A stretch of 49,668 bases of DNA, taken from positions 62,317-111,984 of the forward strand of contig JACRLJ010000066.1 of assembly GCA_016215105.1 (NCBI GenBank), given 5' to 3'. Each line of letters begins with the position of its first letter. Position 1 is the stretch's first letter. The position numbers were made by a program, and so were the translations under genes. Origin of the DNA: Candidatus Hydrogenedentota bacterium. GTDB taxonomy: Bacteria > Hydrogenedentota > Hydrogenedentia > Hydrogenedentales > SLHB01. The notes below the pieces were generated by a model. The model was given only the letters and a program-made list of their open reading frames with translations, ran no database searches and had not been told where the DNA came from. Below are positions 1 through 49,668 of the stretch, one piece after another.

Positions 1-931
1 ACGCGGCAAACAGCGCAAACAGAAGCAGCGCGCTCTTCCGCCATTGGGTAAGCAGACCCAACAACGCGATCAGGACGGGAACCCAAATCGTTCCGAAAAA
101 CGGAAGAAGAAAGCCCCAGCCATTCTCGATGCGGAACAACAGCGGCATACCCGTCACCTTGAGGGTGTATGTATTGGGCACGGGACTGCCGTAGTAGATC
201 CAGCGGAAGACCGTAAGAAGTATCACAAAACCTGCCGCGCACCCCGCGGCGAACGCCACACTGCGCAATTTCGAGCTCGAGCCGCGGGCGCCACTCGCGC
301 GGTATGCCAATATCAGACCCATCGGGATCACCGCGTCCGGCCGCGTCAGAAACATCAGACCCAGCGTGACGCCCAGCAACCACGGCGGGTCTTCAATTCC
401 TTCGTCGCGCAACACCAGCCACACTGCCCACAGCAGCAACAGTGTTAGCAGGCCCGTCTCCATCCCAAGAACAGTCCAGAACGCCAAGGGGTAATAGGCG
501 AGCGGCGCGAGAAACGCCGCGGTCGCAACAAACTCGCGGTACGGCGCGTCTTTCTCGCCCATCACCTGCCGCGCAATACGCATGCATAGCAAACCCATCG
601 CGATCAGGAACGCGACACCTGACACTTCCACAAACACGACTGCCGCGATCTTCCCGAGAACGAGCGAAGGCAAGGCCATGTACAGCGTCATCAGCAGGTT
701 TGTGATCCCCTCGACCCGCTCGCCCGCGTTCCACACCAACCCCACCCCGTGCGCCAGATTCCACGCGTACCGCATCGAAATCATCGCGTCGTCGAACAGG
801 ACGAAATACCGGCGCCCGTCAATGGCCACCACGGAGTTTTCCCAAATGAACACCCCGCCCCAAATGACGTACACCAGCCCCATCACCCCGAGGGCGATGC
901 GCCGCGTCCCCGCCTTCTCTGAGTCTGTCAA
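1..931 (-). CDS. GT-C type membrane glycosyltransferase, partial (C-terminus outside window)
   Basis: The minus strand is open from a TTG start at 931 to the window edge (310 codons), with GGAGGAG six bases upstream. The protein begins with a short soluble stretch and one membrane segment (about residues 12–30). Next comes an acidic loop with the Asp pair D47–D48 followed by ISMRYAWNLAHG and a VWNAGERVEGITN motif, and then repeated hydrophobic helices. The Asp-containing first loop followed by an 'N-GERVEG-TN' motif is typical of GT-C polyprenyl-phosphate-sugar transferases such as AftB-like or GT39/PMT-like proteins, which act at the membrane outer face. The acceptor and donor cannot be told. 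The gene is divergent from the BlaI-type regulator. The start is supported only by the Shine-Dalgarno match. Confidence 0.75.
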   Translation of the reverse strand, partial: MTDSEKAGTRRIALGVMGLVYVIWGGVFIWENSVVAIDGRRYFVLFDDAMISMRYAWNLAHGVGLVWNAGERVEGITNLLMTLYMALPSLVLGKIAAVVFVEVSGVAFLIAMGLLCMRIARQVMGEKDAPYREFVATAAFLAPLAYYPLAFWTVLGMETGLLTLLLLWAVWLVLRDEGIEDPPWLLGVTLGLMFLTRPDAVIPMGLILAYRASGARGSSSKLRSVAFAAGCAAGFVILLTVFRWIYYGSPVPNTYTLKVTGMPLLFRIENGWGFLLPFFGTIWVPVLIALLGLLTQWRKSALLLFALFAA

Positions 932-1022
932 CGCGTCTCCTCCAACTTCAGAACAAGCCCGCAGATTCTCGGCGCGTACTATTCCACGCCCTAACCGCCA
1001 AATCAAGGCGCAAAGAATTCCC

Positions 1023-1051
1023 TTGACTTTTGATTACAACTGTAATAGACT
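1023..1051 (+). promoter_or_regulatory. Sigma-70-like promoter of the BlaI–M56 operon
   Basis: TTGACT (1023–1028), a 17-base spacer and TAGACT (1046–1051), 29 bases upstream of the BlaI-type start codon. The elements overlap the first BlaI-like operator, which fits autorepression. Confidence 0.6.
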
Positions 1052-1068
1052 CGATTACAGTCGTAATC
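1033..1068 (+). promoter_or_regulatory. Two BlaI/MecI-type operators
   Basis: Operator 1 is ATTACAACTGTAAT (1033–1046), a perfect dyad with 6-base arms around AC. Operator 2 is GATTAC-AGTC-GTAATC (1053–1068). Both match the TACAnnTGTA-type half-site pattern known for BlaI/MecI (one mismatch in operator 2). Their centres are 21 bp apart, two helical turns. Operator 1 covers the promoter spacer and the edge of the -10 element; operator 2 sits over the expected transcription start. They lie directly ahead of the repressor gene. Confidence 0.75.
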
Positions 1069-1080
1069 AGGAGGTCCAAA

Positions 1081-1458
1081 ATGAAGCCCTTGCCCCGCAT
1101 CTCCGACGCCGAATGGGAAGTCATGAAAGTCCTCTGGGAAAAGTCGCCCGCCACGGCCAACGACGTAGTCGAACGCCTGCGCGACGCGACCTCCTGGAAC
1201 CCGCGAACCATCAAGACCCTTCTCAACCGGCTCGTCGGCAAGAAAGCCCTCGGCTTCGAAGAGGACGGCCGCATGTACCGCTACTACCCGCTGGTGTCCG
1301 AAGCGGAGTGCGCCCGCGCCGAAAGCCGCTCCTTCCTCAACCGCGTCTACGGCGGGGCCTTGACCCCGCTCATCGCGAACTTTCTGCAAGAAAAGGAATT
1401 GTCTCCAGAGGAAATCGAGGAGCTGCGCCGCCTCCTCGACCAGAAAGGAAAGGGGTAA
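1081..1458 (+). CDS. BlaI/MecI-type winged-helix repressor
   Basis: A 125-residue protein starting at ATG 1081 behind AGGAGG (1069–1074). An upstream in-frame start at 1030 would run through the operators and is rejected. The N-terminal winged helix (ISDAEWEVMKVLWE, residues 7–20; TIKTLLNRLVGKKAL with the recognition helix) and the C-terminal dimerisation helix (LSPEEIEELRRLLD) are standard for the PF03965 family. The family normally dimerises on paired dyads and is inactivated by cleavage when its partner M56 membrane protease is triggered. The gene is two bases upstream of such a protease, so the pair is a signal-transducing operon. It lies beside no beta-lactamase, so the target regulon is unknown. 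Confidence 0.92.
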   Translation: MKPLPRISDAEWEVMKVLWEKSPATANDVVERLRDATSWNPRTIKTLLNRLVGKKALGFEEDGRMYRYYPLVSEAECARAESRSFLNRVYGGALTPLIANFLQEKELSPEEIEELRRLLDQKGKG

Positions 1459-1460
1459 CC

Positions 1461-4079
1461 ATGCCGAACTTCTACGAACACCTCGACACCCTGTTTGCAT
1501 GGGTGCTGCGTTCCACGGCGCAAGCCAGTGTGCTCGCGATCCTCATTCTCGCTATCCAGTTTCTATTGCGAAAACGCCTGCCCGCGCGTTGGCAATACGC
1601 TTTGTGGTTGGTGCTGCTCATCCGCATCGCGCTACCCTGGGCGCCCGAAAGTCCGCTGAGCATCTTCAACGTGACTGGCGCGGTGCGGCTAAGCCAAATG
1701 ACATCTCCACTAGCGGCGCCAACGACTATCCAGACCCAAGATAGCCTCAAGTTCAATACCCCGTTGTCAGCGCCGCCCGCTTCTTCATCCACTCCGTCCA
1801 CCGACGCGCCAGCAGCCCCACCGGCGTCCTCCTCCCTTAGGTCCCTTTCGTCCCTTAAGTCCCTTTCCACCACGCGCATTCCCTGGCCCCCGCCCCATTC
1901 CCTCCCCGCCCTCGCATGGGCCTTCGGCGCGATCAGCCTTGCCCTCTACGCCGCCGCGCGAAACATCGCGCTATGGACACACATCCGCCGCCAACGTCCG
2001 GTCACTGACCCAGAGCAGCTTAATCTCCTCGAAGAATGCAAGGAACGCATGGGCGTGCGCGCGCCTGTCTCGCTGGTCGAATCCTCGCGCCTTGGCGCCC
2101 CCGCGCTCGTCGGTTTTATCCGCCCGCGTCTCGTCCTGCCCGTCGGCAGCGCGCAGACGCTGAGTCCCGAAGAGCTCCACTTCATCTTTCTCCACGAACT
2201 CGCCCACCTCAAACGCGCCGACATTCTCGTCAATTGGATCATGCTGGCGCTGCAAGTCCTCCACTGGTTCAATCCCATCATCTGGATGGCCTTCCGCCGC
2301 ATGCTCGCCGACCGCGAAGCCGCCTGTGACGCCCTCGCCCTCTCACGGGCCGGCGCCGAACACGCCCACAGCTACGGACTCACCATCCTCCGCCTGCTCG
2401 ACCGGACCCCGCGCCTCGCCATCATCCCCGGCGCCGCCGGCATCCTCGAAGACAAATCCCAACTCAAGAGGAGAATCACCCTGATCGCGCAGTTCACGCC
2501 AAGCGCCTATCGCTGGTCACTCGGCGCGCTCGCGCTGATCGCCGTGATCGCACTCGTCGGCCTCACCAACCCGGCACGCGCCGCGGACCCTGCGTCCTCG
2601 GCGCCCGATGCGATAGGGGCTGCAATTACGCCAGCGCCATCCACACCCGTTCCGGCGCCGCCCGTAAGTCGCGCCGCCAACGATACGATTCAATATAATT
2701 GCGAATTCGTTGTTCTGAGGCCGGCTGCCGACACGCCCCTGCCGGACAAGGATATCGTACCGCTGCCAGATGGAAACAATCTGGCGGATGCGGCGGGCAA
2801 GGTCATTCCGGGCGGCCATTATCCTGTGCGTCGCTCACAGCATAGTGTTCCAAAAGAATCGGCGCCGAAAAAGTCTAGCGGTGACGAGAGTTCCAGCGAG
2901 CCAGGATGGCACTTACGCGGGGACGTTCAAATTCTTTCAAGTCCAACGGTGACGACGCTGAAAGGGAAGCCCGCGAAGATAAGGATTGGCCAACGAGTGC
3001 CCGTCTCACGGTTTGAATCAAAGGATCACGACAACGTGAAACTCGAGACGCAGCTTCGCGAGGTCGGTCTCGACCTTACGGTGACGGTTGCACCGGAAGA
3101 AGCGGGCGACCTCATTGGCCTCGACCTGAACATCCAACTATCCCGCGAGCTTCCCTTGCGCGTCGGCGACGACGCAAGACCGAATTCGGGTCCCAATGCC
3201 ATCGAAAGTCGTTCTGTTGACGGGCACTATTCCGTGAAACCCAACGCGGGCTATCTGATGGTCTTTCGCCCCGAAACCGTCGGCGCCATCCTCGTCGCCG
3301 TCCGTGTCTCGCCGCGGCAAAACCAGCTTGGGCAAGAGCCGAACCCGAAACCAACGCCCCAAGCTTCCGTCGGGAATAATCCCGCTCACGCCGACACTCC
3401 ACATACGCCGAGCGACTCCGTCCAACTCAGAATCGCCGACGCCGAAGCGCGAAAGAAGGCCATCGAGCGGAAACTTAACGAACTCGCTTCGACCAGAGAG
3501 CCGGTGACGCCGGAAGCCAAAACCATGCAACAGTCGCTGGATACGCAGGTCAAATTGGCCGAAGATGATCTAGCAAGGGTTAAGAAGATGCACCAAGAGG
3601 GACTTGCGTCTGACTACGAGATCGAGAAGACCGAAGCGAAAGTTCAGCAAGAGCGCGCAAAGGCCGCTGAGAACAAGCTGGCTCCTCAGAAGGAACTGGC
3701 GGCAGCGCAAGCCCCGCTCAAACAGCAACTCGATGCTGTAGAGATTGAACTCGAGGGTCTGCGCACGCAATTGACCGAGTCAGCCCATGCCGCTGAAAAC
3801 ACCGATCCCGTCATCGTGAGAGGCAGGGGAGCGATGGGGGTATGCGTTGCTCCCGACGGCAAGATTTACTACGCCGACTATTTTGGTAATTCCGTTGGCG
3901 CCCTGGATCTCGAATCAGGAACGATGACTGATCTTGTCAAGGACCTGAAGGCGCCATCCGCGACCGCCGTCATCGGAGACAAAGTCGTTTTCACCGAGTC
4001 CGGGTCCGAGAACGAGAAATTCAAAGATGGAACCATAAGAATACTGGACCCGGCGTCCGGCGCCGTCGACACAATCTAG
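1461..4079 (+). CDS. M56-family membrane metalloprotease (BlaR1-like) with secretin-like and coiled-coil tail
   Basis: An 872-residue protein from ATG 1461, with AGGAAAGGGG upstream and two bases after the repressor stop. Membrane helices lie near residues 17–36, 41–58, 145–165, 258–275 and 355–375. The zinc motif HELAH (245–249) and the downstream DREAACD glutamate are the M56 catalytic site, which in BlaR1/MecR1 faces the cytoplasm and triggers repressor loss. The extracytoplasmic part is not a penicillin-binding domain. It has a secretin-like beta segment (about 485–590; ILSSPTVTTL … LREVGLDLTVTVAP), a long charged coiled coil (about 657–774) and the start of an NHL/SMP30-like propeller (GVCVAPDGKIYYADYFG, from about 790). 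The frame ends at TAG 4077–4079, but the propeller continues in another frame (see 4160–4630), so this C-terminus is probably artificial. Confidence 0.85.
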   Translation: MPNFYEHLDTLFAWVLRSTAQASVLAILILAIQFLLRKRLPARWQYALWLVLLIRIALPWAPESPLSIFNVTGAVRLSQMTSPLAAPTTIQTQDSLKFNTPLSAPPASSSTPSTDAPAAPPASSSLRSLSSLKSLSTTRIPWPPPHSLPALAWAFGAISLALYAAARNIALWTHIRRQRPVTDPEQLNLLEECKERMGVRAPVSLVESSRLGAPALVGFIRPRLVLPVGSAQTLSPEELHFIFLHELAHLKRADILVNWIMLALQVLHWFNPIIWMAFRRMLADREAACDALALSRAGAEHAHSYGLTILRLLDRTPRLAIIPGAAGILEDKSQLKRRITLIAQFTPSAYRWSLGALALIAVIALVGLTNPARAADPASSAPDAIGAAITPAPSTPVPAPPVSRAANDTIQYNCEFVVLRPAADTPLPDKDIVPLPDGNNLADAAGKVIPGGHYPVRRSQHSVPKESAPKKSSGDESSSEPGWHLRGDVQILSSPTVTTLKGKPAKIRIGQRVPVSRFESKDHDNVKLETQLREVGLDLTVTVAPEEAGDLIGLDLNIQLSRELPLRVGDDARPNSGPNAIESRSVDGHYSVKPNAGYLMVFRPETVGAILVAVRVSPRQNQLGQEPNPKPTPQASVGNNPAHADTPHTPSDSVQLRIADAEARKKAIERKLNELASTREPVTPEAKTMQQSLDTQVKLAEDDLARVKKMHQEGLASDYEIEKTEAKVQQERAKAAENKLAPQKELAAAQAPLKQQLDAVEIELEGLRTQLTESAHAAENTDPVIVRGRGAMGVCVAPDGKIYYADYFGNSVGALDLESGTMTDLVKDLKAPSATAVIGDKVVFTESGSENEKFKDGTIRILDPASGAVDTI

Positions 4080-4159
4080 TTCTCGAAGCAGCGGGGTCGG
4101 ACACGGGCTTCGGCGGCCACAGACGACTGATCAAGTTTGCTAAGAACACCAAAGAACCT

Positions 4160-4630
4160 GTGGTCATCCTGGACAATCTCGAAAGCCCAGAGGCCGTAGT
4201 GCTCGACAATGACGGTCGCATCTATATCGGAAGCATGGGAGCGACCTCTCCCGGGGACGACGGAAAAGTCCTCTTGTTCGCGGGGCAGAAATCCGCCCCA
4301 CAAACGCTTGCCGAAGGGCTGCCGGCGGTTGAAGACATGTGTATTGACGAGAGAGGGGACATCTATCTTGCCGGATTCGGCTCGGATAAGGGCCGTCGTG
4401 CCGGAATCGGGGTCATTTCCAAGAAATCAATTCAGTTCGTCGAACTGAAACAGGGCGTACAGGTGAATTGCCTTGCCCTACTCCCAACCGGTGATATCTT
4501 GTACTCTACTGGGCGATCGCTGAATACTATTCGTGTCTTGAAGAGGGCAGCGCCGGCCAAGAAGAGTACAGCCGACGGCTCCAACCTAATAAAGGACAAA
4601 GCGTTCCTTTACGACAGTGTTAAGTTCTGA
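4160..4630 (+). pseudogene. Frameshifted C-terminal propeller portion of the M56 protein
   Basis: A 156-codon frame in the +2 register, ending in TGA. Read upstream without a start codon it stays open to about 4061 and continues the propeller directly (HNLVLEAAGSDTGFGGHRR, then DNLESPEAVVLDNDGRIYIG). Its blades (AVVLDNDGRIYIGS, DMCIDERGDIYLAG, CLALLPTGDILYS) match the NHL/SMP30-like start found at the end of the preceding frame. The two frames therefore form one original gene of about 1055 codons broken by a one-base change near 4060–4080. A separately translated small protein from GTG 4160 is possible but has no convincing ribosome binding site. Confidence 0.6.
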
Positions 4631-4754
4631 AAGCGCCTTTGCCGACCGCCGCCGTTCTACACCCCTTATGGGGCGGCCTCGCGTGCGCGTTAATTCTAGG
4701 CGCCCGTCAAAGCTCGTGATGTCTCTTACTCCCCCGCATGGATGAGGCCGGAGC

Positions 4755-4790
4755 ACCTATAGTAGACGCGGTGTCTCGCCGCGTCGTCGG
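4755..4790 (+). repeat. Dispersed GACGCG palindrome, copy 1
   Basis: Core TAGTAGACGCG followed by GTGTCTCGCCGCGTC. The copy is inverted at 4911–4950 and direct at 36476–36519. The outer GACGCG/CGCGTC arms can form a small hairpin. Confidence 0.55.
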
Positions 4791-4910
4791 GGCGCCGGTA
4801 AGGCGGCAAGCTGAGATGACTATCTTGGGCGCGTCGACAGAAGTGCTTTGAGAAATACTTTGGGAAAAAAATCGTCTCATGGGTAGCTGTGACGAGTGGT
4901 TGAGATCGCG

Positions 4911-4950
4911 GCGCTCCGACTGACGCGGCGAGACGGCGCGTCTACTTTGA
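4911..4950 (-). repeat. Dispersed GACGCG palindrome, copy 2 (inverted)
   Basis: Read on the minus strand: AGTAGACGCGCCGTC then TCGCCGCGTCAGTCGGAGCG. It is almost identical to the 36476–36519 copy and opposed to the 4755 copy. Confidence 0.55.
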
Positions 4951-5115
4951 GCCAACCTCGCTCGGCGGAATGTGGCGTTCGCGGACGCGGCCTATTCAGT
5001 TGTGCCTACTGGCGCGCGGAACTTTCAAAGCCCGTGTTGCCTCGAACTCCGGCTCGTGGAATAATGCGCCCCTGGCGAGAACGAGTCGCCCAAGCGCAGC
5101 ACGGAGGAGAAGAAA

Positions 5116-6063
5116 ATGCCCCAACCCCGCATCTTAGTTGTCGGAAGCGCGAATATTGATTTGGTCACGCAAGTTCCACGCATTCCGAAACCGGGCGAGA
5201 CCGTCATCGGGACCTCGTTCTACACGGTCTGCGGGGGCAAGGGCGCGAATCAGGCGGTGGCGGCCGCGCGTCTGGGCGCGCACGCCTACTTTGCCGGCTG
5301 CGTTGGAAACGACGCGTTCGGCGCGCTGCAACGCCAGAGCCTGGGCGACGAAGGCATCGACCTCACCCACCTGATCACGCATCCCACAGAAGCGACCGGC
5401 ACGGCCGTCATTCTGGTCGCCGATCAAGGCCAGAATTCCATCGTCGTCACGCCGTCGGCCAACTACGGTTTCACGCCCGACCGCGTGGAGGCCATGGCCC
5501 CGCTGATCGCGCAAATGGACGCGGTGTTGGTTCAGTTGGAGATCCCCTTCGATTCAGTCGCGGCCACGTTGCGCATCGCGCGCAGCGCCGGTGTCTTGGG
5601 CGTGCTCGACGCGGGCCCCGCGCAACGCGTGCCTGAAGGAATTCTGGAATTGGCCGATATCGTTTCCCCCAACGAGACGGAAGCGGAGGCCATGACCGGC
5701 GTGAAGGTGGCGTCATTGGACGACGCCCGCCTCGCGGCCGCGAAGCTCCTCGAAATGGGCGGGCGCGAGGTCGTGCTGAAACTCGGCGCCAACGGCGCCC
5801 TCTACGCGAACACCCGCGAGTCCTTTCACGTGCCGCCCTTCCCCGTGGACGCGGTAGACGCCGTCGCGGCGGGCGACGCATTCACGGCCGCACTCGCCAT
5901 CGCATGGCGATGGGGCGTCCCCAACGACGCGATACGCTTCGCCAACGCCACCGGCGCCCTCGCCACGCTCACGCCCGGCGCGCAGCCGTCCCTGCCCAAG
6001 CGCACCGCAGTGGAAGCGTTTCTGAGGGAACGGAACGCCTTGCCCACAAGGCTTGCTGAGTAG
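5116..6063 (+). CDS. rbsK: Ribokinase (PfkB family)
   Basis: A 315-residue protein from ATG 5116 with GGAGGAG upstream, the usual length for the family. It shows the PfkB N-terminal signature (VVGSANIDLV), the substrate-binding GGKGANQA, SPNETEAE, and the C-terminal AAGDAF with the catalytic Asp (usually GAGD; the first Gly is Ala here). It should phosphorylate D-ribose at O5 with ATP in the cytoplasm, feeding the pentose phosphate pathway. The GGKGANQA motif favours ribokinase over fructokinase or adenosine kinase. No ribose transporter or hydrolase gene lies next to it, so it appears to stand alone. Confidence 0.88.
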   Translation: MPQPRILVVGSANIDLVTQVPRIPKPGETVIGTSFYTVCGGKGANQAVAAARLGAHAYFAGCVGNDAFGALQRQSLGDEGIDLTHLITHPTEATGTAVILVADQGQNSIVVTPSANYGFTPDRVEAMAPLIAQMDAVLVQLEIPFDSVAATLRIARSAGVLGVLDAGPAQRVPEGILELADIVSPNETEAEAMTGVKVASLDDARLAAAKLLEMGGREVVLKLGANGALYANTRESFHVPPFPVDAVDAVAAGDAFTAALAIAWRWGVPNDAIRFANATGALATLTPGAQPSLPKRTAVEAFLRERNALPTRLAE

Positions 6064-6203
6064 GCGCGTTGATCCCGGCAGGAAGGCGCCTAGATTTTCA
6101 CGTCGGCGACATGACTACCAGCGTGTCATTCTCAAAAAATGTGAAGAATCTTCTGCCAACGTGTAACGGGCTGGTCCGTAGCAGGCGCTCGAACTGCCTT
6201 GGC

Positions 6204-6212
6204 TGCTATAAT
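6204..6212 (+). promoter_or_regulatory. Extended -10 promoter element
   Basis: TGCTATAAT, a perfect extended -10 hexamer, 63 bases ahead of the ATG at 6276. No good -35 hexamer lies at the usual spacing, as is common for extended -10 promoters. Confidence 0.45.
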
Positions 6213-6275
6213 GCGGCCCCTGTTGTGGTTTCGCCGCAGGACGCGATGGTTGTTTGACCCGTTTTGGAACCAGGC

Positions 6276-9137
6276 ATGACTGAAACTTCGGTGGTAGTTG
6301 ATAGGGCGAAGCGATTGCGCGTGTTTATCGCGGCGTTCGTGCCGGTCTTGGTCCTCGCGATGTACCCGTACACGCCCGAGCCGACGTACGACATCAAGAT
6401 GCTGCTGTTGCACGTTGGCGCATGCGTCATGGCGGTATTGTGGGCGCAATCCGTGTTCGAGACCGGGATAGTGCTCCGCGGGCCACGTCTCTTTTTCTGG
6501 CTTTGGGCGGGGCTGCTCGCGATTTCGGCTGCGTCCGCCGCGCATTCTCCTCGTCCGTTGTACAGCCTCTTGGAATTGGGCCGCCTGGTGTCTCTTGCTC
6601 TGATCTACCTGGCGGCGTCGCACGCCTACCGGGAACGCGGCCAAATTGCGCCGCTCGCCCTCAGCGTATGCGGAGCGACCGCGGCGGCGTCTGTCTACGG
6701 TTTCTTTCAACGCGCCGGGTTGGACGCGTTTCCGTGGGATGACAAGCTGCGCGCGTTGGAGCAATACACCAATATGCCGGGCACGTTCGGCAATCCTAAT
6801 GTCGCCGGCCACACCATCATTCTCGCCGTCATCCTCGCAATCTACCTGATCACCAACAAGAAGACCCGTCTGAGTGTGATCCTCCTCGCGGTGTTCGTCC
6901 TTCACATCGGATTCATGCGGCATCGCGCCGGACTGGCGGCGCTCGCGGCCGCGGGAGCGCTGATGGTGTCGGCGCTCCTGGCGCGCAAGTTCGTGCGCGC
7001 GCCGCGCCGCGCCGCGTTGACCGCTTTGGCGATCACCGGTGTGCTCGCGCTTGTCAGCGCCGCCACGGTTGCGTTCATCGCGGAAAAGAAGAGCGGCCAC
7101 CAGGCGCCGCTCGACAGCTCGTTCTTATTGCGCTATCACTCGTACTATGGCGCCGCGAAGATGATTGCTCAGCGCCCGTTGCTCGGATTTGGTCCAGGGG
7201 CCTACGTCATCGAAAACCCGCCGTTCTGGACCGCCTACGAGCGCGAACACTTCGCGCGCGACCTTATGTATAACGCGCACGTTCACAATGAAACCCTTGA
7301 GACAGCTGTGGACGCGGGTCTGCCCGCGGCCTTTATGTTCCTTGGACTGCTCATAGCAGGAATGTATTGCGGCTTGGTGATGGGATTCTCCGCGCGAAAC
7401 CCCGAGCGGCGCCGCTTGGGGTTTCTGTTCGCAGCGTTCTTTCTCGCGTACTTGGTGGATGGCGCCTTTGGCTTCAACTTCCGCTCGCCGGTGTCCGGCG
7501 CGCTCCTCCCATTGATGCTAGGCGCGCTGGCGGGCGTTTGGAGTGAAGATAAACCGGAGCGCGCAAGAGTAGTACCGGCGCGTACCCGGATGATCGCAGC
7601 GGCGCCCGTTGTCGCGCTGGCGGCCCTCAACGCGCTATTCGGCGTCGATGTGTTTGCGTCACAGTCTCAATTCCAGCGCGCCAACGCCGCCTCCTTCTAC
7701 AACGACCCCGAGGCAGAAAGCGTCTACGCCAGCGCGTACCGCTTAGCCCCTTGGAACTGGGAGATTCTGCGCCGCTGGGGACAGTTCGCCCTCACCCAAG
7801 GACACCCCGGAGCGGCAATCTCACGATTTCGCGCCGCGCTCGAACGAAATCCCCACTATATTCCCGCGGTGATCGGCGCCGCGCGCGCGCAATTCAATCA
7901 GGAAATGGCCGGCGCCGCCTATACGAGCGCCTCGCTGGACGCCGTTGCGGCCCCCATGCAAGACATCGTCGAGAAGTTTCCCTACATGGCTGACGCCTGG
8001 GATGTCCTCGGCCGAACCGCTCTCGTGCGGACGTCCCTTGCCGGTGAAACGGAGGCCGCCCGGACCCGGGCGATCAAGGATGCGGAAGACGCATTGACCA
8101 AGGCGCTCGCGTGCGGAGCATCCGACCGGGGCGGACTCTACTACTTGCTTGGCAACGCGCGCGCGCTGGCCAACGATCTGAACGGCGCCGAGGAGGCCCT
8201 CCGCCGGGCCTCGGAATCCAAGACCGCGGACGAGACGCTCTGGCAAAGTTTCTACACCCTCGCGGAACGAACCCGCCGCTTCGATGCCCTGCGCCGCGCG
8301 CTCGACGCCGCGATTGCCCGCATGCAGACGCCGCCCGAAGCAAAACCTGAATTCATCGCTGACGCGTACACCTGGCTCGCCAAAGTCCGCGAACACGGTT
8401 TCCAGGACGCCGCGGGCGCCGCGGAAGCGCTACAGAAGTCCTGCCGCGCGGATACGCGCAACCCGCGCTGGTGGCGCACATACTGGGACTTTGCGAAACA
8501 GCACAAGACCGAGCAGGAGTTCCGTCTGTTTCTCGCCGGCGAGTCAACTCGATTTGCCGGTGGTGGCCAAGACATCCCCGACGCAGTCGAGGCGGTCAAC
8601 TTGGCCGCAACGGGTACCCCGGAAAATCTCAACAAGGCGTCGACTATCCTTGCAAGGCTTGTTCAAGCGCGCGACGCGGCGGGAGCGTCCGGAGCCGCCG
8701 ATGAACTGGCCTGGGTGGCCGAATGCACCGCCGATGCCGCCCGTTATCTCGCGGCCGCCGATGACCAAACAGGGCACACCTTCCTCAATCTGGGCGCGGT
8801 GCTGCGCCGCGCCGGTAACCCCGCATTGGCCTACGACATGTTGAGCAAGGCTTTGCCTCTGTTGAACGGCGATGACGCCGCCGAGTGCGCTATCGAAGCC
8901 GCAGAAACGCTCATCGCGTTGGAGCGGCCCGGAGAAGCGTTGACGCTCCTGCGCGCCGCGGATGCGCAGTCGCCGCCGCGGCTGGAGGTGCGGCTGGCCC
9001 TCGCGCGCGCGTTGGCCCGCGCTGGAAAATACGCCGAAGCGCGACTCGAATTCACCGCTATCGCGGAGCAATTCCGACTGACGGAATCGGGCCGAAGCGC
9101 CGTTCAGTTAGAACTCGACAAGCTCCCAAAGAACTAG
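6276..9137 (+). CDS. O-antigen ligase-like membrane protein with large C-terminal TPR domain
   Basis: A 953-residue protein. ATG 6276 is preferred over an in-frame TTG at 6264 that lacks a ribosome binding site. The first ~430 residues contain about 11 hydrophobic helices with a large loop (HSYYGAAKMIAQRPLLGFGPGAY style), as in Wzy_C/WaaL-type polymerase–ligases. The NxNVAGHT stretch (NPNVAGHTIILAV) and H-N-E (HVHNETLETAVDAG) are typical of this family. After about residue 450 the protein is soluble and built from TPR-like helical repeats (for example GQFALTQGHPGAAISRFRAA). The family joins O-antigen or exopolysaccharide to an acceptor, or glycosylates pilin, on the periplasmic side. The substrate is unknown and no other polysaccharide genes flank it. 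The TPR part may bind a partner. Confidence 0.82.
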   Translation: MTETSVVVDRAKRLRVFIAAFVPVLVLAMYPYTPEPTYDIKMLLLHVGACVMAVLWAQSVFETGIVLRGPRLFFWLWAGLLAISAASAAHSPRPLYSLLELGRLVSLALIYLAASHAYRERGQIAPLALSVCGATAAASVYGFFQRAGLDAFPWDDKLRALEQYTNMPGTFGNPNVAGHTIILAVILAIYLITNKKTRLSVILLAVFVLHIGFMRHRAGLAALAAAGALMVSALLARKFVRAPRRAALTALAITGVLALVSAATVAFIAEKKSGHQAPLDSSFLLRYHSYYGAAKMIAQRPLLGFGPGAYVIENPPFWTAYEREHFARDLMYNAHVHNETLETAVDAGLPAAFMFLGLLIAGMYCGLVMGFSARNPERRRLGFLFAAFFLAYLVDGAFGFNFRSPVSGALLPLMLGALAGVWSEDKPERARVVPARTRMIAAAPVVALAALNALFGVDVFASQSQFQRANAASFYNDPEAESVYASAYRLAPWNWEILRRWGQFALTQGHPGAAISRFRAALERNPHYIPAVIGAARAQFNQEMAGAAYTSASLDAVAAPMQDIVEKFPYMADAWDVLGRTALVRTSLAGETEAARTRAIKDAEDALTKALACGASDRGGLYYLLGNARALANDLNGAEEALRRASESKTADETLWQSFYTLAERTRRFDALRRALDAAIARMQTPPEAKPEFIADAYTWLAKVREHGFQDAAGAAEALQKSCRADTRNPRWWRTYWDFAKQHKTEQEFRLFLAGESTRFAGGGQDIPDAVEAVNLAATGTPENLNKASTILARLVQARDAAGASGAADELAWVAECTADAARYLAAADDQTGHTFLNLGAVLRRAGNPALAYDMLSKALPLLNGDDAAECAIEAAETLIALERPGEALTLLRAADAQSPPRLEVRLALARALARAGKYAEARLEFTAIAEQFRLTESGRSAVQLELDKLPKN

Positions 9138-9168
9138 GAGTTCGGCCAGAAAGTCGGCTTTTTGACGC

Positions 9169-9255
9169 GGCGCGGCCAGAAAGTATCTGTAAGTTGTTTA
9201 ACACCAGTGATCGCTCTTGTAGGGTTTTGATAAACGGAGGCTTTCTGGCCGCGCC
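9169..9255. repeat. Perfect 15-bp inverted repeat flanking a 57-bp core
   Basis: GGCGCGGCCAGAAAG (9169–9183) and its exact reverse complement (9241–9255). The motif CGGCCAGAAAGT occurs a second time just upstream (9143). The size and ends resemble a minute inverted-repeat element. Confidence 0.65.
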
Positions 9256-9288
9256 TCTAGTGAAGCGCCTTATGTGAACTCGGAGCCC

Positions 9289-9404
9289 AAGCGAAAAACG
9301 GGGGCTTACTTGCTTTTCGGCGATTTGAAAAGCGTGTCTGTCCCTGCTTATCGCGGCATTCGCGTCCAAGCACAAGACGCTGTTAGCATGACTTCGACCG
9401 GTAT
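9289..9404 (+). repeat. Dispersed repeat family R1, copy 1
   Basis: Shares AAGCGAAAA, CTTTTCGGC, GCGTGTCTGTCCCTGCTT and TCGCGTCCAAGCACAAGAC with the copies at 35151–35249 and 36320–36436, and shorter parts with 23958–24040. Confidence 0.65.
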
Positions 9405-9587
9405 TCCTTGAGCCGCCGACTTGTCGCAGAACCCAGAGTTGCCGCCAAATTGGGCGATTTCGATCACTATTCGCGCAGTCGTGCTCAACAGTAGAGATTT
9501 CCCGCCTAATACTGTGTCGCTTTCGCGTACTTACATGGCGATATTGTAAGACGCGCTCTTGCCCTCGGCCTCGCCGACAACTTTTGC

Positions 9588-9616
9588 TTGACAATTATCG
9601 TGATCCGTGCTAGCCT
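9588..9616 (+). promoter_or_regulatory. Strong sigma-70 promoter of the PEP-CTERM gene
   Basis: TTGACA (9588–9593), a 17-base spacer and TAGCCT (9611–9616). The same arrangement (TTGACA, 17 bases, TAGTCT) lies at 46083–46111 ahead of the other large surface-protein gene, and both are followed by the same leader motif. Confidence 0.75.
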
Positions 9617-9644
9617 GAATTCGGTTTACAGGGTCGCAGGGCAA

Positions 9645-9716
9645 AGGTTTCTACTAGAGAACAAAGGCCTGCGCAGGAAAGCGTGTCTTTCCTTGCGCGG
9701 GCCTTTCTGTTTTTCG
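9645..9716 (+). promoter_or_regulatory. Conserved leader with terminator-like hairpin
   Basis: AGGTTT (9645–9650), then GAGAACAAAGGCCTGC (9657–9672) leads into a stem of about 19 bp: 9663–9681 pairs with 9687–9706, with one bulge and one wobble. CTGTTTTT follows. The hairpin plus U-tract looks like an intrinsic terminator lying between the promoter and the coding start at 9782, which suggests attenuation or a leader-RNA switch. The 46149–46195 leader shares the motif and the fold. Confidence 0.6.
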
Positions 9717-9781
9717 CGGGGTCGAAGCAGTACATGACGGGTGTGAACAGTTCGGGCGGACACAAAGAAAAGGAGACAACG

Positions 9782-10870
9782 ATGAGACGGGTTGCACTGA
9801 CACTAATGATGGGGGCCTGCACATTCCTACTACTTGGGGGGAATGCATGGGCCGATTTCCAAAGCGGAGGGGACCACTTGGTGGACTACCAGAATCCCGA
9901 CGGGGGGTGGAGCTGGGAGCACGGCACGTTACCACCTGTGACACCATCCGGGGGTAGCCCCGCAAATACGATGGGGCCCATCGGCCTTGGACTGTTAAAT
10001 GCGTATAGCCATACGACCGACGCCACTCACCTACAGGCGGCGGTAGATGGGGCCAACTACGCGATCGCGACAACGTATCCGAATTTGGAAGCTAGATTCG
10101 GCACATCTGATCCGTATTTCTTTCTCAGATTGTCGGCTGTGACCGGCGACACGACGTACGCGAATAATGCCGCGACTGAGTTTTTTGACGCTCTGAGCGC
10201 TGGCACGTATGGCCCTTCCAACTTGAACACAGCAGGCTGGATCTCATCGGTCCAAGCAGGTCGTACCGGTCTCTGGGTCAACTTGCGACCCTGGGAGTTT
10301 TCGACAATCGCTTACACCGCGGGCCAAATCGGCAACGCGGGGCAGCAAACCGATTTTGAGAACGCGATCATCGCCGGACTAGGCACCCTCGACAGCGCCG
10401 CGTATTACGACTACCTCGGGCTCGCCGGGGGCCTTTACGGTTTGGCATTGGACGGGACCAACATCGGCTCCACAAGTGTAGGTGACTTTGGCACCGTCGC
10501 CGATACGACAGCGTTGGCGGCTCTCCTTGCAGGCGCACAGAATGCCGATGGTTCATGGAACTGGAACTCCGGCTTGGGCGCGGGTAACGAGGATACGCAG
10601 GTTACTGCCTACGCTACTTTGGCGCTCCTCGCGGCCGACGCGGCTGGATTCGGAAACTGGGATTCGCAGATTTCCCAGGCGCGGAATTGGCTCTGGTCGA
10701 TGCAGCAGCCATCCGGCGGATTCCTGTCGTATCCCGGCGGAACCGAGAATCACGAAGTGGAAGGCGAGGCGCTTCAAGCAGTGCCAGAGCCTATGACCAT
10801 GATGATGCTCGGCTGTATCGGCGCTGGTATGGCCGCCGCGCGCAAGCTTCGCCGCAAGAACAAGGCGTAA
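9782..10870 (+). CDS. PEP-CTERM exported protein with alpha/alpha-toroid (cyclase-like) fold
   Basis: A 362-residue protein from ATG 9782 behind AAAGGAGA. It has a signal peptide (MRRVALTLMMGACTFLLLGG, cleavage after about NAWA). The body has QW-like repeats with aromatic/Gly motifs (YQNPDGGWSW, AQNADGSWNW, MQQPSGGFLSYPGG), as in the alpha/alpha barrels of prenyltransferase/squalene cyclase-like proteins. The class II cyclase DxDD motif is not visible, so enzymatic activity is doubtful. The C-terminus is a PEP-CTERM sorting tail: VPEP, a hydrophobic stretch and RKLRRKNKA. Exosortase should therefore process it and it is probably surface- or EPS-associated. No exosortase gene is in this window. 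It is followed by a strong terminator at 10988. Confidence 0.85.
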   Translation: MRRVALTLMMGACTFLLLGGNAWADFQSGGDHLVDYQNPDGGWSWEHGTLPPVTPSGGSPANTMGPIGLGLLNAYSHTTDATHLQAAVDGANYAIATTYPNLEARFGTSDPYFFLRLSAVTGDTTYANNAATEFFDALSAGTYGPSNLNTAGWISSVQAGRTGLWVNLRPWEFSTIAYTAGQIGNAGQQTDFENAIIAGLGTLDSAAYYDYLGLAGGLYGLALDGTNIGSTSVGDFGTVADTTALAALLAGAQNADGSWNWNSGLGAGNEDTQVTAYATLALLAADAAGFGNWDSQISQARNWLWSMQQPSGGFLSYPGGTENHEVEGEALQAVPEPMTMMMLGCIGAGMAAARKLRRKNKA

Positions 10871-10898
10871 GCGCCGCAGCCACGAACTGTTCGAATCG

Positions 10899-10946
10899 CT
10901 TCTTTGTCAGCGGTTTCTGCGAGCCAAGCGTAGACGCCGCTGACAA
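10899..10946. repeat. CTTCTTTGTCA-type inverted repeat, copy 1
   Basis: TTGTCAGCGG (10904–10913) pairs with CCGCTGACAA (10937–10946) across a 23-base loop. The left flank reads CTTCTTTGTCA, the same word that forms a perfect inverted repeat at 27312–27364. Confidence 0.45.
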
Positions 10947-10987
10947 GGATTCCACCCACTGCCAGTTCACTAGGGGTGAGCCACCCA

Positions 10988-11022
10988 GGGCGGAGAGGAT
11001 GAATACGCTCTCCGCCCTTTTT
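10988..11022 (+). terminator. Rho-independent terminator after the PEP-CTERM gene
   Basis: GGGCGGAGAG (10988–10997) pairs perfectly with CTCTCCGCCC (11008–11017). The loop is 10 bases and TTTTT follows. Confidence 0.88.
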
Positions 11023-11381
11023 CTAATCCGAATTTGCCGGAATCCTCCCGCGATTTGACCTTGGGCGAGTTCTGCACGTAGTATCGTTGACTGGGTGGAA
11101 GGGCCAAGTCATGGACAAGGTCGGCGCCGTTATTCTGAAACCGGGGTTTGCTCTATGCGATACGGGGCCATTCAACGCCATGCCTTGCTGTACGCCTCGT
11201 TACCACATTCCGCGGACTACTTCGATGAAAACGGGGTCGCCTGTCCGCCGAGCGCCGTCAGCCCATCCCTAACAACAGTCTAATCAATATCTTACAGGCA
11301 TGTCACCCTCTTGCCGTTTCAAACGTCTTTATGTGTGGGTAGAAATCTCGTCTGACGCAGCCTTCAACCAGTGGGGGTAGT
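11023..11381. other. Gene-free spacer ahead of the MoxR operon
   Basis: No convincing gene, repeat or -35/-10 pair was recognised. It ends in the GGGGG ribosome binding site (11372–11376) of the MoxR gene. The operon promoter probably lies here. Confidence 0.4.
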
Positions 11382-12410
11382 ATGAGCACTCAGCCGCAGC
11401 AAAGCGCTCCGAGTCCAGCCTTGACCGACGACCAGGTTATTCAGAAGCTGCACGACGGCTATTCAAAACTGGTGGGGCAAATTCACCAGACCATTGTCGG
11501 GCAAGACGACGTAATTAGCGCGGTGCTCTGCTGCATGTTGAGCGGGGGGCATTGCCTCGTGCAAGGCGTGCCGGGCCTGGCCAAGACTTTGCTCGTTCAC
11601 TCGATCGCCGACGCGTTGCACTTGTCGTTCAAGCGAATTCAGTTCACGCCCGACCTGATGCCGTCGGATATTACCGGGACGGACATCCTTCAAGAGGATA
11701 CGGAGACGCTCAAGCGGAGTTACGAATTCGTCCCTGGGCCGATCTTCGCGAATGTGGTATTGGCCGACGAAATCAATCGCACCCCGCCAAAGACCCAGGC
11801 GGCTCTCCTGCAAGCGATGCAGGAACACGAGGTGACCGCCTCGGGGCGGACCTATCCGCTGGACACACCGTTTTTCATCCTCGCGACTCAAAACCCGATC
11901 GAACAAGAGGGGACCTATCCGCTTCCTGAGGCCGCGTTGGACCGGTTCATGTTCATGGTGTACATCAATTATCCGAGCGCCGTCGAGGAGCACCAGATCG
12001 TCAAACAGACGACCACCCGAGCGTCATCGAAAATCCTGCGAGTGATGACCAAAGAGGACATGCAGCTATTTCAGCGCCTCGTGCGTTCCGCTCCCGTGAG
12101 CGACGCGGTAATCGAATACTGCGTGCGCCTTGCGCGCGCGACGCGGCCGACCGACCCCATCGCGAGCGACATGGCGAAGAAATACTTCAAGTGGGGCGCG
12201 GGCCCGCGGGCGGGACAGTACATGGTGCTGGGCGCAAAGGCCTGGGCGCTGGTCATGGGCCGCATCACACCCAGCTTTGACGACGTGCGGCACGTCTGCA
12301 AAATGGTGCTCCGCCACCGCGTAATCACGAATTTCGACGCCGAGGCCGACGGTATTTCAAGCGAGGCCGTCATCGACGACCTGCTGAAACACGTCCAGCC
12401 GCCGCGATAG
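11382..12410 (+). CDS. MoxR-family AAA+ ATPase
   Basis: A 342-residue protein. It has Walker A GVPGLAKT (62–69), Walker B VVLADE (125–130), sensor 1 ATQNP (168–172) and the LPEAALDRF arginine-finger region (181–189). The length is normal for MoxR. MoxR proteins act as chaperone-like ATPases with the VWA proteins encoded next to them. Here it is the first gene of a set of MoxR, DUF58, BatA-like, DUF4175-like and VWA/GATase-like proteins, a classic association linked in other bacteria to envelope stress tolerance or enzyme maturation. The exact client is unknown. The cytoplasmic location follows from the lack of membrane segments. Confidence 0.93.
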   Translation: MSTQPQQSAPSPALTDDQVIQKLHDGYSKLVGQIHQTIVGQDDVISAVLCCMLSGGHCLVQGVPGLAKTLLVHSIADALHLSFKRIQFTPDLMPSDITGTDILQEDTETLKRSYEFVPGPIFANVVLADEINRTPPKTQAALLQAMQEHEVTASGRTYPLDTPFFILATQNPIEQEGTYPLPEAALDRFMFMVYINYPSAVEEHQIVKQTTTRASSKILRVMTKEDMQLFQRLVRSAPVSDAVIEYCVRLARATRPTDPIASDMAKKYFKWGAGPRAGQYMVLGAKAWALVMGRITPSFDDVRHVCKMVLRHRVITNFDAEADGISSEAVIDDLLKHVQPPR

Positions 12411-12510
12411 CGGGACAACGCGCCCCAACGACGAAGTTCTTTCCTTGGGACGCAGACAGGTGGGGCTGCTTTCAAGCTGAATCGGTCAATTGGGGAAAGG
12501 CGCTAGAACG

Positions 12511-13407
12511 ATGGCGGGGACGACAAAGTATCTCGATCCCAAGTTGTTGAGCAAGCTGGGCAATATGGAGTTGATTGCCCGTTGCGCCCTGCAAGGGTTC
12601 TTCTCCGGCTTGCATCCAAGTCCCTTCCACGGGTTCAGCGCCGAATTCAGCGATCATCGCCAATACCTGCCGGGTGACGAGTTGCGCTTCCTCGACTGGA
12701 AGATGTACGGACGCAGCAACAAACTGTACATCAAGCAGTTTCTCCAAGACACGAATGTTCCCGTCTACATTCTACTGGACGCGAGCAACAGCATGACCTA
12801 TCGCGGGGATTCGACCTACGACAAACTCGATTACGGCCGTTATCTCTCCGGCGCGCTTACCTCGTTGATGCTGAGCCAAGGCGACAGCGTCAGCCTCGTG
12901 GTATTTTCCGAGCGTGTGACGACGCGTATCCCGTTGCGGGGCCGGCGCACGCACCTCCACGCGATTCTAACCGCCCTCAGCCGCATCGAACCCGGCGGCC
13001 GCACACGGCTGGCCGACGTGTTACACACCTTTGCCGAGACGGCCACGCGCCGGGGCATCGTCATTCTCATTTCCGATTTGCTGGACGACGGTGGCGACCT
13101 ATCGAGCGGATTGGCGCATCTGAAATACCTCCGGCACGACGTGATCGTCTTTCATACCTTGGCGCACGAGGAAATCACACTCGACTTTCGCGGGGCGGTT
13201 CAATTCGAGGACCTCGAGACGCGGGAGCGCCTGCGCACCTTTCCGGAATCGGTTCGCGAAACCTATCAAGCCAAAGTCCAGGACTTCATAGACACCATCG
13301 AAAAATCGTCCGGAAGGAGCGGCATCGACTATTGCTTGCTGGATACGTCGCAGTCGTTGGATAGGGCGTTTCTCGCGTATTTGGCGAAGCGCCGGAGGTT
13401 GATGTGA
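12511..13407 (+). CDS. DUF58 (VWA-like) protein
   Basis: 298 residues from ATG 12511; an in-frame upstream start at 12490 has weaker context. The DUF58 core motif PGDELRFLDWKMYGR (54–68) and a MIDAS-type DASNS (90–94) for metal binding are present. DUF58 proteins regularly follow moxR and are thought to work with that ATPase through the VWA-like domain. No membrane segment is seen. The stop overlaps the next start by four bases (GTGA), which implies translational coupling. Confidence 0.9.
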   Translation: MAGTTKYLDPKLLSKLGNMELIARCALQGFFSGLHPSPFHGFSAEFSDHRQYLPGDELRFLDWKMYGRSNKLYIKQFLQDTNVPVYILLDASNSMTYRGDSTYDKLDYGRYLSGALTSLMLSQGDSVSLVVFSERVTTRIPLRGRRTHLHAILTALSRIEPGGRTRLADVLHTFAETATRRGIVILISDLLDDGGDLSSGLAHLKYLRHDVIVFHTLAHEEITLDFRGAVQFEDLETRERLRTFPESVRETYQAKVQDFIDTIEKSSGRSGIDYCLLDTSQSLDRAFLAYLAKRRRLM

Positions 13408-15440
13408 GTTTTATTCAAGCGCTGTTCTTGCTGGGAGCCGCCGGCGTCGCCGGACCGATTGCCGCGCACCTGCTCGCGCGGCCACGGTACCGGCGCGTGC
13501 CCTTCACCATGCTCCAGTTCTTGCGCACCGGCGAGACCGAGACGCAATCACGGCGCAGACTAAAGAACCTTCTTGTGCTGTTGCTGCGCTGCGCGATTAT
13601 CATTCTGCTCGCGCTGTTCTTCGCCGGCCCGGAACGCTTGCTGGTAAAATTGGACGCGGCGGTCTCTCCGCACGCTTTCGTCGCGATCGATGATTCGCTT
13701 TCGATGGCGTACGGTGACGGGATGGCGCGCGCCGTTGCCGACGCGCGGGAGGCCATTCGATCCGCGCCGGCCGACGCGCAATTCGATGTATTTGCCTTGG
13801 CGTCTGGCGCGGAAACGCGCGGCGTCGACCGCCCACAAGCGGACGCGTTTGTCGCCGCGCTCAAGCCGGTACCGCTGAAGGCAAGCGTTTCGTCATTTTT
13901 CAGCGCCCTCGGCGCCGCGCCGTCAGGAGCCAAGATTACCGCGCACATCGTGAGCGATTTTACGCCGGAAGCGCGCGCCGCCTTCGATTCGATCGCGAAA
14001 CCAGCGGCGGTCGATCACTACACCTATACGCGCGTTGGGCCTGAAACGACCCCGGCCAATGTCGCGATAACCGCGGCGCGGGTAATGCCCGGCGCAAATG
14101 GCAATCTTGCCGTGTCTGTGGGACTCGCGAACTACGGTCCCGCGGCCGCCACGGTGACGATCACCGGAAAGATCGGTGAGGCGCCCGCCCGCGATACAAG
14201 CGCACAGCTTGGCGGGGCCGAGAAACGTTCGGTGCAACTCCAGTTGCCGGCGCCTCAAGGGGCCGGGCCGTACCTGCCGGTCGAAATATCCATTTCGCCG
14301 GAGGATGGCATGCCTCAGGACAATCACTACCTGATAGGGCTCGCGGGCTCGGAAGTGACCGCGAAGCACGTGGTGATTTTTGCCGCGGACGAGCGTGAAG
14401 CGTTCCTCGTCAAGACGGCGCTGGACACCCTTGCCCAGTCCAACCCGCTGAACGTTATCAACGTTCAGGCGCTCGTTCATTCCCGGTTCGACAGCAATGT
14501 CGTGCGCAACGCGTCGGTGGTCATATTTGCGTCGGCGCCGAACCGTAGTGTTGTCGGAGTGGACGACCTTGCGTCGTTCGTGCAAGGGGGCGGCCGATTG
14601 ATTGCGTTCGCGAACAAGGACCTGAAACCAGCCTTCTACGAGTCGCTCGCGAAAGCGGGTGTGTTTCCCGCAGTACCGGGAGCCGCGGCCAACGCTACGC
14701 TGCAACTCGAAGGAGAATTTGGAAGCATAACCATGGGTGATCCTTTGTCACCGGACGCCGCGGCGATTCGCGCCTTGCGCAACTACGGATTGGAGCGATT
14801 GCCAATCCAGGGCGCGTACGCGCTTCGGACGGTTGACGGGGGAACCGCGTTGTGGCGGTTCAATACCGGTGACGCATTTGTTTGTTACAAGGCGTCGGGC
14901 CGGGGGTCGGCAATTCTGATCAATACCAGCGCCGACGATGCGCTGTCGCCCCTGATGAAATCGGCGGCGGCCGTCGCATTCATCAATTACCTTATCGGCG
15001 GCGGCGCGCAAGTGCAGCAATACGCGTTCGACGCTGGAGAATCCGTGCGTCTCCCCGCGTCCGCGTTCGAGTTGGCGCACGCGCAGCCCGATCAGGCCTT
15101 CTTCGTGGAAACTCCGGGCGGCAAGCAGACCTCGGCGCAATGGGTCAATCAAACCATTGCGATTCCACCGGTGAACGAATTGGGTTGGGTACGGACTACA
15201 GCTACGCCGGTCCGCTACGCCGGCGTCAACGTTCCCGAGGGCGAAACCGACTTGACGGCGCCCTCGAGCGCGCCGCTCGACATGATGGTTCAGCGCCTGT
15301 TCGCGACGCGTGACTCCGTAGTGGACGAGGGGCCGGAGAAAGGCACTCAGCAGCGCAAGCCTTTGTGGCCAGGAATTGGCTGGGCTGCGCTAGCATTGAT
15401 CATTGTGGATGTCTTCGTGTCAAACAGGGTAACGCGATGA
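13404..15440 (+). CDS. BatA-like membrane protein with VWA-type domain
   Basis: 678 residues from GTG 13404 with CCGGAGG upstream. Two membrane helices open the protein (about 4–24 and 57–75), joined by the conserved ARPRYRRVPFTMLQFLR loop typical of the BatA N-terminal domain. A MIDAS motif DDSLS follows (D96-x-S98-x-S100). The middle part has beta-rich and Rossmann-like segments (VVIFAADEREAFLVKTALDT). A final helix (PGIGWAALALIIVDVFV) returns to the membrane. It should sit in the inner membrane with its VWA part in the periplasm as a partner of the MoxR ATPase. The ATGA overlap with the next gene indicates coupling. Confidence 0.85.
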   Translation: MSFIQALFLLGAAGVAGPIAAHLLARPRYRRVPFTMLQFLRTGETETQSRRRLKNLLVLLLRCAIIILLALFFAGPERLLVKLDAAVSPHAFVAIDDSLSMAYGDGMARAVADAREAIRSAPADAQFDVFALASGAETRGVDRPQADAFVAALKPVPLKASVSSFFSALGAAPSGAKITAHIVSDFTPEARAAFDSIAKPAAVDHYTYTRVGPETTPANVAITAARVMPGANGNLAVSVGLANYGPAAATVTITGKIGEAPARDTSAQLGGAEKRSVQLQLPAPQGAGPYLPVEISISPEDGMPQDNHYLIGLAGSEVTAKHVVIFAADEREAFLVKTALDTLAQSNPLNVINVQALVHSRFDSNVVRNASVVIFASAPNRSVVGVDDLASFVQGGGRLIAFANKDLKPAFYESLAKAGVFPAVPGAAANATLQLEGEFGSITMGDPLSPDAAAIRALRNYGLERLPIQGAYALRTVDGGTALWRFNTGDAFVCYKASGRGSAILINTSADDALSPLMKSAAAVAFINYLIGGGAQVQQYAFDAGESVRLPASAFELAHAQPDQAFFVETPGGKQTSAQWVNQTIAIPPVNELGWVRTTATPVRYAGVNVPEGETDLTAPSSAPLDMMVQRLFATRDSVVDEGPEKGTQQRKPLWPGIGWAALALIIVDVFVSNRVTR

Positions 15441-18400
15441 GCGCGGATAGTATAGACGCCCGGCTTCACGGGCTCGTCCACCGAGTGGCTCAGGTCCGGC
15501 GCTGGCTCATGCTGCTGATCGGACTGCGGACGCTGGCGGCCGGCGGCGCCTTTGCGTTGCTGTACGTGCTGCTATTTAGCGCCCTGGACCATCGGCTGCA
15601 TCTGGGCCCGCTTGGCCGCGCACTCGCATTAGCGTTGCTGGCCGCAGGCTTCTTGTCAGTCGTCTATTTCCTCGGACGCGACGCTATCCGGCACTACTCG
15701 GCGCGACAGGCCGCGAACTACATCGAACGGCATCACAACTACCACCAGCAGTTAGTAACGGCGATTGAATACCACGAAGACCGGGCAAGTTATCCGTATT
15801 CCAAGGCCTTGGCGGAACGGGTTGTCGCGCAGATCGACGAAACGGCGCGGAACGATGATTTCACTGAAGCAATCCCGAAGTGGCAGGTGTATCTTTCCGC
15901 GGCGGTGATTGCGGCGGCGTTTCTTGTGGTTGGAATTGCGTTGTACACCAACGCCGCGTACTTCGCGCGGTACGTCGGCCGCCTAACTCAGCCGTTGGCC
16001 GCGGTCGCCCCGCTATCTGCCACGACGCTGGAAACGTTAACCGGCGACCTTGTTACGCAGCCGGACGTCAATGTGACGCTGGCGGCCGCGATTCATGGCG
16101 TGGTTCCGGAACAGGGTCTACTGCACCTTGTCCACGCGGGAGACCAGTACGGCGACACTCCGCCCGCGTTTCGCGACCTAAGTCTCAAACCGGCGCCAGG
16201 CAAAGACGAACAACCCCAGTTTGCGTCCGCCGTCGCATTTCCGCCGGGGACCTACCAGTACCAATTTGTCAGCGGTGAAATCACGAGCGACTGGCATACC
16301 GTTACGGCAGCGAATCTTCCCGAATTGAAGGGCTTGAAGGCGGAGGTAAAAACGCGCCCCGACGTGCAGCCGTACCAGCAGGATCTCCGCGAATTCTCCC
16401 TCGACGTATTGGAGGGAGCCGAGGTCAAACTGATCGCGGACGCGTCAGAGGCTCTATCGCTGGCGGTCGTCGTCAGTGTCGCCGGCGACAAGACCTCCAT
16501 TCCGCTGAACGGCGGAACACATTTTGAGCATACCTTTCGCGCGGACAAGCCCGGCATGATCAACTTTGCGCTGACTGGCGCTTCCGGGTTGACGCAGGAC
16601 AAAGTACCGCCGCTGCAATTAACTCTGCGCGCGGATCGTCCGCCGGAGTTCAAACGCGTGACGCCGCAAGGCGACTACCTTGCCACCAACGTCGCAAGTA
16701 TTCCGATCCGGGTCGACGTGTCGGACGATTTCGGGCTGACGTCCGCGGACCTGGTGTTTGAGATTGCTGGGCGCGCGCCGTTGCGCATTCCCGCGACGGT
16801 GGAACGCGGGTCGAAAGCGGTCACACTTGCGCACACGCTCGAACTCGAGGAGTACGACCTCAAATTGAACGACACGGTCATCTTTTACGCAGAGGCCGCG
16901 GACGTGCCGTCCGGTATCAAAGCGGAAGGCGAACACGCGGTCAGCGACATGTATCTTATCGAAATAAAGCCGTATCACCAGGTGTGGTACCAGCCACCCG
17001 AGGGGATGCAATCGGATTTTGGAAAGCAGGGACTTGAAAACATGCGCGAAGCGCATGCCGGTCTTCAAGCGACGCTTGAAGTGGCTCGAGCCATCTTGAA
17101 GAAGACGTGGCCGTTGGCCAACAAAACGGAATTGAGCGCTGACGACCGATCCAAGACAGCCGCCTTAATGAAGGACGTGAAATACAACTCAGAACAGATC
17201 GGAAAGATAAAGGCGGATCCCGCTTACCGGTTTTCTCCAGAACAACTGGAGCAATTGACCGCCGCACAGTCGGCATACGGAGACGCGGCGAAGTTTCTTG
17301 CCGCGGACGATCCAGCCAAGGCCGTCGAGCCGGAGAAGAACGCGTATCAGGATATTCGGAAAGTCCTCGAAGAGCTGGAAAAACTGATACAAAGCGGCAG
17401 CGGGAGTCCGCCGCCCCAAGGCCCCGAGCGCGTCAAACTTGAAGAGCAGGTCCATTTGACGCGCTTCGAGAAAGAGCAGACCCAGTGGGAACTCAAAGAG
17501 CTCGCCAATAAGCTCGAGCAACTTCGGCAAGAACAGAAGCAACTGAAGGAGCGCTTCGAGCGATTCTTGACCGCGCAAACGCAGCAAGAGGGCGCCAAAC
17601 AGGCAACGACGGACGAAAAGTCGTGGAACGACCCGAACGCGCGGCGCGACAAGAAGAACGACCCGGAGGCGCCGAAAGACGGCGGAGGCGGTGAGTCGCC
17701 TTCGCGCACGTCGCTGGAAGGGGCGCTGTCTCCCGCTGAAGCCAGCGGTGGCGCCGGCAACGCCACTACCGCCGAGGCCAGTAGCAGCGCGGCGAGCGCA
17801 CAAGCGACGCAAGGCGCACAGGGCGCTTCCAAGCGCGCGAGCCGCGAAGATTTGCTCGAGGTTATGCGCGCAAGTGAACGCGCCTTGCAGGAGCGCGCCG
17901 CGGAACTTGCCCGGTCGTTGGGCTCTGTAAAGCAGGACCAGACCCCGCCCGAAGATCTCACGAAAGCGCTAGACCACCTGGCGCGCGCGCTTGACGAAAT
18001 GAAGGCGGCGGACGCCGCGCTGGGAGACGCGTACTTCGGAAAAAGCAGCGACGCCATGAAGCGGGCGGCCGAGGCCTTGGATTCCACGCAGCAAGAACTC
18101 CGAATGGCGGCGTTCATGCTCGAGCAGGCCGCGCTTATTTCCGCCCAGGAACAAGCCGCGAAGCAATTGCATCAGCAGGCCGAAGCGGCAGCCGAAATCG
18201 CGCGGGCGCTCGAAGAGGCCAACAATCCGGAGCAGTATGCCGGCGACTTGGCGCATCTGCGTGACGCCTGGAAACAGTTCGGCGAACAGGTTGGGTCCTC
18301 GTACGTCACGGGATTCAACGGTGGTTCACCGCCGAACTTCACTGCGCTGTCACATGGCCTTGTGCCGACCGCGGACAAGTCCAACTTGCAGGACTGGAAA

Positions 18401-18580
18401 GACCCGGAGCAAATCCATGCGGCGCGATGGCTGGCCACGCAGTATTCGAGTTTGGCCATCGAGGCCGAGCGCTTGCGCGGCAAGTTGCGCGCGGATCAAT
18501 CGTCCGACGTGGATTTCACGAACGTCGAAAAAGAGTTCTTTGAAAAAACCGCCGCATTCAAGCCGGGGAACGCGCTATGA
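15437..18580 (+). CDS. DUF4175-like large membrane protein with coiled-coil tail
   Basis: 1047 residues from ATG 15437, overlapping the upstream stop by four bases. Membrane helices lie near residues 24–46, 60–78 and 152–172. A long periplasmic part of beta-sandwich character follows (PPEFKRVTPQGDYLATNV; VDVSDDFGLTSADLVFEI, a 'dysfunctional cadherin-like' pattern common in these proteins). The last ~400 residues are highly charged, Gln/Ala/Glu-rich coiled coil with a low-complexity Ser/Ala/Gly linker. Proteins of this build are regularly encoded between BatA-like and VWA proteins in planctomycete-type MoxR operons. Its role may be a scaffold. Family assignment is by gene context and general pattern. 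Confidence 0.7.
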   Translation: MSADSIDARLHGLVHRVAQVRRWLMLLIGLRTLAAGGAFALLYVLLFSALDHRLHLGPLGRALALALLAAGFLSVVYFLGRDAIRHYSARQAANYIERHHNYHQQLVTAIEYHEDRASYPYSKALAERVVAQIDETARNDDFTEAIPKWQVYLSAAVIAAAFLVVGIALYTNAAYFARYVGRLTQPLAAVAPLSATTLETLTGDLVTQPDVNVTLAAAIHGVVPEQGLLHLVHAGDQYGDTPPAFRDLSLKPAPGKDEQPQFASAVAFPPGTYQYQFVSGEITSDWHTVTAANLPELKGLKAEVKTRPDVQPYQQDLREFSLDVLEGAEVKLIADASEALSLAVVVSVAGDKTSIPLNGGTHFEHTFRADKPGMINFALTGASGLTQDKVPPLQLTLRADRPPEFKRVTPQGDYLATNVASIPIRVDVSDDFGLTSADLVFEIAGRAPLRIPATVERGSKAVTLAHTLELEEYDLKLNDTVIFYAEAADVPSGIKAEGEHAVSDMYLIEIKPYHQVWYQPPEGMQSDFGKQGLENMREAHAGLQATLEVARAILKKTWPLANKTELSADDRSKTAALMKDVKYNSEQIGKIKADPAYRFSPEQLEQLTAAQSAYGDAAKFLAADDPAKAVEPEKNAYQDIRKVLEELEKLIQSGSGSPPPQGPERVKLEEQVHLTRFEKEQTQWELKELANKLEQLRQEQKQLKERFERFLTAQTQQEGAKQATTDEKSWNDPNARRDKKNDPEAPKDGGGGESPSRTSLEGALSPAEASGGAGNATTAEASSSAASAQATQGAQGASKRASREDLLEVMRASERALQERAAELARSLGSVKQDQTPPEDLTKALDHLARALDEMKAADAALGDAYFGKSSDAMKRAAEALDSTQQELRMAAFMLEQAALISAQEQAAKQLHQQAEAAAEIARALEEANNPEQYAGDLAHLRDAWKQFGEQVGSSYVTGFNGGSPPNFTALSHGLVPTADKSNLQDWKDPEQIHAARWLATQYSSLAIEAERLRGKLRADQSSDVDFTNVEKEFFEKTAAFKPGNAL

Positions 18581-20733
18581 CGTGGCTGCACTATCCTGGA
18601 CATTTCGCCGCGCTCGTTCTCGTCACGGGAGTGGCGGGGCTGTTCCTTTTTGCGTTCTGGACCGAACAATGGACGAGCTCCGGTAAGAAACGCTGGCTGT
18701 TGCCGCCGCTTCAAATTCTTCCAGCGCTCCTGGTGCTTCTCCTGTTGTGGGACCCCTCGCATGCGCGCATCAAGGAAAGGGATGTGCCCAACACCGTCCT
18801 CGCGGTTTTCGACACCAGCGAAAGTATGTCTATTGCGGACGTGGACGGCGCGAAACGCCTGGACAAAGCGATCGAGTCGTTCGAGCGGGTCTTTCGGCCC
18901 GGCGCGCCGGACGCGCCTCAGTTTGCCGTATATGGCTTTGATTCGATCGTTCACGAAGGCGATGCGCCGCGCGCGCTGCCGCGCTGGGGCAGCCGGACGA
19001 ATCTTGCGCCGGTCGCTGAATTGCTGCAGAAGAGCGCCCTCACGGGCAATGCTAACGCCCAGCGGCATATTGTGGGCGCCGTAATCTTCACGGACGGCCA
19101 AGCAGCGGAGAAGGCGCCCGAAGCGCTGCCGGCGGTTGCCAATAAGGATTTCCGTGTTGAAATCGTCGGCGTCGGCGCGGACGATTCGCCCGGAGACGTC
19201 GCCGTGACACGAATCGACGCGCCCGCGCGCGCGCTGCTCGACACAGGGATTCCACTACGGGTGACTCTTGCGGGGTCATTGCCGGCGGGGATGGCCGCAC
19301 GTCTCGAAGTCGTGAGCGGCGGCGTGCCCGTTGCCATGCAGGACGTTGACGGCGCGTTGCTCGCCAATGGCACAACGATTGATGTCACGGTACCGGCGCG
19401 GCCGCTTGGACCTCTGGCCATCGAAGCCCGCGTAAGCGCAAAGGCCCCGGAATCGAATACGGCGAACAACGTGCGGCAAGCCGTGGTCAACGTCGTCGAG
19501 GAGCCGCGCTTGAAGGTACTGTTCTATTCGCAGTGGGCGAACTTCGATATTGGCAAAATGCGACAGGTCCTGTCCCGCGAGAAGAAAGTCTCTCTCGATT
19601 TTGCTCTTGACGCTCTAATCAAGGGACCTCGACAAGGCACTGTGCCACCACCGCCAAACGCGGATGCGCGCAAGCTGCCGGATACGCGTGAAGCGATGAA
19701 TGCCTACGACATCATCGTGCTGGGTCCGGTTGACGTTCGTGAACTGACGACCGCGCAAGTCGACGCGCTGTACGCGTTCGTCGCGGAACGCGGGGGCGGA
19801 CTGTTGATATTACCCGGCGAAGACCAGCTCGACTTGGCGTTATCGCGCGACGCAAAGATTAGAACGCTGCTTCCGACCGTGGCGAAAGCAGGGACATGGG
19901 AGACGAACACCGTCGAGCGGCCCATCCTCGTGTCGGAAGAGGGGCGCGCGATGGGGCTCCCCGCGACGGATGACTTGCCCAAGCCCCCCGCGAATCTCAC
20001 GCCGTACTACCAAGTTGAAGCCAAACCGGCCTCCACCGTCGCCGCGCAGTACGACGATACGCCGGCGCTCGTGTTTCAGCGCGTCGGACGCGGACATGTG
20101 GCGTTGCTCAATCTCCGGCGCCTCTTTGTTCTTTATCGGGACGAGGATGGCGGCGCCCTTCGGGTCCTGGTGTCGGCCATCGTTACCCATTTGGGCGCGG
20201 CGGTCCGCGATGCGGCGCAAACGCAGGTGTACGCCGAGCGCGTGCCCGACGATCCCCAGTCCGTGGTGTTCACCGCGAACGTGTTTGATTCTCAGTTTCG
20301 GCCATCGGCAGGGGCCACGGTGCTGCTTACGGTCGGCGATCAGGCCGTTCGTATGGCCGAGTCAACGCCGGGTTCGTATCGCGCGGCCATTCGCACGCGC
20401 GGCGAAGAGACGCTGATTGCGCAGGTCGAGGCCGTGAAAGAGGGCGTTCTCATCGGCAAGGCGACCACAACGGCGCGATTGCCCTTGCCGCACGGCGAAA
20501 TGGATAAGGTCGAGCGGGATCGCGCGTACCTCAAGGCGGCCGCGGATAAGTTGGGCGCCAGTTACTGCGATCTGGACCAACTCACATCGCAAGCCAATTC
20601 GTTCCCGGCCACGAGCCGCGTAGAAGAGATTGCCGACGTGTCGAGCGCGTGGCGAACGTGGACCGTCTTGTGTGTAGTGTGTTCGTTGTTGACAGGGGCG
20701 TGGTTTACGCGCCGATTCATGGGATTGGTCTGA
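18577..20733 (+). CDS. VWA / glutamine amidotransferase-like membrane protein
   Basis: 718 residues; its start overlaps the upstream stop by four bases. Two N-terminal helices (about 8–27 and 41–58) are followed by a VWA-like domain with MIDAS DTSES (79–83). A class I GATase-like Rossmann segment comes next (LKVLFYSQWANFDIGKMRQV … YDIIVLGPVDVRELTTAQVD … GGGLLILPGEDQ). A last helix lies near the C-terminus (TWTVLCVVCSLLTGAWF). The GATase-like part lacks an obvious catalytic Cys, so it is probably structural, as is usual for these 'VWA-GATase' proteins. It likely forms a membrane complex with the preceding BatA-like and DUF4175-like proteins. Confidence 0.8.
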   Translation: MTWLHYPGHFAALVLVTGVAGLFLFAFWTEQWTSSGKKRWLLPPLQILPALLVLLLLWDPSHARIKERDVPNTVLAVFDTSESMSIADVDGAKRLDKAIESFERVFRPGAPDAPQFAVYGFDSIVHEGDAPRALPRWGSRTNLAPVAELLQKSALTGNANAQRHIVGAVIFTDGQAAEKAPEALPAVANKDFRVEIVGVGADDSPGDVAVTRIDAPARALLDTGIPLRVTLAGSLPAGMAARLEVVSGGVPVAMQDVDGALLANGTTIDVTVPARPLGPLAIEARVSAKAPESNTANNVRQAVVNVVEEPRLKVLFYSQWANFDIGKMRQVLSREKKVSLDFALDALIKGPRQGTVPPPPNADARKLPDTREAMNAYDIIVLGPVDVRELTTAQVDALYAFVAERGGGLLILPGEDQLDLALSRDAKIRTLLPTVAKAGTWETNTVERPILVSEEGRAMGLPATDDLPKPPANLTPYYQVEAKPASTVAAQYDDTPALVFQRVGRGHVALLNLRRLFVLYRDEDGGALRVLVSAIVTHLGAAVRDAAQTQVYAERVPDDPQSVVFTANVFDSQFRPSAGATVLLTVGDQAVRMAESTPGSYRAAIRTRGEETLIAQVEAVKEGVLIGKATTTARLPLPHGEMDKVERDRAYLKAAADKLGASYCDLDQLTSQANSFPATSRVEEIADVSSAWRTWTVLCVVCSLLTGAWFTRRFMGLV

Positions 20734-20734
20734 C

Positions 20735-21637
20735 ATGCGCCGCTTCACGCTACTCCAAATCGTTCTTGTATCGAGCGTCTTCACTCAAGCGGTAAGCGCC
20801 GCGGAAACCACGAACGCCGCCGCCGCGCCCCATTCAGAAGGCCTGCGAGTCGTAATCATTGACGGGGTCAACAAAGACCCGGAGGAAATACGATCGAAGG
20901 ACAAGAACGTGATGCGGCTCGCGCGTTATTTTCGTGACACGATAGGCGTTCCGGCGCAAAGCCTGTTTGTCTTGACGCAGGCGGATTCCTTTGTCGGTGA
21001 ACGCACTGGCGCGTCCGACGCGGCAACCATAAAAAGCGTGCTGACGGCCCTCGCCAAGCAACCGTCCAAAGGAACTACGATCATCTACTACACGGGACAG
21101 GCGAATCTGGTTGGCGATCAACTTCGCTTCAACATTCCGGGTCCCGATATAACGCACGAGGAGTTCGGCGCGCTCATCAAAGCATTTGGCGAAGCGCCGC
21201 TATGTGTGGTCCTCGATTGTCCGGGGGCGGGACATGCCGTAAAGGCGTTGGCAGGCCCGAACCGAATCGTGGTCTGCGCGGCGCGCAGCGACCAGCCAAC
21301 AAGTACCCGCTTCTCCGACTATTTCGTTCCCGCGCTGACGGACACGAAAGCGGACATCAACGGTGACGGACATATATCGTTGCTGGAGGCGTTTCAGCTA
21401 ACGGTCCAACAGATCGACGCGGCGTTTCGCGACCGCAGCCTGATGAAGTCCGAAACCGCCTTGCTAGACGACAACGGGGACGGCGTGCCCAGTCAGCGGC
21501 CGTGGGTATCGGGCGAAGAAGAGAAGGATGGAGAGTGGGCCTCGCGTCTCTATACGGATACATGGAAGATGGCCGCCACGATCCAGCAAAAGAGCGAAGC
21601 CGAAGCGGAAACGTCAGCTACCGCGGGGAAGCCGTGA
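20735..21637 (+). CDS. Exported caspase-like (C14-type) protein lacking the catalytic His
   Basis: 300 residues, one base after the previous stop. It has a signal peptide (LLQIVLVSSVFTQAVSA) and then a caspase-like alpha/beta fold: VVIIDGVNKD, GTTIIYYTGQA (113–123) and CVVLDCPGAG (157–166). In active caspase-like peptidases the strand-end motifs are YxGHG and LDxCHSG. Here the Cys (C162) is kept but the His position reads Gln (Q122). A calcium-loop-like DINGDGHISLLEAF and a second DDNGDGVPS follow the fold. The likely role is a non-proteolytic or altered partner of the MoxR/VWA complex, which is inference from operon position. Confidence 0.72.
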   Translation: MRRFTLLQIVLVSSVFTQAVSAAETTNAAAAPHSEGLRVVIIDGVNKDPEEIRSKDKNVMRLARYFRDTIGVPAQSLFVLTQADSFVGERTGASDAATIKSVLTALAKQPSKGTTIIYYTGQANLVGDQLRFNIPGPDITHEEFGALIKAFGEAPLCVVLDCPGAGHAVKALAGPNRIVVCAARSDQPTSTRFSDYFVPALTDTKADINGDGHISLLEAFQLTVQQIDAAFRDRSLMKSETALLDDNGDGVPSQRPWVSGEEEKDGEWASRLYTDTWKMAATIQQKSEAEAETSATAGKP

Positions 21638-21668
21638 ATTGGCCCGTTTGAATCGAGGAGCAAGCGCT

Positions 21669-22472
21669 ATGGCAATTACGCCACGCAACCCAAGCCGCCG
21701 CGAATTCATCGCCCGGTCCATTGCGGCCGCCGGAGCCTTAACCTCGGCGGTCACTGCGGCCGCCGCGTCCGTCGTGCCGGGCGCATCGTACTGTCCGCCG
21801 GACGCCGACAAGTATGACTTCCTGCTTACGCGCATCTGCAATAACAATCCCGATTGGGACTTTGGGCCCGGCGGCGACAAAAACCTTCTCGAACAGTTGA
21901 GCCAAGTCCTTCGCGTGAAGGTAAAGTTGCAGGACAACGTGAAAAACGAATACCCCGAAAACGGGCTGCCCCAACATTTCAACGCGCTGGTTGATCTCAA
22001 GTCCGTCGACGAGATGCGCAAATTCCCCGTTCTATTCATGATGGGAACAGGCGCATTTCGGATGGCGAAAGCGCCGCTCGAGAATCTCAAACAGTACGTC
22101 CTCGACGGAGGGGCGGTGCTCATGGATGAATGCGGCTCGCCCAACCGCGCCAGTGACTTCTATAACAGCGCGTATGCGTCACTCGTAGCAACGTTTGGCC
22201 AGGACAGCGTGAAGCATATTCCGGAAGATCACGAGGTCTACACGACGGTATACAACGTAAGTGAGCCGAATATTCGCCGGTGGAAGCGGCCTAACGGCGA
22301 AAGTCCCGGGAACTCGGGCGTATTCGTGGGCGACCGCCTTGCGGTCTTCTTGTGCGACGCCGACATTCACTGTGGATGGGCCGATCCGCGGGACAGTTGG
22401 ATAAAGCGCGCCTACCACCGTGAAAGCATTATGACGGGCATCAACATTATGGCGTACTTTCTAAGCCATTGA
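21669..22472 (+). CDS. Tat-exported DUF4159 protein
   Basis: 267 residues from ATG 21669 behind GAGGAG. A twin-arginine signal (NPSRREFIARSIAAAGAL) is followed by a DUF4159 domain: YDFLLTRICNNNPDW, the Rossmann-like PVLFMMGTGAFRM, ENLKQYVLDGGAVLMDECG, and the C-terminal YHRESIMTGINIMAYFLSH. DUF4159 proteins are found at the ends of MoxR/BatA operons in planctomycete-like bacteria. The domain resembles the GATase-like fold and has no known activity. It is probably the last gene of the operon, 31 bases after the caspase-like gene. Confidence 0.85.
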   Translation: MAITPRNPSRREFIARSIAAAGALTSAVTAAAASVVPGASYCPPDADKYDFLLTRICNNNPDWDFGPGGDKNLLEQLSQVLRVKVKLQDNVKNEYPENGLPQHFNALVDLKSVDEMRKFPVLFMMGTGAFRMAKAPLENLKQYVLDGGAVLMDECGSPNRASDFYNSAYASLVATFGQDSVKHIPEDHEVYTTVYNVSEPNIRRWKRPNGESPGNSGVFVGDRLAVFLCDADIHCGWADPRDSWIKRAYHRESIMTGINIMAYFLSH

Positions 22473-22536
22473 CGCTTACGTGCTGCCAACTCTATCACCA
22501 TAGAGGCCCTTTCTTTGAATGGGAGGAGAAGTGCTT

Positions 22537-23913
22537 ATGGCCACCCGCTGGGTTCTAATCGCCGCTCTCGCAGTGTCGTGCGGAATCCCTATTTGCGCGC
22601 GCGCCACATCCATTGAAGGGTCCGTGACCTATCACGATGGAAAACCGGCTCAAGGCGCGGTGGTCTATGCGCTAAACGGACGCAAGTCCTTTCAAGTGAC
22701 CGATAACCGGATCATGCTTGGCGAGCAATTGCCGCGCGCAATCACCGATAGGGCGGGACGCTTCATGCTCAGCGTTGACCCGAGCGATACGACCGGGTTT
22801 CTCGCGCAGGACATGAACGATGCGGTTGGCTTTTCTCGCGCGGCCTCAGAAGCAAAGCGTATATCAATAATTATCGAAAAGCCGGCCAGCGCCGATATTA
22901 CCGTTCTCAACGGGCGCACGGGCGCAGCGAACGAGAATGTGCGCCTTCTTCTTGACACGGGAATCAAGGGCGTGGCCTTCCGATACGACGCAAAAACCGA
23001 CGCAAAGGGGGTCTTGCGCGTGAACGCGCTAACGCCGGGCCCTTACCTGCTGACTACCTGGCGCGACGTCCCCCAGGTTGGCTGCTGCTTTCGAAGTGTC
23101 GTCACGCGCGCCGCGAAAGCCGCGATCGCCCCCGGTCAAGTCGAGTCAATCACGTTGGGTGGCTCAGACCTTCCACACATTGAAGGCAAAGTTACGGATT
23201 CCGATGGGCAGCCCCTGCACGGGGTCTGGGTGCGGCTGCTTGCGAAGCAAAAACCCGCCCAAGTCGAAGGCGTGGACATCATCTGGTCTACCGTTTCCGA
23301 TCGCGACGGTTCGTACGCCATCTACGACGTGCCGCCGGGCAAGTACGGCCTCCGCGTATTCCGCCGCCTCGCGCTGAATGACGCGACACGAACGTTCGAG
23401 GCGATTCAGGAGATTCTCGTTCCGGAGAACGCAGCGGACACGAAGGCGTACAATGTCGCTGTTGACACCAAGCCGTTCATGCCGCTCGAGCCGGGCCAAG
23501 ACGCGCCGGCCATAGCCGGAAAGACGCTCGCGGGCGAATCGTTCGCGCTCGCTGATTTGAAAGGAAAGATTGTGGTGCTGCACTTCTTCGCGAGTTGGTG
23601 CTCGGCCTGCGTTCAAACCATCGGCGATTTCGACGATCTCGCTGCGGAATTTGACCACGCTAAAGTCGCCGTCGTGGGAGTCAACGTGGACGAAACCATG
23701 GAAGACGCGCTGGCCTTTTCGACGGAACGGCGCATTCAGCACCCGGTCCTCTACCAAGGCGCCTGGGCGGACAATCCGATTCTGAAAGCGTACCGGGTGT
23801 GTAATATTCCGACGACCGTTGTCATCGGTCCCGACGGGAGAATTCTCAATATCGACCTGTTTGGCGGCGCGCTGCGGAAGTATGTGAGTGAAAAGCTGCC
23901 GCGCTCCAACTAG
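22537..23913 (+). CDS. Exported carnitine-type carboxypeptidase-regulatory-like / TlpA-type thioredoxin protein
   Basis: 458 residues from ATG 22537, nine bases after GGAGGAG; an ATG at 22519 lies ahead of that site and is rejected. A signal peptide (VLIAALAVSCGIPICARA) is followed by two CarboxypepD_reg/SpaA-like beta-sandwich repeats (GSVTYHDGKPAQGAVVYALN; GKVTDSDGQPLHGVWVRLL). A C-terminal thioredoxin-like AhpC/TlpA domain carries the redox pair WCSAC (354–358) and the cis-Pro NIPTT. TlpA-like proteins reduce or exchange disulfides outside the cytoplasm. The fused regulatory-like beta domains are common in planctomycete TlpA proteins. The gene is downstream of the DUF4159 gene but separated by 64 bases, so it may have its own promoter. 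Confidence 0.85.
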   Translation: MATRWVLIAALAVSCGIPICARATSIEGSVTYHDGKPAQGAVVYALNGRKSFQVTDNRIMLGEQLPRAITDRAGRFMLSVDPSDTTGFLAQDMNDAVGFSRAASEAKRISIIIEKPASADITVLNGRTGAANENVRLLLDTGIKGVAFRYDAKTDAKGVLRVNALTPGPYLLTTWRDVPQVGCCFRSVVTRAAKAAIAPGQVESITLGGSDLPHIEGKVTDSDGQPLHGVWVRLLAKQKPAQVEGVDIIWSTVSDRDGSYAIYDVPPGKYGLRVFRRLALNDATRTFEAIQEILVPENAADTKAYNVAVDTKPFMPLEPGQDAPAIAGKTLAGESFALADLKGKIVVLHFFASWCSACVQTIGDFDDLAAEFDHAKVAVVGVNVDETMEDALAFSTERRIQHPVLYQGAWADNPILKAYRVCNIPTTVVIGPDGRILNIDLFGGALRKYVSEKLPRSN

Positions 23914-23957
23914 TGGAATGATTCAAAATTGAAGCAACATCACTGGACATCGCAATC

Positions 23958-24040
23958 GAGCGAAAACCGGACTGACTCGCCTTTCGCGGGCTTTCGCGTC
24001 CAAAGGTTGGATGCCATCAGCTTGACTCGCTACACTATAG
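23958..24040 (+). repeat. Dispersed repeat family R1, copy 2 (short)
   Basis: Contains GAGCGAAAACCGG, ACTGACTCGC, CTTTCGCGTCCAAAG and the TTGACTCGCTACAC end. These match pieces of the copies at 35151 and 36320, with the central CTGTCCC part missing. Confidence 0.5.
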
Positions 24041-24086
24041 GCAGACATCGCGTGACCACTTCGCGCGATCATGGAGATCATTGGCA

Positions 24087-25268
24087 ATGAGCAATCTGTT
24101 CGGAACGGCAGTATGGGGCGTCTTTATGGGCATACTAGCGTGCTGGTGTTCTTGGAGCTACGGAACGGCGCGCGCCGAAGAAGCCCCCACCGGCGTCCGC
24201 GGCGAGATCGTGCTACCGCGCGCGAGCCACGAGTGGATGTCGCAGCAAGTCGAAGAGCCCTGCATTCTGCCCAACCCCAAGGCGCCGGGCCGGTTGATCA
24301 TGTTCTACTCAGCGGTACCAGCGTCGAACCGGTCCATATGCGCGATTGGCAAGGCGTGGGCCGACACGCGCGATCCGTTCCGCTGGAACCAGGACGAATC
24401 AAATCCCATCTTCCGGCCCGCCGAGCACGGCTGGGACTCCGGCTCTATCCGCCTCGATACGGTTCTCTACGTGCCCGAGGAAGACGCCTACTACATTTAC
24501 TACTCCGGCGCTATCAATAGCACTCAGGACCGGATCGGTCTAGCAATTTGTCCTGCGGGAGCTGACGGCTATTCCGGAGTGACCGCAACCGCCATCGTTC
24601 GGTATGGCGCCGCGCCCGTACTGGCCCCCGAAGCCGCCGCGCCGTATCACGAGGAGATGGCCTCGCAGTCGGCGGTCATGCGCGAGTGGAACGCGGCTGC
24701 GAAGTCGTGGGACTGGTACATGTACTACTCCTACCGCGGAAAGGACGGCGTTCTACCCGGCATCCGACTTGCCACGTCGCGCGACGGCAAGACCTGGACC
24801 CGCCGCTTCAATGAGAGCGATCCGCGCGGCATGGGTCAGATCTTCCCGTCCACCCCCAATGCGTACTACGAGTGGCACCAGATTCTCAAAGTCGGAGCAA
24901 CCTACGTGCTCTGCATCGAGGTGGGCGTCGAACACGGCGCGCGCTGGCGGCCGGGACTCGCGGTCAGCACGGACCCCGTGAAAGGTTGGACGCAACTCGA
25001 CTTGGATACCGTGCTGCAAACGAAGTGGCAAGGGTTGTACGACGACCGCACGCTCTATCACGTCGCCACGCCCGCGCTGTATCAGATCGAAGGGAAATGG
25101 TACTTGTTCGTCCAAGCCTGCGCGCGTCCCGCCAACGACAACTACATTGACGGCGCCTGGGAGATGTGGGCCGTGGCCTGCGACCGCAAGATCACCACGC
25201 GCCCCGGCTGCGCCGATTTGCACATTCCCGGACTGCCCGCGTCCGCCGGCGCCACTGCGGCGAAATAG
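24087..25268 (+). CDS. Exported GH43/GH117-like five-bladed propeller glycosidase
   Basis: 393 residues from ATG 24087, with GGAG ten bases upstream; a TTG at 24081 is a possible alternative. A signal peptide ends near ARAEE. The body shows the repeated blade pattern of the GH43/GH32/GH117/GH130 superfamily: EPCILPNPKAPGRLIMFYSA, IRLDTVLYVPEEDAYYIYYSG, IRLATSRDGKTWTRR, TPALYQIEGKWYLFVQA. Such enzymes cleave arabinose-, xylose-, fructose- or galactose-containing glycans, or act as phosphorylases. Acidic residues in the EE-P, RLDT and E-V positions could serve, but the specific family cannot be fixed by eye. It opens a same-strand run of glycan-active genes. Confidence 0.7.
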   Translation: MSNLFGTAVWGVFMGILACWCSWSYGTARAEEAPTGVRGEIVLPRASHEWMSQQVEEPCILPNPKAPGRLIMFYSAVPASNRSICAIGKAWADTRDPFRWNQDESNPIFRPAEHGWDSGSIRLDTVLYVPEEDAYYIYYSGAINSTQDRIGLAICPAGADGYSGVTATAIVRYGAAPVLAPEAAAPYHEEMASQSAVMREWNAAAKSWDWYMYYSYRGKDGVLPGIRLATSRDGKTWTRRFNESDPRGMGQIFPSTPNAYYEWHQILKVGATYVLCIEVGVEHGARWRPGLAVSTDPVKGWTQLDLDTVLQTKWQGLYDDRTLYHVATPALYQIEGKWYLFVQACARPANDNYIDGAWEMWAVACDRKITTRPGCADLHIPGLPASAGATAAK

Positions 25269-25312
25269 TTTCCAGCGGACTCGCCCGACTCGTGTTTCCG
25301 ATTCAAACGCTG

Positions 25313-25321
25313 TGATAAGAT
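25313..25321 (+). promoter_or_regulatory. Extended -10 element at the GH127-like gene (possible leaderless start)
   Basis: TGATAAGAT ends seven bases before the GTG at 25328, so the expected transcription start falls on the start codon. No ribosome binding site precedes this GTG. Confidence 0.35.
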
Positions 25322-25327
25322 GCGCCC

Positions 25328-27175
25328 GTGATTATCACGATTCTCATGGGCGCATTTCTGGTAGCGGCGGCTCCTAACGACCGCAGTTTGGCCGACTCCA
25401 AACTGACGGGATTTCGGGGGCAAATTGACGACGTGAAATGGACCTCGCCGCCGGACGACGCGTCGGCCCGCGCCACGGGCCCCGACATCGATTTGGTCGC
25501 CATGGGCCGTTGGGCGCAAAACTACCTCGTCAACAACACCAACCCTTCTCTCAACTATGCTTGCCGCTTTTCGCTGGATTGGTATTGCCCGGCGCCGAAG
25601 TTGGGCGAGGACTTGGTGGCCAACGGCGACACCGACTGCCGCATGGACTGGGAGTTCATGCACATGGCCGAAATGTGCGGCGTAAACCAGACCGCCGGCG
25701 CGGCTGCGGGCGTCCGGCGCAGAATCCTCAGCTACTTGGGCACGGATAACCTCGCTCACGTCCCCGGTGCGCTCTACTGCGGCGGCGTGCCTGCGGACAA
25801 GATCTACGTTAGCCCGTGGGCGACCGGAAAAGTCCTCGCTAGTCTGGCTGAGACCTTCGCGCGCACCGGTGACCAGGCGGCCAAAGAACACGCGAGGAAG
25901 GTGTTCGTGGCGCTGCGCGAACTGGCCAGCAGGGACGGAGATCGCGCCTGGTATCCCGGCGGCAGCGGCCCCTATCTCGACGGCAAGTGGTACGACACCT
26001 TCGTTACCGTCAATTACGGCTGCCAAACGGAGCCGGTGTGGCGCTACGGGCAGTTGACCGGCGATAGCGAAGCAATCGAATTCGCCCAGGCGCTCGCGCG
26101 GGGCACGATTGCCGGCCTGCAGGCGAACCTCGGCTGCCGCCGCATTCGGCCCGATGGAAGCTTCAGCGACCACACGCACATTCACCTGCACGAAGTGTGG
26201 GGCGTGGCCGACGTCGGCGCCGCCACGCACAACGCCCCGTTGCTCGATTGGGCCCGGCGGACCTATGAATACGTCCGTAGCCGTGGCGCGGATTACGGTT
26301 GGTTTCCCGAACGAATGGTCCTCGGAGACGACAAGCCCTGGGACGCCCACAACGAGAGGGTGCATATTTCGGAGACCTGTGCCACCGGCGATATGGTGAA
26401 CATCGCGGCGTGCCTGGCCCAAGGCGGGCAGCCCGAGTATTGGGACCACGTCGAGCGCTACGTGCGCAACTATATCCGCGCGGTGCAATTCTTCATGACC
26501 CCATCGCTCGAGGCCTATTACCGCAAGCTGTGGCACGACAAACCGGTCGGCGACGTCGATGCGGCCCTGGCCGCGATGCGCCGCGCTCAGGGCGGCTTCG
26601 GCGCCCTAGTCCAAGCCAACGGCGGAGTAGATCGCTTCCAGCCTTGCGGGTGCTGCGCCCCCCAGGGCATAAGTGCCCTCTACACAGCTTGGAAGAACAC
26701 CGTGGTCGAGGATGACCGCGGCGTGTGGATCAACATGTCCTTCAATCGAGAATGCCCGTCCGCGACGGTCCGCTCCTTCCTGCCTGCGGTCGGCCGCCTC
26801 TCTGTCACACCGCACAAGCAAGGCGATTTCCATCTGCGCCTGCCTGCCTGGGCGCCGCGCGAGAAAGTCCAGACCTTTCGCAACGGGAAATCTACTACGC
26901 CAGTCTGGCAGGACGACTACATTCTGTTTGCCAAGGCAGCTTCCGGTGAGGAGCTTGCCATCGCCTACCCGCTGCCGGAGTTCACGCAGAAGCTAGGCAT
27001 CGGCGGCAAGCTCGAAACCCAAGTGCCCTATCAGGTGCGTTGGCGGGGAAATACGTGCCTGGGCATCGAGCCGCGTGCCGCCGAGTTCCCCTTCTTCGAA
27101 GACGTATTGGCGACCCTGCCCGAGCCACCGGCGTCGAGGGCGGCCGATGGAATCGTAGCGTTGGGGAAACAGTAG
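25328..27175 (+). CDS. GH127-like beta-L-arabinofuranosidase family protein
   Basis: 615 residues from GTG 25328, opening with a hydrophobic signal-like stretch. The (alpha/alpha)6-type body contains the zinc and nucleophile signature of GH127 (DUF1680): Glu349-Thr-Cys351 in SETCATGDM, and the Cys pair 442–443 in PCGCCAPQG. These correspond to the ETC and Cys-Cys of HypBA1, where the first Cys of the pair is the nucleophile and the second a zinc ligand. A beta-sandwich C-terminal region follows (FHLRLPAWAPREKVQ). The family hydrolyses terminal beta-L-arabinofuranosides. GH146 and other GH127-related families share the motif, so the exact specificity is open. It stands between other exported glycan-active genes. 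Confidence 0.8.
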   Translation: MIITILMGAFLVAAAPNDRSLADSKLTGFRGQIDDVKWTSPPDDASARATGPDIDLVAMGRWAQNYLVNNTNPSLNYACRFSLDWYCPAPKLGEDLVANGDTDCRMDWEFMHMAEMCGVNQTAGAAAGVRRRILSYLGTDNLAHVPGALYCGGVPADKIYVSPWATGKVLASLAETFARTGDQAAKEHARKVFVALRELASRDGDRAWYPGGSGPYLDGKWYDTFVTVNYGCQTEPVWRYGQLTGDSEAIEFAQALARGTIAGLQANLGCRRIRPDGSFSDHTHIHLHEVWGVADVGAATHNAPLLDWARRTYEYVRSRGADYGWFPERMVLGDDKPWDAHNERVHISETCATGDMVNIAACLAQGGQPEYWDHVERYVRNYIRAVQFFMTPSLEAYYRKLWHDKPVGDVDAALAAMRRAQGGFGALVQANGGVDRFQPCGCCAPQGISALYTAWKNTVVEDDRGVWINMSFNRECPSATVRSFLPAVGRLSVTPHKQGDFHLRLPAWAPREKVQTFRNGKSTTPVWQDDYILFAKAASGEELAIAYPLPEFTQKLGIGGKLETQVPYQVRWRGNTCLGIEPRAAEFPFFEDVLATLPEPPASRAADGIVALGKQ

Positions 27176-27311
27176 AGGGGCCGGGAATACCCGTGAATTC
27201 CAGCGAACGGACCCTCTCTTTGTGCGATAGTATATGCCGTGTTTTGCGGGTGGCCCCGTAGAGGGGCTGCCATGGGTAAGGACTCCGAGCCATGAAACAA
27301 TGCCTGTATAG

Positions 27312-27364
27312 CTTCTTTGTCAACAACGTCCAGGGCGGTTGCGCAGATGTTACTGACAAAGAAG
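27312..27364. repeat. Perfect 11-bp CTTCTTTGTCA inverted repeat, copy 2
   Basis: CTTCTTTGTCA (27312–27322) and TGACAAAGAAG (27354–27364), separated by 31 bases, just upstream of the GH39-like gene. The left word recurs at 10899. Confidence 0.55.
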
Positions 27365-27417
27365 TCATACCGTTGACTAAACAACTGCGGCTACGCCGCC
27401 TTAGGAAGACGGACGAA

Positions 27418-28839
27418 TTGCCGTGTCGAGTGTCCACTCGACGGAACCGCCGCCATTTGAAGTTTAGTCTTCCCATTATCCTGATCGGAACTCTCGCCAG
27501 CGCTCTCGCCGCACAATCCGCCGAGCTCGTGATTGCCCCCGACCCCCAAGGCCAAACGGTTGACATGACCAACTACGGATTGGGCCAAGGCGGCCTCAGC
27601 GACAAACCCATGCTTGCGCCGCACACCGAGGATCTCGGCCAGCTGCATCCCAAGCACATCCGCCTGTTCGTCCAGGAGTATTACGACTTGATGCCGGCCA
27701 AGGGGAAATACGACTGGACGAAACTGGACCGCGAACTGGAATCCATTGTGGCCACAGGCGCAAAGCCCTTCTTGAGCCTGTGCATGAAACCGGCCGTCCT
27801 GTTCCCAAAAGTAGATCACACGATCGTGCATCCGACCAGTTATCAGGAGTGGGAGGAGTTCATCGAGCAACTGGTCCGCCACGTCAATGGCGCGCGCAAG
27901 TTCGGTGTCGAGTATTGGGAAATCGGGAACGAAGTGGAAATCGTCGAGTGCGGCGGATGCCCGTATCTCTTTACCCCTGAAGACTATCTCGTTTACTACA
28001 CGCACACGGTACAGGCCGTGTTGCGCGCCGACCCGAAGGTCAAGGTGGGCGGTCCGGCGCTTGGCACGTTCAACCATCCCATTGGCGACGCGCTGCTTGC
28101 CTACGCGGCCCAGGGCAAAGCGCCGTTGAACTTCTTCTCCTGGCACACCTATGACGATAACCCGGATGTCTTTCGGCAACGAATCCGCGACGTCAAAGCC
28201 CGCATCGCAAAACATCCTCAACTCAAAGATGTGGAAACGTACTATGACGAGTGGAACATCTCGCTGAACCAGGTTGTGCCCGGCCCCGGCTTCCAATGCG
28301 CCTTTCTATTGACTGTAACCAAAGCAATGCAGGAGGAAGGTCTAACGGGCGCAAACTACTATCACATCCGCGACGTGCCCTTGGCTGTAGACGCATTCCG
28401 CCGGTTCATGTCTCCGACTTACCTCGAACCCTTCGACCGTTTTTGGAGCGCGCTGCCCGTCCGCCTCGGGCTCTACGACCAACAAGGCCGCATTCGTCCC
28501 GCCTATTATGTCTTCAAGATGCTGGCCCAAATGCGCGGCAAACAGTGGAAGGCCGCTTCCAGCGATCCGCGCTTGTTTGGTATGGCTGTCGAGAACGGGC
28601 CGCATCTCGAGATTCTGTTCTGGAATTTCGTGGACAAAGGGGAGAGCCAGCCTATGGACGTGCAATTGCGCGTGGACACGTGCGCTGGCAAACCCTATAA
28701 ACTCATCCAGTTCAATCCAGCGAGTTCCGTGGACAATCTCGAATACAAGAACACCGGCCTGGTCCCGGATCCCTCGCAGCCGCCGCTCCAAGTCCAACTT
28801 GAGCCTTACGGCATTCGATGGCTGACGATAGACCGATGA
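27418..28839 (+). CDS. GH39-like exported glycoside hydrolase (clan A)
   Basis: 473 residues from TTG 27418, which has AGGA at a suitable distance and puts a signal peptide (FSLPIILIGTLASALA) at the N-terminus. GTG 27430 or ATG 27292 are alternatives; the latter would place about 60 residues before the signal and run through the inverted repeat. The TIM-barrel carries acid/base EIGNE (Glu172, GNE) and the nucleophile in YYDEW (Glu278), as in GH39 beta-xylosidases and related clan-A families. Segments VRLF-like HIRLFVQEYYDLMP and FFSWHTYDDNPD fit the barrel strands. A C-terminal beta domain follows. Likely substrates are xylosides or related glycosides. Confidence 0.75.
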   Translation: MPCRVSTRRNRRHLKFSLPIILIGTLASALAAQSAELVIAPDPQGQTVDMTNYGLGQGGLSDKPMLAPHTEDLGQLHPKHIRLFVQEYYDLMPAKGKYDWTKLDRELESIVATGAKPFLSLCMKPAVLFPKVDHTIVHPTSYQEWEEFIEQLVRHVNGARKFGVEYWEIGNEVEIVECGGCPYLFTPEDYLVYYTHTVQAVLRADPKVKVGGPALGTFNHPIGDALLAYAAQGKAPLNFFSWHTYDDNPDVFRQRIRDVKARIAKHPQLKDVETYYDEWNISLNQVVPGPGFQCAFLLTVTKAMQEEGLTGANYYHIRDVPLAVDAFRRFMSPTYLEPFDRFWSALPVRLGLYDQQGRIRPAYYVFKMLAQMRGKQWKAASSDPRLFGMAVENGPHLEILFWNFVDKGESQPMDVQLRVDTCAGKPYKLIQFNPASSVDNLEYKNTGLVPDPSQPPLQVQLEPYGIRWLTIDR

Positions 28840-29029
28840 ACACCATAGGAGAATAGGAGACGCTCCCATATTCCCGCTGACGCCCGAACTTGGCGCAGGA
28901 ATCTGTCTATGCGCATACTGCGCCGGCACTGTGAGTTCGCCGTGCCGGGAAAATATTGATGAATATGTGTAGCGTCGCTTGTTTCATTGTTTTGTTTCAC
29001 TCTTTGGCAAATTGGTCCAAGGATTACCC

Positions 29030-29641
29030 ATGAAAAACTTCGTCATCGCCATCATTGCCAGCGTAGCCGTCGTGGCCGTTGCCGTGCTTGCTGTCCCGCG
29101 CTGGAAGCAAGCACAGAGAGCCAACAAGGCAAGCGCTTTGCTTGAAGAGAAGTATGGCGCGATGGGGATAACAGCGGATCAGATATTGAGTCACGAAGGA
29201 GCGGAGGACGCGGGCAAGATCTTGGGCGCGCTTTGTTACCGAATCGGCCAGAAAGCCGACACCCACGGCGAGCACGGCCTGACGGACACGGAACGCAAGT
29301 TTCTCGCCGCTGACTGGCTCGAGGGCGAAGTAGACAACGGCGGTTTTGACCAGTATTTCTTCAATCCGTCAGGCGATAACTCGATGGTGGCGCTTGCGGG
29401 TCTAAGAGAGATGGGCGCTAGTGGCGCAGCGGCACTCTTGGAACGCGCCGTGGCAGTCTTTCCCGGCGGAAAGCCGCCCACGGATACTGCCAAGCGGCGG
29501 GAAATGATGGAGCAGATTGCGGCTCGGTCCGGGCCGGTGTGGGAGCAGTGTGACAGTGAGTTTTACAGGCTGAGCGAGAGCTTCAGCGATTTGTCACTCG
29601 CTTACGCCAAGAAGAAGAGAGCGGAGATAGTCTTGCCATGA
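29030..29641 (+). CDS. DMP19-like (DUF4375) membrane-anchored protein
   Basis: 203 residues from ATG 29030 with AAGGA upstream; an in-frame start at 28979 has none. An N-terminal membrane anchor (FVIAIIASVAVVAVAVLAV) is followed by a helical domain with NGGFDQYFFNPSGDN, the hallmark of DMP19/DUF4375 proteins. The function of most members is unknown; DMP19 of Neisseria was described as a DNA-mimic protein. The membrane anchor here argues against that role. It lies between the GH39-like and GH95-like genes and on the same strand. Confidence 0.72.
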   Translation: MKNFVIAIIASVAVVAVAVLAVPRWKQAQRANKASALLEEKYGAMGITADQILSHEGAEDAGKILGALCYRIGQKADTHGEHGLTDTERKFLAADWLEGEVDNGGFDQYFFNPSGDNSMVALAGLREMGASGAAALLERAVAVFPGGKPPTDTAKRREMMEQIAARSGPVWEQCDSEFYRLSESFSDLSLAYAKKKRAEIVLP

Positions 29642-29735
29642 CCATGATGGCTAACTAGACCACTGGCGCGAACGCAGGCGAGCCACGTTGGTGAACAATG
29701 GGAACGAGGCCCTGGCGGAAGGAATATGTTGTGAA

Positions 29736-32333
29736 ATGAGAACACGTGAAACTGCAAAGGAAGCCCACTGGAATCGCCGTGAGTTTCTTCAAGCCGCCGG
29801 CGCCGCGACGCTGGGCGCGCTGGTGGGGGGCGGACCCGGCAAATTTGCGGCAGCTAGTGCTCAGGCCGACACGAAGCGTACGCCTCGTTCCAAAGTGCAA
29901 CTTGGGAACGAGAAGAGCGGGTACGAAGGGAAGCATGACTTCATCTTCCCTCAGCTCCCTGCGGAACCGCTCCGCGGGCTGTTGCTAGGCAACGGCGACC
30001 TGGGCGTTTCGGTCTGGGCTGACGGAGATACGCTGGTATTCAGCCTGGGCAAGAACGATGTCTGGGATCGGCGGCTGAATACGAGCCACGACAATCCCAT
30101 CGTGAACCTCGATCAGGTGATCGACCGAGTCACGAAGGGCGAGTGGGATTTCAAGAACTTTTATCAAATGCAGCCCAGCGCGCACAATTTCACGCCCACT
30201 CCCAAGCCGGTCGGCCAAGTGCGTGTTACTGGCCTGGGCGCGATTAGCAATCTGTGCTTGCGCCTTGCCGACGCCACGCTGACGTTTGACACGCCGGCCG
30301 GTCCCGTAACGGTGTTCGTCGAGCACGAGCGTAACGTGCTATTTGTCCGCGTGCCGGCCCGCGCCGCCAAGGGGATGCGCGCTGAACTCTTCCGGCCCCG
30401 TGAGCCGCTCGATTTTTGGAAGACGCCGAGAAAGGAATCCTTTAAGGACCGTCCCACGCCGGAAAACGCCAGCGACCCTCAGAACGCGCCCCTCGAACCG
30501 CCGGAGACGGGAAGCGCCGGTAAGGCGTTTTGGCTGCGGCAACGGATTCCCGCGGAGTCCACTTTTCCTCAGGGTTTCGCCGTCGTCGTCGCCGCAACGC
30601 TTTCTGGCGCCGATGGAAAGATCGTATCCGAACCAGACCGGATCGCATGCCAGGTGGAAACCAGTCGCGGCCCCTGGGCGACTTTGGCCGTTGCGGTGCG
30701 CACGACGAGCGACCAAGACGCGGATCTGGTAAATGCAACCATCGGGCTGGCCGAGATCGCGGCGAAGGAGAAATGGCGGGCCGTTCACGTGCGCCACGCG
30801 CGCGCGTGGAACACGTTCTGGTCGCGCAGCGCTATTGAAATCAACGCCAGCGATCCCGCCGACGCGGCCACGGCTAAGGATGCCGCTCTGGCGGAACAAC
30901 TCTTCTATCACAATCTCTATCTACTCGCTTGCTGCTCACGTCCCGGTGTCACCGCGACGGGTCTGCTCGGGAACTGGATCTTCGCGGATTTCAGCCCTTG
31001 GAAGGGCGTGTACATGCTGAACTACAACTTTCAGCAGGAGTTCTGGCCGGCCTTTATCTGCAACCATGCCGAGCTCGCCCAACCCTATTTCGATCACATC
31101 ACCGAGACGATTCCGCGCGCGCTCGTAACGACGCCCATCGCCTTCGGCAAGGACGCGCCCGGCGCCTATTTCAGCGTCACGGACTATCCCTTCCGGCGCG
31201 TCGAGCCGCTATTCTGCAGCAATCTCTATGATGATTCCATGGAAGTCTCCGCGTGGGTGGCGCAACATTTCTGGCGGCATTGGCAGTTTGTGGGCGATCG
31301 CGAGTTTCTCGAACGGCGCGCCTACCCGTTGCTGCGCGATGTGGCGCGGTTCTACGAATGGTTTCTGCACCGCAGTCAGCGGGCCGATTGCGCGCCCTAT
31401 GTCCCCAAAGACGGCAAGCTGCACATCTTCCCGACCTTTTCTCCCGAACACTGGGGCGTAGTCACGCCGAACTTCGAACGCAACCGTGACGCCGGCGCGG
31501 CCATTGCCTTCTTCCGTTACCATCTGCTCGCGGCGGCGGAGGCGGCGGAAATCTTGAACCGCGACGGGGAAGAATCCGCCCGCTGGCGGGGCCTCGCGCA
31601 ACAACTTCCCGAATACCCCACGTACGACACGCCCGACGGAAAGATCTTTGTGGACGTGGCCGGCGCTCCGCCCATCGAATACAACATTCCCGCGCCGCTT
31701 GTGCCGGTGTTCCCGGCGGAGGACCCGTCATTCTGGGCCAACGCGGAACAGGTCGAGATCGCCCGGCGCACCGCGCGCGTAATCCAAACCAACGGCAACA
31801 ACAGCTTGGTCATGCTCGGAGTGATTCGCGCGCGGCTGGGCTTGGACGATAGTCTGGCGCAGTTCCTCGCGGATGTGCGCAAGCGCCTGTATCCCAACGG
31901 CGCCATCGAACTCGCGCTTCCGGAGAAGACTCCGAACTTTATGAACCTCGGCATTTGGACCGAGAACTTCGCGGCGTCCGGCGTGATCGCCGAGCACCTC
32001 CTCCAATCCCATCCCGACGCCACCGGAAGATCCTTGCTTCGGCTCTTCCCCACGCTTCCCGCCGCCATGGACGCGCGCTTTGTCCGGCTCGTCGGCGAAG
32101 GTGCCTTCGAGGTATCCGCGGAACGCCGCGCCGGCCGCGTGACCCGAGTCGAACTGCTGAGCCGCCGCGGCGCTCCGTGCCGTGTGTTGAATCCGTGGGG
32201 AAAAGAGCCGGTGATCGTCAGCGTAAAAGGCCGCAAGACAACAACGCTTTCCGGGAGCGTGCTCGAGTTTCCAACCCAATCGGGAAAGATCCACACACTC
32301 GCGCCTTTCCCGGCCACCGGGATGCGGTCATGA
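29736..32333 (+). CDS. Tat-exported GH95-like glycosidase
   Basis: 865 residues from ATG 29736; a GTG at 29688 is an alternative. The Tat signal is NRREFLQAAGAATLGALVGG. The N-terminal beta domain carries LRGLLLGNGDLGVSVWADGD, and the (alpha/alpha)6 barrel follows (NLYLLACCSRPGV, GNWIFADFSPWKGVYMLNYN, FQQEFWPAFICNHAEL). This is the arrangement of GH95 alpha-L-fucosidases and galactosidases of clan-L type. Catalytic residues cannot be assigned firmly by eye. Residues near 50–58 (SKVQLGNE) are encoded by a palindromic genome repeat (29884–29912), located in the linker after the signal. It probably acts outside the cytoplasmic membrane on fucose- or galactose-containing glycans. Confidence 0.78.
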   Translation: MRTRETAKEAHWNRREFLQAAGAATLGALVGGGPGKFAAASAQADTKRTPRSKVQLGNEKSGYEGKHDFIFPQLPAEPLRGLLLGNGDLGVSVWADGDTLVFSLGKNDVWDRRLNTSHDNPIVNLDQVIDRVTKGEWDFKNFYQMQPSAHNFTPTPKPVGQVRVTGLGAISNLCLRLADATLTFDTPAGPVTVFVEHERNVLFVRVPARAAKGMRAELFRPREPLDFWKTPRKESFKDRPTPENASDPQNAPLEPPETGSAGKAFWLRQRIPAESTFPQGFAVVVAATLSGADGKIVSEPDRIACQVETSRGPWATLAVAVRTTSDQDADLVNATIGLAEIAAKEKWRAVHVRHARAWNTFWSRSAIEINASDPADAATAKDAALAEQLFYHNLYLLACCSRPGVTATGLLGNWIFADFSPWKGVYMLNYNFQQEFWPAFICNHAELAQPYFDHITETIPRALVTTPIAFGKDAPGAYFSVTDYPFRRVEPLFCSNLYDDSMEVSAWVAQHFWRHWQFVGDREFLERRAYPLLRDVARFYEWFLHRSQRADCAPYVPKDGKLHIFPTFSPEHWGVVTPNFERNRDAGAAIAFFRYHLLAAAEAAEILNRDGEESARWRGLAQQLPEYPTYDTPDGKIFVDVAGAPPIEYNIPAPLVPVFPAEDPSFWANAEQVEIARRTARVIQTNGNNSLVMLGVIRARLGLDDSLAQFLADVRKRLYPNGAIELALPEKTPNFMNLGIWTENFAASGVIAEHLLQSHPDATGRSLLRLFPTLPAAMDARFVRLVGEGAFEVSAERRAGRVTRVELLSRRGAPCRVLNPWGKEPVIVSVKGRKTTTLSGSVLEFPTQSGKIHTLAPFPATGMRS
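29884..29912 (+). repeat. Palindromic CTCGTTCC…GGAACGAG repeat inside coding sequence
   Basis: Perfect 8-bp arms CTCGTTCC (29884–29891) and GGAACGAG (29905–29912), with AAGTGCAACTT between. It is the same family as the intergenic copies at 42283–42311, 42449–42475 and the tandem array. Here it is read in frame in the GH95-like gene. Confidence 0.7.
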
Positions 32334-32361
32334 GAGTAACCAATAACGGGAGGTCGCGTAG

Positions 32362-34089
32362 ATGAGCCCAGCACGATTGGAATGTTCGCGGCGCTGGCGC
32401 CGGTTGAGTCTGGTACTTAGATTTGGATGCATTGCCTGGGTTTTCGCGGCGCCGACAGCCTTGGGCGCGGAGAAGGCCGATATGAATACGACCGAATCCG
32501 TCCCCCTCGTCAGTTCGTCACCTAATCTGCAACTGAATCTCGAGGCCGATATTAAGTCGGGCCGGCTGACGAGACTGGGCTGGGATACCGAAGGCAGCGG
32601 ACGGGCTGGGATCAATCTCCTCAAGAAGCCCGTCGAGTTACGCCTAAGCAAGAAAGACCAGGCACTGTCGCCAGAGGCGCATGTCGGGACGCGCGACACC
32701 GCAATGATCGAATATCGCTACTCAGTAGCGGAGGGCAAACAACTGGCATGGGAAGTCTCCGTCCAGCCGGACAAATTGCGCATGCAGGTGTCATGCAATA
32801 AGGATATCTCGGAGGACGTGGACGAACTGGAACTGGTCTTCCCGTTTGAACCGGCTACCGCGGTCACCTCTATCATCAGCAGCACGTGGACGGCGGACGG
32901 CAAATTCGTGATTCCCGCCATCATCAATGCCCCGGACTTGGGGCAGATTCTGCTCACGTGCCCCAGCCATCCAAAACTCGCGGGGCGTATTGAAGGGAAT
33001 CGCGCCGAAAAATGGATCACGGTGACACTTGAATTGCCGCTGCCCGCCCAAGGCGCCGCCATCGGCCTGGAGTTCACTCCCGTGGTGTTGCCCATGCCGG
33101 ATGGGTTCAAGGATGAGAAGCGTTGGAAGGCTGCCCGGCGGGGTTGGTTCAACCTGATTCAGCAAAGCTGCGGCGCTTCGGGCGGAAACCGGGACGTCAT
33201 CGGCGTGTGGGCCAACAACGCGCTCAGCGATCCCGTGAGCAGTGTCTTGTACATGCTCGGCGATGCGACGCTTCTCGTGCCGGAATTGGCGCCCGGGGTT
33301 TCCATGCCGCCCATCTTGCGGCGCGCGGTGGAGTATTGGATTGACGGCAAGACCAACGCGGACGGTCTCATCGCCTACACGGCGCGGGGAACGGCGGGGA
33401 CTGACGCCCCCGTCGCGAAAGACGCCGATCCGGCCGATAACCAGAATGTGATGGACTCCAATCCGGCTGTTCTGATTGGCGCATGGTGTTACGTCAAGGC
33501 GTCCGGCGACACGGACTGGCTCAAGAAGCGTATTGACCGTCTCGAGTTTCTATCGCAGTACATGGAAAAACGCGATGTGGACGGAGACGGATTGATCGAG
33601 TCGAAGCAAAGCGGGAACAGCGGGTCGAGACCGCCTCGCGATCCGGACTGCGCGTGGGATTGCTACGTGACCGGTCACAAGAATGCGTATGTGAACACCC
33701 TGGCCTATCGAGCCTGGCTGGGGCTGGCGGACCTCGAACTGCGCTTGGGACGCGGTGAACAGGAACGGCGATACCGCCAACTGGCCGCGCGGTTGAAGGC
33801 ATCGTTCCACGCGGCCTTCTTCAACCCGGAAACCGGCTGGCTGGGTAGGTGGCGGAGCCGCGACGGCGCGCTTCACGATCTCCACTCCGACGTCCCCACG
33901 AGTTTTGCCGTCAACTACGGGGTGATTGATCCGGACAAGGGCAAGGCAATTCTACAGCGATACTGGACCGCGCTCGAGAAGAGGCTGTGGTGTAAGCAAC
34001 ACATCCTATCTGCTCAACGCGCTCTACTTCGCAGGGATGAACCAACAGGCCGATACGATTCTCGAAGCCATGCTGAAACGCCAGAATGA
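32362..34089 (+). CDS. Exported six-hairpin glycosidase-like protein (frameshifted)
   Basis: 575 codons from 32362, eight bases after AGGTCG. The signal peptide includes FGCIAWVFAAPTALG. An N-terminal beta-sandwich (SPNLQLNLEADIKSGRLTRL) precedes an (alpha/alpha)6-type domain: WANNALSDPVSSVLYML, DVDGDGLIESKQSGNSG, AWDCYVTGHKNAYVNTLAYR. The EF-hand-like DVDGDGLIE and the barrel repeats resemble GH63/GH15/GH116-like six-hairpin glycosidases. After about codon 542 the frame reads nonsense (RLWCKQHILSAQ) while the protein continues in the +1 register, so the listed C-terminus is not original. It closes the glycan-gene run. Confidence 0.72.
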   Translation: MSPARLECSRRWRRLSLVLRFGCIAWVFAAPTALGAEKADMNTTESVPLVSSSPNLQLNLEADIKSGRLTRLGWDTEGSGRAGINLLKKPVELRLSKKDQALSPEAHVGTRDTAMIEYRYSVAEGKQLAWEVSVQPDKLRMQVSCNKDISEDVDELELVFPFEPATAVTSIISSTWTADGKFVIPAIINAPDLGQILLTCPSHPKLAGRIEGNRAEKWITVTLELPLPAQGAAIGLEFTPVVLPMPDGFKDEKRWKAARRGWFNLIQQSCGASGGNRDVIGVWANNALSDPVSSVLYMLGDATLLVPELAPGVSMPPILRRAVEYWIDGKTNADGLIAYTARGTAGTDAPVAKDADPADNQNVMDSNPAVLIGAWCYVKASGDTDWLKKRIDRLEFLSQYMEKRDVDGDGLIESKQSGNSGSRPPRDPDCAWDCYVTGHKNAYVNTLAYRAWLGLADLELRLGRGEQERRYRQLAARLKASFHAAFFNPETGWLGRWRSRDGALHDLHSDVPTSFAVNYGVIDPDKGKAILQRYWTALEKRLWCKQHILSAQRALLRRDEPTGRYDSRSHAETPE

Positions 34090-34285
34090 CGGCGTGTTTC
34101 CAAATGGCGGCGGCTTTCAGAACGGGTTCGTGGACCGCATGGGCGCCGGCGCCGAAGTCTTTGACTGGGACGGCAATCCCGCCGGCTACGAAGGTCATTT
34201 GGTGTACTGCTGGTCTTTCCTGCATTCCATGCTGCTTCGAGAACCGGTATTCCGTGACCGCGTCTACGGGACGCCAGGCTCGTAG
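33990..34285 (+). pseudogene. C-terminal part of the six-hairpin glycosidase, after the frameshift
   Basis: In the shifted register the barrel continues as GVSNTSYLLNALYFAGM, then ILEAMLKRQNDGVFPNGGG, AEVFDWDGNPAGYEGHLVYC and FLHSMLLREPVF. The change lies within about 33978–33995 and needs a one-base difference. Together with 32362 onward this makes an original protein of about 640 residues. Confidence 0.68.
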
Positions 34286-34369
34286 GGTAAGAAGAAAGCG
34301 CTGCAAACGGGGACAGGTCCAGCGGCCGATCCCATCTCTCCCATACTTCCCATTCTCAACGCTCAAACA

Positions 34370-35110
34370 TCAGAGCCGAATGGGCGGGAAATGAATACTC
34401 GGATGATGCAACACGCCGTTGATCACAAACGCAATGACAGCGATAAACGGTAACGCGATAACAAACGCAAACGGCGCCGCAATGACGTAGTGCCACCACC
34501 GGACCGGCCGCGCGCCCCGGTCTTGCGGGACACAATACGCCGGCAGATACATCATGAGACCGTAGATGAACATCCATTGATAGAACTGAACGAGCACGCC
34601 CGGATTCCCCGCGAACAGCGCCTCTGAAACCGTTCCCATGACGCCGAACAGCACGAAGATGGAGAACGGCGAGAAATTGTAGCGCCCAAGCAGCACGGCA
34701 AAACCGAAAAACATCGGAACGAACACGACGACACTGTGGAGCGTCACCACATCAACGTAGTTCGCCGACGCGGTGATATACGCCTCACCCACTCGTACGC
34801 CGAACACCGGCGCCATGTTCGTCATACAAACCGCGATCGCCTCCTCGGCAAGAGCAAGCAGAGTCGCAAAGACGACGAACTTCGTTCTCCAGCCCCCAGG
34901 AAGTCCCAGCACGAATACGCGTACGCGTTCCCGGAAACGGTACATCAAGAACCCGCCCACGAACACCCACCAAAAGATAAGCCCGCCCGCCATGCCAAAG
35001 ATCGCGCGCGCCGCCGGCTTACCGATGTTCGCAAAGAAAAGCGCCGCCGTCATGACCACAAGCACGACCGCGACAACACCAACAAACCACTTCTTCAATC
35101 TCGACACCAT
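34370..35110 (-). CDS. Uncharacterised multi-pass membrane protein
   Basis: 246 residues. ATG 35110 is chosen because the upstream in-frame extension lies in a dispersed repeat. Seven hydrophobic segments are visible, including KKWFVGVVAVVLVVMTAALF near the start and FAFVIALPFIAVIAFVI near the end. Conserved-looking polar residues lie within the membrane (LALAEEAIAVCMTN, LHSVVVFVPMFFGF, GTVSEALFAG); the EE and H resemble intramembrane protease motifs, but I cannot place the family. TACAAT ends seven bases before the ATG, so the transcript may be leaderless. A truncated, diverged copy lies at 36152–36280. The gene converges on the glycosidase at 34285. Confidence 0.65.
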   Translation of the reverse strand: MVSRLKKWFVGVVAVVLVVMTAALFFANIGKPAARAIFGMAGGLIFWWVFVGGFLMYRFRERVRVFVLGLPGGWRTKFVVFATLLALAEEAIAVCMTNMAPVFGVRVGEAYITASANYVDVVTLHSVVVFVPMFFGFAVLLGRYNFSPFSIFVLFGVMGTVSEALFAGNPGVLVQFYQWMFIYGLMMYLPAYCVPQDRGARPVRWWHYVIAAPFAFVIALPFIAVIAFVINGVLHHPSIHFPPIRL

Positions 35111-35150
35111 CGGCCAAATTGTAGCACGCCCCCTCGAAGTTGCCGCGGAG

Positions 35151-35249
35151 TTCAAGCGAAAACCGGGGACTGACTCGCTTTTCGGCACTTTGATAAGCGT
35201 GTCTGTCCCTGCTTTTCGCGGCAATCGCGTCCAAGCACAACACTCCGTC
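35151..35249 (+). repeat. Dispersed repeat family R1, copy 3
   Basis: TTCAAGCGAAAACCGGGG, ACTGACTCGCTTTTCGGC, GCGTGTCTGTCCCTGC, TCGCGTCCAAGCACAACACT. The GGGACTGAC and GTCTGTCCC parts are near inverted copies of each other. It lies directly upstream of the membrane-protein gene. Confidence 0.7.
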
Positions 35250-35398
35250 CAAGTACGCCCGCGCTCGACGAACGCGGGCTGTCGGAGCGCTACGAATGCC
35301 GCTTACAACGAGTGCCTCGCCTGGCGGCGAACCGCATCGAGTGATGTCACCGAATCGTGCGGCGTGTGAAGTATCACGTCAAGCCATGCATCGGCCGG

Positions 35399-35581
35399 CT
35401 ATTTGCCTGTGGTACCCACCGTTTTGGGCGCTCGCCGGACAAGCTTGGCCCCGTGCCTGCCTTGGGTCTCCATGATCCGATCGCCCAATCGCTTCAGATC
35501 GTTTCCTGCCTCCCGGAAGAGGTCGCCACGCCATTGGCGCACTTCCTCTACCACGGGGTCAGTCCAGGATTTGGTCTTCAT
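35399..35581 (-). CDS. Small partner (antitoxin-like) of the PIN-domain toxin
   Basis: 60 residues from ATG 35581, overlapping the end of the PIN gene by 23 bases. The sequence opens [20 protein letters not shown] and is helical and charged, ending [11 protein letters not shown]. Small proteins with a 'DPVVEEVR' start are regularly encoded directly downstream of this kind of PIN protein in planctomycetes and cyanobacteria. The toxin-first order differs from vapBC. Its antitoxin role is inferred from pairing. Confidence 0.62.
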
Positions 35582-36056
35582 AGAACAATTCCTCCGGTGT
35601 ACAGATGGTCGGCGTAGGCAGGCCGCAGGCGCCGTTGATGTCAGGTAGGCTGCGCTTGACGGAACCACGAGCAATGTGTCGGCAATTCCACGTCACCAGG
35701 TAATCCATCCCATTAAGCGCGGCCACTGCCAAGTGGATGGCGTCGGGGGCAGCAATTTCTGGCAACAGCATCTTCTCAACATATACGGCTGCAAGCTCAA
35801 GAGTCTCTGGAGTTACCTCCAAGACGGGAAAAGGCGCTATGAGCGCCAGGCGCGCCGCAGCGGCTTCCGGGTCTCCCCGCCCGGCTTCGTCGTGGACAAA
35901 GCTGGAAACGAACGCTTCGTACGCCGGCAAGTGCAACCGCCACCACTCACGGGTAATATGCTGATGTCCCAACAGTACGACGTCGGTTGAGTCCCGTGCA
36001 ATTAGGTAACTTGGAACCGTCGTTTCGATGTAAAGAGTGGGCTTCTCGGCAGCCAC
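35559..36056 (-). CDS. PIN-domain protein (VapC-like toxin)
   Basis: 165 residues. The PIN fold starts with [15 protein letters not shown] (first acidic residue Glu in place of the usual Asp). [14 protein letters not shown]-like [13 protein letters not shown] and the C-terminal acidic site [22 protein letters not shown] are clear. PIN proteins are Mg-dependent ribonucleases and the toxin of vapBC-type modules. The small downstream partner overlaps it, forming a two-gene unit in an accessory region rich in repeats. Confidence 0.82.
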
Positions 36057-36151
36057 TTCCAGCCTCCCGGCAGACTCCGAAATCCACGGAGCCAGGATTC
36101 CGAATGCTCGTGGCGGTCACTACTGTTTCCGCCAATACAATCATACCATTT

Positions 36152-36280
36152 CCCACCCGCCATGCCGAAAATCGCGCGCGCAGGTGGCTTATCAATGTTC
36201 GCGAAGAAAAGCATCGCCGTCATGACCGCAAGCACGACCGCGACAACACCAACAAACCACTTCTTCAACCTCGACACCAT
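36152..36280 (-). pseudogene. Truncated duplicate of the membrane-protein gene
   Basis: 43 codons matching residues 1–43 of the 34370–35110 protein (MVSRLKKWFVGVVAVVLAVM … ARAIFGMAGG) with a few substitutions. After GMAGG the match ends abruptly. The similarity continues upstream through the repeat to about 36436, so about 270 bp (34984–35249) were duplicated. Confidence 0.75.
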
Positions 36281-36319
36281 CGGCCAAATTGTAGCACGCC
36301 CCTCAAGGCGGCTGCGGGG

Positions 36320-36436
36320 TTCAAGCGAAAACCGGGGACTGACTCGTTTTTCGGCACTTTGAAAAGCGTGTCTGTCCCTGCTTTTCGCGCCATTCGCGTC
36401 CAAAACACAAGACTCCGTCAGCATGACTCGCTACAC
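36320..36436 (+). repeat. Dispersed repeat family R1, copy 4
   Basis: Nearly identical to 35151–35249 and duplicated with the gene fragment. It extends to GCATGACTCGCTACAC, which the 24022–24036 copy also carries. Confidence 0.7.
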
Positions 36437-36475
36437 AAGCGGCTGCGCCGAAGGCGCCCCCTTCTTCTGCGCAAA

Positions 36476-36519
36476 GCCCCTATAGTAGACGCGCCGTCTC
36501 GCCGCGTCAGCCGGAGCGT
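36476..36519 (+). repeat. Dispersed GACGCG palindrome, copy 3
   Basis: TATAGTAGACGCGCCGTC then TCGCCGCGTCAGCCGGAGCG, the same as 4911–4950 in inverted orientation. Confidence 0.6.
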
Positions 36520-36640
36520 CGGGAACCCAGTCCGCAACGACGGCCGGGCTCGGTGGATTTCGCTACCCCATTGGCTGCGCCGAAGGCGTTTCCTCTTCTG
36601 CACGAAGCCCGCCGTCACCAGGCTCACTGTCCCGATTCTC

Positions 36641-36676
36641 CGCGCGGCCATGGCGTCCCGCGCGTTGAGTTCCACA
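36641..36676 (+). repeat. Short dispersed repeat shared with 42798–42833
   Basis: CGCGCGGCC, TGGCGTCC, GCGCGTTGAGTTCCACA; 33 of about 36 bases recur at 42798–42833. Confidence 0.55.
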
Positions 36677-37200
36677 TAATGCCTCTATATGTATAGGTCA
36701 TCTGTTTCGGCTATTGGGCCAGGCGGACGGGTTCAGGGGTACCGCCAGAGCTGCAAAACGAGGGGGAATCTATTGACTTGCCTTCACAGGGTTTGCCGAC
36801 TGGGTGTCGGGTCTGGCTTTCATGGCGACGGGGACAACGGGGTGCTGTTTCGCTAAACGAGGGTGATTTGCGTGACTATATGGACAGTTTTAGCATTTAT
36901 GGACGTTCTTTGACGGTTCTTGGACTAGGGGTCGGCATACACTCGCTGCAAAACGAGGGTAATTCACTTTGCTAATTGGTATTATCAGAAGTAAATATAT
37001 TTTATATATGTATCGTGTTTTCATCACTACAGTGTCGTTTCGCCGCAACGGCAGGGCTGTTGCTTCGGGACTGATCTTTCTTATCGGAACATCGATCATG
37101 GTGTTCTACCCGACACTGGGACGGGGACGGAACCGCGACTTACGCGTCATCCCCTCTTATATATGGAGGAGCGTTTCGGGTGAGTCGGCTGCAGATTTCG

Positions 37201-37281
37201 GCACGAGCAGGCCAACTAATACGGCGTAGCGCGAGCACTAATTTCGGTTGTGCGCGAGCGGGCAATACGGGGAGCGCAAGC
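37201..37281 (+). repeat. Four iteron-like GCGCGAGC words
   Basis: GCACGAGC (37201), GCGCGAGC (37229, 37252) and GCGCAAGC (37274), spaced 28, 23 and 22 bases. Three of the four are followed after a few bases by an AATnCG-like word. Confidence 0.45.
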
Positions 37282-37327
37282 GTTTAATCCGCAGGAAGGC
37301 TTCGGGGCGCTCTTGGGGGAAGTGAAT

Positions 37328-37419
37328 GAGGGAAACCGTATGATTCCCGGTTTCCCTCGGAGCGGAGCGACGAAGCGGAAATAGTCGCGTAGACGGGAGG
37401 GCGAATGTCCTCATTCGCC
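37328..37419 (+). other. Two strong hairpins in the gene-free segment
   Basis: GAGGGAAACCG (37328–37338) pairs perfectly with CGGTTTCCCTC (37348–37358) across nine bases. GGCGAATG (37400–37407) pairs with CATTCGCC (37412–37419) across four bases. Neither is followed by a T-tract. A structured RNA is possible. Confidence 0.45.
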
Positions 37420-37781
37420 GGAAGGACCACGCAAATATCCCTAGAGCGGTGAACGCTTTCTCAACCTCCTAGAACATCTCCCGGGCCGCACGCGTCGCCC
37501 CGCAAGGCTGCGCGTCCCTCCAGGCATAAGCCAAGGGAAGAAACGTGGGTAGCGCTTCCTATTTTGAGCTGCCGAACCTAGACCGTTCCGTTTCAGCGGA
37601 TAGGCGTTCTAGCAGCGGGAAAAAAGACGAGGCACACTGGTACTGCCGAGTAATCGCGTAAGAGATCTCCCGTTTTGGGCGACTCCAGCACAGAACTTGC
37701 CCAGCGGAATCGCAGCATCAGGTCATATTGTGGAAGCGTCGCCCCAGGATCATCTGCGGCGTGTCTCAAACTCATCGACTG

Positions 37782-37790
37782 TGATAGAAT
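37782..37790 (+). promoter_or_regulatory. Extended -10 element ahead of the HNH gene
   Basis: TGATAGAAT, 36 bases before the GTG at 37827; the -35 region is weak. It could drive the HNH–helicase pair. Confidence 0.42.
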
Positions 37791-37826
37791 TGCCCCCTGT
37801 CTACACGTATCAGGGGTCGTGCGACT

Positions 37827-38531
37827 GTGAAACGTCGAATCTGCTATCTTTGCGGTCTACCCATCCGGAACGGAAAAAGCCGCGATCACGTACCTCCAAG
37901 GCAGTTTTTCGGCACGGGATTCACGAGATCCAGGAATCCTATGCTGTTGACGCTACCCACTCATTCCGAATGCAACCGCTCTTACGAACAAGATGAAGAG
38001 TATTTCGTTGCAGCGCTTACGCCATCCATTATGGACTCGCCAACGGCATTTGCACGCGTGAACGAAATAATGGGTGCGTATCGTGAACGGAAGAACGAAG
38101 GCCTAGTCAGAAAAGTTCTAACCGAGTGGGATTGGAACCCACCCGAGATTCAGCTCAAACCTGGACAAGTGGCAAAACGTTTTGATGGAGAACGCGTCAG
38201 AAGAATCGTGTGGAAGATCGTCCGTGGATTGCATTTCCACCATTCCTACCGGGTACTACCTGAAGAAACGCCCCACGTCATCGACCATCGGTGGCCCGAA
38301 GCAGAACTCCCCGAACAGTACAGCTACATTCAATCTCAAGAACTCATGGGGCGGTACAAAGAAGTTCTAGCTTATCAGTGCGGTATATTTCCGGAACTAG
38401 GTGGCATGCAATACTGGGCGCTGTGTTTCTGGAGTCGATTGAGTTTTTTCGTTGCATTTCACGGAATTGATTGCACCTGCCATGTGTGTGTGGCTTCCCG
38501 AATTAGCGCGGAGAATAGCCAAAATGGCTAG
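37827..38531 (+). CDS. HNH-type endonuclease (zinc-bearing)
   Basis: 234 residues from GTG 37827 with AGGGG upstream. The N-terminal HNH/treble-clef site is clear: CYLC (6–9), RDHVPPRQFF (19–28, DH at 20–21) and PTHSECNRSYEQDEEYF (44–60, with H46, C49, N50). The C-terminal ~130 residues are of unknown fold and end with a Cys/His cluster (HGIDCTCHVC). HNH domains of this 'DHVPP' kind cut or nick nucleic acid with a metal. The stop overlaps the helicase start by eight bases, so the two are translated together. Base composition is visibly lower in GC than the surrounding genes, which suggests transfer. Confidence 0.8.
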   Translation: MKRRICYLCGLPIRNGKSRDHVPPRQFFGTGFTRSRNPMLLTLPTHSECNRSYEQDEEYFVAALTPSIMDSPTAFARVNEIMGAYRERKNEGLVRKVLTEWDWNPPEIQLKPGQVAKRFDGERVRRIVWKIVRGLHFHHSYRVLPEETPHVIDHRWPEAELPEQYSYIQSQELMGRYKEVLAYQCGIFPELGGMQYWALCFWSRLSFFVAFHGIDCTCHVCVASRISAENSQNG

Positions 38532-41500
38532 TAGACCCTACTTCACGCTAACCGGAGACCAACTTCGCAATATCTATGTTGAGAATACGAAGGACGCAAC
38601 CGTACTTGCATCACTCTTGGCTGAATTGAGCTATCGCACCACGCCGAAGATGCGAGCACTTAATGATGAGGTCAAGAAGGCCGTCGAGAGGCTTGGCAGC
38701 CGCGAGTCGGGGATTCCGAATGGCGCGCCTGAATCTTCCTCGGAGCGAATGCCCACATCAGTAACGCCCTCGTCGCTGCCGACTACCGATCACCGTCGGC
38801 ACAGAGCAGTCCAGAGGTCGATTCCTTCTACTACGCCAGAATACGAACCCGATCAAGACGCAACCGAACATAGGTTTACCCAACTCCATACGGCTACCAT
38901 TCGAAAACGTGGCCCGCTAACCGATGTGCCACAGAAACGTGTTTTCCCAAAGAAGGACGACATCCGTCTGGACCTCAAGGAGGATGCCTCTCGGATCACA
39001 CGTTATGGAGCGGCATTGAAGGCCCTCATAACGGAAATGAAAAAGAAGGGGACAGCGTCAAAGCAAGTGCTTCTCGAAAATGGCAGGCGCATTCAACTAG
39101 ATGGAAGCGAAAGTGGCTACCAATTCCCGTACGATGGTGACAGTGAGCTGTTCGAGGGCGCGGCGGTAACGGCCACCATAGGAAGTACGCAATCCGAAGG
39201 GAAGATTATCGCTATTCTGGGAAACAGCATTCTCGTTTCACTGAACGATGATTTTGGCCCAGGGATCGCCGTCTGTCTATTGCGGGTCGATAACACCGCT
39301 ATGCTTGAAGCGCTCCGAGTACGTTTGGAGAAGATCGAGAACGGCGAAGTCACAAACTTCAACACCAATCTCGCTGAATCCGTTGTCCTCAATGTTGGGG
39401 ACGCCGATACTCCGGCCTATGTCGCGCAGAGTACGCTTGGGCGTCTGGATCCATCACAACGGGACGCTGTTCGATTCATGCTCGGTAATTCCGTGTCTTA
39501 CCTGTGGGGACCGCCCGGAACAGGCAAAACGGAGACCCTGAGTGTACTTTGTTTAGCGCTCGTCGAGGAGAAGCAAAGAATCCTTCTCTGTTCCAATACG
39601 AATCAGGCCGTAGACCAGGTCCTGTTGAAACTATGCGAGAAATTCGGAAAAGAACACCCAGCTATTGCCGATGGCAGGGTAATTCGGATTGGCGCAATCG
39701 CACACGATGCACTCAAGAAGAATTGGTCTGAATACGTGACGTTGGACGGAGTGGCAGAGAGAAAGTCAGCGTCCCTTGTCACACGTAAGATCGAGCTTGA
39801 AGTCGAGTTGAAAAGATTGAACGCCGATTTCGCACGTGCCGCGGAGCTTATGAGGGCCTTCGTCGCACTGGACGGGCTTCTGGCGGACAGCGAAAGGATC
39901 GGAACGTATCTCCGCGAACTTGAAGCAACTCTCAAGAAACTCGTTGACGAAAAGCAGACCCTTGAGTCCAGGCGACGGGATTTGATTGCTGAGAAAGCGC
40001 GCGTCGAGTCCTCTGGTGTTATCGCCGGACTATTCATGCGTTCACCGGCACTAGTCGAGAAGGACATATCCCATACGAACGAGTCGCTCGCGAAGCTGAC
40101 GCCGAGGATGTCCGCCACGGAGAATGATCTACGCAAGCAGCATCAGGGTGTCGCGGAAGTCAACAATGCCCTTCAAATGGCGCGGCAATCTCTGGCGAGA
40201 TTTGATCGCAAAGCAATTCAGAATCAATTGGACGATGTTGACCGGCGCAGAAAGCCACTCCTCGAAGAAATCAGCGCAATAAACAAACAACTCGACGACA
40301 TCCGAAAAGCGATAGTGGATCAAGCACAGATAGTCGGCGCCACAGTTACAAAGGGATACTTAAGCCCGCAGATGTTTTCAGGTTTTGATGTCGTCATCGT
40401 TGATGAAGCATCCATGGTACTTCTCCCTGCCGTTTTCCATGCGGCGGGGCTGGCGCGAAGTAAGGTCGTCATTTCCGGTGATTTTCGGCAGCTCGCCCCT
40501 ATCGTCCAGACCGATCAATACGCGATCCTTGAGCTGATCGGTAATAGCGTATTCCGTGCGACGGAGATACATACGCAGAAGCCGGAATACTGTACGCGTG
40601 TTTCGATGCTCAATCTGCAATATCGGATGACCGAAGAAATCTGCGCCCTGATTAATGATTCCATGTATGATGGACGGCTCAAGACTGCTGACGCGCCCCG
40701 GATTCAGCATGCGCCATTCCCCCAGCCGTTTGACCAGAAGCTTCTCATTATCGATACATCAACTATCTGGCCGTTTGTCAACCGGGATCTATTCGGTTCC
40801 CGGTATAACCTCATGCACGGCCTGGCGATTCGTAACATCTGTCGACATCTCGATGCGAAGGGGTTATTGCCGGAAATCGCTCGCCTTGGCGTTTGTACAC
40901 CCTATGCGGCACAAGCCAAATTAGTCAAGAAGATATTGGCTGCTGAGGGTTTGTCCGCTAAAGTCGGGTCGGGAACGGTTCATCGCATTCAGGGCGACGA
41001 GAAGACGCCGATGATCCTTGATATCCCGGACAGCTATGGCGAACCCACCGTTGGTGTTTTCTTGGAAGCAGAACAGAACGACGAAGACGGAAGCCTATTG
41101 TTTAATGTTGCCATTAGCAGGGCCAGGGAACAGCTTATCGTTTTGGCGAATCTCGCATACCTGGACAAGAAGCTTCCTCGCTACGCATTCCTGAGAGAGA
41201 TCCTCTCAAGTATTCAGGAACGAGGCGCTGTGATCGACGTGCGCGACGTTTTGGCGCTGTATCCGATTTTCGACGACCTGCGAACGTATGGCAAGACATT
41301 TGATCTTTCTGTCGATGCGGCACACTCCGGGCTTTTCAATCAACATGATTTTGAGAAAGTGTTTGAGGCAGACCTTGAGCGCGCAAAGAGGGGAATTGCT
41401 ATACTTTCCGGTTTCGTCACGCCACAACGCGTGGCAACGTATGAAGCGATATTTCGCCGCAAGCTGGCGCAAGGCGTTAGAGTGCGTTGCGTTACGCGTC

Positions 41501-42108
41501 CGCCTGCGAAGAATGGCAGCATCCCTATTGAACAGGGCAAGGAGGCGCTTGATGGTCTTGAACGGATGGGATGCGTAGTCGACACTCGGGGAGAAATACA
41601 CCAGAAACTCGCAATTATTGATGATGAGATTGTGTGGTTCGGGTCACTCAATCCGCTCTCCTACACTACTAACACCGATGAAACTATGGCTCGAATGTCC
41701 AACAAAGAGGTCTGCCTTCAAATCTCGGCCTTCTTGGCAATGGACAAGGGGATACGTCCTGATGCCGTGGACGGCTCGGTCTTTCAGGCTGAAAATCCCC
41801 GGTGTCCAAACTGTGATTCCCGGGTGTCATTTAACAAGGGACGTTACGGAGCCTATTGGGCCTGTGAGGAATGTGATTGGCGAGAGAATCATGACAAGGC
41901 GAAACGGCGAGCAAGAACCCCTGAGCTTCCCCCGGAGAATGCGCCGCTCTGCGACAAATGTGGAGCGCAGATGGTCCCTCGGGTGGGAAGATTCGGGTCG
42001 TTCTACGGATGTTCAGAGTATCCAAAGTGCAAGAACATCGTAAACGTGAAAGGATCGCCGAAGCGCCGAAACAACCCTCCAACGAAGACGGACAGAAAAG
42101 AGACTTGA
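38524..42108 (+). CDS. SF1 helicase – PLD nuclease – zinc-ribbon fusion (candidate anti-phage effector)
   Basis: 1194 residues from ATG 38524, with GGAG ten bases upstream; an earlier in-frame start at 38452 lies inside the HNH gene. After a charged N-terminal region comes an SF1 helicase of Dna2/NAM7 (COG1112) type: Walker A GPPGTGKT (329–336), a long coiled-coil insertion (about 415–600), Walker B DEAS (627–630), QYRM (699–702) and motif VI NVAISRARE (861–869). A phospholipase D-like domain follows with one exact HxKx4Dx6GSxN motif (H1026, K1028, D1033, G1040, S1041, N1043); a single HKD implies dimerisation. Two topoisomerase-type zinc ribbons close it (CPNC…CEEC; CDKC…C…C). Helicase–PLD fusion is the make-up of Mokosh type II anti-phage proteins. 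The HNH partner and zinc ribbons are additions. Defence is inference. Confidence 0.88.
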   Translation: MASRPYFTLTGDQLRNIYVENTKDATVLASLLAELSYRTTPKMRALNDEVKKAVERLGSRESGIPNGAPESSSERMPTSVTPSSLPTTDHRRHRAVQRSIPSTTPEYEPDQDATEHRFTQLHTATIRKRGPLTDVPQKRVFPKKDDIRLDLKEDASRITRYGAALKALITEMKKKGTASKQVLLENGRRIQLDGSESGYQFPYDGDSELFEGAAVTATIGSTQSEGKIIAILGNSILVSLNDDFGPGIAVCLLRVDNTAMLEALRVRLEKIENGEVTNFNTNLAESVVLNVGDADTPAYVAQSTLGRLDPSQRDAVRFMLGNSVSYLWGPPGTGKTETLSVLCLALVEEKQRILLCSNTNQAVDQVLLKLCEKFGKEHPAIADGRVIRIGAIAHDALKKNWSEYVTLDGVAERKSASLVTRKIELEVELKRLNADFARAAELMRAFVALDGLLADSERIGTYLRELEATLKKLVDEKQTLESRRRDLIAEKARVESSGVIAGLFMRSPALVEKDISHTNESLAKLTPRMSATENDLRKQHQGVAEVNNALQMARQSLARFDRKAIQNQLDDVDRRRKPLLEEISAINKQLDDIRKAIVDQAQIVGATVTKGYLSPQMFSGFDVVIVDEASMVLLPAVFHAAGLARSKVVISGDFRQLAPIVQTDQYAILELIGNSVFRATEIHTQKPEYCTRVSMLNLQYRMTEEICALINDSMYDGRLKTADAPRIQHAPFPQPFDQKLLIIDTSTIWPFVNRDLFGSRYNLMHGLAIRNICRHLDAKGLLPEIARLGVCTPYAAQAKLVKKILAAEGLSAKVGSGTVHRIQGDEKTPMILDIPDSYGEPTVGVFLEAEQNDEDGSLLFNVAISRAREQLIVLANLAYLDKKLPRYAFLREILSSIQERGAVIDVRDVLALYPIFDDLRTYGKTFDLSVDAAHSGLFNQHDFEKVFEADLERAKRGIAILSGFVTPQRVATYEAIFRRKLAQGVRVRCVTRPPAKNGSIPIEQGKEALDGLERMGCVVDTRGEIHQKLAIIDDEIVWFGSLNPLSYTTNTDETMARMSNKEVCLQISAFLAMDKGIRPDAVDGSVFQAENPRCPNCDSRVSFNKGRYGAYWACEECDWRENHDKAKRRARTPELPPENAPLCDKCGAQMVPRVGRFGSFYGCSEYPKCKNIVNVKGSPKRRNNPPTKTDRKET

Positions 42109-42201
42109 CATGGAAGTTGGCTCGAATAGGGGCTAGAAGATTTCGCTTGCGACTTTCCCGCGTTCGCCATCCTATCCATCGCAGAAAATGTCTACCTGAC
42201 A

Positions 42202-42279
42202 CCGAAAATCGTGTTTCACTCAGTTCTTTCCCAGTTTTCCGGCCAAGAGCCGCCCCGAAAGCCGAAACAACTACCCATT
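42202..42279 (+). repeat. Direct repeat DR1, left copy
   Basis: CCGAAAATCGTGTTTC, GTTTTCCGGCCAA and AGCCGAAACAACT with intervening diverged bases; matches 43400–43479 in the same order and orientation. Confidence 0.6.
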
Positions 42280-42282
42280 CCT

Positions 42283-42311
42283 CTCGTTCCCAAGTTGTAC
42301 TTGGGAATGAG
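42283..42311 (+). repeat. Palindromic CTCGTTCC repeat, single copy
   Basis: CTCGTTCCCAAG TTGTA CTTGGGAATGAG: a hairpin with long arms, the same family as 29884–29912 and the tandem array. Confidence 0.65.
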
Positions 42312-42392
42312 CGTGTCTGAAAAGCTGGGCTTTGTATTGTTCAGCCCGTGGACCGAGACCCTGGCGTCCGAAGGAGGGCGAAACGGCTATGC

Positions 42393-42654
42393 GATAGCGG
42401 GAACGGGGGGAGGCGATGGTTGTACGGAGCTCAGCTCCTGGACATGTGCATTCCCAAGTACAACTTGGGAACGAGAGAATAAGTGATAGCGGGAACGGGG
42501 GGAGGCGATGGTTGTACGGAGCTCAGCTCCTGGACAGGGTGCATTCCCAAGTACAACTTGGGAACGAGAGAATAGCGGAAACGCGTGGAGGCGATGTTAG
42601 TACGGAGCTCAGCTCCTGGACATGTGCATTCCCAAGTACAACTTGGGAACGAGA
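42393..42654 (+). repeat. Three-unit tandem array carrying the palindrome
   Basis: Units start near 42394, 42486 and 42572 (periods 92 and 86). Each has ATAGCGGGAACG, GGAGGCGATG, a GGAGCTCAGCTCC palindrome and TTCCCAAGTACAACTTGGGA. The third unit is the most diverged (GGAAACGCGTGG). Confidence 0.75.
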
Positions 42655-42680
42655 CCACGTGTCAGACTCAGTTCGAAGAG

Positions 42681-42736
42681 AGGGACAGACCCCGAGTTTT
42701 GCGCAAACTGCCGCGCGAACGTCGGGGTCAGTCCCT
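42681..42736. repeat. Inverted repeat AGGGACAGACCCCGA / TCGGGGTCAGTCCCT
   Basis: 14 of 15 bases pair (42681–42695 with 42722–42736) around a 26-base loop. The GGGAC-GAC words also occur in the R1 repeats, as in REP-type elements. Confidence 0.6.
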
Positions 42737-42797
42737 AGCGCGTCATTGGGGCGACGGCGTGCGGTGACGCGCTGACCTGCGGCGCCAGCCGGAGCGC

Positions 42798-42833
42798 CGC
42801 GCGGCCGTGGCGTCCTGCGCGTTGAGTTCCACA
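42798..42833 (+). repeat. Short dispersed repeat shared with 36641–36676
   Basis: CGCGCGGCC, TGGCGTCC, GCGCGTTGAGTTCCACA in the same order as the other copy. Confidence 0.55.
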
Positions 42834-43061
42834 CGTGAATTCAACTGTCAAGTTACCCCGCGCGAGCCGTGCCGGACCCGAATCCCACCCAGTGCCGCCA
42901 TCGCCTCCATAACCACATACATAACAGTGACTTATGCCGTCGGACCCCTTGTTTCGAGAACGCGCCTGTCTCCCGCGCCCAGAATCCCTAATCCCCCATG
43001 TCTTTGTTCTTCAATCTGCGCGTATCTGTGCTGCTATCCGTCATCTTCATTCCGTTCGCGC

Positions 43062-43198
43062 GGGAGGGTCGGCGTCCTCGCCGACCGGCCTTGGCACGGG
43101 TAACGCGCGGAGGGGTAGATCCGTCGAGCGCGCGGAGAGGTCCTTGCCGAACGGCGGATGTATGGACGACGATGGTCGGCGGGGACGCCGACCCTCCC
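43062..43198. repeat. 25-bp inverted repeat bounding a 137-bp segment
   Basis: The arm 43062–43086 (GGGAGGGTCGGCGTCC …) and the arm 43174–43198 are reverse complements with one mismatch in 25. An 87-bp non-coding interior lies between. Confidence 0.65.
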
Positions 43199-43399
43199 GA
43201 GGCACACGCGTCGCCACCATTTGTCAGACCCTCAGGGCGCCACCCTGTTTTGATTGAGTTTCTGCCGCCGAAGCCGTTTTGGCTGCGGCTATGCCGCGCT
43301 ATGCGAATCTGTGGACAGCATTCTTCTGACTATCTCCGGCAGATCGTTCTCGACTCTCTGAGCTCTGTGCGTTCTTTTGCGGCAAGACGTCTTCCGGCG

Positions 43400-43479
43400 C
43401 CGAAAATCGTGTTTCCCCCCAATTTCCCCCGGTTTTCCGGCCAACGACCGCCCAACAAGCCGAAACAACTGCCCATTAC
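43400..43479 (+). repeat. Direct repeat DR1, right copy
   Basis: Counterpart of 42202–42279; the pair bounds the repeat nest. Confidence 0.6.
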
Positions 43480-43517
43480 ATATAGGGAGATATTGGAGGC
43501 CGCTACCGTAGCGCAGG

Positions 43518-45962
43518 TCAAGTTCCGGGAGGCACAATGGTGAAGGACCAGACCTGCGCGGTGTCTTTTGGGAGCGTGAGTGATAGTCCCCCTGCGAGGC
43601 CTGCGGCGGGGAGCTTTCGTTCTTCACCGGAGATCAGGTTCTTCAGGACGTACGCGGTATCCGGGCGCAGGCCGCGGATGGGAATCGTTGCGCTGTCGTA
43701 GGGCGAGGCGGCGGGACGGTACGCGCACAGGAAGCCTTCCTGCGACTTGGGATCGATGAACTGCCAGCCCACCCAGTTCACGGGCGACGCCGACTGATCG
43801 AAGAGGGGGTAGTAGTCTTCGTTGATGAATCGGCGGACGTGTTTGTATGCCGCGATGGCCTGGCGGATGGCGTCTTTCTGCGTTGGGTTCAGCGCGCGGA
43901 AATCGAGTCCGAATCCGAGCGGGCCGGCGAACAGCGCGAGCACGTCATCCTGGCTGCGGAATTGGCAGTAGTTGGTATTCAGAAAACCGCCGGGCAGAAA
44001 GTGATTGCCGCCGGTTTCGTGGAAACGCATCAGCGGCTGGTCAAGCGTATCGTCGCTCTTCCAGTAGCTATGGCCGCGCCGCATCGTCTCGAGATCGATC
44101 CGGCGGCCGCCGCTTGCGCATTGTTCGATGAACAATCCCGGATGCCGGCGCATGAGTTCGTCGAGCAGCGCGTACAGGCCGTTGATATAACGGAGCTGGA
44201 CCAGGCCCTGTTGCTCCGGCCCTTCGGCGCTGCCCCACGAGTCGAGCGGGTCAATGTTGAAGTCGTAACGAATCCAGTCAACGCCAACCTCCTTGATGAT
44301 GCCGCTCATCATGTCGAGGATGGCGGTTCGCGCCGCGGGATCGCCGAAGTTGATCAGGTTCTTCCCGAGAAGCCATTCGGGATGTTCACGCTGCCAGCGC
44401 GAACCGTTGGCCACGCGCTCCGGTTCAAACCAGAGCCCGAACTTCATGCCTTGTTGATGCACGTGATCGGCCACGGCGCGCAATCCGCGCGGGAACTTCG
44501 CCGCGTTCACGGTCCAGTTGCCGACCCCTTCCGGGAAGTCGCCGTCAAACCATCCGGCGTCGAGGCAGAAGTAATCCAGCCCGAGGCCGGCGGAGGCGTC
44601 GGCCAACTCGCACAGCATCTTCTCGTTGACGTTGTTCGTGAAAGTGAACCACGAGTTGAACGACACGGGCGGTAACGGAAGCTGCCCCTCCAAAGGGGCA
44701 GCGTAATGCGCGCGAATAACCCGGCGGAGAGCGTTGGCCCCTTGCTGCGTGTCGCCAGTGAATGGAACGAACAATGCGCCGGGCATGACCACACGTTCGC
44801 CCGCGGGGACGCGGAACTTGCACGGGTCCATTCCGGCCACGAGGCGCGTGGCCTTGCGCTGGTTATCGTAGGCGGCGTTGCACGTCCACTGGCCGGACCA
44901 CGCGAGACCGGCCGCAAACGCCATGTTGCCCGGAAGGCGGGTTAGCATGAAGAACGGCAAGTCGCCGTTGCTCGATCGCCCGCCGACGCTTGCAAGGCTC
45001 TTGCTGCCGAGCTGCGTCGATTCCGTCTTGAATCCCGTTCGCTCGTTGGCGCCGGTTAGACTGCCGGTCATCCCGCCGGAGGAACTGAGCAGCGCCAGTT
45101 GGCCGTCGTGAGCGGACGCGGAAAAGTCGATGGAGCGCACGGACGATATAAGGCCGCTGGGCTGGCCCGACGCGGCCTCGAACTCCCAGCGGAGTTCGCA
45201 CGCGGCCGGGTCGGCGTAAACCGTGGCGCACAGTGTCGCCGCGAAGCCCGTGGTCCCGTCCTTCCACGTGCGGCGATATTCTGTGCCACGGTCGCCTTTG
45301 CGGCTCGGGCCGGTCTCGCTCTTCCACGAGGCAAAGACCTTCCAGCAATTCTCCCCGTCGTAGTCAAACGAGGTAGGGACATCCTGGAACAAGCGGCTAC
45401 CAAAGAGGTCGCCCAGATACAACGTCTTGCCTTTCACTACGACCGACGCCTCGGCCCAGTCCGACTGATCGTACGCGTTGCCGTCGCCCGCGTCGCCGAT
45501 GGCTAGGACCAACTCGCGGGCGCCAGCGAGATCGACGTTGACTTCACGCGGCTCTTCGCCTCCCCGGCACACGGGCGAGGTGTAGCGCTCCTGGCCATCG
45601 ACGATCACGCTGAAGATCGCGCTGCCCCGGGTCATCGTGTCGTTGTTGTGGTCAATGCCGACCCACGCGTGGAAGGATTCGGCGGGCTCGTTCAATTGAA
45701 CGACGATGCGTCCTTTGCTGTGCGCGCCGATGCCCTTCGTAAACTGCCGCGCCCCAATCTGGAGCGGCGTCATGGTGTGGCAACACGCATCGCGCGTCGG
45801 CGCGCCGTAATCTTGTGTGGCCGACGTGATCGCCAACGGCGCCGGCCGGTCCGAGACCGCGCCGGTCAGACCGGCTTGCGCCAGCATCCGCTCGATCTCT
45901 GCTGACGCAGATGAAGGAACTTCTCCCGCCGCGCCCAATAACGCCATCAATGCGATGATCAT
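43518..45962 (-). CDS. Exported GH36 alpha-galactosidase with NPCBM domain
   Basis: 814 residues from ATG 45962 with GGGGAG upstream. Longer in-frame starts (to 46223) would run through the divergent promoter region and are rejected. The signal peptide starts MIIALMALLGAAGE. An NPCBM carbohydrate-binding domain follows (GIGAHSKGRIVVQL; GIDHNND). The catalytic GH-D barrel shows FCLDAGWFDGDFPEGVGNW, the nucleophile Asp567 in RYDFN and the acid/base SDD (636–638, in YWKSDDT). The C-terminal beta domain ends in VWSFTIV. GH36 enzymes release terminal alpha-galactose (or alpha-N-acetylgalactosamine). The active residues are intact. It is divergent from the C25-like surface protein. Confidence 0.9.
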   Translation of the reverse strand: MIIALMALLGAAGEVPSSASAEIERMLAQAGLTGAVSDRPAPLAITSATQDYGAPTRDACCHTMTPLQIGARQFTKGIGAHSKGRIVVQLNEPAESFHAWVGIDHNNDTMTRGSAIFSVIVDGQERYTSPVCRGGEEPREVNVDLAGARELVLAIGDAGDGNAYDQSDWAEASVVVKGKTLYLGDLFGSRLFQDVPTSFDYDGENCWKVFASWKSETGPSRKGDRGTEYRRTWKDGTTGFAATLCATVYADPAACELRWEFEAASGQPSGLISSVRSIDFSASAHDGQLALLSSSGGMTGSLTGANERTGFKTESTQLGSKSLASVGGRSSNGDLPFFMLTRLPGNMAFAAGLAWSGQWTCNAAYDNQRKATRLVAGMDPCKFRVPAGERVVMPGALFVPFTGDTQQGANALRRVIRAHYAAPLEGQLPLPPVSFNSWFTFTNNVNEKMLCELADASAGLGLDYFCLDAGWFDGDFPEGVGNWTVNAAKFPRGLRAVADHVHQQGMKFGLWFEPERVANGSRWQREHPEWLLGKNLINFGDPAARTAILDMMSGIIKEVGVDWIRYDFNIDPLDSWGSAEGPEQQGLVQLRYINGLYALLDELMRRHPGLFIEQCASGGRRIDLETMRRGHSYWKSDDTLDQPLMRFHETGGNHFLPGGFLNTNYCQFRSQDDVLALFAGPLGFGLDFRALNPTQKDAIRQAIAAYKHVRRFINEDYYPLFDQSASPVNWVGWQFIDPKSQEGFLCAYRPAASPYDSATIPIRGLRPDTAYVLKNLISGEERKLPAAGLAGGLSLTLPKDTAQVWSFTIVPPGT

Positions 45963-46082
45963 GATTGCTCTCCCCGCGTAAGTTCCCACACGACTTGACG
46001 ATACACCGTTCTCTGCGCTGCGTCTATTCTGCCCATCGCGGCCGCGTTCCGCAAGCTGCCGAATACCTGAACCGGAACATTC

Positions 46083-46111
46083 TTGACAGGTGGGAGCGAT
46101 TGGGTTAGTCT
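46083..46111 (+). promoter_or_regulatory. Strong sigma-70 promoter of the surface-protein gene
   Basis: TTGACA (46083–46088), a 17-base spacer and TAGTCT (46106–46111), the same build as 9588–9616. Confidence 0.75.
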
Positions 46112-46134
46112 GACACCTCGCCAAGGCATAGGTT

Positions 46135-46195
46135 GAGGTTTGAGAACTAAGGCCTGCACGAACGGGACCGCTCTTTCGTGCGGGCTTTTCGTTTT
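46135..46195 (+). promoter_or_regulatory. Conserved leader with terminator-like hairpin, second copy
   Basis: AGGTTT followed by GAGAACTAAGGCCTGC (46142–46157), the same words as at 9645–9672. Stem 46149–46162 pairs with 46175–46188 (two wobbles), loop 12 bases, then CGTTTTC. It lies between the promoter and the ATG at 46293. Confidence 0.6.
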
Positions 46196-46292
46196 CACCC
46201 GCAATCGGCGTCTGCGGCGGCAAGCAGAGATACTACGAACGGGCACGCGCGAAACGCGGGCGGCTCGCGGCGCGTACGGTGGAGTAAGCACG

Positions 46293-46694
46293 ATGGGCAG
46301 ATGGCTTACCAGATCAACGAATTCGCTGCTCCCATTCATCGCGATTCTTGTTTCGACTCTTATCCCTGGCGTTTCGCACGCGACGATTTCCCAGGACTGG
46401 GCGATTCGGGCGAGCGCGGTGGTTCAGGAGTCCCCGGCGCGGATTACGTTGAACTGGCCCGCCTCGACAGGCACGGGATCGATCTACGTCTACCGTAAGC
46501 TGGATACGGATACTACCTGGGCGGCGTTCCTGGCCACGTTGGCGAGCACCGCGACGCAGTATGTGGACACGACGGTGTCGGTGGGGACTGCCTACGAATA
46601 CCTGCTGTTTCAATCTGACGCGACGATCACCTCGGGGCGTCGAGGCTACGTGTACTCGGGAATGAAGATTCCCTTGGTGGAAAGCCGGGGATAG
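46293..46694 (+). CDS. N-terminal part of the C25-like surface protein, ending at an in-frame TAG
   Basis: 133 codons from ATG 46293, with GGAG eight bases upstream. The signal peptide includes LLPFIAILVSTLIPGVSHA. An FN3-like domain follows (RITLNWPASTGTGSIYVYRK … AYEYLLFQSD) and the reading ends VESRG-TAG at 46692–46694. The same frame continues without a break as IVLIVGNTFSSALSSE, which is the start of the next domain. The TAG therefore looks like a nonsense change within one long gene, not a natural end. Confidence 0.65.
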   Translation: MGRWLTRSTNSLLPFIAILVSTLIPGVSHATISQDWAIRASAVVQESPARITLNWPASTGTGSIYVYRKLDTDTTWAAFLATLASTATQYVDTTVSVGTAYEYLLFQSDATITSGRRGYVYSGMKIPLVESRG

Positions 46695-49668
46695 ATAGTT
46701 CTGATCGTGGGCAACACCTTCAGTTCGGCTTTGTCCTCGGAATTGGCCCTCCTTCAACAAGATCTCGTAGGTGACGGCTGGACCGTCTTGCGTCACGACG
46801 TAAACCGGTCAGACTCGGTTCCAAGCGTCAAGTCGCTGATTCTGGCGGACTACACCGCGGACCCGGCGAACATCAAGGCGGTGTTTTTGTTCGGTCATGT
46901 GCCAGTACCGTACTCCGGCAACTTGAATCCCGACGGCCATCCGGATCACCAGGGCGCCTGGCCTGCTGACGTGTTCTACGGCGAGATGAACGGGACCTGG
47001 ACGGACACGACGGTGAACACAACCACGGCCACGGACCCTCGCAATCGAAATATCCCCGGAGACGGCAAATACGACCAGTCCACAATTCCCACAGCCGTAG
47101 AACTTTGGGTGGGTCGTGTAGACTTGGCGAATATGCCGGCGTTTCCGTTGAGCGAACTGCAACTCTTGCGGCAATACCTCAACAAGGACCATGACTTCCG
47201 CCAGAAGACAACAACCGTTCAATCCCGGGCGCTGGTTTCAGACAACTTTACAGGTTTGGTGGAAGGCCCCGCGCAAACCGGATGGCGATTCTCGGCTTTG
47301 GCCGGGGCGGCCAGCGTGTCGGCGGGCAGTTGGTCCACCTTGACGTCGAACGATTACCTCTTGGCCTACGGTTGCGGAGCGGGAACCTACACCAGCGCAG
47401 GCGGAATCGCAAGCACGGCCAATTACGCGTCGAGCACGTATCGCGCGATGTTTCAAATGCTGTTTGGGAGCTACTTCGGTGACTGGGACAACTCGAATAA
47501 CTTTCTGCGGGCGCCGCTGTGCAACCGAACGTATGGGCTGACCTCGTGTTGGGTGGCGCGTCCGCATTGGTTCATTCATCACATGGGTCTGGGGAAACCC
47601 ATTGGTCACGGGATGCGTTTGTCCACCACGAGCTCGTTGTATTACATGAGCTACTCGGCAAGCCAAGCGCATATCGCGTTGATGGGCGACCCCACGCTTC
47701 GCCTTCAGTATGTGCTGCCGCCAACTGGGGTTTCCGCGATTCCTTCCGGGAGCAATGCAAGCATATCCTGGACGGCGTCGGCGGACACCGGCATTTTGGG
47801 ATACAACATTTACCGGTCTACGTTGGCCGACGGTCCTTTCACTAGACTCAACGGCGGCCCGCTCGTCGCGGGCACAACGTACTCAGACACCTCCCCGTTG
47901 GGAGGCGGCGCCACGTACATGATTCGCGCGGTGCGTCTGGAACAATCGTCGTCGGGGACGTACTACAACGCCAGCCAGGGGGCGTTCGCGTCGTACACGC
48001 CTTCCGCAACACCTCCTCCGGCGCCAGTGATCACGACCGACGGAGGCAACGGGGCGGGCGTGGACTACACCACCAACAACGCCTCACTGACGTTGGCGGG
48101 AACTTGCGACAGCAGTCTGGTCTCGATTCAAGTAAACGGCTCGACTACCGGAGTGACTTACACCGCGGGCCAGACAACGTGGTCCTATTCGGGCACATTA
48201 TCCGCGGGGGCGAATCTGTTCAGCGTTACCGGCACGGACGCGCAACCGCTGACCTCCAGCGCGGACACCATAACGATCAACTTGGATACCACGGCGCCGA
48301 CCGTGAGCATGAGTTCTGTTGCGTCGTCGCCGACGAATGCCAGCCCTATTCCGGTGACGGTCACATTTAGCGAGAGCGTGACCGGCTTCACGGCGGCGGA
48401 CATCAGCGCAAGCAACGCCACGGTGAGCGGCTTCTCCGGTTCGGGATCGAGCTACAGCTTCAACCTCACTCCAACTGGCCAAGGCCTGGTTACCGCCGAT
48501 ATCGCGGCTGGAATGTGCATGGACGTGGCCGGAAATGGCAATACCGCCGCGGCGCAGTTCTCGCGGACGTACGACTCGCTGGCGCCCACGGTGAGCATGA
48601 GTTCAGCGACGGCGTCTACCACGAACTCCAACCCCATTCCCGTGACGGTAACGTTCAGCGAGAGCGTAATGGGGTTTGCGTCGGGGGACATCACCTCAAT
48701 CAACGCGACGGTGAGTGGCTTCTCCGGCTCAGGTTCGAGCTACAGCTTCAATCTGACTCCGACCGGCCAGGGTGTGGTTACGGCGAACATCGCGGCCGGA
48801 GTGTGCGTGGACGCAGCCGGAAACAGTAACACCGCCGCGGCGCAGTTCTCCCGGAGCTATGACTCGGCGGCGCCGACCGTAACCATGGCTTCCGGAACTC
48901 CGTCGATTACGAACTCCAACCCGATTCCCGTGACAGTTTCGTTCAGCGAGAGCGTGACCGGCTTCACGTCAGGGGACATCAGCGCGAGCAACGCGACCGT
49001 GACCGGTTTCGCCGGCTCAGGTTCGAGCTACAGCTTCAGCCTGACCCCAAGCGGCCAAGGCGCCGTTACGGCCAACATCGCGGGTGGGGTATGTGTGGAC
49101 CCGGCGGGAAACGGCAACACCGCCGCTGCGCAGTTTTCACGCACCTTCGATTCAGTAGTACCCACGGTGAGTATGAGTTCCGCAACGTCCTCTCCGACGA
49201 ACACCAGCCCTATCCCGGTAACCGTGACGTTCAGCGAGTCCGTGACGGGCTTTACCTCGGGAGACATCAACACGAGCAACGCGACGGTGACAGGGTTTAC
49301 GGGCTCGGGCTCAAGTTACAGCTTCAATCTGACTCCGAGCGGCCAGGGTGTAGTTACGGCGGACATCGGCGGGGGGCTTAGTATAGACGCCGCCGGCAAT
49401 GGCAACGGCGCTGCGCCCCAATTCTCCCGGACGTACGATTCGGTGGCGCCGACGGTAAGCATGGCTTCGGCAATATCGTCTCCGACGAACACCAGCCCTA
49501 TCCCGGTTACGGTGACGTTCAGCGAAAGCGTGACAGGTTTCACTTCAGCGGACATTATCGCGTCGAATGCCACGGTGAGCGGTTTTGCGGGCTCCGGCGC
49601 AGGCTATAGCTTTGACTTGACGTCGAGCGGCCAAGGCGTGGTTACCGCGGACATCCCGGCCGGGGTGT
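46695..49668 (+). pseudogene. C25-like / FN3 / Big_12 surface protein, main part (stop-interrupted, C-terminus outside window)
   Basis: The frame stays open from 46695 to the window edge (991 codons). It begins with a Rossmann-like domain related in layout to gingipain-type (C25) peptidases: AVFLFGHVPVPYSGNLNPDG, LLAYGCGAGTYTSAGG (Cys candidate), FGSYFGDWD, SLYYMSYSASQAHIALMGDPT. The His/Cys pair cannot be assigned firmly, so peptidase activity is uncertain. An FN3-like domain follows (NASISWTASADTGILGYNIYR), then an Ig-like linker and at least five Big_12-type repeats of exactly 96 residues. It is exported and probably anchored on the surface; any sorting tail is outside. Whether the upstream TAG is read through, real or an error is open. 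Confidence 0.65.
48300..49668 (+). repeat. 288-bp tandem repeats encoding Big_12-type Ig domains
   Basis: Units start at 48300, 48588, 48876, 49164 and 49452 (the last cut by the window), each exactly 288 bp. Conserved codons give SPIPVTVTFSESVTGF, GSGSSYSFNLTP, GQGVVTA and DAAGNGNTAAAQFSR. Confidence 0.88.

Follow-up and report, generated by a model that had tools for sequence, protein, structure and literature searches.

The window, as we call the whole stretch of 49,668 nt analysed here from a Candidatus Hydrogenedentota bacterium, carries an exported PEP-CTERM gene and a Big_12-repeat surface-protein gene, each preceded by a leader of the same plan (Table 1). Leader 1 occupies positions 9588–9716, as read directly from the sequence, and leader 2 lies in the upstream DNA of the second gene, at 46083–46195. 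The GAGAACNAAGGCCTGC motif has two exact matches in the window, one in each leader, and no others. The original prediction had placed leader 1 here and described a TTGACA-17-TAG(C/T)CT promoter and a stem-loop with a U-tract before the start codon. Both leaders bear this out, with TAGCCT in leader 1, TAGTCT in leader 2 and a 17-nt spacing in each. AGGTTT, proposed as a further common element, stands only in part: in each leader a conserved GUU precedes AAC by 10 nt, but the AGGTTT picked in leader 2 is non-homologous. With the register corrected, the homologous GUU of leader 2 is at 46132–46134, within an upstream AGGTT.

Table 1. The two leaders of the window and the genes that follow them.
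Feature	Position	Strand	Basis
Leader 1 promoter TTGACA-17-TAGCCT, sigma-70-type	9588..9616	+	Sequence; 17-nt spacing in 9/10 complete copies
Leader 1 core, candidate antiterminator hairpin GGC-AAAG-GUU-N10-AAC-AAAG-GCC	9640..9669	+	Six pairs kept in 10/10 copies; predicted MFE hairpin −5.1 kcal/mol
Leader 1 intrinsic terminator stem-loop; 5' arm AAAGGCC overlaps core	9663..9706	+	Covarying stem; about −30 kcal/mol
Leader 1 U-rich tract CTGTTTTTC, 3' of stem	9707..9715	+	Sequence
Exported PEP-CTERM gene, tail sub-type VPEPMTMMMLGCIGAGM; RBS AAGGAG at 9770	9782..10870	+	Follows leader 1
Leader 2 promoter TTGACA-17-TAGTCT	46083..46111	+	Sequence
Leader 2 core, candidate antiterminator GGC-AUAG-GUU-N10-AAC-UAAG-GCC	46125..46154	+	Copy alignment, pair check
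Leader 2 intrinsic terminator stem-loop, then CGTTTTC	46148..46189	+	Covariation, folding energy, sequence
Big_12-repeat surface-protein gene, continues beyond window end	46293..49668	+	Pfam; in-frame TAG 46692-46694

The gene behind leader 2 had been called 'C25-like', a label without support, as its Pfam matches are Big_12 repeats alone. We notice that the reading frame reopens directly after the in-frame TAG of this gene (ESRG*IVLIVGN), which may be a nonsense mutation, recoding or a sequence error. A paralog on contig C68, located just 3' of a leader-bearing PEP-CTERM gene, has one uninterrupted frame. The last frame of the surface protein, past the window end (L164:4878-7532, G000:C103), shows a hydrophobic-basic, sorting-like tail, LPLSGLPIAAALLLAALVALRRKAPFV, for which the NCBIfam tail models gave nothing above cut-off.

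Leader family and the genes behind it

Piecewise searches of the genome revealed ten complete leader copies and one broken by an N-run. Five copies fit the motif of the original prediction with no more than one mismatch; at two mismatches, two additional true copies stood amid many chance matches. A covariance model built from these seven copies retrieved three more (C24:62141, C27:1546 and C27:12896, all on the minus strand). With the model refined on ten copies, every complete copy has an E-value of 7.7e-15 or better (range 1e-14 to 1e-21), and a fixed-core pattern has eight matches in the genome against none with a reversed control.

The copies share one order of elements: promoter, spacer, core of about 30 nt, long intrinsic terminator, U-rich tail, RBS and start codon. 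The promoter is TTGAC[A/G/C] with a weak −10 (mostly TAGNCT), and the gap is 17 nt in nine of the ten complete copies; the promoter of copy L051 differs from those of the other nine. In the complete copies, the distance from the −10 to the core is 12–32 nt and the core loop has 8–10 nt.

The eleventh leader, 5' of the gene at C149:19057, reads TTGACA-17-TACAAT ... GGGCAAAGGTTTGAATC-N10-CGGGCCTTGCTTTTT, the N-run taking up its middle. It was found via a separate sorting-tail search, so that the gene predicted the leader and the leader was not used for finding the gene. The ten-N run falls exactly within the leader hairpin (L209, G000:C149; PEP-CTERM gene ending ~3143) and may mark a break in the assembly at the terminator.

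In every copy, a promoter and a terminator enclose a short unit built to the same plan, which would also suit an independent trans-acting small-RNA gene (promoter, ~90 nt, terminator) spread with surface genes by chance. However, all 11 copies are in sense orientation directly before a gene, with the RBS 3' of the terminator, and we regard such a small-RNA gene as very unlikely.

TIGR02595 gave 20 PEP-CTERM matches in the genome. Reading their tails splits the genes into sub-type A and others that mostly carry the common LLGxGxAGxxxRR. The sub-type A tail, VPEPxxMxMLGCxGAGM(L/A)xARK, occurs in eight genes, one of them missed by TIGR02595. When scored with a model built on seven tails, these reach 64–76 bits and the non-A tails at most 37 bits. 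A leader stands directly ahead of seven of the eight sub-type-A genes and of none of the 11 other PEP-CTERM genes (p = 1.6e-4), the dubious-looking TIGR02595 matches on C170 and C57 being excluded and the C141 gene being truncated at its contig end, with its upstream DNA beyond the contig. The eighth sub-type-A gene, C68:8407, is the next gene on the same strand 3' of a leader-bearing gene; counting this operon, all eight sub-type-A units have a leader versus 0/11 of the others (p = 1.3e-5).

In total, eleven genes or operons use the leader, all sub-type-A PEP-CTERM genes included. The remaining units are headed by the gene for the Big_12 surface protein (46293), by an HDOD gene with a GAF-PAS histidine kinase gene behind it, and by genes for a TPR protein and for a ~68-aa small protein. 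The two C68 leaders lie ~6 kb from an EPS operon encoding Wzz, a tyrosine-kinase-like ATPase, an exosortase, DUF3485 (EpsI-like), a sugar transferase and a Wzy-like protein, and the C15 copy is ~6 kb from an XrtH-like exosortase. We also observed that the EpsH exosortase gene of the C68 operon is split across two frames (L171:12395-13229, G000:C68), either by assembly error or by a real frameshift. On C27, a leader is followed by two small look-alike ORFs, MPYLIWKIDTATG... and AYMIWRVANSTKR... (L089:8740-9892, G000:C27), the second of which has no Pfam match.

The original prediction had read the shared leader as common regulation of surface-protein genes. The seven copies directly before PEP-CTERM genes and the one before the Big_12 gene agree with this idea, from which we infer regulation; on the other hand, three copies precede non-surface genes, a single PEP-CTERM sub-type is covered, and no copy was found in relatives. 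This reading is supported as it was put forward, in a form that did not include the antiterminator/terminator switch discussed below.

Outside this genome, the few extra matches to the core pattern, allowing three mismatches, in 68 genomes of the phylum (one order) do not exceed the reversed control. Nor was the sub-type-A tail found in any of the 67 further phylum genomes, the next best tail scoring 37 bits. Covariance models R1 (60 genomes) and R2 (25 genomes) gave only weak matches in relatives; read individually, these proved to be ordinary terminators, a tRNA plus terminator and probable T-box-type metG/leuA leaders. The metG and leuA leaders of relative G016 (L103, L119) have GGGCCTGGTC in common and a terminator/antiterminator alternative, and are probably of the T-box type. 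In relatives, the PEP-CTERM genes that were read end in the common tail and lack a leader of this kind. Two scans of GTDB r220 contigs recovered no true copy, the first being empty and the second giving two unrelated chance matches, and a scan of IMG/VR found no leader copy. Rfam gave no match at gathering in the window, and in seven copies none on the leader at E≤1. As the compared genomes are all outside the genus, the leader may occur throughout the genus or in this genome alone.

The lack of copies in relatives would also fit leaders that were merely copied with duplicated gene cassettes, their conservation reflecting recent ancestry and no regulation; L045 and L047, for instance, are alike beyond the terminator and have near-identical tails. 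We consider this extremely unlikely, since the core has stayed fixed despite divergence of the spacer, the loop, the downstream genes and the greater part of the terminator stem.

Terminator stem and candidate core hairpin

A promoter followed by a stable stem-loop with a U-tract before the RBS is the general layout of an attenuator, and the leader has this layout. The terminator comprises ~16 or more pairs, always 5' of the RBS, with a predicted energy of −24 to −33 kcal/mol across copies. Double changes occur in 10 of its 16 pairs, and the observed score was reached by none of 500 shuffles. Together with GUU/AAC, 96% of the cells are paired, and shifting the alignment by one column almost halves the stem pairing. 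The terminator stem covaries and is therefore conserved as RNA. The original prediction had named as its test many copies ahead of PEP-CTERM or exported genes with covarying stems, which is what the ten complete copies and the interrupted one display.

The foot of the terminator behaves differently from the rest of the stem. In columns 31–35, which contain GCC, double changes are found in 0/50 cells, compared with 25/110 in columns 36–46 (p = 4e-5), although ordinary terminators of relatives often have AAGGCC-type feet as well. This contrast suggests that the foot is held by something besides the terminator.

The same GCC is the 3' side of the core, whose consensus is GGC-AWAG-GUU-N8-10-AAC-WAAG-GCC. 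A hairpin pairing GGC with GCC and GUU with AAC is the RNAfold minimum in nine of ten copies. Its six pairs are held in 60/60 cells, where the sole two changes, both in L054, lead to G-U wobbles. Because the core pairs are nearly invariant, they are consistent with the fold and do not amount to covariation proof. Since the core hairpin and the terminator both use GCC, they would be mutually exclusive. On its own, the core hairpin has a predicted −3.5 to −8 kcal/mol, weak relative to the terminator, and would therefore need an outside stabiliser; the searches for ANTAR, CAT_RBD and NusG-paralog proteins yielded no candidate for one. In several copies, AGAAC can pair alternatively with the GUUUU of the tail, lengthening the terminator; L053 (AGAAC) and L054 (AGGAC) have no GUUUU tail partner and keep the GUU partner.

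Six nearly invariant symmetric positions resemble a protein site, and the dyad is identical in DNA and RNA. On this view, the core would act as an operator in the DNA: a repressor or roadblock would bind the inverted repeat GGC-N4-GTT-N10-AAC-N4-GCC immediately 3' of the promoter, and the terminator would be a separate, incidental brake. We find this unlikely. Promoter distance and centre length vary, as is more readily expected of an RNA than of a DNA operator with fixed phasing. Furthermore, the N4 segments of the half-sites differ (AWAG versus CTTW) and are each conserved separately, unlike those of a symmetric operator, and the right half is always the terminator foot.

Proposed switch and known systems

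Based on these features, we propose that the leader is probably a cis-acting 5' transcription attenuator of the terminator/antiterminator type. RNA polymerase would start at the sigma-70-type promoter and transcribe the core. By default, the AAGGCC at the core 3' end would pair downstream into the strong intrinsic terminator, stopping transcription before the RBS. Alternatively, GGC would pair with that same GCC, and GUU with AAC, forming the weak hairpin around a purine-rich 4x4 internal loop. When a factor or ligand stabilises this hairpin, the terminator could not fully form and the gene would be expressed. One signal may then jointly switch on the sub-type-A PEP-CTERM proteins, the Big_12 surface protein and the HDOD/histidine-kinase operon. 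The anatomy common to the copies, the covariation in the terminator, the exact overlap of the two possible structures and the set of genes served are observed; termination at the stem-loop, formation of the alternative hairpin and its regulation are inferred.

The primary sequence AGGUU-N8-AGAAC is strongly conserved among copies, which would also suit a processive antitermination factor or small RNA that recognises the core in single-stranded form or as paused RNA/DNA, without an antiterminator hairpin. Terminators before surface genes, and C68 copies near an exosortase/EPS operon, recall the logic of LoaP/RfaH. Leaders of these NusG paralogs likewise have a small hairpin and then an intrinsic terminator (PMC12691694). 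However, the units here are short and mostly single-gene, and the genome (95% complete) has no NusG paralog of the LoaP/RfaH kind, its sole NusG being the housekeeping copy beside secE and rplK/rplA. Such hairpin-free recognition appears improbable.

The proposed attenuator resembles the RAT-terminator leaders of BglG/LicT, in which an interrupted-stem hairpin lies just 5' of an intrinsic terminator and overlaps it, the two structures being mutually exclusive (PMC3369936). The core has one symmetric 4x4 internal loop, whereas RAT has two asymmetric ones, and the genes are surface genes here and serve sugar catabolism in BglG/LicT. The core sequence is presumably also unlike that of RAT. The ANTAR leaders of EutV, NasR and AmiR (PMC3369936) are similar in that one terminator-leader type serves scattered units and the antiterminator overlaps the terminator foot; a histidine kinase among the leader-bearing genes here adds to the likeness. 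In contrast to ANTAR leaders, this leader lacks the P1/P2 double hairpin with A1/G4 loops, and no conserved second hairpin was found in the copies. The genome has no match over cut-off for a CAT_RBD protein (PF03123) or an ANTAR protein (PF03861). As these defining proteins are absent, the leader falls outside both systems, and it is best read as one that would work like RAT and ANTAR leaders while belonging to neither.

Tentatively, the core could be a new RNA sensor of ~30 nt, either a compact aptamer of the riboswitch kind or a site bound by an RNA-binding protein that is still undescribed. The antiterminator might then co-regulate one dedicated exosortase sorting class, with the sorting signal and the mRNA leader as a matched pair; we hold this as a possibility of low probability.

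In Proteobacteria, a motif upstream of PEP-CTERM genes is associated with sigma-54 and PrsK/PrsR/PrsT; the study describing it found it only there and noted that other genes and genomes must use elements still undiscovered (Haft 2006, PMC1569441). Like that motif, the leader is one cis element that precedes many of a genome's PEP-CTERM genes and has a few extra targets. It differs in having a sigma-70-type promoter and a transcribed terminator leader, and in being confined to one tail sub-type. No −24(GG)/−12(GC) sigma-54 site was found in the leader promoters, which read as the TTGACA-17-TAGNCT type. The leader would fill the role of the proteobacterial sigma-54 site by other means.

As a short RNA, the leader is amenable to testing. 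It is a candidate RNA-level shared cis element for PEP-CTERM genes that tracks one sorting-signal sub-type, and it suggests that, where several exosortases coexist in one organism, a single cargo class can be switched en bloc.
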